Source: a virus. From it: a stretch of DNA of 39,419 nt. The stretch covers positions 1-39,419 of the IMG/VR virus record IMGVR_UViG_3300035670_000565; one strand, 5' to 3'. Of this stretch, positions 1 to 39,419 are shown piece by piece. Both the position numbers and the translations under genes were made by a program. The notes beneath the pieces are model-generated. The model saw nothing but the letters and a program-made list of their open reading frames with translations. It made no database searches and had not been told where the DNA came from. How positions within the stretch are numbered: the first letter of the stretch is position 1; each line of letters starts with the position of its first letter.

Positions 1-50
1 CTTCTGCAAAAAATTTTTTCCCAAAATATATAAATCGGGAGGTGGTCGAT

Positions 51-590
51 TTGGCTAGGTCATCAAAACCAATTCATTTGGTAAAAGGTCACAGAACTAA
101 AAAAGAAATTGAACATAGGAAAAAAGCCGAAGAGGCTTTAACTTCGGGATTTATTTTTCACGAATGGGATAATGTAAAAAATAACAAAATTGCACATAAA
201 GAGTTTATAAGGCTAAAAAAAATATTCCAAAAAATTAAACAAAACGATGCTCTTTATGAATCTATTATAAATCGGCTTTGTTTGTTACACGCAGAATGTT
301 TTGAGTGTGAAATTATGGCTGAAAAAATTTTAAAAAATATTGAGCAATTAGAAGAGGCAAGAAGCACAGAAGAAATGACATTTATGGACTATTTTAACGC
401 AAAAAATAAAATGTATGAAAATTACATGAAATGTGATAAGAAAATCATGGAAAAGCGAAAAGCGATTCTTGACATAGAAAAAGAAAATATAATGACCGTA
501 GCCAGTGTTTTGCGTAGTGTTCCAAAGAAACCTCATGAAGAAAAAGAAGTTAATCCGTATGATAATATTGTTAAGTATCAGGGTAGGTGA
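51..590 (+). CDS. terS: Terminase small subunit, P27 family
   Basis: Small terminase subunit that recognises phage DNA and hands it to the large subunit for packaging. The basic N-terminus MARSSKPIHLVKGHRTKKE is the typical opening of P27-type small terminases, and the rest is helical and charged. I chose the TTG at 51 because GGGAGGTG lies about 7 nt before it; an upstream in-frame GTG at 42 sits inside that ribosome binding site. The product is 179 residues, usual for the family. TerL follows after 5 nt, and the HNH gene at the other end of the window would lie upstream if the ends join, the standard HNH-TerS-TerL order of cos phages. The family call rests on N-terminal resemblance and position. 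Confidence 0.85.
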   Translation: MARSSKPIHLVKGHRTKKEIEHRKKAEEALTSGFIFHEWDNVKNNKIAHKEFIRLKKIFQKIKQNDALYESIINRLCLLHAECFECEIMAEKILKNIEQLEEARSTEEMTFMDYFNAKNKMYENYMKCDKKIMEKRKAILDIEKENIMTVASVLRSVPKKPHEEKEVNPYDNIVKYQGR

Positions 591-595
591 TTTAA

Positions 596-2158
596 TTGCA
601 TGATCCTGAAAGAGCAAAAGCTCCAATTAACTTTATTCAAAATCTAAAGTTGACGGATGAATTTTTTGGACAGAAGTTTTATTTAATGGATTGGCAAATA
701 AAAATTTTGTCTGAGGTGTATGGCACTGTAAACGAAAAAGGTTATAGGCAATACAATTATGCTTATCTTGAAATCCCGAAAAAAAACGCAAAAACAACAA
801 CAATTGCAGCTTTAGCAGTTTATCATCTTTATTGTGATGGAAATGAAGGTCAAATATATTGTTGTGCTGCCGATAGAGGACAAGCAACACTTGTGTATAA
901 AGCGGCGTTAAGTATGATTGAGCAGGATAAATGGCTAAAACAAACGTTCAAAATAACTGACAGTAGAAAAGAAATAAAAAATATTAAAACTGGTACGATA
1001 TTAAAAGTTCTTAGTGCTGAGGCTTATTCTAAGCATGGACTTAATCCTAGCGTAGTAATCTTTGATGAATTACATGCGCAACCTAACAGAGAACTATGGG
1101 ATGTAATGACATTTGGTGCCGGTGCTGCAAGAAAAGAACCATTGTGGTGGGTAATTACTACCGCAGGAGATGATCCAGACAGACACAGTATTGGGTGGGA
1201 AATTCACGAATACGCTAGACAAATTATGCAAGGCGAAAAAGAAGACCCTTCTTGGTTTGCAAGAATATTTTGCGCGGATGAAGATGATGATATTTGGAAT
1301 GAAAAAACATGGTATAAAGCTAATCCGTCACTAGGAATCACAATTGATATAGATGCCGTTAGAAAAGAAGCATTAACAGCAAGAAACAGCCCAAGTATGG
1401 AAAAAAATTTTCGTTGGCTCCGACTTAATCAGTGGGTAAGCTTAAAACAAACGGGTTGGCTTGATTTAACTTTGTGGGACACTACCGTTGGAAATTGGAG
1501 TTTGTCAGAGTTAGTCGGTAAAAAGTGTTATGCTGGTCTTGATTTGTCTTCTACGGTGGACTTAACTGGATTAGTTTTATTATTTCCGCCTCAAGATGAA
1601 TTAGACGAATGGAGATTTGTTAGCGAGGCATGGATCCCGGAAGAAAACATGAAAGAAAGAATATTACGTGATCATGTTCCTTACGATAGATGGGTTAATG
1701 AAAAATATTTAACGGCAACTCCAGGTAATGTAGTGGATTATGATTTTGTAAAGGCTAGAATTGAAACCATAAGTAAACAATATTCTTTAAATTATCTCTG
1801 CACTGATCCGTGGAATAGCCGAATGCTAACGCAACAGCTTGAAAAATGTGACATTGAAACGATAGAAGTGCAGCAAAATATGGCAAAAATGTCTCCAGCA
1901 ATGAAAGAAATTGAAAGGCTTATGAAGTCGGGAGCAATGACGCATGAACGAAATCCGCTTGCAAGATGGAGCTTTGGAAATGTTAACGTTGCCGTTGATG
2001 GAAACGGAAACATTAAGCCCATGAAAAACAAATCTAGAGATAGAATAGACCCGACTGTTGCACTGATTAATGCAATGGCTGTTGCAATTACTCAAGAAAA
2101 CATGGAAATATGCGTTTATAACAATAGAGCAGTTGGCGAAAAAATATTTAGCGTGTAA
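596..2158 (+). CDS. terL: Terminase large subunit (ATPase and nuclease)
   Basis: Packaging motor that pumps DNA into the prohead and cuts concatemers. It has 520 residues. An atypical Walker A (PKKNAKTT, about residues 61-68) and Walker B with catalytic glutamate (VIFDELHA, about 154-161) mark the ATPase half. The C-terminal RNase H-like nuclease has an aspartate in YAGLDLS (about D316) and a late acidic motif DRIDPTVALINA. Translation appears to start at TTG 596, 7 nt after the GGTAGGTGA region, because no ATG lies in frame nearby. The gene sits between TerS and portal with nearly no spacing, so it is co-transcribed with them. It resembles the Terminase_1 group common in HK97-like phages of Bacillota. 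Confidence 0.93.
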   Translation: MHDPERAKAPINFIQNLKLTDEFFGQKFYLMDWQIKILSEVYGTVNEKGYRQYNYAYLEIPKKNAKTTTIAALAVYHLYCDGNEGQIYCCAADRGQATLVYKAALSMIEQDKWLKQTFKITDSRKEIKNIKTGTILKVLSAEAYSKHGLNPSVVIFDELHAQPNRELWDVMTFGAGAARKEPLWWVITTAGDDPDRHSIGWEIHEYARQIMQGEKEDPSWFARIFCADEDDDIWNEKTWYKANPSLGITIDIDAVRKEALTARNSPSMEKNFRWLRLNQWVSLKQTGWLDLTLWDTTVGNWSLSELVGKKCYAGLDLSSTVDLTGLVLLFPPQDELDEWRFVSEAWIPEENMKERILRDHVPYDRWVNEKYLTATPGNVVDYDFVKARIETISKQYSLNYLCTDPWNSRMLTQQLEKCDIETIEVQQNMAKMSPAMKEIERLMKSGAMTHERNPLARWSFGNVNVAVDGNGNIKPMKNKSRDRIDPTVALINAMAVAITQENMEICVYNNRAVGEKIFSV

Positions 2159-2168
2159 GGAGGTGAAA

Positions 2169-3509
2169 ATGTTGCAATTGTGGCAAAAACTTAAAATGGC
2201 AAGAAAAATTTTGACTGCTAAAAACTATTCTTTAAGCGATTTTGAAAAAGATTTCAATCGCTTTTTTTATGGAGGTAAATCATCTACATCTGGAGTTAAC
2301 ATTAACGAAGATACAGCAATGAGATTTAGTGCTGTGTTTGCTTGTGTGAGGGTTTTGAGTGAGACTATAGCGGCAATGCCAATTAAAGTCTATAAAAGAC
2401 GACCAAACGGAGGGCGTGACATTGCATATAATCATCCGTTATATCGGATTTTACATGATGAACCCAATGAAGAAATGACAGCGTTTAAACTGCAAGAAAC
2501 AATGCAAAGTCATTTAGTTTTGTCTGGCAACGCTTATGCTTACAAGGAAATTGACGGCAGAGGTAGGGTAAAATCATTAAAATTGCTTAATTGGGAAAAC
2601 ATTATGCCTGAAAGAAACAAAAAAACAGGCAAAATTGAGTACATTTTTGATGATAATGGAAACAAAATTACCCTAAATTATGATGAAATTTTTCATATTT
2701 CAGGGCTTGGATTTGATGGAATTAAAGGGTATTCGCCTATAACTTTGGCAATGGATGCCGTTGGCTTGGGTATGGCTGCCGAACAATTTGCATCATATTT
2801 TTACTCTAATGGCGCAAATGTAGGAGGTTTTATTGAATTACCGCAAGCAGTTAAAGATAAAGAAGAACTAAAAAATGAATTTACGCAGAAATTTACCGGA
2901 CTTGGTAAAAGCCACAAAGTAATTTTTCTTGAAAACGGGATGAAGTTTCAAAAATTAGTAATGCCTTTAAACGAAGCACAATTTATTGAAACTAGAAAAT
3001 TTCAGATTCAGGAGATTGCCAGAATTTATAGAATGCCGTTGCATTTAATTCAAGACTTAGAACGTGCAACGTTCTCAAACATTGAACATCAAGACTTAGG
3101 GTTTATTAAACACACAATGTTCCCATGGGTTGTTAGATGGGAGCAAGAAATTAATCACAGGTTATTCACATCGTTTGAACGTCAGCAAGGTTATTATGCT
3201 GAGTTTTCAATGGATGCCTTACTTCGTGGAGATGCAAAATCAAGGGCAGAAGTTTTGCACATTAAACGGCAAGATGGAATTATTAACGCCAATGAATGGC
3301 GTGAACTTGATAATCAAAATCCGCAACCTGACGAATTAGGTGATACATATTTTATTAATTCTACAATGATTCCAGTACAGTTAGCGGCTTTAGGTAACCA
3401 AAGCACACAAAAACTACAGGAAGGAGGACCTCAGGATGAAAAAAAAGTTTTGGGAGATAAAGAACCAAACAGAGACGACAGCCGATCTGATGATTTACGG
3501 AACGATTGA
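2169..3509 (+). CDS. Portal protein
   Basis: Dodecameric portal at the unique head vertex, through which DNA enters and leaves. The 446-residue product has the features of HK97-type portals: SAVFACVRVLSETIAAMP near the N-terminus, then YNHPLYRILHDEPNEEMT, the IARIYRMPLHLI segment, and GDAKSRAEVL towards the C-terminus. The ATG at 2169 has AAGGAGGTG just before it; an upstream in-frame ATG at 2070 lies inside terL and was rejected. The tail end is charged and low-complexity, and its last 74 nt overlap the next gene, an arrangement common for portal and protease. Confidence 0.93.
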   Translation: MLQLWQKLKMARKILTAKNYSLSDFEKDFNRFFYGGKSSTSGVNINEDTAMRFSAVFACVRVLSETIAAMPIKVYKRRPNGGRDIAYNHPLYRILHDEPNEEMTAFKLQETMQSHLVLSGNAYAYKEIDGRGRVKSLKLLNWENIMPERNKKTGKIEYIFDDNGNKITLNYDEIFHISGLGFDGIKGYSPITLAMDAVGLGMAAEQFASYFYSNGANVGGFIELPQAVKDKEELKNEFTQKFTGLGKSHKVIFLENGMKFQKLVMPLNEAQFIETRKFQIQEIARIYRMPLHLIQDLERATFSNIEHQDLGFIKHTMFPWVVRWEQEINHRLFTSFERQQGYYAEFSMDALLRGDAKSRAEVLHIKRQDGIINANEWRELDNQNPQPDELGDTYFINSTMIPVQLAALGNQSTQKLQEGGPQDEKKVLGDKEPNRDDSRSDDLRND

Positions 3510-4263
3510 GTCTGAATTCGGATGGTGGAGTACAAACGATGAAATTACTCCAAAGCAATTTAAAAAAGACTTAGACGCATTAGGCGAAATTCAAACGTTG
3601 AATATTTATATTAATAGTACCGGTGGAGATGTTTTTGCGGCACAAGCGATTTATAGCATGTTAAAAAGAAAACAGTGTAAAGTAAATACTTACATTGATG
3701 GACTGGCTGCATCAGCTGCAACTATAATTGCAATGGCTGGCGATAATGTTTATATGCCGATTAATGCCATGATGATGATACACAACGCTTGGACTTTTGC
3801 GTATGGAAATGCAGACGACTTTAGAAAAGTTGCTGATGATTTAGAAAAAATAACAGAGTCAATTATTGCCGTGTATCTTGAAAAAACAGGACTAGAAGAA
3901 AAAAAGATAAAGAAAATGATGGATGAAGAAACATGGTTATCGGCAAATGACGCATATGAACTTGGATTTGCTAACGAAATACAACAAGAAAAACAAGTAG
4001 CCGCTTCTTTGCAAAATGGTGTTTTTTTATGTAATGGAATTGAAATGGACATAAGTAAGTTTAAAAATGCTCCAAAACTAATGGTAGTTCAAAAGATTAT
4101 CGAAACTGAACCAATAGACGGGTTTAAAACTTTTAAGCCTGATGGTAATTCAGTTTTAGATGCACAGCAAACAAAACAAGAAGAAACTGTTAACATAGAT
4201 TTGCAACTCAAATTATTTAATCTCAAGAAAAACAAATTTAAATTCACAGGAGGTAACCAATAA
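3436..4263 (+). CDS. ClpP-like prohead maturation protease
   Basis: Serine protease of the ClpP fold that trims the scaffold (delta) domain of the capsid protein during head maturation. The 275-residue product has the GGDVFAAQA motif (about residues 63-71), the catalytic serine in DGLAASAAT (S93) and the catalytic histidine in MMMIHNA (H116). A downstream DEETWLSANDAYELGFANEI segment matches the usual third-residue and binding region. It starts inside the portal gene after a strong AGGAAGGAGG site. The stop overlaps the capsid start by one base, so expression is coupled. The region after about residue 200 is charged and variable. Confidence 0.92.
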   Translation: MKKKFWEIKNQTETTADLMIYGTIESEFGWWSTNDEITPKQFKKDLDALGEIQTLNIYINSTGGDVFAAQAIYSMLKRKQCKVNTYIDGLAASAATIIAMAGDNVYMPINAMMMIHNAWTFAYGNADDFRKVADDLEKITESIIAVYLEKTGLEEKKIKKMMDEETWLSANDAYELGFANEIQQEKQVAASLQNGVFLCNGIEMDISKFKNAPKLMVVQKIIETEPIDGFKTFKPDGNSVLDAQQTKQEETVNIDLQLKLFNLKKNKFKFTGGNQ

Positions 4264-5540
4264 TGAGATTACAAGAATTATTACAAAAAAGAGCGGCTCT
4301 TTGCGACCAGCAAGGAGAAATGCTGAATAAAGCATTTGCAGAAAAAAGAAATCTTAGTGTTGATGAAAAGTCAGCTTTTGACAAGCTTGACATTGGCATA
4401 GCTGAGATTGAAGAGCAAATTGAAAGAGAACAGAAATTCCAGAACAGAACTAGTAACATGGATAACGTTGTGGCTAATGCTCCTACTGCTCCGGTAGTAA
4501 GTAAATCACAAGCACCTGAAATGAGCTTTGGCGAAATGCTTGTTGGGGTTGCTAGAAATGCAATGGGCGACAGAATTAATATTAGGAATGCACCTGCCGG
4601 CATGAGCGCAAATGTTCCATCAGATGGGGGATTCCTTATCTCAGCAACAAGATCTAATGAGATTTTGACGAAAACATACGATACAGGTTTGATTGCTTCA
4701 AGGTGTTCGAGCTTTGAGATCGGGGATTATTCAGATTCTCTTGAAATTCCATATCTAAATGAAACTTCCAGAGCTGACGGATCAAGATGGGGCGGTTTTC
4801 GTGCTTATCGTGAAGGTGAAGCTGAAACCCCCACATCTACTAAATTTTCAACGGGACTATGGGAATGCAGAATATCCGATTTAAAAGCACTTGCGTATGT
4901 GACTGAAAGACTTTTAAACGATGCTCCTGCATTGGAATCGTTGATTATGCAGTTGCTACCTCAAGAATTTGCTTTCAAGCTTGACGATGAAATTCTTAAT
5001 GGTGCCGGTGGTGCTTCGTGTAAAGGAGTTATTGGAGACCCAGCTACTGTGTCTGTTGCAAAAGAAACTGGACAAGCAGCGGCTTCATTTGTAATTGAAA
5101 ACGCTGTGAAAATGTATACTCGTTGTTGGGGCAGAGCAAGACAGGGTGCAGCTTGGTTTATTAATCAAGATGTAGAGCCACAGTTATTTACAATGGCACT
5201 TTCGGTCGGTACGGGCGGAGTTCCTGTTTTTATGCCAGCGAATGGAGTAAGTGGAACGCCTTACAATACATTGTTTGGTAGACCTATTATTCCGGTTGAA
5301 CAGTGTCAAACACTTGGAACTGTTGGTGATGTGGTTTTCGGAAACTTTTCTGAGTATGCTTTGGTTAGGAAGGGTGGCTTGAAATCTGCTTCATCTTTGC
5401 ATGTAAAATTTATAACTGATGAAATGACATTCAAGTTTTCAATGAGAGTTAATGGCAAACCGAAGTGGAACAATGTATTAACTCCGTTTAAGGGAACAAA
5501 CACACTTTCGCCATTTGTAACGCTTGCAACAAGGTCTTAA
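4263..5540 (+). CDS. Major capsid protein, HK97 fold
   Basis: Main shell protein of the head, 425 residues. The first 100 or so residues form a charged coiled-coil-like delta domain (LSVDEKSAFDKLDIGIAEIE) that acts as an internal scaffold and is normally removed by the protease encoded just upstream. The mature part begins around the SANVPSDGGFLI region and contains typical HK97-fold sequence such as LPQEFAFKLDDEILNGAG, AAWFINQDVEPQLF and the C-terminal MRVNGKPKWNNVLTPFKGT. Its ATG shares one base with the protease stop codon. The exact cleavage site cannot be read from sequence alone. Confidence 0.94.
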   Translation: MRLQELLQKRAALCDQQGEMLNKAFAEKRNLSVDEKSAFDKLDIGIAEIEEQIEREQKFQNRTSNMDNVVANAPTAPVVSKSQAPEMSFGEMLVGVARNAMGDRINIRNAPAGMSANVPSDGGFLISATRSNEILTKTYDTGLIASRCSSFEIGDYSDSLEIPYLNETSRADGSRWGGFRAYREGEAETPTSTKFSTGLWECRISDLKALAYVTERLLNDAPALESLIMQLLPQEFAFKLDDEILNGAGGASCKGVIGDPATVSVAKETGQAAASFVIENAVKMYTRCWGRARQGAAWFINQDVEPQLFTMALSVGTGGVPVFMPANGVSGTPYNTLFGRPIIPVEQCQTLGTVGDVVFGNFSEYALVRKGGLKSASSLHVKFITDEMTFKFSMRVNGKPKWNNVLTPFKGTNTLSPFVTLATRS

Positions 5541-5572
5541 CAACTTAAAATAATTTTAGGAGGTACATAAAT

Positions 5573-6043
5573 ATGTCAAGAATGGTTTTAGCCGAACAGG
5601 CTCATATAGTTAATATTTTACCACCGGTTGACTTGAACGGATCAGCAAAAAGCTCTGATGTTTTTTCAATGAAAGACTGCTCACACGCAACAATAATTAT
5701 TCAAATGGGTGATACTGGTGCGGCTTCAACAGTTACAGTTGAGGAATGTGATAACTTTACGCCTACAACTCACACAGAGATTGCTTTTAGTGTGTATAAA
5801 GAAGAAACAGACGCAGGCGATACTTTGGGAGCAAGAACGGCTGTAGCAAATACAGGGTTTGCTTCAAGCACAAACAATAATATTTTTTATGTTATTGAAA
5901 TTGATGCAGAAGATTTAACTCCGGGATATGAAAATTTGAGAATTTCGTTTACAGACCCGACCGTTTCAACAATAGCTTCGGCTGTCGCAATTTTAACAGG
6001 CTTGTCTTATCAAGAAGGAACTAACAGAACACAAATAGCTTAA
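5573..6043 (+). CDS. Probable capsid decoration protein
   Basis: Structural protein of 156 residues, not recognised as a named family. It is rich in Thr, Ser, Ala and Val with no charged helices, and reads as a beta-sandwich (ATIIIQMGDTGAASTVTVEE, then YENLRISFTDPTVSTIASAV). Position directly after the capsid gene, a strong AGGAGGT site and a following hairpin with a U-run all point to an abundant head-surface protein such as a decoration or head-fibre base protein. That role is inferred from position and composition; a small tail-tube-like or Ig-like protein cannot be excluded. Confidence 0.6.
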   Translation: MSRMVLAEQAHIVNILPPVDLNGSAKSSDVFSMKDCSHATIIIQMGDTGAASTVTVEECDNFTPTTHTEIAFSVYKEETDAGDTLGARTAVANTGFASSTNNNIFYVIEIDAEDLTPGYENLRISFTDPTVSTIASAVAILTGLSYQEGTNRTQIA

Positions 6044-6048
6044 TAAAT

Positions 6049-6068
6049 GGGGCAGAAATGCCCCTTTT
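6049..6068 (+). terminator. Hairpin terminator or attenuator after decoration gene
   Basis: GGGGCA pairs perfectly with TGCCCC around a GAAA tetraloop, followed by TTTT. It lies 6 nt after the stop of the 156-residue gene and before the next ribosome binding site. Since all downstream head and tail genes must be transcribed, it is probably a partial terminator that makes the capsid and decoration genes the most abundant messages. Confidence 0.7.
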
Positions 6069-6094
6069 AAACTTTTAAACAGGAGGTAATTAAC

Positions 6095-6508
6095 ATGGGA
6101 ATGGGATTTCAAGATAATCCTAACAACATTTTAGGAGCAGACAGTTCAAATAATCAATTTGATGGAATTGTTATCACAGGTGGAGCTGATGCATGGGCTT
6201 TAGGAAATTTTGCAGAAGTTATACCGGCTGGAGCAATTACTAGTGAATATGATATACATTATGTTGTATTTGAAGGAGCAAGCGCAACCGATATATATGA
6301 GTTGGTGTTATATCAAGGGGCTTTAGGTGCTGAATCTGAAATTGGGCGAATTAGAGTTGATAGAGAATCGGCGCAATCTGGAGTGTCAAATGCTCCTATA
6401 CAAATTCCAGCACTAGCAGCAAACACACGAATTAGTGCTAAAGTAGCAAGTAAATCAGGTGGTAATGATACGGTTACGATTTCTGTTTATTATCATTTGT
6501 ATGAATAA
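6095..6508 (+). CDS. Hypothetical virion protein (head decoration block)
   Basis: A 137-residue protein of unknown function, with AGGAGGT before ATG 6095. The sequence is beta-rich (DIHYVVFEGASATDIYELVLYQGA, TRISAKVASKSGGNDTVTISVYYHLY), ending in a strand that looks like the closing strand of a jelly-roll or Ig-like domain. It belongs to the run of small beta-structured genes between capsid and connector, so a head-surface or fibre role is likely but not proven. Confidence 0.55.
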   Translation: MGMGFQDNPNNILGADSSNNQFDGIVITGGADAWALGNFAEVIPAGAITSEYDIHYVVFEGASATDIYELVLYQGALGAESEIGRIRVDRESAQSGVSNAPIQIPALAANTRISAKVASKSGGNDTVTISVYYHLYE

Positions 6509-6543
6509 AATAAATAAGAATAATTAACAGAGAGGTATATTAT

Positions 6544-7047
6544 ATGTCAGCTATATTGATTACGACAATACAGTCATGGACAGGTACTAGAGATGAACGT
6601 TTAGGGTTATCAACAACAGGAATAAACGCCGGTTCTAATTTTGAAGAGACTGATACAAATTTAAAATACAAGTGGGATGGTAGTGCATGGTATTTAGACC
6701 CTGCCGAAAGTGTATCTTTAAGCACATTGATTGCTGGAGAAGATCAAACAAACGACGTATTAAAGGTTGAGCAGCAATTTACTTATAAAAACTTAGCTGC
6801 AAACGCAAATACAAGCGTTAAAAGCACTCCGGGGTTTTTGCATGCTTTAGTAATAAACAAAATTGGTGCAAGTTCTAATACTATAACCGTATATGATGGC
6901 ACTGATGCAACTGGTACTGTCATCGCTACTATAGATAGTACAATAGCTGGCGCACCAACAAGAATATTTGATGTAAGTTTCACAACTGGGTTATATGTTG
7001 CGATTGCAACTGGAACAGCACCGGACATTACTATCTCGTATAGATAG
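6544..7047 (+). CDS. Hypothetical beta-structured protein, head-fibre-like
   Basis: A 167-residue protein with two parts. The first about 60 residues (TIQSWTGTRDERLGLSTTG to YKWDGSAWYLDPAE) resemble short N-terminal adaptor modules in phage structural proteins. The rest is a beta-sandwich of about 90 residues (LHALVINKIGASSNTITVYD, then FTTGLYVAIATGTAPDITIS), a pattern seen in many phage surface proteins. GAGAGGT precedes ATG 6544, and the gene is 11 nt upstream of the beta-helix gene. It may be an adaptor or decoration protein that holds the larger fibre protein. Confidence 0.55.
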   Translation: MSAILITTIQSWTGTRDERLGLSTTGINAGSNFEETDTNLKYKWDGSAWYLDPAESVSLSTLIAGEDQTNDVLKVEQQFTYKNLAANANTSVKSTPGFLHALVINKIGASSNTITVYDGTDATGTVIATIDSTIAGAPTRIFDVSFTTGLYVAIATGTAPDITISYR

Positions 7048-7058
7048 GAGGACAATTA

Positions 7059-8714
7059 ATGGCTAACATATATGTGTCGAAAACGGCAACGAATGGGTAT
7101 GCAGTTGGAGATGATTCAAGAAATAGGGCAACTGCAGCAAGTAAATCGACTCCTGTTTTGACGGTAACTAGAGCTAATGCCGTAGCGTTAGCAGGCGATA
7201 CAATTATTATCAATGATGGCACATATAGCGAAGTTGCTGCGGTAGCTGTGGGAGTCGCAAATGTTACAATTAATTCAGAGAATGATTATCAAGTTACTAT
7301 ACAGGCAGCAAGTGGTACCGGAAATGTTATATTACAGTACACTGTTGGAACGGGATTGACTCTTGGCAAAATTATAATTGATGCACAATACACACAGTCT
7401 TATTGTGTACAACAATCAAGTACCAATACAACTAATGATCTGACTTTTAATGGAACGTATCTAATAAATTTTAAAACTTATGCGCTATATGGGACAAGAG
7501 CAAAAAATGTTACATTCGATAACAATTGGAAAATTGAATCAGTTGTTAGAGCTCAATATAGCGTGGGAATCAAACTAACGACTGACACTACCGGAACTGT
7601 AACTGTACAAAATGGCACATATGATTTAGACTCTTATAATAGTTCTGTTTCCGGCTGGGTTATGTGTGCTGATTTTGAAAACACAGCTGTTGGCGGTGCA
7701 ACATTAATCGTGAATAATTGTACATCAACGCATGGGGGAAGTGGCAATTTAACGGCTAGTATATACGGGATTAGAGCAACTGGATTTTCAAGTTACGAAA
7801 TTAATGATAATGCTTTAAGTCAAACTACTGTGAATTCATCGGGTTCGGCTGTTGGTATATTAATTATGCCTTCTGCAATAGCTTCAAAGAAATGTTGGAT
7901 ATATGATAATGTTGTGGATTGTAATAGTCCAGCAACTAATACTTCTGTCACTGGATATGCGATTGGCGTAGGAGAAGATGGAGACACAGGCATTAATGCT
8001 AATTTGATTAATGGTCTTTGGATACATGGGAATGACTTGAAACGTGCTAATCACCTACTTTTCGTTGGCAATGAAACCGGGGCAGTTGTTACAGGAAATA
8101 AAGTTGATGATGGTATCATTGGAGTAATTGGTAAGCGCACTGTCGGGGGATTGTTCACAGGCAATATTGTTAAAAATGTTACAACTGGAGGATCATTGCG
8201 AAATAAAGCAGGGACAAATGATGTATTTGCAAATAATACTGTTATATTGACTACTGCAAATGGCATAGGGATGTTGTCTAATGCATCAGGAGCCACAGCT
8301 TCAATTGCTACAAAATTTGTCAACAACATAATATACATGGATGGTGTAGAAGCTACGGCATCACAGGTAGACAATGACAGTAGCACTGCTGTATTTAGTA
8401 ATAATAATTATTATTCAACAGTAGCGTTTAAATCAACTGCTTTCAAGTATCAAGCGACTACATATGCAACATTAGCAGCATGGATAGCAGCTCAAGAAGC
8501 ATCTGCAATTAACGTTAATCCACAATTTGAAAACTATAGCAGTGACGATTATCGTGTGCCAGCAAGTAACTCTGATTTATATCAAAAAGGTGTTTACATT
8601 AACGCTGAGGTTAAAGATTATAGGTTAAGACCTTTTAGAAACACGCCTACAGTTGGGGCTTATGAGGTAACAGCTGGTGATAGATGCGCAACTAGAAATT
8701 CAAGAACAGCTTAA
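7059..8714 (+). CDS. Right-handed beta-helix protein (fibre or spike)
   Basis: A 551-residue protein with the features of a parallel right-handed beta-helix, as in pectate-lyase-like phage spikes. It opens with IYVSKTATNGYAVGDDSRNR and SKSTPVLTVTRANAVALAGDTIIINDGTYSE, the standard entry motif of this fold. There follow many short strands with Asn-rich turns (DNALSQTTVNSSG, WIHGNDLKR, VTGNKVDDGIIGV, FTGNIVKN, FANNTVIL, KFVNNIIYMD), and it closes with a typical end segment DYRLRPFRNTPTVGAYE. Such proteins bind or cleave surface polysaccharide. Its position with the head genes, far from the tail tip, suggests a head fibre. No catalytic residues are evident. Confidence 0.75.
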   Translation: MANIYVSKTATNGYAVGDDSRNRATAASKSTPVLTVTRANAVALAGDTIIINDGTYSEVAAVAVGVANVTINSENDYQVTIQAASGTGNVILQYTVGTGLTLGKIIIDAQYTQSYCVQQSSTNTTNDLTFNGTYLINFKTYALYGTRAKNVTFDNNWKIESVVRAQYSVGIKLTTDTTGTVTVQNGTYDLDSYNSSVSGWVMCADFENTAVGGATLIVNNCTSTHGGSGNLTASIYGIRATGFSSYEINDNALSQTTVNSSGSAVGILIMPSAIASKKCWIYDNVVDCNSPATNTSVTGYAIGVGEDGDTGINANLINGLWIHGNDLKRANHLLFVGNETGAVVTGNKVDDGIIGVIGKRTVGGLFTGNIVKNVTTGGSLRNKAGTNDVFANNTVILTTANGIGMLSNASGATASIATKFVNNIIYMDGVEATASQVDNDSSTAVFSNNNYYSTVAFKSTAFKYQATTYATLAAWIAAQEASAINVNPQFENYSSDDYRVPASNSDLYQKGVYINAEVKDYRLRPFRNTPTVGAYEVTAGDRCATRNSRTA

Positions 8715-8747
8715 GTTAAATTAATTGTAGCATAAAGAGGTGATGGA

Positions 8748-9992
8748 ATGAGTTTAGCGGCAGCGGCTCTGAACAAAGCAAACACTGTGGCAGCAGAGTT
8801 AACAGCATTAAGGACTTCGCTTGGTGTACCTGAGTATAATAACCCTTTAACAGTTGAGAGTGTTGATAATGTTTTAGTGACAGCATTATATGGGTTTGAT
8901 ACTTCGACACTTATTGGAGATGAAATCACAATAGATTTCCAAGGTATAGTGGCAAAAGAAGGAATTGCAGAAGATAATTGGGATAGGTTAAGTGTATTTG
9001 TCTGGGATAGCACGGGAACAAAAGAGGATTATAACCCTGCTGGTTCTGTTTTTATTAATGCACCAGAAGGGGAGGGCACTACAGTAACTAGCGTAGATTT
9101 TGGAACTAGAAATAAAACCATTAATCGCACATACACATACACCGTAACTAATAGCAAACTATTTATAATATTTGGGCTTTATGGTTTAGCCTCAATTTTA
9201 GGAAGTAGAATGTCGTCTGCTCTTACCCTTAATATCAACGGAACTGAAGCTGAAGTTACTGACATAGGACACGGTAAGATATATGGACAGAACGATACTT
9301 TAGAATGGCAAATAGTGAATACTCAAGAAGATATTTCTAATAATCAGTGGTCTGGAAAAACTATGAATATAATTGGTGACAGCATTACTGCAGGCTTACT
9401 ATTAACCGATCCTGTAAATAGTAATTATGCACAATTAGTTGCTAACACGTTAAACATGACATGTAATAATTATGGTATATCAAGTTCTCAAATTGCGGTA
9501 TATGAAACTACACCTGAAACTAGAGATCCAATGGTTGTAAGATATGTCAATATGTCTGACGATGCAGATCTAATAATAGTGGCAGGAGGTACAAACGATT
9601 TTCAATATGCTTTGTGCCCGTTTGGAGATTTTTCTTCTAGGTCTAGTTATGATTTTTATGGTGCTATGCACAATTTATGTGTCGGACTCATAGAAAAATA
9701 CCCCGGTAAAAATATATTGTTTATGACACCTATACATCGTTCACAAGATTTAATAGTCGAACCCGAAAATACAAATGCTAATGGCAAAACACTGTTAGAT
9801 TATTGTAATGCTATTAAACAGGTATGCGCTCGTTACGGCATACCTGTTTTAGATATGTATTCTGAATGTACACTGAATCCTCACATAGAAAGCCAAAAAA
9901 CAACATATGTTCCAGATGGCACGCATCCAAACGAAGATGGACACATTATTATGTCAAAAAGGCTTACAGGTTATTTAAGATCATTGATTTGA
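8748..9992 (+). CDS. SGNH/GDSL hydrolase with N-terminal virion domain
   Basis: A 414-residue protein. The C-terminal half (about residues 205-414) is an SGNH hydrolase: block I IIGDSITAG with nucleophile S212, the GGTND block with N283, and DGTHPNEDGH with D390 and H393. These enzymes remove acetyl or other ester groups from polysaccharide or peptidoglycan. The N-terminal 200 residues begin with a short Ala-rich helix (SLAAAALNKANTVAAEL), possibly a trimerising stem, followed by a beta-rich domain. It directly follows the beta-helix gene, so the two probably act on the same surface glycan. Activity is inferred from the intact motifs; the substrate is unknown. Confidence 0.85.
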   Translation: MSLAAAALNKANTVAAELTALRTSLGVPEYNNPLTVESVDNVLVTALYGFDTSTLIGDEITIDFQGIVAKEGIAEDNWDRLSVFVWDSTGTKEDYNPAGSVFINAPEGEGTTVTSVDFGTRNKTINRTYTYTVTNSKLFIIFGLYGLASILGSRMSSALTLNINGTEAEVTDIGHGKIYGQNDTLEWQIVNTQEDISNNQWSGKTMNIIGDSITAGLLLTDPVNSNYAQLVANTLNMTCNNYGISSSQIAVYETTPETRDPMVVRYVNMSDDADLIIVAGGTNDFQYALCPFGDFSSRSSYDFYGAMHNLCVGLIEKYPGKNILFMTPIHRSQDLIVEPENTNANGKTLLDYCNAIKQVCARYGIPVLDMYSECTLNPHIESQKTTYVPDGTHPNEDGHIIMSKRLTGYLRSLI

Positions 9993-10010
9993 TTTGAAAG
10001 GATTGATAAC

Positions 10011-10406
10011 ATGTCAACATCAATTGAAGTAGAGTTACAATTGCAAGATAGCGAGAGTAATAGTTTTAATTTGGCAGATATAATAAGAGGTGTAGAGGCT
10101 GTTTTTCATGATGCTGCTACTGTCCCAGATAATGGTAATGTCATTGCGGTTAAGGGTTATAAAACATTGTCTGTAGATATATATGGCACAGCTACATCTT
10201 TGACCGTAACATTTTATGGTAAAGGTGCTAGTGGTGAATTGAGAACAATTCAAGGAATTAAGAGGTCAGATTATAGTCTGGCATCTAGCACAACTACACT
10301 TGGACAACTTTGGCAATTTGATGTTTCTGGACTTGAGTCAGTTGTTTTAGATTTGACTGCTGTATCTGGTGGAAATGTTAGCATAAAAGGTTGGCTGGAG
10401 GGATAA
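10011..10406 (+). CDS. Hypothetical protein of head-fibre block
   Basis: A 131-residue protein of unknown function with AAAGGATTG before ATG 10011. It has beta-strand character (GYKTLSVDIYGTATSLTVTFYGKG, FDVSGLESVVLDLTAVSGGNVSIKGWLEG), resembling small carbohydrate-binding or Ig-like modules seen in virion proteins. The stop codon abuts the next start, so translation is probably coupled to the following small gene. Confidence 0.5.
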   Translation: MSTSIEVELQLQDSESNSFNLADIIRGVEAVFHDAATVPDNGNVIAVKGYKTLSVDIYGTATSLTVTFYGKGASGELRTIQGIKRSDYSLASSTTTLGQLWQFDVSGLESVVLDLTAVSGGNVSIKGWLEG

Positions 10407-10577
10407 ATGAAATTAAATTTAATTATAGCTGCTATCGCACCAATACTTGATTTTTTAAACATTACTTCAAAATCTAAATTTGAGTTTGTTGCTCAAAATA
10501 AAATTCAATTTTATTCAAAAAATTTATCCGAATATCAGTTTACAGCACGTGCAAAAATTGATTTTATGGCGAGGTGA
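10407..10577 (+). CDS. Small hypothetical protein, 56 residues
   Basis: ATG 10407 follows the previous stop codon with no gap, and GGCTGGAGGG just upstream can serve as ribosome binding site. The protein begins with a hydrophobic stretch (MKLNLIIAAIAPILDFLNI) and continues with KSKFEFVAQNKIQFYSKNL. The N-terminus could be a membrane or packing helix. No family recognised. The tight spacing on both sides supports it as a real gene. Confidence 0.5.
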   Translation: MKLNLIIAAIAPILDFLNITSKSKFEFVAQNKIQFYSKNLSEYQFTARAKIDFMAR

Positions 10578-10581
10578 GAAA

Positions 10582-10872
10582 ATGAATCAATTTGTTAAAC
10601 AATCTGATGAGATAATTACTTTTTCTATGGATTATACAAATTTACTTGATACTGGAGAGACAATTGCAAGCAAAACAATTTTAGCTTACGATAGCGGTAA
10701 CAATAATGTCACATCAAGTTTAATCGTAACATCAACAATTGTTGATTCAGTTGTAAAAGTTAGAGTACAAGCAGGGACTAATGGATACAAGTACAAAATA
10801 ACAATCCGAATAACCACAAGTGATTCAAACGTATATGAAGAAGATGTATTTATGTTGATTCAAAACACATAA
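10582..10872 (+). CDS. Hypothetical virion protein with GETI motif
   Basis: A 96-residue protein starting at ATG 10582 after GGCGAGGTGAG. The opening FVKQSDEIITFSMDYTNLL-DTGETIASKTI is a pattern I associate with small Ig-like proteins encoded near the head-tail connector in many phages: a strand, an acidic linker, GETI, then strands ending in EEDVFMLIQ. The connector gene follows after 17 nt. The exact role is unknown; a small decoration or adaptor protein is plausible. Confidence 0.6.
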   Translation: MNQFVKQSDEIITFSMDYTNLLDTGETIASKTILAYDSGNNNVTSSLIVTSTIVDSVVKVRVQAGTNGYKYKITIRITTSDSNVYEEDVFMLIQNT

Positions 10873-10889
10873 ATAAAGGAGGTAAACTT

Positions 10890-11471
10890 GTGTATAGACT
10901 AACGCTCAAAACAGCTCCTGCAAGCGAACCAATAACACTAGGTGAAGCAAAAGATTATTTAAAAATTGACATTGACAATGAAGATTTTTATATTTTATCT
11001 TTAATTATTGCAGCTAGAAAGTTTTGTGAAAACTATCAGAATCGAGCATATATAACTCAAGTTTGGGAAATGTCACTTGATTACTGGGACAATAATATAA
11101 TAGAGATACCAAAAGGCAACTTACAAACAGTAGATAGTATTGTATACAAAGATTCGGATGGAGTATCTACAACACTTGCAAATACTGAGTATGTGTATAG
11201 CATTAGAGGCATTTTAGGAAGATTAACTCCGGCATATGGCAAAATTTTTCCGACATTTACGCCTTATCCGCTTGATGCAATCGTAATTACATTTACTTGT
11301 GGTTATGGAGCTTCAACAGCGGTGCCAGAAACAATAAAACAGGCAATGTATTTATTAATATCGCATTGGTACGAAAATAGGGTGCCTTTAGCTGACAAAA
11401 TGATAGTGCCGGACGAGCTTAATTTTGCTGTGACTGCATTATTGTGGCAGGAAAGGATTGTGAACTTATGA
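10890..11471 (+). CDS. Head-tail connector protein, gp6-like
   Basis: Adaptor that binds the portal and forms the first ring of the head-tail connector, 193 residues. The pattern ITLGEAKDYLKIDIDNEDFYILSLIIAARKFCENYQNRAYITQ is characteristic of the HK97 gp6 / phiE125 gp8 connector family. The C-terminal PETIKQAMYLLISHWYENR is also diagnostic. A GTG start at 10890 follows AAAGGAGGT. The end overlaps the head-closure gene start by 4 nt, the usual coupling in connector operons. Confidence 0.88.
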   Translation: MYRLTLKTAPASEPITLGEAKDYLKIDIDNEDFYILSLIIAARKFCENYQNRAYITQVWEMSLDYWDNNIIEIPKGNLQTVDSIVYKDSDGVSTTLANTEYVYSIRGILGRLTPAYGKIFPTFTPYPLDAIVITFTCGYGASTAVPETIKQAMYLLISHWYENRVPLADKMIVPDELNFAVTALLWQERIVNL

Positions 11472-11788
11472 ACTGCGGTAGATTAAGGCATAAAATAGAT
11501 ATTCAAATTGAATCGACAGCTCAAAACAGTTACGGTGAGCAAACACAGTCATGGTCTAATTACTTATCTAGCATATGGGCAAGCATCGATCCTATTGCCG
11601 GAAAAGAATATTTTGCAAGTGATAAATTAAATGCCGATGTCAGTCACAAAATTAGGATAAGATTTAGAACCGGTATTTTGCCAAAAATGCGTGTCAAATA
11701 TAATAGTCGTTATTTTGATATTATATCTGTTATTAATTTTGAAGAGCGTGGAAAGGAACTATTGTTGATGTGTAAGGAGGCGGTTTAA
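11468..11788 (+). CDS. Head closure / head-tail joining protein
   Basis: Small stopper protein (SPP1 gp16-like, phage head-tail adaptor family) that closes the connector after packaging, 106 residues. Typical features are an early RLRHKIDIQ strand, the middle WASIDPIAGKEYFASDKLNADVSHKIRIRF segment and a final FDIISVINFEERGKELLLMCKE strand. I prefer ATG 11468, overlapping the previous stop as ATGA and preceded by GGAAAGGA, over a start 24 nt upstream. It is followed directly by the gp10-like gene. Confidence 0.85.
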   Translation: MNCGRLRHKIDIQIESTAQNSYGEQTQSWSNYLSSIWASIDPIAGKEYFASDKLNADVSHKIRIRFRTGILPKMRVKYNSRYFDIISVINFEERGKELLLMCKEAV

Positions 11789-12223
11789 ATGGCACAAGCA
11801 ACAATAACAGGCGTTGAAGAGTTGCAGCGGATGTTGGAGCGTGGAGCAAGGGCAACGGCTAAGATGTTAACTTATGCAAGTAAAAAAGGCGCAAATATGG
11901 CAAGAATGGATACTAAAGGTAGAAGCCCAGTCGATACAGGATTATTGATGAGAAGCATAAAGTTAAAAGCTGAAAAAAGACGAACAGGAAAAAAAGTATA
12001 TCAAATTAAATTTATAGATGATAGATTAGTAAAATTTTCAAAAGCAGGAAAACGATCTTTTTATCCTGCATCGCAAGAATACGGATGGATAACTAAAAGC
12101 GGAAACTATCACATGCCATCACATGCAGGGTTTTTTAAAGGTGGAATAATGAATAACAGAAATCAAATAAACAACACAATTGTAAACGAGCTTGCAGGAG
12201 CATTGAGAGCGTTAGGATGGTGA
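11789..12223 (+). CDS. Tail completion protein, HK97 gp10 family
   Basis: A 144-residue basic protein of the HK97 gp10 / neck family that takes part in joining head and tail. It shows GVEELQRMLERGARATAKMLTYASKKGANMAR, the typical gp10 helix, then KGRSPVDTGLLMRSIKLK, then a GYFKGG-like end (HAGFFKGG). It abuts the stop of the head-closure gene, with AAGGAGGCGG immediately upstream. Position between head closure and tail terminator supports the call. Confidence 0.85.
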   Translation: MAQATITGVEELQRMLERGARATAKMLTYASKKGANMARMDTKGRSPVDTGLLMRSIKLKAEKRRTGKKVYQIKFIDDRLVKFSKAGKRSFYPASQEYGWITKSGNYHMPSHAGFFKGGIMNNRNQINNTIVNELAGALRALGW

Positions 12224-12229
12224 TAAACA

Positions 12230-12619
12230 ATGGCAATTGAAACCGCAATAGTAACAGAACTAAGTGCAGTAACAGGTTTAAGCGGCAAAGTTTTTCCTAT
12301 AGTCGCACAACAAAACACAGTCGTTCCATACGTGACATATAAGCTAGTTGATAGCGAACGCAAAAGGATATTAACATCGCCATCAGGACTAGTTGAAGCA
12401 CCGTATCAAATAGATGTGTTTCATAGCAGCTATTCCGCACTAAAACTTTTAACTGATGCAATAATTGCAGAATTAAAGACATGGGAACAAACAAATTTAG
12501 GCATCACTGGCGAATATGTACAAGCAATTGAAATAAGTGAAGGTATTGAGACATTTGACGATGAAACAAACTTGTATCAAGGCACGATAGATATACATTT
12601 ATCATATAACGAAACTTAA
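12230..12619 (+). CDS. Tail terminator protein (DUF3168-like)
   Basis: Caps the tail tube and fixes its length, forming the interface with the connector. The 129-residue product has the family layout: an N-terminal helix (IETAIVTELSAVTGLSGKVFPI), then VPYVTYKLVDSERKRILTS, APYQIDVFHSSYSALKLLTDAI, and a closing TNLYQGTIDIHLSY. It lies immediately before the major tail protein, where this gene is expected. Spacing to the previous gene is 6 nt. Confidence 0.82.
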   Translation: MAIETAIVTELSAVTGLSGKVFPIVAQQNTVVPYVTYKLVDSERKRILTSPSGLVEAPYQIDVFHSSYSALKLLTDAIIAELKTWEQTNLGITGEYVQAIEISEGIETFDDETNLYQGTIDIHLSYNET

Positions 12620-12647
12620 AAAATAAAAATTAGAAAGGATGATACAA

Positions 12648-13364
12648 ATGGGAGCAGCAAGAGGAATTGGAACAACTTTTGCAAAAGGCGTTACAAACAT
12701 AGGTGTTTTGACAAATATCAAGCCTCCTGAAAAGTCAGCGGATACAGTCGAAACAACAACACTTGATAGCTCAAATGGCTATAAAACATTTATTCAAGGA
12801 ATGCGAGACGGCGGTGAAGTAACAGTACAAGGATATTTCGATGTGACTGATAGTGGACAAATTGCAATGGATACAGCACATGACGCAGGAACTGTTGATG
12901 CTTATACCATAACATTTCCTTCAGGTATGGGATCACCTACATTTACCTTTAATGCAGTTGTCACAAAGTTTGTTGTTGGGGAATCTAATCTTGAAGATGC
13001 GGTTGCTTTTGAAGTTACGCTCAAAGTTTCTGGAAAACCATCGCTAAACACATCGGCTTCTGGTGGTTTAACTAACTTATCATTAACAGGTGCAGGGGGA
13101 ACACTATCACCAACATTTAGTGCTGCTTTAAGAAACTATATGTTTGATGGAGTTTCTGCTTCTTCTGTGACAGTCACACCAACAGCAGCTAGTCATACTA
13201 TTGCATTATATGTAGATGACGTTTTTGTAGAAAATGTTACTTCGGGGGCTGCATCATCGGCTATATCACTTACGCTTAATGTAAGTAAACGCATAACTTT
13301 GGTTGTTTACGAAGCAGGAAAAACGGCAATAAAATATAACATAATTGTAAACAAAACATCTTAA
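12648..13364 (+). CDS. Major tail tube protein with C-terminal cadherin-like domain
   Basis: Tail tube subunit of 238 residues. The N-terminal part (to about residue 145) has the tube-protein pattern: TTFAKGVTNIGVLTNIKPP, ETTTLDSSNGYKTFIQGMRDGGEVTVQGYFD and AVAFEVTLKVSGKPSL. The last 90 residues form a separate Ig-like beta-sandwich (LTNLSLTGAGGTLSPTFSAA, then VTVTPTAASHTIALYVD), like the cadherin-like domain often displayed on tail tubes. I chose ATG 12648, 8 nt after AAAGGA, over an ATG at 12639 that overlaps that site. Confidence 0.88.
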   Translation: MGAARGIGTTFAKGVTNIGVLTNIKPPEKSADTVETTTLDSSNGYKTFIQGMRDGGEVTVQGYFDVTDSGQIAMDTAHDAGTVDAYTITFPSGMGSPTFTFNAVVTKFVVGESNLEDAVAFEVTLKVSGKPSLNTSASGGLTNLSLTGAGGTLSPTFSAALRNYMFDGVSASSVTVTPTAASHTIALYVDDVFVENVTSGAASSAISLTLNVSKRITLVVYEAGKTAIKYNIIVNKTS

Positions 13365-13375
13365 TTAACTTAATA

Positions 13376-13405
13376 GGGTGGGCGTAAGCCCTCCCCTTCT
13401 TTTTA
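13376..13405 (+). terminator. Hairpin terminator after major tail protein
   Basis: GGGTGGGC pairs with GCCCTCCC (one T-T mismatch) around a GTAA tetraloop, followed by a T-rich run to 13405. Like the hairpin at 6049, it lies behind a highly expressed structural gene and probably reduces transcription into the tail-chaperone genes. Confidence 0.65.
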
Positions 13406-13430
13406 TAATAATTTTATGGAGGGCTAAAAA

Positions 13431-13814
13431 ATGCCAAAATTTATTGAAAAAACTTTAGATGTTGAAAGAAAATTTAGATTAAACCTTGCAGCACAGCAAC
13501 GTATTGAAAAAAAGTTTAAAAAACCATTTGCAAAAATTAATCATGAAGAATTAACAATTGAAGATTTTTCTTTTATTATATTTGCAACTCTTAGCGATGA
13601 AGACAGAAAAGAAATTGCAACATCTGAAAAACTAATTGAAATTCTTGACGAATATATGAGTCTTGGAGACATTCAAAAACTTTTCATTGAAATAGTTGAG
13701 GAGGCTTTTGGAAAAAACGCTCAAAGGACAGCGGAGGAACTTCCGGAAGTGGAAGATCCAGAGGAGAATGGAACTGGGATGAAGCAATTTCAAACGCTGT
13801 CCGATGTGGAATAA
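13431..13814 (+). CDS. Tail assembly chaperone (gpG-like)
   Basis: A 127-residue soluble protein that coats the tape measure during tail assembly. Position between tube and tape measure, small size, and an acidic C-terminus are typical of lambda gpG equivalents. The visible pattern is KTLDVERKFRLNLAAQQRIEKKF, then LTIEDFSFIIFATLSDEDRKEIA. It carries an in-frame A AAA AAC slippery heptamer at 13712-13718, where a fraction of ribosomes should shift -1 and continue into the downstream reading frame. Termination in frame 0 is at 13814. Confidence 0.85.
   Translation: MPKFIEKTLDVERKFRLNLAAQQRIEKKFKKPFAKINHEELTIEDFSFIIFATLSDEDRKEIATSEKLIEILDEYMSLGDIQKLFIEIVEEAFGKNAQRTAEELPEVEDPEENGTGMKQFQTLSDVE
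13712..13718 (+). promoter_or_regulatory. Programmed -1 frameshift site A AAA AAC
   Basis: The heptamer is exactly in the X XXY YYZ phase relative to the gpG reading frame (codons GGA AAA AAC). It is one of the most efficient bacterial -1 slippery sequences. The -1 frame is open from here to 14071, while frame 0 ends about 100 nt downstream. A short CGGA / TCCG stem can form about 13 nt downstream, but no strong pseudoknot is obvious. Confidence 0.82.
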
Positions 13815-14071
13815 GTATTAATGATTTTTGGAATTTAACAGTTAACGAACTTAATATAATGATTGAGGCTTATGCCTTTAGAGAAAAAGCCGATTTAAAG
13901 AAGCAAATAATCGCATCTTTTTATTCGGCTTATTTCAGTTTAAAAGGTCAAAAAGGCTTAAAAGGAAAAGATTTAGAAGAAGTTTTAAACAAAATTGATA
14001 GTAATGAAAATAAAGAAATGACGGCAGAAGAAATATTTAGTGTTTGTAAAGCAATGGCAGGAGGTGAATAA
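13718..14071 (+). CDS. Tail chaperone -1 frameshift extension (gpGT T domain)
   Basis: Second part of a predicted gpG-T fusion. Reading in the -1 frame from 13718 gives an uninterrupted stretch to TAA 14069-14071. It includes EWNWDEAISNAVRCGISINDFW and NELNIMIEAYAFREKADL, strongly resembling the second tail-chaperone frame of other siphoviruses. An internal ATG at 13859 exists but has no good ribosome binding site and would cut off the conserved W-D-E-A-I and F-W parts, so frameshift expression is preferred. The fusion would be about 213 residues. The tape measure gene follows at 14076. Confidence 0.8.
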   Translation, partial: RSKDSGGTSGSGRSRGEWNWDEAISNAVRCGISINDFWNLTVNELNIMIEAYAFREKADLKKQIIASFYSAYFSLKGQKGLKGKDLEEVLNKIDSNENKEMTAEEIFSVCKAMAGGE

Positions 14072-14075
14072 ACAG

Positions 14076-16559
14076 ATGGCTTTTGTAGGAAATATTATTG
14101 CTCGTGTTGGAGCTAATACTACAGGATTGCAAAGAGGATTGTCGCAGGCTCAACGTAACTTAGGTAGTTTTAGAAATATTTCAAGTGCTGCTATTAGATC
14201 TGCACAAACCGCAATTGTTGCATCGTTAGCTACAATTGGAGCTGCATTTGCAATGGTGGCTAAAGAGTCAACTAGTCAGGCTATGGAATATGAAGCAGCT
14301 GTCCAAAGAATAGCATTTATGTTTGGGTCATCTGCAAAAGATATTTTGCAATTTTCTCAAACAACAGCGAAAGCTTTTAATTTATCACGGCTAGAGGCTG
14401 TTAAATATTCTGCCGTTTATGGAAATTTATTATCTTCAATCGCAAAAGATAATAACACATTATTAACATATACTACAGACCTTTTAAAAGCATCTGCCGT
14501 TGTTGCAAGCTCGACTGGCAAAAACATGGAAGAAGTAATGGAAAGAATAAGAAGTGGGTTACTAGGCAATACAGAAGCAATTGAAGATTTAGGAATTAAT
14601 GTTAATGTTGCAATGATTGAATCAACAAAAGCATTTCAAAAATTTGCGAACGGAAAGAGCTGGGATCAGCTTAATTTTCAAACTCAACAATCTATAAGAT
14701 ATTTTGCAATATTAGAACAGGCAAACACAAAATTCGGACAAAGTTTATATGAAAATACTGCATCGGGATTACAGTCAGTAACGGCAGAATTAAAAAATGC
14801 TTCGCTAAACTTAGGACTTGCATTTTTGCCTGCTATAAATGCAGTAATGCCAATGTTAAAAAGTTTTGCCGAAATATTAACTTCAATTACCGGAACTTTT
14901 ATGTCTTTCATGAACTCATTGTTTGGAGTTAAAGAAACTGCAAAATCAAGTGTAACAGCTCAAAATAATTTAGCTGGAGCTATGGACAAGGCTGGTAAAA
15001 AAGCAAAAGGAAGTGTTGCAGGTTTTGATGAAGTTAATCAGTTACAGGAAAGTATTGCTGAAAATTCTGAATCTATAGCGAATAATATGAATGCTTCTGG
15101 TAATACCGGAGGAAATTTGTTTGAAATGCCAAAAGTTGAAATTCCTGAAAGCATTAAAACGTTTGCAGCTGAAACAAAAAAATTACTTACGCCACTTGGA
15201 GAAGCTTTTAGTGATTTGTGGCAATCAATCAAAGATGTTGGAAGTGCAATTGCAGATTTAAAAAATAATCCAACTATGAAAGATATTTTTAGTGTGGCAA
15301 GTACACTTGCAGTAGATGTCATGACGGGAGCTTTAAAAAGTTTATCTGGAGTCCTTGAAACTTTAGCTGGGGGAATTAATATTGTAAATGGCATAATGAA
15401 AGGTGACTTTAGCACAAGCTTAACAGGAGTTGAACAGCTTGTAAGTGGATTATATAAAACATTTAGAGGATTTTTAGAACCACTAAAAAGCACTTTGTTG
15501 AAAGATATTATAACTGCCATGGATGAAATTGTAAAGAAAATTGGAGACGGATGGCAAAAAATTAAAGAAGATGCTAAAAAATATAACGATCCTACAAAAT
15601 TAGAATTTAAAGATTTTTTGGATTATTTTACTGATGAAGCTAAAATTTTATATAAAGATTTAACTAAAATCATGAGTGATATATGGACATCAATAAAAGA
15701 TACTGCAAACAAAACATGGACTAGAACAAAAGAAATTGTATCATATATTTGGGAAGAAATCAAACTTATTACTTGGGATGATGTTAAAAATAAAATCTTA
15801 ACATCATGGGAAAATCTTAAAATTGAATCAGGGGTTAAATGGGAAGAATTTAAGCTGTTAATGAGTACATTATGGACAAATGTTAAAAATTTTGTCGGAT
15901 GGGATTCTATTAAAACTACAATTATAAAATCATGGGACGATTTAAAAACAGAAACAGGGACTAAGTGGGAAGAATTTAAAACGTTTTTGAGCGAAGAGTG
16001 GACAAAAGTAAAAGATGGTACAACTTGGTCAATAATTACGGATGCAATTCTAACAACATGGGAAACTCTTAAAACCAAAACAGGAACAATATTTACAGGA
16101 ATAAAAGAAACAATTAAAGGATTAATAAACGATGTTATTGACAAAGTAAATAATTTTATTAGACAAATTAATTCAACAAAAATAAGTATTCCTGCCGTTA
16201 TTGTTGGTGGTAAAACATTATTTTCAGGTGCAAATCTTGGATTTCCTAACATTTCAGAAGTTCCAAGACTAGCTCAAGGTGGAATAATTTCCTCTCCTAC
16301 ATTAGCAATGATGGGAGAAGCAGGAACAGAAGCAGTAGTTCCTCTCGAAAACACAAGTTTTGTTGATACATTAGCAGGAGCAATAGGAACGGCGGTATTA
16401 TCTGCAATGCAATTTGCTAATGTCGGAAATTCGAACAATTCGGGATCCCAGAGAGACATTGTTATTAACGTTGATAGCACACAATTAGCCAGAATAATGA
16501 TACCGGCAATAGACAAGGAAAACGGTAGAACCGGAAGTAAATTAATATATCAAACATAA
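14076..16559 (+). CDS. Tail tape measure protein
   Basis: Sets tail length and helps DNA and tail-tip proteins pass into the cell; 827 residues. The start MAFVGNIIARVGANTTGLQRGLSQAQRNL is typical of tape measures, followed by hydrophobic AIVASLATIGAAFAMVA and the KNMEEVMERIRSGLLGNTEAIEDLGI segment. About residues 545-680 hold tandem Trp-rich repeats of about 40 residues (SWENLK..GVKWEEFK, SWDDLK..GTKWEEFK, TWETLK..GTIFTGIK). The C-terminus has the common AQGGIISSPTLAMMGEAGTEAVVPLE motif. I chose ATG 14076, after AGGAGGTG, over an ATG at 14040 inside the previous gene. Confidence 0.95.
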   Translation: MAFVGNIIARVGANTTGLQRGLSQAQRNLGSFRNISSAAIRSAQTAIVASLATIGAAFAMVAKESTSQAMEYEAAVQRIAFMFGSSAKDILQFSQTTAKAFNLSRLEAVKYSAVYGNLLSSIAKDNNTLLTYTTDLLKASAVVASSTGKNMEEVMERIRSGLLGNTEAIEDLGINVNVAMIESTKAFQKFANGKSWDQLNFQTQQSIRYFAILEQANTKFGQSLYENTASGLQSVTAELKNASLNLGLAFLPAINAVMPMLKSFAEILTSITGTFMSFMNSLFGVKETAKSSVTAQNNLAGAMDKAGKKAKGSVAGFDEVNQLQESIAENSESIANNMNASGNTGGNLFEMPKVEIPESIKTFAAETKKLLTPLGEAFSDLWQSIKDVGSAIADLKNNPTMKDIFSVASTLAVDVMTGALKSLSGVLETLAGGINIVNGIMKGDFSTSLTGVEQLVSGLYKTFRGFLEPLKSTLLKDIITAMDEIVKKIGDGWQKIKEDAKKYNDPTKLEFKDFLDYFTDEAKILYKDLTKIMSDIWTSIKDTANKTWTRTKEIVSYIWEEIKLITWDDVKNKILTSWENLKIESGVKWEEFKLLMSTLWTNVKNFVGWDSIKTTIIKSWDDLKTETGTKWEEFKTFLSEEWTKVKDGTTWSIITDAILTTWETLKTKTGTIFTGIKETIKGLINDVIDKVNNFIRQINSTKISIPAVIVGGKTLFSGANLGFPNISEVPRLAQGGIISSPTLAMMGEAGTEAVVPLENTSFVDTLAGAIGTAVLSAMQFANVGNSNNSGSQRDIVINVDSTQLARIMIPAIDKENGRTGSKLIYQT

Positions 16560-16577
16560 GCCCAAAGGGGTGATTTT

Positions 16578-16925
16578 ATGTTATCAATCAATAGTGTTGC
16601 AATTGATACACCGTCAGAGTTTAGTGTGGGTGTATATGACATTACAAAATCAGAACGAAATGCAAACGGAAACATGATAATTGAAAAGATTACAACAAAA
16701 AGAAAGCTTGAATTAACATATAATTACTTGAGCAATTCGGCTCTTTCTACTCTCCTCAGTGCCATTGCTGCATCTGTTACATTTACAGTATCTTATCCAG
16801 ACCCCGTAACAGGTGCAGCCAGAAATGGCACTTTTTACTCAGGAGATAAATCTATAGGAATGATTGATTATCAATCCGGTACACCACGTTGGCAAAAAGT
16901 AAAATTTAATTTAATTGAGATATAA
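16578..16925 (+). CDS. Small tail protein, DUF6711-like
   Basis: A 115-residue protein between tape measure and the tail-tip protein. The opening LSINSVAIDTPSEFSVGVYDITKSERNA and the KRKLELTYNYLS segment are, to my recollection, typical of the DUF6711 family found at this position in siphoviruses of Bacillota. The fold looks like a compact beta-barrel with a final WQKVKFNLIEI strand, similar to small distal-tail or hub-adaptor proteins. The function is inferred from position. Confidence 0.7.
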   Translation: MLSINSVAIDTPSEFSVGVYDITKSERNANGNMIIEKITTKRKLELTYNYLSNSALSTLLSAIAASVTFTVSYPDPVTGAARNGTFYSGDKSIGMIDYQSGTPRWQKVKFNLIEI

Positions 16926-16938
16926 TGGGGGGTGTTGC

Positions 16939-18495
16939 ATGTATACAGTTAGCACCGCTTTTAAAAGTGCAGTATATGCACAAACTAGAGAAACAAAAGC
17001 AAAAGTTGAGTTTGAGTTAATTGACGTTGACGCTTACGATGATGCAAGTGTGACTGTAACAGGCGAAGCAAGTTTTAGCAAAAAAGATCAGGTTATTAAT
17101 TTGATTCGTGATATGTCGGGAAAATATGCGACATTTGAAAATGACTACTGGTTACTGGATGGATCTTTTGTATTGCCGCCAAAAGCATCAGAAAGCGGAT
17201 ATGAAGTTGGATGGTGGTCTGCTGCTTTGTGTGATGCTAATGGAGATTTTAGTGTTAGTCAGGTTTGCACAATCGATTTCACCGTTGACCATAGCAGCAT
17301 AGGAATAACAATAACATTTGACCAACAAACTAACGAATATGCCGAAGACTTTGAGATAGATGTATATGACAGTTCGGCGGTATTGTTACATAATGAAACT
17401 GTGACAGGTAACACTCTTGCAAAATACATCCTTGAAGAAAATTTGACTGACTTTAGACAAATTGTTATTACAATTACCAAGTGGGCGACAGGAAATAGAA
17501 GAGCAAGAATAACAGAAGTTGACTTTGGAATAATACAAGAATACACAGACACTGAAATTATCAAGCTTGATATTTTAGAAGAGCTTGACACGCTTAGTAA
17601 TCAGGTAACGGCAAATGAAATAAAACTTACATTAGATAATCAGAGCAAAGATTTTAATATTTTAAATCCAACGGGCATATATCCATATTTGCAAAGGACA
17701 CAAAAGTTGATTCCTTATTTGGGGGTTGTTATAACGGATACATTGACTGAATATGTGCCAATGGGGGTATATTATCTTACTGAATGGGTATCAGATGAAG
17801 GAACTTTGACAGCTACGTTTACCGCTCGTGATGTTTTAGACTTACTTGAACAAAACACTTTTTCTGAAACAACATATACGTCAAAGACAATTACATATAT
17901 TCTTGAAGATATTTTAGACGATGCAGGAATAACAGATTATGTGATAGACAGCAATTTAGGAAGTATAACAGTAACCGGAACAATACCGGAAGGAACGCAC
18001 AGGGCAGCAATACAAATTGCAGCAATTGCAGGAATGGGTGTAGTTTATAGCGACCGAAATGGAGTATTGCAAATTAAACAATTAACAACACCTGCATCAA
18101 TCGATACAATTGACTATGATAATGTTTATGCTGCGCCTAAAATTGAGCTTGATAAGCTGATAAATACTGTATATGTCAAATATGGTTCGAATACTTACAC
18201 ATTAGTTGATCCATCAAAGCCAAGCGATGAGCAAACATTAGCAGTTACGGTTGATAATCCATTAATTGATACTTTAGGAGTTGCAGAAGATGTTGCAGAT
18301 TGGGTTCTGGCAGAGTTTAAAAAACGATTTTTGTACGAAATAAATTGGCGACAAAATTCGGCTTTTGAACTTGGAGACATAGTAACAGTCGAAGATGATT
18401 TCAGCGAAGATAAGACAATGAGAATTACACGAAACGAATTTAATTATATTGGATATTTGTCAGGCAAGACTAAAGGCAAGGGGGATGGTACATAA
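16939..18495 (+). CDS. Tail tip / tail-associated (Tal-like) protein
   Basis: A 518-residue baseplate hub or tail-associated protein. It has an N-terminal segment YTVSTAFKSAVYAQTRETKAKVEFELID, then a beta-rich domain. The middle region, VPMGVYYLTEWVSDEGTLTATFTARDVLDLLEQNTF, resembles the hub domain of gp27-like tail proteins, and it ends with FELGDIVTVEDDFSEDKTMRITRNEFNY. No C-terminal lysozyme or peptidase domain is visible, so it is probably structural. ATG 16939 follows GGGGGGTG; 24 nt upstream an alternative start overlaps the previous gene. The stop shares one base with the next start. Confidence 0.75.
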   Translation: MYTVSTAFKSAVYAQTRETKAKVEFELIDVDAYDDASVTVTGEASFSKKDQVINLIRDMSGKYATFENDYWLLDGSFVLPPKASESGYEVGWWSAALCDANGDFSVSQVCTIDFTVDHSSIGITITFDQQTNEYAEDFEIDVYDSSAVLLHNETVTGNTLAKYILEENLTDFRQIVITITKWATGNRRARITEVDFGIIQEYTDTEIIKLDILEELDTLSNQVTANEIKLTLDNQSKDFNILNPTGIYPYLQRTQKLIPYLGVVITDTLTEYVPMGVYYLTEWVSDEGTLTATFTARDVLDLLEQNTFSETTYTSKTITYILEDILDDAGITDYVIDSNLGSITVTGTIPEGTHRAAIQIAAIAGMGVVYSDRNGVLQIKQLTTPASIDTIDYDNVYAAPKIELDKLINTVYVKYGSNTYTLVDPSKPSDEQTLAVTVDNPLIDTLGVAEDVADWVLAEFKKRFLYEINWRQNSAFELGDIVTVEDDFSEDKTMRITRNEFNYIGYLSGKTKGKGDGT

Positions 18496-18914
18496 TGAGC
18501 AGCTGGACAACTCCTAAAACTGATTGGGACGTATCTGATTATTATAATTATAGCGATCTTAATCGAGTTGAAAGCAACACAGAATATATAAAAGACGAGC
18601 TCGTTGCTTTGGGCTACTCCCCTACGCTATCTACGATTACAACTACACGAACAAATGCAAGTATTGATTTTTACGATGATATAAACAGAGTTGAAAGCAA
18701 TATAAAAGCTCTTGCAGATGCAAGTTATACGCCGTTAACTTGGGAAACTCCAAAAACTAGTTGGGTATCTGTAATTGATCCGTTTGATTATTCAGATGCA
18801 AACAGACTAGAAAATAATTTGTCGAATTTGAAAACAATGGTTGAAAATATTGAAGCGGAACTTGAGTATTGCGGAATACTTATTTGCGGTGAAAGTTTTC
18901 ATTTAGGAGGATGA
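18495..18914 (+). CDS. Tail protein with two W-TPKT-W / YSD-NR-E-N repeats
   Basis: A 139-residue protein made of related modules: SWTTPKTDW..YSDLNRVESN at the N-terminus, a middle module around IDFYDDINRVESNIKAL, and TWETPKTSW..YSDANRLENNL further on. This repeat type is common next to tail-fibre genes of phages from Clostridia and related bacteria. It probably links the tail hub to the fibre or forms part of it. It ends with a short Cys-containing tail (YCGILICGESFHLGG). Confidence 0.65.
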   Translation: MSSWTTPKTDWDVSDYYNYSDLNRVESNTEYIKDELVALGYSPTLSTITTTRTNASIDFYDDINRVESNIKALADASYTPLTWETPKTSWVSVIDPFDYSDANRLENNLSNLKTMVENIEAELEYCGILICGESFHLGG

Positions 18915-18919
18915 TTTAA

Positions 18920-19840
18920 TTGGGATATAGTAAAGAGACATGGGTAGATCGTAATGTGCAATATCCAAATCGTTACACGACAACTAAATCTGGTGGCGGT
19001 GCTTTAAGCAGTGGTGATGATTTGACAATGGTGGCTAGTCCGGGAACGATAACGGAGGCTGGAACTACTTTAACGGCTGCTAGGATGAATAACATTGAAA
19101 CAGGAATTGAACAGGCAGCACCAACGGGAACTTTAGGCAGACATTGTTCAAAATGGGTTCCTGATGGTTGGTTGGTTAGAGATGGCTCGACTCTTAATAG
19201 AACTACATATGCGGATTTATTTGATGCGCTTACAAATCCGAGAACTGTAACTGTAACTATTGCAAGCCCTGCTGTGTTTAGTTTAACTGGGCATGGATTT
19301 ACGGCAGGTGATCCGGTTAGGTTTGAAACAACTGGAGCATTGTTAACGGGATTGAGTACAAGCACTACATATTATGTTATATCAGCAGGACTCACGGCAG
19401 ATGAATTTGAGGTGTCGACATCCGTAGGCGGTGCTGCTGTTAATACTAGCGGTAGCCAAAGTGGTACACATACAATTAGGTTTTTTGGAGTTGCGGGTGT
19501 TGGAGATGGAAGTACGACTTACACGTTGCCTGATGACAGAGGGTATTTCGAAAGAAACTGGGATGGTGAACGTGGGGTTGATACAGATCGGGTGTTTGGT
19601 AGTTATCAGGAGGATGACGTTAAGCCTCATGCACATAATATTTCGGCAGGGGATGGGGCTAGTGATGTTGTTCAAGGAGCGTTGAACTCTGGCGGGCTTT
19701 ACAAAGGTTTGGGTGGACCAGGTGGCGGTAACACAACAAGCACACTCAATGATTATAATGGAATACAAATTATTCAAAATAGCACAGGTGTTGAAACTAT
19801 CCCTAAAAACCGTGCATATCTTCCCACAATTAAATATTAG
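18920..19840 (+). CDS. Tail fibre protein with tail-collar domain
   Basis: A 306-residue fibre. The N-terminal region (GYSKETWVDRNVQYPNRYTT, then AARMNNIETGIEQAA) attaches to the tail. Residues about 70-100 hold the collar motif GTLGRHCSKWVPDGWLVRDGSTLNRTTYADLF. This is interrupted by a beta-insert (VTVTIASPAVFSLTGHGFTAGDPV, resembling adhesion modules), then the collar resumes with GDGSTTYTLPDDRGYFERNW, GERGVDTDRVFGSYQ and DDVKPHAH. The end NSTGVETIPKNRAYLPTIKY is the usual collar closing strand. TTG 18920 follows TAGGAGG. It likely contacts the host surface. Confidence 0.85.
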   Translation: MGYSKETWVDRNVQYPNRYTTTKSGGGALSSGDDLTMVASPGTITEAGTTLTAARMNNIETGIEQAAPTGTLGRHCSKWVPDGWLVRDGSTLNRTTYADLFDALTNPRTVTVTIASPAVFSLTGHGFTAGDPVRFETTGALLTGLSTSTTYYVISAGLTADEFEVSTSVGGAAVNTSGSQSGTHTIRFFGVAGVGDGSTTYTLPDDRGYFERNWDGERGVDTDRVFGSYQEDDVKPHAHNISAGDGASDVVQGALNSGGLYKGLGGPGGGNTTSTLNDYNGIQIIQNSTGVETIPKNRAYLPTIKY

Positions 19841-19855
19841 GAGGTAAAAATTTTT

Positions 19856-20284
19856 ATGAAAATATATCATTATCATCCAGTCACCAAAGAATTGACAGGA
19901 GAAGATTTTGCAAGATTAAGCCCGTTAGACAAAAAACATGGGCGTGAAGTATATTTAATTCCTGCAGGGGCAACAACAATTGAACCTCCTGAATTTGTTG
20001 AAGGAAAGGCTAGAGTTTTTGATGGCGAAAAGTGGGAATATGTTGATATTGAAGTACCGGCTAGACAGGACATAGAAAATAATAGTCCGGCAACGGAAAC
20101 GGCATTTAAAAAAGTTGAAAAATTACTTAATCAAATTATAGGCGAAGTTGCTGTTATTATAGGAGAAATTCATGAAATGAAATTAAAAATTAATGAAAAT
20201 GAGCATTATTTCTTAAATCAGGTTGAATCTTTTGAAGATTATAAACGTCAACAGGCTAATCAAATTCAAAAAGATAAAATTTAA
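19856..20284 (+). CDS. Hypothetical protein downstream of tail fibre, possible fibre assembly factor
   Basis: A 142-residue protein. The N-terminal half (IYHYHPVTKELTGEDFARLSPLD, PAGATTIEPPEFVEGKARVFDGEKWEYV) resembles tail-fibre assembly proteins, which often begin by describing a collar-like segment. The C-terminal half is a predicted coiled coil (FKKVEKLLNQIIGEVAVIIGEI onwards). It could assist fibre folding or be a minor fibre component. Start at ATG 19856 after AGGAGGT. Confidence 0.6.
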   Translation: MKIYHYHPVTKELTGEDFARLSPLDKKHGREVYLIPAGATTIEPPEFVEGKARVFDGEKWEYVDIEVPARQDIENNSPATETAFKKVEKLLNQIIGEVAVIIGEIHEMKLKINENEHYFLNQVESFEDYKRQQANQIQKDKI

Positions 20285-20298
20285 TATCAAAATACATA

Positions 20299-20324
20299 AA
20301 AAGTAATTGTTTTTGTAATTACTT
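20299..20324 (+). terminator. Possible hairpin terminator before lysis genes
   Basis: AAAGTAATT and AATTACTTT form a 9-bp stem with a T-rich loop, between the fibre-region gene and the holin. There is no clean U-run after the second arm, so it may act as a processing or partial termination site. Confidence 0.4.
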
Positions 20325-20342
20325 TTGAAAGGATAGATATAA

Positions 20343-20738
20343 ATGGGATTAGATTACAAAATAATTTTAACTGCTTTTTTATCCTATGCGGCATATCTTT
20401 TAGGCGGATTTGACAAAGGGTTAGAAGTTTTAATCATAATGACTATTATTGATTATTTGACCGGGTTAATGAAGGCTGTTTGCAACAAATGTTTATCCAG
20501 TTACATTGGTTGGCGTGGCTTGGTTAAAAAAACAAGTGTTTTCATTTGTATAATGGTGGCAGTGCAAATAGAAAAATTGATTGATAAACCTAACTCCTTG
20601 CATGATTTAGTGGCTTTTGCTTTTGTGGTTAATGAAGGAATAAGCATTACGGAAAATTTAGTTGCTATTGGTGTTCCGGTGCCAAAAGTGCTTGTTAAAT
20701 TTTTAAATAAGATGAAAGATAAAGGTGATTGTAGATGA
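20343..20738 (+). CDS. Holin (phage_holin_4 type)
   Basis: Small membrane protein that opens the cytoplasmic membrane for the lysin, 131 residues. It has an N-terminal hydrophobic segment (IILTAFLSYAAYLLGGF), a second helix around LEVLIIMTIIDYLTGLMKAV, and a third region FICIMVAVQIEKLI. The loop DYLTGLMKA..SSYIGWRGLVKK is characteristic of the toxin-secretion/phage-lysis holin family. Its stop overlaps the amidase start (ATGA), so the two are translationally coupled. Confidence 0.9.
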   Translation: MGLDYKIILTAFLSYAAYLLGGFDKGLEVLIIMTIIDYLTGLMKAVCNKCLSSYIGWRGLVKKTSVFICIMVAVQIEKLIDKPNSLHDLVAFAFVVNEGISITENLVAIGVPVPKVLVKFLNKMKDKGDCR

Positions 20739-21457
20739 TTAATATTATTCTCTCCCCTAGTCAGCAACGATGGAATAAGTGCGCCATTGATGGGTGTAAT
20801 GAGCAAGAGCATACTCATATGATTGCTAAAAAGATATATGACATTTTGCAGGGATATAATTGTAATGTGTGTCTCATTCCTAATGTATATGGGGATGAAT
20901 TATACACCTTGAATGAAGTTGTTAGAATATCTAATGAGTTCGTGGCAGCGCATCCTGATGCAGAGAAATCATATCATCTTGAAATACATACAGATGGTGG
21001 TTATGCCGGTACTGGTAGTCGAGCGTTTTATTTGTCTGATGCAGGTAAGGGATTTATTACTCAGATTTGGCGAAGAATTAGCCGGATTACTCCTTGGGGC
21101 GATGGTAATGTTTCGAAAAGATATTTATATACGTTGGTTCATACTACGGCAGTTGCTGGTTTGTTGGAGATTTCTTTTCACGACAAGATGGAAGAAGCTA
21201 AATGGATACATATTTCTATGGATATGATAGCTGATCAGATTGTGCGAGGGATGGAAGAAACTACTGGGATTGTTAAGATTAATAAGCCTGTTGTTATGCC
21301 GGATGTTTTGAATCGGGATAATGTGGAGCTGGTGGCTAGGTATATTGGGATGAATTCGCCAGAACGTTGGATTAAGTATCAGGGTATAACGGATAGGGAT
21401 TTGGAGTCGCTGTTCGAGAAGTTCAAGGAATATATATACGCCCAGCTGGGCGTATAG
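20735..21457 (+). CDS. Endolysin, N-acetylmuramoyl-L-alanine amidase
   Basis: Cell-wall amidase of the Amidase_3 type, 240 residues. The first 170 or so residues form the catalytic domain: ILSPSQQRWNKC..CNEQEHTHMIAKKI at the start, LEIHTDGGYAGTGSRAFYL with a zinc-ligand histidine, and GLLEISFHDKMEEAKWI with the catalytic glutamate. The last 60 residues (VLNRDNVELVARYIGMN, onwards) may bind the wall. It starts within the holin stop. The final codons and the stop lie in a perfect 22-bp palindrome. Confidence 0.88.
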   Translation: MINIILSPSQQRWNKCAIDGCNEQEHTHMIAKKIYDILQGYNCNVCLIPNVYGDELYTLNEVVRISNEFVAAHPDAEKSYHLEIHTDGGYAGTGSRAFYLSDAGKGFITQIWRRISRITPWGDGNVSKRYLYTLVHTTAVAGLLEISFHDKMEEAKWIHISMDMIADQIVRGMEETTGIVKINKPVVMPDVLNRDNVELVARYIGMNSPERWIKYQGITDRDLESLFEKFKEYIYAQLGV

Positions 21458-21507
21458 GAATAGAGCGGAATTCTAAGGTGATGCGTCTGCATCCGGGAGG
21501 TGGTAAT

Positions 21508-21813
21508 TTGATTGTCGATAAAGTTAAGGTTGGTGCTATTACTTATGAGGTAATTTCAAAGCCAGAAACGCTTTGTTTGAATCAAAGAGAATGTGCTGGC
21601 ATTATCAATTATGAAGATGCTACTATAAGGCTTAATAGTAATCGAAGTAAGCAAAAGGTGTATCAGACATTTCTACATGAGTTGTTTCATGCAATATTTA
21701 CTGATAGGGACATAAATGTGGATAACGAAGAAGAAATTGTGGATAGTTTAGCAAAGGGGTTGCATCAAGTTATAATTGATAATCCTGATTTGTTTGCAAA
21801 GAGATGGAATTAA
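21508..21813 (+). CDS. ImmA/IrrE-like zinc metallopeptidase
   Basis: A 101-residue protein with the zinc-protease motif HELFH in FLHELFHAIFTDRD, and the typical preceding pattern INYEDATIRLNSN. Proteins of the ImmA/IrrE group often cleave phage repressors or act with XRE regulators. Here it lies next to the lysis genes and no HTH partner is adjacent, so its target is unknown. TTG 21508 is chosen because GGGAGGTGG precedes it; an earlier in-frame GTG would lie upstream of that site. Confidence 0.75.
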   Translation: MIVDKVKVGAITYEVISKPETLCLNQRECAGIINYEDATIRLNSNRSKQKVYQTFLHELFHAIFTDRDINVDNEEEIVDSLAKGLHQVIIDNPDLFAKRWN

Positions 21814-21855
21814 AAAATGCTGTGGTGGTGATAAAGGCAATTAAGCATTAAAATG

Positions 21856-21911
21856 AGAAGTAAATGACCTAAAAAGTTTAATAAAATTTTGGGTTATTTA
21901 CTTCTTTTTTT
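21856..21911. terminator. Strong terminator at end of late operon
   Basis: GAAGTAAATGACC pairs with GGTTATTTACTTC (one G-U), loop of about 23 nt, then a run of seven T residues. It closes the late operon after the ImmA-like gene. Between here and the promoter at 22081 I see only AT-rich sequence. Confidence 0.75.
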
Positions 21912-22080
21912 ATTTTATTAAATTTTTATTGAATTTAGTGGTTATTTAAAATAAATGTTGCAAAAAAGAAGAGATTTGATATAGTTTTAATAAAGATTTA
22001 ATAAACTTTAAAATTATTATTCGTTGCTTAATTCATAGAACTATTTTAAAATAAACGGCTAATATAACTGTAAGCAATAT

Positions 22081-22109
22081 TTTACATTAAAAAATAATTG
22101 TGTTATAAT
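22081..22109 (+). promoter_or_regulatory. Sigma-70-type promoter of accessory (TAC-like) locus
   Basis: TTTACA at 22081-22086, a 17-nt spacer, and a perfect TATAAT at 22104-22109. The HEPN-like fragment begins 38 nt downstream. It gives the accessory locus its own transcription, independent of late phage expression, as expected for a prophage-expressed moron. Confidence 0.75.
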
Positions 22110-22146
22110 TAAGTATTACTATAAATTTTAATGGGCTGGTATATTT

Positions 22147-22275
22147 ATGAGCTTAATAGATAAATCTAATAACAACAAATTAGCTGCTGAGTGGGCTTAT
22201 ATAGATGGTAGAGAATATTATGATGTTGCTGTTTCAAGACTTTATTATAGCTTATTTCAAAATTCCCGTTTTTAA
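22147..22275 (+). pseudogene. HEPN-like gene fragment cut by IS110 remnant
   Basis: The first 38 codons read MSLIDKSNNNKLAAEWAYI..YYDVAVSRLYYSLFQ, resembling the N-terminal helix pair of small HEPN-domain proteins (the YYxxFQ signature after an N-rich helix). At 22263 the sequence enters the truncated IS110 copy and the frame ends after NSRF. The C-terminal part, where HEPN RNases carry their R-x4-6-H site, is missing. The start ATG has no strong ribosome binding site beyond GGGCTGG. It is inferred to be the former toxin of the locus; the family assignment from 38 residues is moderate. Confidence 0.6.
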
Positions 22276-22572
22276 AGCAAGCAACAATTACATTTTTGTG
22301 TACATCTATCCCACAACAACACCTATAAACAATTTCCATAGTAAATCTCCTTTATATTTTAGGTTTATGGTGCGCCCCTGTCAAAATAGCTACATTGCTA
22401 TACGTCTTTTAAAGACAATTCGTGGTTCTGCAACAGGGGCTATTTCAAATTGCGAGTCGACCTCTATGTGACAATGACATTCGAACTCGTACCATATGTT
22501 AATTATGCCACAATAGCTACTGGGACACAAGTGGGATTCGTTTATTGTGGTGTGGAACACGTGATTAATTGC
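22263..22572 (-). mobile_element. Truncated IS110-family copy (LE remnant, tandem)
   Basis: This 310-bp stretch appears identical to 23845-24154. It holds the left-end noncoding region and only the first about 25 transposase codons (start codon at 22339, minus strand). It directly precedes the right end of the full copy, giving an LE-RE junction like that of a circular or tandem IS110 form. The break at 22263 lies between the HEPN fragment and transposase sequence, so a deletion removed the rest of the first copy together with most of the HEPN gene. Confidence 0.8.
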
Positions 22573-22703
22573 GAGGCAATACAATGAGTATTTTGTTCCC
22601 TAAAATCCATTGAAAATGCAATTGTTATGAATCCAGATCCTAAATAAAGGCACATCAAATAACACAGGGTTTTTCCCTGTTTTTTACTTGTACAAATAAT
22701 ATG

Positions 22704-23921
22704 CTAGGCAGTAACTGTAACGGGAAGTTGAACGCCTAATTCTTTTAGCTTTTTCATATAGTAATTGGTTTTTGCATTAACATTGAATTTTGTGTAATAA
22801 TCACTACCTAAATCTTTAAAAGATACGTTGTTTTTCAAAATGTTATATATGGCTATAAGCATTGAGTGAGCTACGGCAACAGTTGCTCTGTTTGCACCTC
22901 GTCTTACAACAATACGCTGGTATTGTGCGTGAAAAAAGCTGGCTTTATTTTTTACAGCTGACTTAGCAGCTTGAATCAGAATACTTTTCAAATGCTTATT
23001 TCCCTTATTTGTTTTTCCATTTCTACGTTTACCGGCACTTTCATTGTTGCCTGGACAAAGTCCTGACCATGATGATAAATGAGCTGCAGTTGGAAAACGA
23101 CTCATGTCCAACCCTATTTCTGAAAGAATTACCTCTGCACTACGTTGAGCTATGCCAGGAAGCTCATCAACTTTTTTAATAGCATCTTCATAATCATTCA
23201 TATGTTTATTGATGATATCATCTAAATCTTTAATGCGTTTAGTCATATCATCTATATGACTTAAGATAGCTCTAACTAGGTGTTTTTGAATATTAGAAAA
23301 TACACCTTCCATTGCTTTAAGCAATTCTGATTTATCAGCCTTCAAAGAAGTATGAATAAAGTTACTGATATTTTCTTCGTTGATTTCTCCTACTAGCGCT
23401 TGCTCAATTAAGTTTCTAGCGCTTACACCGGTAATTTCAGATACAAAAGAACTTAGTTTTATATTCGCACCTTGTAAAGTTTTTTCTAGACGGTTAAGTT
23501 CTCTCGAACGTTCTTCAACTAAACTTTTACGGTAGCGTACTATATCGCGCAACTCTCTTTGTTCTTTATCCGGTATATAACTAGACTTTAGTAAACCATG
23601 TTGTAACAAATCAGCAATCCATTCAGCGTCCTTAACATCTGTTTTTCGACCAGGAACAGTTTTCATATGCTGGGCATTTACCACAATTACACTAAGATCA
23701 TTTAACTCAAAAATATTATATATTGGCTTCCAATAAGAACCTGTGCTTTCCATGGCAATCATTTCGCACTTATTTTCTAGAAGCCATTTAGCAAGTTCTT
23801 TAATACTCCGAGTTACAGTATCAAACTTTCGAAGCTCTGCTTTTTTCCCGTTTTTAAAGCAAGCAACAATTACATTTTTGTGTACATCTATCCCACAACA
23901 ACACCTATAAACAATTTCCAT
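22704..23921 (-). CDS. IS110-family transposase (DEDD recombinase)
   Basis: RNA-guided recombinase of the IS110 family, 405 residues. The N-terminal RuvC-like domain shows the acidic tetrad: D12 in CCCGIDVHKN, E58 in IAMESTGSYW, and D95 and D98 in GRKTDVKDAEWIADLL. A long helical region (about 120-245) is followed by the Transposase_20 domain with VDELPGIAQRSAEVILSEIG and the serine motif NNESAGKRRNGKTNKGN, S295 being the probable nucleophile. All catalytic residues appear intact, so it is likely active. Ribosome binding site AAAGGAGAT precedes the ATG. Confidence 0.93.
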   Translation of the reverse strand: MEIVYRCCCGIDVHKNVIVACFKNGKKAELRKFDTVTRSIKELAKWLLENKCEMIAMESTGSYWKPIYNIFELNDLSVIVVNAQHMKTVPGRKTDVKDAEWIADLLQHGLLKSSYIPDKEQRELRDIVRYRKSLVEERSRELNRLEKTLQGANIKLSSFVSEITGVSARNLIEQALVGEINEENISNFIHTSLKADKSELLKAMEGVFSNIQKHLVRAILSHIDDMTKRIKDLDDIINKHMNDYEDAIKKVDELPGIAQRSAEVILSEIGLDMSRFPTAAHLSSWSGLCPGNNESAGKRRNGKTNKGNKHLKSILIQAAKSAVKNKASFFHAQYQRIVVRRGANRATVAVAHSMLIAIYNILKNNVSFKDLGSDYYTKFNVNAKTNYYMKKLKELGVQLPVTVTA

Positions 23922-24154
23922 AGTAAATCTCCTTTATATTTTAGGTTTATGGTGCGCCCCTGTCAAAATAGCTACATTGCTATACGTCTTTTAAAGACAA
24001 TTCGTGGTTCTGCAACAGGGGCTATTTCAAATTGCGAGTCGACCTCTATGTGACAATGACATTCGAACTCGTACCATATGTTAATTATGCCACAATAGCT
24101 ACTGGGACACAAGTGGGATTCGTTTATTGTGGTGTGGAACACGTGATTAATTGC
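23922..24154 (-). ncRNA. Candidate bridge RNA region of the IS110 element
   Basis: In the IS110 group, a structured bridge RNA is encoded between the left end and the transposase and specifies target and donor DNA. This leader can fold into two separate domains: GCCCCTGT (23956-23963) with ACAGGGGC (24015-24022), enclosing a small GTCTT / AAGAC hairpin, and CCACAATA (24090-24097) with TATTGTGG (24125-24132). The two-stem-loop layout matches the known bridge RNA plan. Exact RNA ends and guide bases cannot be set by eye. Confidence 0.6.
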
Positions 24155-24219
24155 TTGCAAAATACTATCAATGCAACAAAATTTTAGATAAATTATTATA
24201 AGATTTGAGGTGTTTGTAA

Positions 24220-24933
24220 ATGGATAGCAATATTGAACAATTAATAAAGAATTTTATTTCTCGAATAAAAAGCACATATACTACATTACAATTTGGATAT
24301 TATTATGAGCAAAGTGATGATACATATGTAATATGGTATAATTTGAGAGAATCTCAGATAGATGATGAACTATTAACATTGATCGGCGAAAATATGTCTG
24401 AGATATTTTATTGCAAGAATATTTTTAATATATTTTGTTATAATGATTTAAAAATAATTAGAGATTATGAGATTAATGAGAGTATTGAAGCAGTACGTAA
24501 GACTTATGCAAAAGATAGCAATATTACTTGTTCAAAATATAATAATTTTAAACATTCAAGTATAACTTTAAAGAATTCTCAGGTTGAAAATAATACTTAT
24601 TATTTCGATATTAGCAATATTGTAAATGTGCTTGAAAAATATATCGTAGAAGAAATTTCAAATAATTATAGTTCTAGTATTGTAGAAGATAACAATACTA
24701 CTTGTTCAAAAAATAGTAATAATAATCTTAACTATTCAGGCATAACTTTAAATAAATCTTATAGGGGAAATAATACTTATTATTTTGATACCAGCAACAT
24801 TGCAGGGGTACTCGAAAAAATCGTTATAACAGATAATACAAATAATTTAGATTTAAGTAATCCAAAATATAATTTTAGTTGCTATACCGAGACTAATAGT
24901 AATAATTATGATATTTATAATAATGCAGCATAA
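24220..24933 (+). CDS. Repeat-containing protein, candidate antitoxin of TAC-like locus
   Basis: A 237-residue protein with no family I can name. Residues 1-90 form a compact domain (LQFGYYYEQSDDTYVIWYNL, LIGENMSEIFYCKNIFNIFCYN). Then two copies of a unit about 60 residues apart follow: TCSK, SITLKNS and NNTYYFDISNI..VLEK (about 103-140), and TCSK, GITLNKS and NNTYYFDTSNI..VLEK (about 161-200). The C-terminus is Asn/Tyr-rich and probably disordered. GAGGTG precedes ATG 24220. It lies between the broken HEPN gene and the SecB-like gene, so an antitoxin role with chaperone-binding repeats is possible, but this is inference. Confidence 0.55.
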   Translation: MDSNIEQLIKNFISRIKSTYTTLQFGYYYEQSDDTYVIWYNLRESQIDDELLTLIGENMSEIFYCKNIFNIFCYNDLKIIRDYEINESIEAVRKTYAKDSNITCSKYNNFKHSSITLKNSQVENNTYYFDISNIVNVLEKYIVEEISNNYSSSIVEDNNTTCSKNSNNNLNYSGITLNKSYRGNNTYYFDTSNIAGVLEKIVITDNTNNLDLSNPKYNFSCYTETNSNNYDIYNNAA

Positions 24934-24955
24934 ATTACATAATGAGGTGAGTGAG

Positions 24956-25408
24956 TTGAATAATAATATTGAAACTAAGTTTATAGCAATTGCATTAGTT
25001 GAAGAAACATTTAAAAGAGAAAGAGTTTTACCTTTAGAAAATGAATCTGAAAACAAAATAGATTTTAATATTAACAGTATGAAGATTGAGAATCAGCCAT
25101 CTAGGCATATTTTAGAAATAACTACTAAGTTAGAACTTTTTAATAAGCAGAGTAATTCAAATTTTTATTATCATGAATGTAAGTTTATTGGAGTTTTTGA
25201 CGTAATATTAAATGATTGCAACGATGAATTATATAATTCTATTGTTACACATAATTTACCAGCAATGATGTTTCCTTATATAAGAGAACATATTACCAAC
25301 ATATCATCTAAAGCAGGTATATCGCCTATTATCCTTCCTCCTATGAATATTGTTTCGTTGCTTAATGAACACAATAATAAAGATGATTCTAATGGGCAAA
25401 ACAATTAG
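24956..25408 (+). CDS. SecB-like chaperone
   Basis: A 150-residue protein with a SecB-like C-terminal half: LPAMMFPYIREHITNISSKAG (about 101-121) and SPIILPPMNIVSLL (about 123-136) match the SecB pattern of LFPYxRE..(S/T)..G..P.(L/I)x(L/P)P.N. The N-terminal part is beta-rich, as in SecB. Gram-positive-lineage phages have no need of an export SecB, but SecB-like proteins serve as the chaperone of TAC toxin-antitoxin systems. TTG 24956 has GAGGTG 7 nt before it. The gene follows the repeat protein by 22 nt, so the two form an operon. Confidence 0.7.
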   Translation: MNNNIETKFIAIALVEETFKRERVLPLENESENKIDFNINSMKIENQPSRHILEITTKLELFNKQSNSNFYYHECKFIGVFDVILNDCNDELYNSIVTHNLPAMMFPYIREHITNISSKAGISPIILPPMNIVSLLNEHNNKDDSNGQNN

Positions 25409-25430
25409 TAATAAATGAACTTAATTTTAT

Positions 25431-25476
25431 AACCCCCTGGGCGCAGCTGGGCATAGCTGGGCGCAGAGGGTTTATT
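25431..25476. terminator. Bidirectional terminator between convergent genes
   Basis: AACCCCCTG pairs with CAGAGGGTT (one mismatch) around a loop that contains two direct copies of AGCTGGGC. It ends in TTTATTAG on the + strand, and the minus strand meets AAATTAAG-type sequence. It separates the SecB-like gene from the convergent membrane-protein gene. Confidence 0.55.
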
Positions 25477-25480
25477 AGTT

Positions 25481-26704
25481 TTACAGATAATTTAGTATTA
25501 CAGTTTTTTTAGTGCTCTTATCTGATTTTACGACATTGTGACCCTCAAGCAAAGCCCTGATTTTTCTGGCTGTTTCTGTGCTAATTCCAATTTGACGGGC
25601 AATTAAATTTGAACCGGGTGAAATGTTGCCGATAGCGTTATCGTACATGTATTCAAGATAACGCTTAACGTCGTTTTTATTTAGAGCATCCGGAACACTT
25701 ATTTTAATATCATTTACTTCAAGAGTAGGGGATAGGGTTTCTAAGGTATTTTGCAAAGCATTGACTGAATGTTTATTCGTTAGATGTGATTCCTGAGCAT
25801 ATTTGAATCCAATAGTATTTTCTTTTGATGCTGTAACCGCAGTTGGTATTTGTGGATTTAACCATTTACTTAGACGATCTTTAAATGTAGTTGAATTGCC
25901 TGAAAAGTATCCTTTTTGTTTGCTATCTTTCCACAATATGCAACGGGCAATTTCCAAAAAAATAAAAAAGTAAGTCCAATAGTTTATTTCATCCTCTTTG
26001 GAGATATTGTTTGTAATGGTTGTTGTGTTTGTGCTTAATTTTTTGTCCAAGGATTCTTTTTTGTTATTTAGCTCTTGTAGCGTTTTAATTATATTGTTCG
26101 CTTCGGTTTGCTTTTCTGAAAGACTTTTATTAAGACTTGATGCAATATTAATTAATTCTGACTTTGATTTTTCAAGGCTGTCAATTTCGTTCTGCATGTC
26201 ATTACGCTTTCTTTGTGTTTTCTGTGTAACAGGAATAGTAGTTAGGTTAGCTCTTTTTTCAACAAGCTTGTTGTTTATTTCGTTTAAAGCTGTATTATTA
26301 TTTTGAGCAGTTGAATTATTTAATACAGATAGTCTGTTTTGTAGTGCAGCAATCTGATTATCAATTGTATTACTGTCCGATTGATACTTTTTGAATTCTA
26401 TAGATGAATGTAATTTGATTTGGTTGCTGTCAATTAGTTTGTCCATAATACTGCTTCTGGATGCTACAATAGAGTAGACAAGGAATCCAACCCACATTAA
26501 AACATACCAATAACTTTCATTGTAAAACTTGTAGGAGAAGAGTAGAAGACCGCCCTCGACAGCTGCCGTTAGTAAAATTGCGACTAATGGGTCAAAATGT
26601 CTGATAGTCCATTGGTAGGTGCAAATTATTGATAGAGTTGAGATTAGTAGTAGAAGTAGTAAACACGATGCTTTCATAACTATGGCTTTTGTTTCGTTAG
26701 ACAT
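25481..26704 (-). CDS. Membrane-anchored winged-helix protein with coiled coil
   Basis: A 407-residue protein, not recognised as a known family. It has three N-terminal membrane segments (about residues 11-31, 38-56, 63-82), a long coiled coil (about 100-230; IDSLEKSKSELINIASSLNK and similar), and a further hydrophobic, possibly amphipathic helix INYWTYFFIFLEIARCILW (about 240-260). A flexible region leads to a C-terminal winged-helix (about 345-407) with SNLIARQIGISTETARKIRALLEGHNVV. It could tether DNA to the membrane or regulate from there. AAGGAGGAAA precedes the ATG. It is divergent from the small RHH gene. Confidence 0.6.
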   Translation of the reverse strand: MSNETKAIVMKASCLLLLLLISTLSIICTYQWTIRHFDPLVAILLTAAVEGGLLLFSYKFYNESYWYVLMWVGFLVYSIVASRSSIMDKLIDSNQIKLHSSIEFKKYQSDSNTIDNQIAALQNRLSVLNNSTAQNNNTALNEINNKLVEKRANLTTIPVTQKTQRKRNDMQNEIDSLEKSKSELINIASSLNKSLSEKQTEANNIIKTLQELNNKKESLDKKLSTNTTTITNNISKEDEINYWTYFFIFLEIARCILWKDSKQKGYFSGNSTTFKDRLSKWLNPQIPTAVTASKENTIGFKYAQESHLTNKHSVNALQNTLETLSPTLEVNDIKISVPDALNKNDVKRYLEYMYDNAIGNISPGSNLIARQIGISTETARKIRALLEGHNVVKSDKSTKKTVILNYL

Positions 26705-26734
26705 AAAATTTCCTCCTTAAACATTATATAATAT

Positions 26735-26785
26735 TTATATAATAATTATATCATTATAATGATTAATATTATATAATAATTATAT
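26735..26785. promoter_or_regulatory. AT-rich operator region between divergent genes
   Basis: Two direct copies of TTATATAATAATTATAT at 26735-26751 and 26769-26785, 34 bp apart (about three helical turns), flank a perfect palindrome TCATTATAATGA at 26751-26762. The spacing suits cooperative binding, probably by the RHH protein encoded at 26901. The whole 26705-26900 interval is almost pure A/T and holds no other gene. Confidence 0.55.
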
Positions 26786-26900
26786 ACAAAATATATTATA
26801 AATATTTGGTTAAAATTTTTAAAGGAATTTATATTTTCATGTTAAAATTATATAAAAATAATATATAATATATATAATAAAATAAAAGGAGTTGGGAATA

Positions 26901-27068
26901 ATGGCAGAAAAATCAAAGAAAATTCTTGAAGAGAATGAAAGTGGTAAAACAAACATTCTTTTACCTATTAAAAATGAGCTTTTGGCGAAGGTGGATGAGG
27001 CAGCTAAAAAAGATAATAGATCGCGTGTTAATTTTATTTGCAATTTGCTGGAGAAGGCTGTTGAATGA
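26901..27068 (+). CDS. Small ribbon-helix-helix (Arc/CopG-type) DNA-binding protein
   Basis: A 55-residue protein whose core TNILLPIKNELLAKVDEAA followed by NRSRVNFICNLLEKAVE has the strand-helix-helix layout of the RHH fold. The N-terminal 17 residues are charged and flexible. AAAAGGAG lies before ATG 26901. It faces away from the membrane winged-helix gene, so it probably binds the repeat and palindrome cluster between them and controls both. It is followed by a good terminator. Confidence 0.72.
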   Translation: MAEKSKKILEENESGKTNILLPIKNELLAKVDEAAKKDNRSRVNFICNLLEKAVE

Positions 27069-27126
27069 AATTGATGTTCGGTATATAATTAATCACTAAA
27101 CTTATCTTAACTTATCCAGTTTTAAA

Positions 27127-27160
27127 AAATAAATTCCTTGAAAAAGGGGTTTATTTTTTT
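27127..27160 (+). terminator. Terminator after RHH gene
   Basis: AAATAAATTCCTT pairs with AAGGGGTTTATTT (two G-U pairs), GAAA loop, followed by TTTT and an AT-rich run. It is a canonical intrinsic terminator for the plus-strand RHH gene. Confidence 0.8.
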
Positions 27161-27214
27161 ATAATGTCTAGCATTGTGGAACAGAAGAATTAGCTCCATA
27201 ATGTTAGACATTAT
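27161..27214. other. Candidate attP of the serine integrase
   Basis: Two 20-bp arms, 27161-27180 and 27195-27214, are inverted copies with two differences (ATAATGTCTA at the outer end of each). They flank a 14-bp centre ACAGAAGAATTAGC. The total of 54 bp fits the size of attP sites of large serine integrases, which are imperfect palindromes around a central dinucleotide. It lies 1 bp from the integrase stop codon, a usual attP position. It could instead be only a hairpin, but there is no U-run on the integrase strand. Confidence 0.55.
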
Positions 27215-27215
27215 A

Positions 27216-28772
27216 TTATAATTCCTGCTTAATCCTTGGAAATACTGTAATCTCAAATTCATTACCTTTTTCTCTTTTTGTATTTTTTTGTCTTTTTAGA
27301 TATGTGACCTTTTCAATTACTTGTTTTAGCAGATTGTTTTTTTCTTCAGGAGTAGGGAGAGAGTAATATTTGTTTATTATATCATCTACTATTGGGGCGA
27401 ATTCGTAATTTGCTTTCCGGATTTCTTTAGTTCTTTTTATCTCTAAGTTTAGTTTTTCAACTTGAAATTTTAAAGAGTCTTTCTTTTCAGCCAATGTCTT
27501 TGTTCTTGAAAGAAAAGTATCAATGTCATATATGCCCTGTTCAAGTAGGTCATGAGTTTTTTCTATTTGTTTATCTATAGTTTCAATTTCTTTACTCGAC
27601 TCATTTTTTGACTTCTCAAGTAATTCAATTGAAATTACGTGCTTCGATACTTCTCTTGATTCTACTCTATAAGTTTTCCCTAATTCTTGCAATATATTTA
27701 TTATTGTGTTTTCAACGAGATGTAGGGGAGCACTTACATTAATGCAATGTGTGTATGGACAGATTAATACATCTGCTTGACCTCGTTTTTGATATGGGCG
27801 CCTTACCATTTTGTGATTACATACAGCACATTCAACTAATCCTGATAATGGACTTTTGCAAGTTACTTGTTTTGGATTTGGACGGGCTCTGTTTGAATTT
27901 ATGAATTCATTTGCTAGATTGAATGTTTCTACGTCAACTATTGGTTCATGTTTGCCATCAACAACAATGCAATCTTCTATTTTTGCTCTTGGGCGTGATT
28001 TAACAACTTGACCATCAATCATTGTTTTAACTGTTTTTCTTGCGTTCCAACGTATTTTACCGATATATACCGGATTTCTGATTATATGTTGGATTGTGGA
28101 ATTTACCCAGTAGCCTTTGCGAGACGGAATATTTAGTTCATTTAGTCTTCTTACAATTAAAGAAACCCCTATTCTATTTTCATTAGTGTATAAATCAAAA
28201 ATTAATTTAACTATAGGAGCTTCATCCGGGTGGGGGATAAGCATATTACCTTTTTCTTTTTCTAATGCTTTTATCATGTATCCGTATGGAGCTACATTTC
28301 CAACAAATTTACCTTCCTTAACGCTTGTAACTCTACCCATTTGCAAACGCCGATTGATTGTTTTATATTCACGCCTGCTCATGAAGAGATTAAACTCAAA
28401 ATACTCTTCATCGAATTCATTTGTTGGGTCAAATGTTTTTTGAGGAGTGATAATCTTTGTATTTGAAAATTTGAATGCTTGAGCCATAATTCCCTGATCT
28501 ATGCTGTCACCTCTGGCTAAACGCTCAATTTCAATTACAAGAACTGCATCCCATATTCCCTGTTCAACCTCACTTAATAGCCGTTGCATGACAGGACGAC
28601 TTGCAATAGTTTCCCCAGAGACTATTTCTTTATATATTTCTGTAATTGAAAGTTTTTGTTTCTTTGCAACTTCAAGCAATATTTTTTTGTGCCTTTCAAG
28701 CGTTTCACCTTCGCCCCTGCTTTCCGCTTCGGCATCAGCTCTTGACTTTCTCAGATATATACATGTTTTCAT
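27216..28772 (-). CDS. int: Large serine recombinase (phage integrase)
   Basis: Site-specific recombinase that inserts the phage into the host chromosome, 518 residues. The N-terminal resolvase domain has YLRKS with nucleophile S10, then IEIERLARGD. The recombinase domain has GNVAPYGYMIKAL and NSTIQHIIRNPVYIGKI. The zinc ribbon is SGLVECAVCNHKMVRRPYQKRG..ICPYTHC. A C-terminal coiled coil (about 375-460) follows. AGGAGATTACT precedes the ATG. It points away from the immunity region and towards the candidate attP. Confidence 0.93.
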   Translation of the reverse strand: MKTCIYLRKSRADAEAESRGEGETLERHKKILLEVAKKQKLSITEIYKEIVSGETIASRPVMQRLLSEVEQGIWDAVLVIEIERLARGDSIDQGIMAQAFKFSNTKIITPQKTFDPTNEFDEEYFEFNLFMSRREYKTINRRLQMGRVTSVKEGKFVGNVAPYGYMIKALEKEKGNMLIPHPDEAPIVKLIFDLYTNENRIGVSLIVRRLNELNIPSRKGYWVNSTIQHIIRNPVYIGKIRWNARKTVKTMIDGQVVKSRPRAKIEDCIVVDGKHEPIVDVETFNLANEFINSNRARPNPKQVTCKSPLSGLVECAVCNHKMVRRPYQKRGQADVLICPYTHCINVSAPLHLVENTIINILQELGKTYRVESREVSKHVISIELLEKSKNESSKEIETIDKQIEKTHDLLEQGIYDIDTFLSRTKTLAEKKDSLKFQVEKLNLEIKRTKEIRKANYEFAPIVDDIINKYYSLPTPEEKNNLLKQVIEKVTYLKRQKNTKREKGNEFEITVFPRIKQEL

Positions 28773-28924
28773 AGTAATCTCCTAATATCAACTTTACATG
28801 GATATTATATATGATAAATAAGGGATATGCAAAAAAATAATAAGTAATATTTTATTGTATATATATCTTATATGGTATATGATTATAATAGAAGGGTAAA
28901 ATAATTGTGAACTGAGGCTAACAA

Positions 28925-29269
28925 ATGAAGTGGAATATTAAATTATATGAAAAAGAAAATGGTAAAATCCCAGTTGAAGAGTTTATGAGTGAACTTCCTG
29001 CAAAACATAAAGAAAAAATTGATAGAACAATAAAACTTTTGAAACAATTTGGAACAGAGTTACCCCAACCACATGCAGAACCTATTGACGGGAAACTATG
29101 GGAGCTTAGAACTAAACTTTCGAGTAACATATCTAGAGTATTTTATTTTCTTACAGTAGGAAATACATTTATATTACTGCATGGATTTACAAAAAAGACA
29201 CAGAAAACACCGCCAAATGAAATAGAAAAAGCAAAAGAATATATGAGAGATTATTTGAGGAGGTGCTGA
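28925..29269 (+). CDS. higB: HigB-like toxin (RelE superfamily, Gp49-like)
   Basis: Probable ribosome-dependent mRNA endonuclease of 114 residues. The pattern VEEFMSELPAKHKEKIDRTIKLLKQFG, then GKLWELRTKLSSNISRVFYFLTVGNTFILLHGFTKKTQKTP, is typical of phage-derived Gp49/HigB toxins. The conserved RVFYF strand, the HGF..K basic stretch and the NEIEKAKEYMRDY helix are all present, so it is probably functional. It precedes its antitoxin by 2 nt, the toxin-first order of higBA. Confidence 0.9.
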   Translation: MKWNIKLYEKENGKIPVEEFMSELPAKHKEKIDRTIKLLKQFGTELPQPHAEPIDGKLWELRTKLSSNISRVFYFLTVGNTFILLHGFTKKTQKTPPNEIEKAKEYMRDYLRRC

Positions 29270-29271
29270 AA

Positions 29272-29610
29272 ATGAACAGAGCAATGGCATTAAAGCAAGA
29301 ATATATTGAAAGTAATATTAAAAAACATGAGCCGTCTATTAAGTGGGAAGAAGTTAGAAAACGACTATTTGACAAAGATCCGGAATTTGAATCGGCAGTT
29401 AATGATTTAGAACCCGAATATGAAATTGTAATGCAAATAATAAAAGCTCGAATAGAACAAAACTTGAGTCAGAAAGAACTTGCAGAAAAAGTAGGAACTA
29501 AGCAGGCACATATTAGTCGGCTTGAAAGTGGAGAATATAATCCTTCTTTAAAATTTTTAAAAAAGATTGCAAAAGGGCTTGGGAAAGAATTGCATATAAC
29601 TTTTAGATAG
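29272..29610 (+). CDS. higA: HigA-like antitoxin (XRE HTH)
   Basis: Antitoxin and autorepressor, 112 residues. The C-terminal half is an XRE helix-turn-helix: RIEQNLSQKELAEKVGTKQAHISRLESGEYNPSLKFLKKIAKGLG. The N-terminal half (SIKWEEVRKRLFDKDPEFESAVNDLEPEYE) is typical of HigA partners of Gp49-like toxins. ATG 29272 follows GAGGAGGTG inside the toxin end; a GTG 9 nt upstream overlaps that site and was rejected. Confidence 0.9.
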   Translation: MNRAMALKQEYIESNIKKHEPSIKWEEVRKRLFDKDPEFESAVNDLEPEYEIVMQIIKARIEQNLSQKELAEKVGTKQAHISRLESGEYNPSLKFLKKIAKGLGKELHITFR

Positions 29611-29664
29611 GATAGAATGGAATTAATATGGATAAAATTTAAACTGCTATATGGAGTTGAGCAT

Positions 29665-30090
29665 ATGGAGAACAGAGATAAACGAACTCTTAACTTAGAT
29701 AAAATTAGAAAAAGAAAGTTTAGTATTATGACTTCCGAAAAAGCTTTGGAAGATGTTGTACCTATTAAGTGGAGTGATGATGTTTTAATGAGCAAGAAAA
29801 AAGTTGATAACTTAGAAATAAACAAATTTAATCCGGTAATTAAATTTGATAAAGATACAAACCAATTTGAAATTATACTGAATGAAGTTAGAGTTTATAG
29901 TGTTGGGGCAACAAAACAGGAAGCAATTGAGGTTATGATTGATTTGCTCATTGATTGTACTATTGATTATTTTGAGAATGTAGAGCATTATATGAGAATT
30001 CCTGAGAAATCTAGTCAATTTCCGTTTTATTTGCGAATTAGGCATTGTAAAACATCAGATGAAATGTTAAGGATTTTGAATTTAGTATAG
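29665..30090 (+). CDS. Hypothetical protein downstream of higBA, antitoxin-like domain
   Basis: A 141-residue protein. The C-terminal 75 residues (VRVYSVGATKQEAIEVMIDLLIDCTIDYFENVEHYMRIP, then PFYLRIRHCKTSDEMLRIL) resemble the dimerising C-terminal domain found in some antitoxins of the type often annotated as toxin-antitoxin stability proteins. The N-terminus is basic. The start is uncertain: ATG 29665 has GGAG 8 nt before it, while ATG 29617 would add 16 unusual hydrophobic residues. It may be a third component of the TA operon or a separate gene. Confidence 0.55.
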   Translation: MENRDKRTLNLDKIRKRKFSIMTSEKALEDVVPIKWSDDVLMSKKKVDNLEINKFNPVIKFDKDTNQFEIILNEVRVYSVGATKQEAIEVMIDLLIDCTIDYFENVEHYMRIPEKSSQFPFYLRIRHCKTSDEMLRILNLV

Positions 30091-30134
30091 AATCAAATAT
30101 CTAAAAGAATTTGCTATAACAATTTTTAAATTAA

Positions 30135-30185
30135 ACTTCTGGTTGTTTAAATCGACATGTATAATTTTAAATCACAACCAGAAGT
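30135..30185. terminator. Hairpin between convergent genes
   Basis: ACTTCTGGTTGT and ACAACCAGAAGT form a perfect 12-bp stem around a loop of about 27 nt. It lies between the end of the TA-region gene (+) and the small minus-strand gene at 30210, and probably terminates both. There is no perfect U-run, only AT-rich flanks. Confidence 0.5.
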
Positions 30186-30209
30186 TAATTAAACTTTAAT
30201 TTTACTTAA

Positions 30210-30365
30210 CTAAATTTTTCTTTCAATTTCTTCAATTTTTTTTACAACCGATTTGACTTCATTAACTGTTGTTTCAACCTTGTTTAGACGTTGGTTAATT
30301 TGGTTAAAACCTGTATCAATTTTAGCTGATAATTGTTCAAATAGCTCAAGCATTTTTTCAATCAT
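30210..30365 (-). CDS. Small coiled-coil protein, 51 residues
   Basis: ATG at 30365 follows GAAAGGAAG on the minus strand. The protein MIEKMLELFEQLSAKIDTGF..INQRLNKVETTVNEVKSVV is a continuous heptad-like helix, presumably an oligomerising coiled coil. Such short proteins occur in lysogenic modules and near holins; the role is unknown. It is transcribed together with the 40-residue gene upstream. Confidence 0.55.
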   Translation of the reverse strand: MIEKMLELFEQLSAKIDTGFNQINQRLNKVETTVNEVKSVVKKIEEIERKI

Positions 30366-30468
30366 AGGATCGACTTCCTTTCAATTATTCAGTATTATAT
30401 TGTCTTTTTAATGACTTAATATCATTTTTAAATTTAATTTTTAATAAAATCTGCATCTTCAATAAAAA

Positions 30469-30591
30469 TTACTTAAGATTTTCGCAATAATTAGATTTAT
30501 TTGCTTCTTCCAACATTTCAAGTTGTTTTTTTGAATCTTCATCTGTCATGAAATTATTAATGGCATTTTTAACTTCTGAATCAACTGGCAT
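30469..30591 (-). CDS. Small hypothetical protein, 40 residues
   Basis: ATG at 30591 with an excellent GGAGGTGG site 5 nt upstream. The protein MPVDSEVKNAINNFMTDED..LEMLEEANKSNYCENLK is charged and helical. A good promoter on the same strand (TTGACG at 30644-30639, TATTAT at 30620-30615) supports real expression. No family recognised; the small size and lysogeny-side position suggest a regulator or antitoxin-like peptide. Confidence 0.55.
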   Translation of the reverse strand: MPVDSEVKNAINNFMTDEDSKKQLEMLEEANKSNYCENLK

Positions 30592-30614
30592 TACAACCAC
30601 CTCCAATATCTATA

Positions 30615-30644
30615 ATAATATACTCATTGGTATCTTTTCGTCAA
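30615..30644 (-). promoter_or_regulatory. Promoter for the small minus-strand genes
   Basis: On the minus strand: TTGACG (30644-30639), an 18-nt spacer, TATTAT (30620-30615). It leads into the two tiny genes at 30591-30469 and 30365-30210. Confidence 0.65.
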
Positions 30645-30771
30645 GTTTCTAAAGCTTCTAAATTAAAGGTAAAATTTGAATCATAAAATAATGACAAAAA
30701 TGAGTTACTAATATATAATGCAAAAGGGAAGCCATTCTCGAATTAATCTATAATACATGCGTGGGAGAAAT

Positions 30772-31173
30772 ATGGATATTAATAAGCCACTGAATGAACA
30801 AACTAGCGAAACTCAAATAGTAGGATATTTAAGACAGGATATAATTGATATACTTTGTATCTCTCTTCCATCTATTGAAATATTAATGTATCCTGGTGCT
30901 ATTAAACATATGAAAAAGAGACCTAAAGATTTTGAGAATTATTTTCAAAGAATACCTGAAATTATAAGTGAACCTGATTATATAGGTATTCATCCCAAAG
31001 AACCCAATAGCGTTGAGCTTGTAAAGTATTTTGATAACAATGTTCTCGTTGCTATAAAGTTAGATCCTAGTGGGTATTTATATTTGTCTACGATGTTTGA
31101 ACTTTCACCAAGTAAAGTTCCAAAACGATTAAAAAGTGGTAGACTTATTCCAGCGCCAAAATTATCTACTTGA
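30772..31173 (+). CDS. PBECR-like RNase-fold protein
   Basis: A 133-residue protein that resembles the phage Barnase-EndoU-ColicinE5/RelE-like (PBECR) nuclease domain. The visible pattern is EILMYPGAIKHMKKRPKDFENYFQRIPEIISEPDYIGIHP, with the family's His-x3-R, then VELVKYFDNNVLVAIKLDPSGYLYLSTMFE and the final basic KVPKRLKSGR. Such domains act as toxins or as RNases carried by phages and mobile elements. ATG 30772 is preceded by GGGAG; ATG 30757 is an alternative. No adjacent protein antitoxin is evident, but a structured small RNA follows at once. Confidence 0.65.
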   Translation: MDINKPLNEQTSETQIVGYLRQDIIDILCISLPSIEILMYPGAIKHMKKRPKDFENYFQRIPEIISEPDYIGIHPKEPNSVELVKYFDNNVLVAIKLDPSGYLYLSTMFELSPSKVPKRLKSGRLIPAPKLST

Positions 31174-31198
31174 AAAAAAGTGATTTTAGGTGTATAAT
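31170..31198 (+). promoter_or_regulatory. Near-consensus promoter of a small RNA
   Basis: TTGAAA (31170-31175), a 17-nt spacer, perfect TATAAT (31193-31198). The -35 box overlaps the stop codon of the PBECR gene. Transcription should start near 31205, directly into the structured region, with no protein-coding gene behind it on this strand. Confidence 0.8.
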
Positions 31199-31204
31199 AT
31201 AAAT

Positions 31205-31345
31205 ATAAAGAGAATAATATTGTATGGATTGTTGAGGATCGGAAAGGTTCCCGACACGCTATCCAAAAGATAGTTACCAGGTATGCAGGAAGAGCCACCC
31301 TGCCATCAATCCAAACGTTAAGCCCCCAAGTATTTGGGGGCTTAA
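31205..31345 (+). ncRNA. Free-standing structured small RNA, unassigned
   Basis: A transcript of about 140 nt is predicted from the strong promoter to the GC-rich end hairpin. Structure seen by eye: a 7-bp closing stem TGGATTG (31225-31231) with CAATCCA (31307-31313). Inside it lie TCGG / CCGA (31239-31242 / 31251-31254), CTATC / GATAG (31259-31263 / 31269-31273) and GCAGG / CCTGC (31285-31289 / 31299-31303). The end hairpin (31318-31329 with 31334-31345) has 12 bp. No reading frame of note. I do not recognise an Rfam class. It could be an RNA antitoxin, a regulatory RNA, or a phage decoy. Confidence 0.6.
31318..31345. terminator. GC-rich hairpin between sRNA and convergent gene
   Basis: TTAAGCCCCCAA pairs fully with TTGGGGGCTTAA around a 4-nt loop. 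There is no U-run on either side, so intrinsic termination would be imperfect, but as a stem it would give a stable RNA 3' end for the small RNA and separate it from the convergent gene ending at 31354. Confidence 0.6.
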
Positions 31346-31353
31346 AAGTTAAC

Positions 31354-31896
31354 TTAATTAGTAATTTGAAATTGTTCAATATATTCAACGCTATTCGTTA
31401 GGCATTGAGTATAATAAATAAATCCTTCGAGACTAATATGCGAGTCAATTGTGTTACAATTTTTTAAGTTTGACATTAATACCCTTCCTAATGAAGGTAT
31501 ATTTGATTTTGATATTTCTTCAATATGATACGAATACATGGCAAATCTCATTTTAGTGTACTGTATGAAATCTGATATGTTTTTTTCTTCAAGACCTTTT
31601 ACATTTTTACAAAATTCAATATAAGTAGCAAATATTATTTTACTAATTAATCCATTTTTAATTTTTCTATCAATTAAATCTAAATAAATATAAACGTGAA
31701 AAATTAATATTTCTTGAAACACATATTCTAAATCTTCATTGGACAAACCCAATAAGGCAAGTTTTGCTTCATCTTTTATAAATAAGTCGCTATCTTTCAA
31801 AGCTTTTCTAAATAAAATAATTCCAAAGTCTCCGAGAGTTGTTTTTTTCTTTAAATTGAAAAACAATTTAGTTTTATTGATTAAATAATTTACCAT
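31354..31896 (-). CDS. Hypothetical protein, 180 residues
   Basis: A minus-strand gene in the lysogeny region. It starts at ATG 31896 (MVNYLINKTKLFFNLKKKTTLGDFG); AGAGGT lies before it, so the upstream ATG at 31917 was rejected. The protein is largely helical (LALLGLSNEDLEYVFQEILIFHVYIYLDLIDRKI, LEEKNISDFIQYTKMRF) with no obvious motif or membrane segment. It is oriented like the repressor and probably co-expressed in lysogens, possibly a superinfection-exclusion or accessory protein. No function can be assigned. Confidence 0.55.
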   Translation of the reverse strand: MVNYLINKTKLFFNLKKKTTLGDFGIILFRKALKDSDLFIKDEAKLALLGLSNEDLEYVFQEILIFHVYIYLDLIDRKIKNGLISKIIFATYIEFCKNVKGLEEKNISDFIQYTKMRFAMYSYHIEEISKSNIPSLGRVLMSNLKNCNTIDSHISLEGFIYYTQCLTNSVEYIEQFQITN

Positions 31897-32094
31897 TTTA
31901 AAACCTCTTTTCTGCAAATTTTTTTAATAACATAAAATTTACCATACTAATCAAATCTTTCAATTCTATGTTTTTTACTTAAGTTTAGTTACAATAATTC
32001 ACTTTAATACTTAAGTCAATTAATTTATTTAAGAAATTAACACTTTTATACTTAATGCACAAATTTTATATTAAATTTTTGTTACATATTATAG

Positions 32095-32123
32095 TTGACA
32101 AGGTAATGAGTTTCAAATATTAT
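32095..32123 (+). promoter_or_regulatory. Promoter pointing into the repressor 3' end
   Basis: TTGACA (32095-32100), a 17-nt spacer, TATTAT (32118-32123): near-consensus sigma-70 promoter on the + strand. The next 150 nt hold no convincing plus-strand gene and then run antisense to the repressor gene (32270-32593). The 31897-32269 interval is otherwise AT-rich with CTTAAGT-type repeats. Confidence 0.6.
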
Positions 32124-32269
32124 TATGTAGCTTGATTATTATTTCATTTTAATTCAAATTTATTTAAATTTTAGGGTGTAAGGGTGTTGTGTAGTGCGTA
32201 TTGTTAAGCTAAATTTTCCAGATAAACTTAGTAATATAAAGTTTATTAAATTAAATAATATTATTTATA

Positions 32270-32593
32270 TTAATCTATCTTATCTTTGCGAGATCTCAAA
32301 AATTCAATATATTCACGTAAGGCTTTTGCATTAACAGGTGATTTTTCAGCAAAACCAATTATATCTTCAAGTGGATTAAGTTTTTCATTTTCATTATTAG
32401 TTAATCCATAAAGATAATCGGTAGAAACATCAAAAAAGTTGGCAAAAATTTTAATTGTTTCGTAGCTAGCTTCAACTAAATTATTCTCATACTTACTAAT
32501 AGTTGCTTTAGAAATATTAACAATCTTTCCTAATTGTGATTGAGTTATTCCTTTTTTAAGTCTTTCGTTTTTAAGTCTGTCACCGAATGTAAT
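32270..32593 (-). CDS. CI-like phage repressor (XRE family), ATT start
   Basis: A 107-residue repressor of the lysis-lysogeny switch. The N-terminal HTH FGDRLKNERLKKGITQSQLGKIVNISKATISKYENNLVEASYETIKIFANFFDVSTDYLYGLT is complete and typical of XRE repressors of Bacillota phages. The short C-terminal part (LEDIIGFAEKSPVNAKALREYIEFLRSRKDKID) resembles oligomerisation tails. The only plausible start is ATT at 32593-32591, giving Met-Thr-Phe-Gly-Asp-Arg, with AAGGTGGTG 7 nt before it; upstream in frame lies TAA. The divergent partner is the cro-like gene at 32753. Confidence 0.8.
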   Translation of the reverse strand: MTFGDRLKNERLKKGITQSQLGKIVNISKATISKYENNLVEASYETIKIFANFFDVSTDYLYGLTNNENEKLNPLEDIIGFAEKSPVNAKALREYIEFLRSRKDKID

Positions 32594-32616
32594 AAAATCA
32601 CCACCTTGTATAATAT

Positions 32617-32622
32617 ATTATA
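32617..32622 (-). promoter_or_regulatory. Probable repressor-side promoter -10 element
   Basis: TATAAT on the minus strand lies between O1 and the repressor start; a weak -35 (TTTAAT) is seen 17 nt upstream at 32640-32645. It would give a short leader for the repressor mRNA and be overlapped by O1, allowing autoregulation. Confidence 0.5.
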
Positions 32623-32623
32623 G

Positions 32624-32735
32624 TTTCAAAAAGTGACACATTAAAGCAAGTTTCATAAAATGATATTTTTTTTTCAAAACATCTTGAAAGTTTCAATTAG
32701 TGATATTATAATATTATTAGTATCAAAAATTGAAA
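32624..32735. promoter_or_regulatory. Four immunity operators TWTCA-N5-TGAWA
   Basis: O1 TTTCAaaaagTGACA (32624-32638), O2 TTTCAtaaaaTGATA (32651-32665), O3 TTTCAattagTGATA (32691-32705), O4 TATCAaaaatTGAAA (32721-32735). All have the same half-sites with a 5-bp spacer, as expected for binding by a dimeric XRE repressor. O3 sits between the boxes of the cro promoter and O4 just after its -10, so repressor binding would block it. Confidence 0.82.
32684..32712 (+). promoter_or_regulatory. Promoter of cro-like gene / early operon (PR-like)
   Basis: TTGAAA (32684-32689), a 17-nt spacer that contains operator O3, TATAAT (32707-32712). It is the strongest sigma-70 match in the switch region and drives the cro-like gene and probably the early genes behind it. 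Confidence 0.8.
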
Positions 32736-32752
32736 CTTGAGAGGTGTTTTTA

Positions 32753-32968
32753 ATGAACTCAAAAGTTAGAGAATTACGAATTCAAAGAAACATTCCAGCT
32801 GCAACTTTAATTGATTTATTGGGTATATCAAAAGTTAACTATTTAAAAAAAGAACGTGGAATTGTACGTTTTTCTTTATCTGAAGCAAAAAAAATATCAG
32901 ATTTCTTTGCTATGTCAATTGAAGAAATTTTTTTTGATAGTTGTGTATCAAAAATTGAAACTGCTTAA
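32753..32968 (+). CDS. Cro-like regulator
   Basis: A 71-residue helix-turn-helix protein: NSKVRELRIQRNIPAATLIDLLGISKVNYLKKERGIVRFSLSEAKKISDFFAMSIEEIFF. It is divergent from the repressor, the position of Cro. ATG 32753 with GAGGTG 6 nt upstream was preferred over an ATG 9 nt earlier. The last codons (VSKIETA) are encoded by a perfect copy of operator O4, suggesting autoregulation by binding inside its own gene. Confidence 0.8.
   Translation: MNSKVRELRIQRNIPAATLIDLLGISKVNYLKKERGIVRFSLSEAKKISDFFAMSIEEIFFDSCVSKIETA
32946..32960. promoter_or_regulatory. Fifth operator inside the cro-like gene
   Basis: TATCAaaaatTGAAA, identical to O4 at 32721-32735, lies within the last codons of the cro-like gene. 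It could serve as a roadblock or as a DNA-looping partner for the main operators about 230 bp away. Confidence 0.7.
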
Positions 32969-33069
32969 ATTTTCAAAGTACCGATTACACAAACACAGTT
33001 TTACCAGAAAAAAGGAAATAATACAACAAAAATAGTTAAGATTTTAAGGGCGGTGGTGGAGGAGAGCAG

Positions 33070-33318
33070 ATGGATAGAGCTTTAAAGGAAGAATACGAAG
33101 AGATTAAGGAAGCAATAAAACAAAAGCGACTGGAAATATTGGCAATAGGTTTGGGGCAGTCAATGGACGTGATAATACGGACGATAGCAGAAGTATTTGA
33201 GATTGAAGAAGAAAAAGTGCCCGGGAAATTATTGTATTTGCTAGGGATATTTGGCGGGGGATGTATGGCAAAGGAATTATTTGAAGTTGAGAAACATGTG
33301 AAGCAGAAACCAAAGTAA
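33070..33318 (+). CDS. Hypothetical early protein, 82 residues
   Basis: A helical, charged protein (MDRALKEEYEEIKEAIKQKRLEILAIGLGQS, then VFEIEEEKVPGKLLYLLGIFGGGCMAKELFEVEK), with GGTGGAGGAG before ATG 33070. The N-terminal half resembles a coiled coil. It lies in the early operon next to the cro-like gene. No family is recognised. Confidence 0.65.
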   Translation: MDRALKEEYEEIKEAIKQKRLEILAIGLGQSMDVIIRTIAEVFEIEEEKVPGKLLYLLGIFGGGCMAKELFEVEKHVKQKPK

Positions 33319-33363
33319 CCGCAATAGCTAATAAAACATAAATTAATGCGAGGTGATGAGCAG

Positions 33364-33570
33364 ATGGCAAAGCCAAAGGACAATGGGTATGAAGGGAAGG
33401 TTGTTTTTACTAAAAAGATAGGGAATGCAATTGTGCATGTTAATGACAAGTATTATGCAGGGAAGACACGGGAAGAAATTTTAAGGCAAATAAACATTGG
33501 ACCGTATAAAATCACTTATGATCCGGAAGCGATGGCTGTGCATTCGGAGGAGTTGGAAAAGGTAATTTAA
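33364..33570 (+). CDS. Hypothetical early protein, 68 residues
   Basis: A small beta-alpha protein (GYEGKVVFTKKIGNAIVHVNDKYYAGKTREEILRQINI). ATG 33364 follows GCGAGGTGATG; an in-frame ATG 18 nt earlier is part of that leader. Unknown function. Its position in the early operon suggests a regulatory or host-takeover role. Confidence 0.6.
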   Translation: MAKPKDNGYEGKVVFTKKIGNAIVHVNDKYYAGKTREEILRQINIGPYKITYDPEAMAVHSEELEKVI

Positions 33571-33602
33571 TTTAAGTATTTGCAGCTTTAAAGTTAGCAA
33601 AA

Positions 33603-33628
33603 GGGCAGTATCTAAAATAGAAACTGCC
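33603..33628. other. Hairpin in the 33571-33720 gap
   Basis: GGGCAGT and ACTGCCC form a 7-bp stem around a loop of about 12 nt in an otherwise gene-free interval. No U-run follows, so it may be an RNA stability or partial termination element. The rest of the gap is AT-rich. Confidence 0.4.
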
Positions 33629-33725
33629 CGAGCGTAAAGGTTTTAAAGCACATGTGTGAAAAATTTAGTTTTAACGCAAGTTAATTCTACCAAATTAAAA
33701 TAAAAACGTAAAGGAGAGAATTACC

Positions 33726-34061
33726 ATGGAAAACAGCAAAAGTTACGATGCGAGCGATTTAAACAAGAGTATTGAGGAAATTTTGGAAGATTTAAAACAA
33801 GAAGAGCAGCAAGAGGCTGCCGAAAAGCAGCGGATAATTCCTGATGGATTAATAGGTTTGCGTACGGCAATTCACATTATGCTTGATGAAGCAAAGCAAG
33901 ACAGAAGTCCTCAGGACAAAGAAGTTGCAATTAGTAAGGATGAATTCTTCGATTTAATGGAGCGGTTACTTGATCTTAGTAAGGATTGTTCTAAGTACTG
34001 TGATAGTTGTAATTATGCTTTTGGTTGTGAACGTTTGTTTGGTACTCAGGTGATTTATTAA
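33726..34061 (+). CDS. Hypothetical early protein with Cys-rich end
   Basis: A 111-residue acidic protein. An N-terminal helix (DLNKSIEEILEDLKQEEQQEAAEKQ) is followed by IGLRTAIHIMLDEAK and a C-terminal CSKYCDSCNYAFGC pattern that could bind zinc. AAAGGAGAG precedes the ATG. It is in the early operon. No family assigned. Confidence 0.6.
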   Translation: MENSKSYDASDLNKSIEEILEDLKQEEQQEAAEKQRIIPDGLIGLRTAIHIMLDEAKQDRSPQDKEVAISKDEFFDLMERLLDLSKDCSKYCDSCNYAFGCERLFGTQVIY

Positions 34062-34096
34062 CCCTACACTAATGACATTACACAGGAGGAACGCAG

Positions 34097-34381
34097 ATGC
34101 TAAATACTACTTATCAATCTGAATTGAGTGCGAAATTTACACATACAGTAATAGCGACACCGGGGATCATATATACTCAAGAAGATATATGCAGTAAAAA
34201 TGTACTTGAAGAAAAGTTTGGCAGCATGAGTGATGAGATGTATTGTGCCATTATGGACACTGTATATGCTGAGATGCAGAATTTACTTGATAATGGTACT
34301 ATTCCTGAGCTAGAGAGTTTCAAGAAAACAATTGAGACAAATACACAGTTTTTTCTAAAAAGGTATTCACATATAAATTGA
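34097..34381 (+). CDS. Hypothetical early protein, 94 residues
   Basis: The product begins LNTTYQSELSAKFTHTVIATPG and has a helical second half (EEKFGSMSDEMYCAIMDTVYAEMQNLLDNG). ACAGGAGGAACG lies before ATG 34097. It is followed by a strong terminator, so it is the last gene of this early operon. Function unknown. Confidence 0.6.
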   Translation: MLNTTYQSELSAKFTHTVIATPGIIYTQEDICSKNVLEEKFGSMSDEMYCAIMDTVYAEMQNLLDNGTIPELESFKKTIETNTQFFLKRYSHIN

Positions 34382-34389
34382 ATGATTTA

Positions 34390-34428
34390 AGCCAGCGAGT
34401 TAAATCTTGCTGGCTTTGTATTGTTTTT
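34390..34428 (+). terminator. Terminator of first early operon
   Basis: AGCCAGCGAG pairs with CTTGCTGGCT (one G-U), 6-nt loop, then a T-rich run to about 34428. A clear intrinsic terminator. Confidence 0.8.
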
Positions 34429-34436
34429 GAAAATAA

Positions 34437-34516
34437 CAAGGATGCGCAATCCTCATCCGAATATTATCAAATATAGATATGAAATTTTGTCAAAATTCAT
34501 CCATCGCGCATCCTTG
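34437..34516. repeat. Long-spaced perfect inverted repeat
   Basis: CAAGGATGCGC (34437-34447) and GCGCATCCTTG (34506-34516) are perfect 11-bp inverted repeats 58 bp apart. The interior contains a smaller near-palindrome around GAAATTTTG / CAAAATTC. There is no gene inside. It may be an RNA structural element, protein-binding site or the leader of the next gene. Confidence 0.55.
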
Positions 34517-34558
34517 ATTAGATAAATTGATAAAAAAAACTTAAAAAGGAGAATAAGA

Positions 34559-34717
34559 ATGTCACTTAAAAGAACAGTTAAAAGAAATATTTTAAAGAAT
34601 CAGTCAGGAACTAATAAAATCAAAGAAACGTGGCGTAATATGCAGATAAAACGGTATGGTGAAGAATACTGGATTAAAATGTTTAAGGATTGCGTATCAA
34701 GAGAAGTAAATTTTTAA
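34559..34717 (+). CDS. Small phage protein, 52 residues
   Basis: A basic protein (MSLKRTVKRNILKNQSGTNKIKETW, then MQIKRYGEEYWIKMF) with AAAAAGGAG before ATG 34559. Similar short basic proteins occur in the early regions of many phages from Bacillota. It may bind nucleic acid; no specific function can be assigned. Confidence 0.65.
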   Translation: MSLKRTVKRNILKNQSGTNKIKETWRNMQIKRYGEEYWIKMFKDCVSREVNF

Positions 34718-34749
34718 TTTAAATCACTTTGTTAGTTATATATCTGAGA

Positions 34750-34833
34750 ATGTATAGTAAATTTATGGAATTGTTAATAATTTTAGTCGTATCAATGGTT
34801 TTAATAAATGAAATAAGTTTACTAGAATTCTAA
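34750..34833 (+). CDS. Possible 27-residue membrane micropeptide
   Basis: ATG 34750 opens a 27-codon frame, MYSKFMELLIILVVSMVLI, ending in NEISLLEF. The centre could span a membrane. The ribosome binding site is weak (CTGAG), so this is uncertain. It lies in the 34718-34925 interval, which otherwise shows nothing recognisable. Confidence 0.2.
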   Translation: MYSKFMELLIILVVSMVLINEISLLEF

Positions 34834-34925
34834 GATATGGTAAGCACGCAACTTAAAAATTTTAAATTTAAAACAACAAATTTTTATGTCAAATTTATTA
34901 TTTTATCAGAAATGAGGTGATGGGA

Positions 34926-35471
34926 TTGAAATTTGTACAACCAATAAGGAATTTAGATAAACTTGATGAAGTTAAAACTGAACTAAAAAAAATATCTAAG
35001 CGTAATTACATTATTTTTCTCATTGGAATAAATTTGGGGCGTAGAGTATCAGACATAGTAACATTAAAAGCCAAACATTTAAGAAATCGTGATCGACTGG
35101 TTATAAAAGAAAAAAAGACCGGTAAAGAAACATATCTTATAATCCCGGCTGTTTTAAAAAGTGAATTATCTGAATACTTAAAAAGTTTTAAAGACGAAGA
35201 TTATATTTTTCCTCGCAGATATAGCGAAAATAAACCGATTTCTGCAAAAAGAGTATATCAGATAATGAAAAAAGTCGCAAATATTTGCGGATTGGACAAC
35301 ATTGGCACACATAGCATGAGAAAAACATTTGGTTATCATCACTACAAGGCATTTAGAGACGTTGCACAGCTTATGATTATATTTAATCACGATGACCAAA
35401 GCACGACATTACGCTACATAGGCATTGAACAGGACACAATCGACAACAGTATGAAAAAATTTGGCTTATAG
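34926..35471 (+). CDS. Tyrosine recombinase catalytic-domain protein
   Basis: A 181-residue protein that is only the catalytic domain of a tyrosine recombinase. The residues are visible: R in LGRRVSDIV, K in KEKKTGKE, H-x2-R in THSMRKTFGYH, a late histidine in FNHDDQS and the tyrosine in TLRYIGI. No arm-binding or core-binding domain precedes it. Such short recombinases are common in the early regions of phages of Bacillota and may resolve dimers or act in inversion; integration is more likely done by the serine integrase. TTG 34926 has GAGGTG 6 nt before it. Confidence 0.82.
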   Translation: MKFVQPIRNLDKLDEVKTELKKISKRNYIIFLIGINLGRRVSDIVTLKAKHLRNRDRLVIKEKKTGKETYLIIPAVLKSELSEYLKSFKDEDYIFPRRYSENKPISAKRVYQIMKKVANICGLDNIGTHSMRKTFGYHHYKAFRDVAQLMIIFNHDDQSTTLRYIGIEQDTIDNSMKKFGL

Positions 35472-35513
35472 CAGGCAACAAATAATGATTATAGGAAAAT
35501 GGGGGTTGATGTA

Positions 35514-36611
35514 ATGTCAACAAGTAATTCACCGGAAAAAAAGTATTATTGGCTTAAGTTAAGAGATGATTTTTTTGCTCAGAAAGAGATAAAGAAACTT
35601 CGCAAACTTGCCGGAGGAGATACTTTCACTATTATTTATTTGAAATTGCAGTTGTTGAGTATAAAGAATGAAGGTACTGTGTATTTTGAAAGTATAGAAG
35701 ATTCTTTTGCTGAGGAAATGGCACTTGCTCTGGATGAGGATGTAGGTAATGTTAAAATGACATTATTCTTTCTGGAAAAGTGTGGACTCATTGAGGAGAT
35801 ATCTGATAGTGAATATTTTTTACCAGAAGCTCGTGAGAATATTGGGAAAGAATCTGGTAGTGCTGAAAGAATGAGGAAACATAGGCAAAATAAAAGACTC
35901 GTCACAGGTGACGAAAGAGTGACGTCACAATGTGACGGTCATGTGACAACGAGTGACAAAGATGTTCACGTGAGTTACACAGAGAAAGAGATAGAGTTAT
36001 ATTTAAATAAAGATCTAGTTGTTGTTAGTTATAATAATAATATAAATAACTCTATGGAGAATGAGAGGGTAAGAGAAGAGATAGTACCCACTCCAAAAGA
36101 GGATATTAAAACAGACGACGACAACGACATTTACCCAACTATTCAAACTAAACAAACTATGCCGACTAGTACAACAACGCAGGTAGAGGATAAGCCGTTG
36201 GTAAAGAGTCCGCTTAGAAATTTAGAGACTGAGTTAAACAGGGATGGCAGTCCATTCAAGTTTTTTAATGAGAACTTCATGGCTATTACACCTTTCTACG
36301 CAGAGCGGATCGGCGCTTGTCTTGATGATGGAATTTCTGGTAAGGTGTTAATTGCTCTTATGGAACAGGCGTTAGCAAACGGGGTGCGTAAATGGGGGTA
36401 CATTGAAACTAGTGTTCGCAACTGCCTTAATGACAACATACGAACGTATGAGCAGTATGTTGCGCATGAAGCTCAGCGCAAGCGACTTAGTGATTCGGGC
36501 AATGGGAGTAAATACAAGAGTCGGGATATACCACAGATGCATAACTTTCAACAGCGGAGCTATGAAGAGGACGAGTACGAGAAGTATTACGTGGATGTTA
36601 GCAGTGGGTAG
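35514..36611 (+). CDS. Replication initiator with DnaD-like domain
   Basis: A replisome organiser of 365 residues. The N-terminal domain (KYYWLKLRDDFFAQKEIKKLRKLAGGDTFTIIYLKLQLLSI, to about residue 115) is the phage replisome-organiser winged-helix. The C-terminal domain (FFNENFMAITPFYAERIGACLDDGI, then ALANGVRKWGYIETSVRNCL) is DnaD/DnaB_2-like and loads the helicase. The linker is low-complexity and, at DNA level, contains the candidate origin (35901-36055). ATG 35514 follows GGGGTTGATG; an earlier ATG at 35499 lies upstream of this site. Confidence 0.88.
   Translation: MSTSNSPEKKYYWLKLRDDFFAQKEIKKLRKLAGGDTFTIIYLKLQLLSIKNEGTVYFESIEDSFAEEMALALDEDVGNVKMTLFFLEKCGLIEEISDSEYFLPEARENIGKESGSAERMRKHRQNKRLVTGDERVTSQCDGHVTTSDKDVHVSYTEKEIELYLNKDLVVVSYNNNINNSMENERVREEIVPTPKEDIKTDDDNDIYPTIQTKQTMPTSTTTQVEDKPLVKSPLRNLETELNRDGSPFKFFNENFMAITPFYAERIGACLDDGISGKVLIALMEQALANGVRKWGYIETSVRNCLNDNIRTYEQYVAHEAQRKRLSDSGNGSKYKSRDIPQMHNFQQRSYEEDEYEKYYVDVSSG
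35901..35957. repeat. Iteron-like GTGAC/GTCAC cluster, candidate replication origin
   Basis: Seven copies of GTGAC or its complement GTCAC occur in 57 bp, at 35901, 35908, 35919, 35924, 35932, 35943 and 35953. They lie inside the initiator gene between the DNA-binding and DnaD-like domains. Iterons inside the initiator gene followed by an AT-rich stretch are the lambda O/ori arrangement. The protein encoded here (VTGDERVTSQCDGHVTTSD) is not a recognised motif. Confidence 0.65.
35991..36055. other. AT-rich, IR-flanked segment, candidate DNA unwinding element
   Basis: ATAGAGTTAT (35991-36000) and ATAACTCTAT (36046-36055) are perfect 10-bp inverted repeats flanking a 45-bp, almost pure A/T stretch. 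It follows the iteron-like cluster at once, consistent with a DNA unwinding element. Confidence 0.5.
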
Positions 36612-36653
36612 TTGACGGGCTTTATAAATCTTTTTAGCGAGGTATGACTAAGT

Positions 36654-37124
36654 ATGTGGATTATGGGGCATTTGTGGAAATTGACAGATGAACAGAAACA
36701 CTCAAAACTGAATGAGCTATTACAGCGACGTGAGAAATATTTTTTGTTGCCGGATTTTCAGAGGACGTTGTTTCGTGAACAGTTTGAGGAGATGCAGAAA
36801 GAAATACTTTGGCTTAAGGTGATGCTTAAAGTATACCACGATGAACTTGACATACTGGAGTTAAGATTTAATTACAAGGACGAGGATTATAAACTTAAGA
36901 TGTATGATGAGGCTATTAAAAGCGGGGAAATAAAGGGATTGGGTAAAAGTTTTAGTCCGAGCGAAGGATATATTGCAGTTTATACTTGTTTGGTTTTGAA
37001 GCAGCCAAGTGATCCGTGGATAGCGGAAGAGTACATGATGCAGCAATTGAGGCGAGAAGGATGGATAAGTTGTCCATGGGCGACTAGGATTAATAGAATG
37101 GAGGATGGTGGAGGAAATGAGTGA
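36654..37124 (+). CDS. Hypothetical early protein, 156 residues
   Basis: A mostly helical protein (LWKLTDEQKHSKLNELLQRREKYF, FREQFEEMQKEILWLKVMLKVYHDELDILELRF) with a C-terminal part EEYMMQQLRREGWISCP. It follows the replication gene. Early phages often place a helicase loader here, but no P-loop is seen, so this is not a DnaC-type loader. GCGAGGT lies 10 nt before ATG 36654. The end overlaps the next small gene by 8 nt. Confidence 0.65.
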   Translation: MWIMGHLWKLTDEQKHSKLNELLQRREKYFLLPDFQRTLFREQFEEMQKEILWLKVMLKVYHDELDILELRFNYKDEDYKLKMYDEAIKSGEIKGLGKSFSPSEGYIAVYTCLVLKQPSDPWIAEEYMMQQLRREGWISCPWATRINRMEDGGGNE

Positions 37125-37242
37125 TAAGTGTATAGGTTGGGGAATTGTAATATGCCACAATAAAAAAGCTGATGGGAATATATTGTATTGCTCAACATGT
37201 GAAGGGAATATGAATATCTGCTTTTCGCCAAAAGTTGTTTAG
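37117..37242 (+). CDS. Small Cys-rich protein, 41 residues
   Basis: MSDKCIGWGIVICHNKK, then ILYCSTCEGNMNICFS: five cysteines in 41 residues, with CSTC and further Cys residues arranged like a small zinc ribbon. ATG 37117 is preceded by GGTGGAGGA and overlaps the previous gene. It is presumably a small early regulator. Confidence 0.55.
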   Translation: MSDKCIGWGIVICHNKKADGNILYCSTCEGNMNICFSPKVV

Positions 37243-37264
37243 ACACACAGGAGGGATAGTAGTA

Positions 37265-38008
37265 ATGTCGGAAAAGTTTGATTGTTGCGGTAGCTATATG
37301 TTATGTTCTGACAATTTAAAATGTCTTCATGTTGAAAAACCTGAGTATGATGCTTGCCAATACAGGAAGAATCTTGAGGCAGGAAGAGTATTTTATGGCA
37401 AAAACAAGGGAACATTTAACATGGAATTAACAAAGACTGAAACTGACATTAAGCAAGTAATTGAAAAGCCTGTTACGCTTCTACAATCTAAATTTCAAGA
37501 ACCAACAAGGCTTTACATCGAGTGTTATGGGATGATGTTTCATGTAGGGCATTTAGGTAAACAGGATTGTACATATTCTTTGACTGAGGATGAGCTTTCA
37601 AATTTAAAATGTATTTTTGAGAAAAATGTTATTCCGCATACTTTTATTCTTGATGACATGAAGTGTATAATTGATGGCGACACCATAGAGCCAGCTAACA
37701 GTAGAGTTATATTTCAAATACCGGGTATTGAGCAGGAGTTTGTAATTGCTAATTATAATATTTGGTGTATTCGTAAACGTTATGCAGACATGATAGCGAA
37801 GGCACTAAACAATAAAGGGTTAAAGGCTTATGTGCAAGTATCTGGAACTTACAAAGACAGAATTAACTATGACACTACCAAGAAGATAGCGGATATTGTA
37901 AAAGGTAATGTTACTAGGGTTAATAATGGCAATGATATAACATTCAAAATGAAAGCCAATGAGCCAATAGTTAAAACAAGACAGGTAAGCATATTTGAAT
38001 TTGTGTAA
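37265..38008 (+). CDS. Hypothetical early protein with Cys-rich N-terminus
   Basis: A 247-residue protein. The N-terminus SEKFDCCGSYMLCSDNLKCLHVEKPEYDACQY has Cys residues spaced like a zinc-binding module. The middle and C-terminal parts have alternating strands and helices (LYIECYGMMFHVGHLG, EFVIANYNIWCIRKRYADMIAKALNNKG). ATG 37265 follows CAGGAGGGATAG; an upstream ATG in frame overlaps the prior gene. No function assigned. Confidence 0.6.
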   Translation: MSEKFDCCGSYMLCSDNLKCLHVEKPEYDACQYRKNLEAGRVFYGKNKGTFNMELTKTETDIKQVIEKPVTLLQSKFQEPTRLYIECYGMMFHVGHLGKQDCTYSLTEDELSNLKCIFEKNVIPHTFILDDMKCIIDGDTIEPANSRVIFQIPGIEQEFVIANYNIWCIRKRYADMIAKALNNKGLKAYVQVSGTYKDRINYDTTKKIADIVKGNVTRVNNGNDITFKMKANEPIVKTRQVSIFEFV

Positions 38009-38045
38009 GATTAAACAATTAATTAGCAAATGGAGGTGTTTGCAG

Positions 38046-38561
38046 GTGAAAAATGTAGCTAGTGCAGCAAAGATATTATCTGACACCGAGGTATTTTACT
38101 TAAACATTGCAAAAAACGCAATAATTGAATATGAGAAGGAAAAAGAAAAGAAAGAAAAGGAAGCTATTCTATATAACGCTAAAATGGTACTTGAGCATTA
38201 CAATGATTTCAGGTGGCATTGCAATAATGCAAAGCACGATATTTCGGATGATGATGATGCTGTAATAATAAAGAGCATTAAACAAAGTAAGATGGCTTGT
38301 GTTTTGCTATTTGGATTCATAGATACTGTATTGCGTGATATGAGAGAAAATTCTAAAATTACAAGAGTTGAATTTAGAGTTTTAGAACTATATTACATCG
38401 ACAAAAAGATTAGTAGAGTTGCATATGGTGACAGAGTAACATTGATTTGTGAGATGCTGCACATTTCTAACAGCACATTTTTCAGGCACAAAAAAAGAAT
38501 GGAAAATGAATTTGCTGCAAAATTATTTGGACCATTCGGAATAAAATTAACTAAGATATAA
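38046..38561 (+). CDS. ArpU/sigma-like transcription regulator
   Basis: A 171-residue helical protein. The C-terminal HTH (LELYYIDKKI, then RVTLICEMLHISNSTFFRHKKRMENEFAAKLFG) is of the type in phage late regulators (ArpU/RinA-like) and sigma-70 region 4. Its place just upstream of HNH and terminase is the usual position for the activator of the late operon. GTG 38046 with GGAGGTG 7 nt before it is preferred over the upstream start that overlaps the previous gene. It presumably acts on the late promoter downstream. Confidence 0.75.
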   Translation: MKNVASAAKILSDTEVFYLNIAKNAIIEYEKEKEKKEKEAILYNAKMVLEHYNDFRWHCNNAKHDISDDDDAVIIKSIKQSKMACVLLFGFIDTVLRDMRENSKITRVEFRVLELYYIDKKISRVAYGDRVTLICEMLHISNSTFFRHKKRMENEFAAKLFGPFGIKLTKI

Positions 38562-38666
38562 CAAGGTTTTCGGCTGTCAAATGACATGTAAAAAGTTGTA
38601 AAAAATCAATGTAAAATAATGATAACAAGAAACACAAACTAATTTTAATTTGAGAAAAAGTTGAAA

Positions 38667-38695
38667 GTGACAAATCAGATTTTCAATGATAAAAT
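38667..38695 (+). promoter_or_regulatory. Candidate late promoter
   Basis: GTGACA (38667-38672), a 17-nt spacer, TAAAAT (38690-38695), downstream of the regulator gene and before the HNH/terminase genes. A terminator at 38788 lies between it and the first gene, as in phages that use late antitermination. The rest of 38562-38849 has no gene. Confidence 0.55.
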
Positions 38696-38787
38696 AGTAT
38701 CATCTAAAAATATCTTTTACAGCTTGATGTTTTTAGCACATGTGTTTTCTCCTTTTTCGTATTAGTTATATTGTTTTAAGAGCAAAG

Positions 38788-38809
38788 AGCCCTAAACAGA
38801 GGGCTTTTT
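38788..38809 (+). terminator. Terminator upstream of HNH and terminase
   Basis: AGCCCT pairs with AGGGCT around AAACAG, followed by TTTT. It ends the early operon and perhaps blocks the late promoter's transcript until antitermination. Confidence 0.7.
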
Positions 38810-38849
38810 GCTTATATAATTTTTAACATTAAAGATATGAGGTGGTTAC

Positions 38850-38975
38850 ATGAAATGTTTTTTGTGGATTAAACATAAGTTTATATTCGACATACAGAAT
38901 GGATGCAGATGTAAGTATTGTGGTAAAAGTAAGTTTAGTATACTGCAAGCAAGGAAAATGAGATATGCCAAGTAA
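38850..38975 (+). CDS. Small zinc-ribbon-like protein, 41 residues
   Basis: MKCFLWIKHKFIFDIQNGCRCKYCGKSKFS: a CxCxxC-type Cys cluster in a short basic protein. ATG 38850 follows GAGGTGG. It overlaps the HNH start by 11 nt, so it is translated with it. It may bind nucleic acid or assist the endonuclease. Confidence 0.5.
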   Translation: MKCFLWIKHKFIFDIQNGCRCKYCGKSKFSILQARKMRYAK

Positions 38976-39357
38976 ACCAAAAAAACTATGCAGGCATCCA
39001 GCATGCAATCAGTTAGTCGACACAGGTTACTGTGAGCAACATCAGCAACTGCAATCAGAAAAGCGAAGACAATATGATCGCAGCCACAGACCATTATATC
39101 ATTCGTGGTATAATAGCAAACGTTGGAAAGATTCAAGAGCAATGTTTTTGTTATCACATCCTCTATGCATTAAGTGCAATGAAAGCAGACGATTAGTACC
39201 TGCAACTGTAGTTGATCACATCAAGCCACATAAGGGCAATTATACACTGTTTTGGGATACTGGCAACTGGCAAGCACTTTGTAAGCAATGTCATGATGCT
39301 AAAACAGTTATGGAAGATGGTGGATTTGGAAACAAAATACAAAACAAGTCAACATAA
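38965..39357 (+). CDS. HNH endonuclease
   Basis: A 130-residue HNH nuclease. Zinc-binding cysteines occur early (LCRHPACNQLV, GYCEQHQ), then PLCIKCNESRRLVPATVVDHIKPHKGNYTLFWDTGNWQALCKQCHDAK. The catalytic core is DHIKPHKG, the asparagine of NWQALC and the final CKQCH. HNH proteins next to terminase help the large subunit cut at cos in HK97-like phages. If the ends join, it lies directly upstream of TerS. Confidence 0.9.
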   Translation: MPSKPKKLCRHPACNQLVDTGYCEQHQQLQSEKRRQYDRSHRPLYHSWYNSKRWKDSRAMFLLSHPLCIKCNESRRLVPATVVDHIKPHKGNYTLFWDTGNWQALCKQCHDAKTVMEDGGFGNKIQNKST

Positions 39358-39372
39358 AATATAAAATTAATA

Positions 39373-39419
39373 AAAAGGGGTAGGGGTATGGTAAAATCTA
39401 GGACATTATATAGAAATAC
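39373..39419. other. Right half of presumed cos region
   Basis: After HNH, a G-rich stretch (AAAAGGGGTAGGGGTATGG) leads to AAATCTAGGACATTATA and the window end GAAATAC. In HK97-like phages of Bacillota a similar G-rich, AAATCT-containing stretch between HNH and TerS contains the cos site. Window base 1 begins CTTCTGCAAAAAATTTTTTC, the usual sequence before TerS. Joining end to start gives a continuous HNH-cos-TerS arrangement. Confidence 0.5.

Follow-up and report, generated by a model that had tools for sequence, protein, structure and literature searches.

Skipping-rope RNAs lie directly after PBECR RNase-fold genes of phages and plasmids and may form a type III-like toxin-antitoxin module with them

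An RNase-type protein encoded beside a structured RNA is the common feature of the type III toxin-antitoxin systems ToxIN, CptIN and TenpIN and of AbiF-RCd22; the ToxIN RNA is a pseudoknot, and AbiF-RCd22 is phage-borne (PMC12373285). The PBECR2 and PBECR3 domains (PF18810 and PF18812) have been described in solo and MuF-fused phage forms, with a His and Ser/Thr pair as the active site, and no RNA partner is mentioned in the passages on PBECR of that account (PMC5512222). For the MuF polymorphic toxins of temperate phages, protection has been proposed to come from small immunity proteins (PMC5576092). In this study, we analysed a locus in which a PBECR3 gene is followed by a single structured RNA.

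The window is the full virus record IMGVR_UViG_3300035670_000565, 39,419 bases in length. It carries phage genes (terminase, portal, capsid, lysis, serine recombinase, tyrosine-integrase-like and toxin-antitoxin-like genes), and the PBECR3 gene and its RNA are flanked by a recombinase gene on one side and a repressor-like gene on the other. A toxin-antitoxin-like cluster lies upstream at 28925-30090, with a RelE-like Gp49 protein (PF05973), an HTH protein and a PHD_like antitoxin protein (PF12910). Elsewhere in the window, a perfect 300-nt direct repeat (22263-22562 and 23845-24144, spacing 1582 nt) brackets an IS110-family transposase gene (22704-23921, - strand), and this arrangement looks like a full IS110 element accompanied by an incomplete tandem duplicate of its non-coding end. 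The features of the locus are as follows.

30691-30719, + strand: putative sigma-70-like promoter of the PBECR gene, ATGACA-17-TATAAT, inferred from a consensus scan (11/12)
30772-31173, + strand: PBECR3 RNase-fold gene, candidate toxin (PF18812 match, AlphaFold model, conserved His and Ser/Thr)
31170-31198, + strand: RNA promoter TTGAAA-17-TATAAT, which overlaps the PBECR stop (consensus scan 11/12; same position in homologues)
31227-31311, + strand: skipping-rope RNA core with closing stem, hairpins 1-3 and kissing loops 1 and 3, candidate RNA antitoxin (RF02924, own model, covariation)
31318-31345, + strand: 12-bp end hairpin, likely the 3' end of the RNA or a terminator (fold and scan; weak U run)

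The PBECR gene product has 133 amino acids from an ATG preceded by GGGAG, within a longer open reading frame that begins at 30757. It matched PF18812 (PBECR3) at 9.3e-25 with 87.2 bits, above the curated Pfam cut-off of 30; only PBECR families, and no ToxN, CptN or TenpN family, were returned by Pfam for this protein, and PADLOC gave no match for it. His47 in the N-terminal helix and Thr108 in a late strand (numbered from base 30769) are located where the PBECR catalytic residues are expected, and among homologues the His was conserved in 37/41 and the Ser/Thr in 40/41. The AlphaFold model had a pLDDT of 89.7. Foldseek found viral MuF C-terminal proteins, and with the PDB alone it found nothing at E 0.001 or better; re-alignment to solved structures placed the tRNase domain of colicin D first (Z 7.2, 86 residues, 2.8 Å), with the BrnT and RelE toxins within the top eight. 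Such matches at Z of about 7 are middling and only suggestive. The inhibitor of colicin D is a protein. A sequence search of solved structures gave no PBECR homologue. Judged by its sequence, the protein is a member of PBECR3, and the residues, the model and the fold match all agree with a BECR fold.

The RNA matched the skipping-rope family RF02924 at 31227-31311 (+ strand) in a cmscan search against Rfam, with 55.1 bits against a gathering cut-off of 36.7 (E 1.1e-12 on the local stretch) and with the model covered end to end, from 1 to 80 of 80; our own covariance model gave 75.4 bits. The window RNA is a member of RF02924, sharing the family's closing stem, its three hairpins and its loop-loop pseudoknot and showing no structural difference, and the class that the first-pass annotation of the window had not recognised is thus a known one. 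The family is reportedly due to Weinberg et al. in 2017. Because no function is given for it in the papers searched, membership of a known RNA family does not refute the idea that the RNA acts together with the RNase gene. Blastn of the RNA against phage records returned no similar sequence.

The structure that had been drawn for the RNA, namely a closing stem, three inner hairpins and a 12-bp end hairpin, was borne out by the fold of 31206-31350, which reached -48 kcal/mol against -30.0 ± 3.4 for shuffles (z = -5.25), and by covariation. In an alignment of 67 homologous RNAs on our own model, loop-loop pairs included, 87.3% of cells were paired and 21 of 26 pairs were changed on both sides, and the covariation score was 0.505 compared with 0.176 when shuffled and at most 0.10 when slid. 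The RNA was also rightly described as lacking coding potential, since the open frames that cross it look incidental. The earlier drawing had missed the pairing between the loops of hairpins 1 and 3 (GGUUC with GAGCC in the window RNA), a pseudoknot already drawn for skipping-rope in the Rfam account (PMC7779021). Own loop partners scored 413, compared with 354 ± 10 when partners were shuffled, and 0/2000 shuffles were as high, a significance that is overstated because related RNA sequences are not independent. Both the conserved helices of RF02924 and its pseudoknot were thus found in the window RNA by covariation and partner shuffling. The clearest support for kissing loops comes from the divergent RNAs beside PBECR2-type genes, in which the helix is rewritten yet complementary (CGUGGC/GCCACG, GCGUC/GACGC, CGUCCG/CGGACG, CGUCCC/GGGACG and CGUAC/GUACG).

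The near-consensus promoter that overlaps the PBECR stop, likewise described at first pass, agrees with 11/12 consensus positions. On its own it is not beyond chance in this A+T-rich stretch, where 5 such matches were found and 4.9 expected; it recurs directly before the RNA in homologues, with a mean of 9.5/12 versus 6.5 in mononucleotide-shuffled flanks and a score of at least 9 in 51/66. The end hairpin at 31318-31345 has no canonical U run on the + strand, and the scan calls a terminator there only on the - strand; in most homologues, a hairpin with a T run behind it is present at that place. The median gap from PBECR stop to RNA was 55 nt (n = 50). Gene and RNA are on the same strand in 47/50 loci, and in the three convergent ones (L013, L056 and L081) the RNA is still at the 3' end of the PBECR gene. 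The plasmid pTA1060 of B. subtilis carries a natural pair with gene and RNA on opposite strands. The RNA is single and downstream in the window and usually single elsewhere, and five loci carry two RNAs in tandem (L037/L168, L136, L184, L134 and L183); those of L037 are of different subtypes and apparently share one promoter.

Searches led by the protein covered phages, plasmids, viral contigs and 398 Bacillota genomes. At 55 of 56 testable PBECR2/3 loci the RNA came just after the gene, at the remaining locus a transposase gene stands in between, and no intact PBECR without the RNA was found among the testable loci; the effective number is below 56 because some loci are near-duplicates (L033/L034; L043, L046 and L049). 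The linkage spans Bacillota, Fusobacteriota, Spirochaetota and a PBECR fused to a phage head (MuF) protein. Tblastn relatives of the window protein were located in streptococcal prophages and on plasmids of Bacillus, Priestia, Brevibacillus, Sporosarcina, Macrococcus, Enterococcus, Fusobacterium and Treponema, and the RNA was adjacent at 9/9 testable phage and plasmid loci, a tenth record stopping at the gene. Profile searches found 13 loci in genome contigs, with the RNA in 12/12 testable ones (L031 is a truncated gene whose contig ends soon after), and 20 in viral contigs, with the RNA in 16/16 testable ones, the other four ending at the stop codon. One further phage, of faecal origin, encoded a longer protein with a PBECR-like domain at its C-terminus, and the RNA was present (1/1). 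Some of these searches used profiles seeded from RNA-linked loci, and the first tblastn searches did not. A 13-sequence PBECR alignment was too divergent to serve as a query, and a single-protein PBECR pattern search of the viral contigs gave no matches.

In the 398 Bacillota genomes, with the centre left out, 18 PBECR places were found in 16 genomes, and the RNA was no more than 190 nt away in 17/18, compared with 0.0003 adjacencies expected by chance among 18 places. At the eighteenth (G377) the RNA is 1.9 kb off, behind a UPF0236/ISL3-like transposase gene. The RNA of G343 is divergent, and our own model alone detected it (E 2e-4 in 347 kb), but its position, its promoter and its kissing helix are as expected. 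At the genome level, the RNA was present in 16/16 PBECR genomes versus 12/381 others (Fisher P 2e-21). Distances among RNAs and among proteins were correlated with a Mantel r of 0.83, against a highest value of 0.31 in 2000 permutations, and shared descent of a co-inherited pair explains part of this signal. The co-occurrence strongly supports the initial suggestion that RNase gene and RNA belong together. As a rule that they always occur together, it stands when read from the gene and not when read from the RNA, which is often alone.

PBECR was adjacent to 16 of 29 sampled Bacillota RNA loci, behind a transposase in 1/29 and missing from 12/29. No PBECR was found elsewhere in the genomes of those 12 loci, some of which may be incomplete, and one of the 12, L073, has only 208 nt before the RNA. 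In viral contigs retrieved solely through RNA patterns, PBECR was present at 18 of 61 loci with room and absent at 43; here the RNA is commoner alone than paired and may therefore have a wider function. The RNA is also intact beside frame-shifted, broken or truncated PBECR genes (L028, L029, L054, L064, L070 and L081). PBECR depends on the RNA and not vice versa, as would be expected of a harmful protein with a protective RNA.

A single alternative partner family for the solitary RNAs was considered and rejected, as the neighbours were varied and included an Abi_2, a PemK-like and a reverse transcriptase gene in one instance each. In L163 (2340-2419, - strand), the RNA starts 3 nt past an Abi_2 gene (PF07751), and PBECR is absent from the neighbourhood. 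We take AbiF proteins to be relatives of Abi_2. AbiF proteins pair with RNAs (PMC12373285). In L180 (3912-3983, - strand), a viral contig, the RNA lies 23 nt past a reverse transcriptase gene (PF00078). Other RNA families were also found on such elements, namely Bacillus-plasmid RNA (L013 3577-3632), lactis-plasmid RNA (L018 809-916), a twister-P1 ribozyme just under cut-off (L036 4291-4359) and FuFi-1 RNA (L040 1247-1426).

The first-pass annotation was reminded of type III toxin-antitoxin systems, and as an analogy this holds. Type III systems have tandem RNA repeats upstream in the toxin transcript and a toxin of the ToxN, CptN or TenpN family, whereas the window RNA is single, lies downstream and has its own promoter, most homologous loci carry one copy, and the protein is BECR-fold and not ToxN-like. 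By layout and protein family the locus is not a member, and its working would be like that of type III by analogy only. The MuF toxins offer a second comparison: in L065 (3-1609), a phage MuF head protein carries PBECR2 as a C-terminal fusion, and the neighbour, 31 nt downstream, is a variant skipping-rope RNA instead of an immunity protein gene.

Considering these results, our preferred explanation, with a probability of about 0.6, is that gene and RNA form a type III-like module, for toxin-antitoxin function or immunity, whose RNA acts by binding to PBECR and blocking this RNase. This view draws on the identity and structure of the RNA, its near-obligate linkage and co-variation with the protein, and the predicted fold and active-site residues of the latter. 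We have proposed a plausible model, in which PBECR would be an endoribonuclease and the toxin, and the free-standing skipping-rope RNA the antitoxin or immunity RNA, of a mobile two-part module. The RNA, transcribed from its own strong promoter, would take up a compact closed-stem fold with hairpins 1 and 3 kissing, bind PBECR directly and block its active site, perhaps by serving as a decoy that resembles a substrate. Loss, destruction or absence of the RNA, for example on plasmid or prophage loss or infection by another phage, would free the nuclease and presumably make it toxic; alternatively, the trigger could be delivery of the PBECR domain, as part of a MuF head protein, into a cell that has just been infected. 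Solitary RNAs would be leftover or counter-toxin immunity genes.

The RNA has an 8-bp closing stem and, in 67/67, a 2-nt linker; its outer arms are about 5 bp long, the last linker has 0 nt, so that the third arm abuts the closing stem, and the outer loops kiss. The resemblance to a tRNA cloverleaf is one of topology only. Identity as a tRNA was rejected, as ARAGORN found none in the window and RF00005 gave no match to the RNA, whether in the window region (E 1) or in three homologue loci (E 10). The cloverleaf-like layout and a tRNase as the nearest solved fold make a tRNA-like decoy attractive, and such a mechanism would be plausible. More tentatively, and at less than even odds, skipping-rope RNAs at large might be widespread tRNA-decoy-like antidotes to PBECR RNases, forming a new kind of RNA-neutralised phage and plasmid toxin module that includes immunity to MuF-delivered toxins, with solitary copies immunising phages and hosts.

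A free-standing RNA with its own promoter, found without PBECR in 43/61 viral loci with varied neighbours and in 12/29 Bacillota loci, might also be an independent trans-acting phage or host RNA, a counter-defence RNA or tRNA-like decoy with cellular targets, on which PBECR later came to depend or with which it shares a pathway, without direct inhibition. We regard this as unlikely, since PBECR is practically never found without a directly adjacent RNA and the two co-vary. The near-obligate pairing and matched subtypes would also fit a ribonucleoprotein in which the RNA does not inhibit the nuclease but serves it as cofactor, guide or natural substrate, and Iyer et al., in their treatment of PBECR, proposed specific small RNAs as targets of some members (PMC5512222). 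That reading leaves the retention of the RNA beside broken or absent PBECR unexplained, and no variable guide-like segment is apparent in the RNA alignment, so we hold it to be quite unlikely.

Two readings confined to the transcript appear very improbable. Were the RNA an antisense or type I regulator silencing PBECR mRNA, as an adjacent RNA gene with its own promoter and the three convergent loci would allow, complementarity to the toxin mRNA would be expected; the RNA was no more complementary to its own PBECR mRNA than to those of other loci (residual -0.94 and -0.67 kcal/mol, t = -1.7 and -1.3), which disfavours a type I toxin-antitoxin system, and a conserved tertiary fold is unexpected for antisense RNA. 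The short gap and mostly shared strand could likewise mean that the RNA is no more than a structured 3' UTR, or a terminator, in which the PBECR transcript ends, a view just as improbable given the separate promoter before the RNA, the separate terminator after it, the opposite-strand cases and the many solitary RNAs.

Skipping-rope RNA, with its pseudoknot, and the PBECR families had been described before. The partnership of PBECR with skipping-rope RNA appears to be new: no report of the link was found in the open papers searched, including those that name the family. To our knowledge, no inhibitor is known for the widespread PBECR family of predicted phage RNases. Our analysis proposes a partner for that family and a first concrete, testable function for an Rfam RNA class present in several phyla and many phages. 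If the preferred module is right, a BECR-fold, RNA-neutralised system would join the small set of RNA-controlled protein toxins, and this suggests that some MuF-type phage toxins would have RNA, and not protein, immunity.
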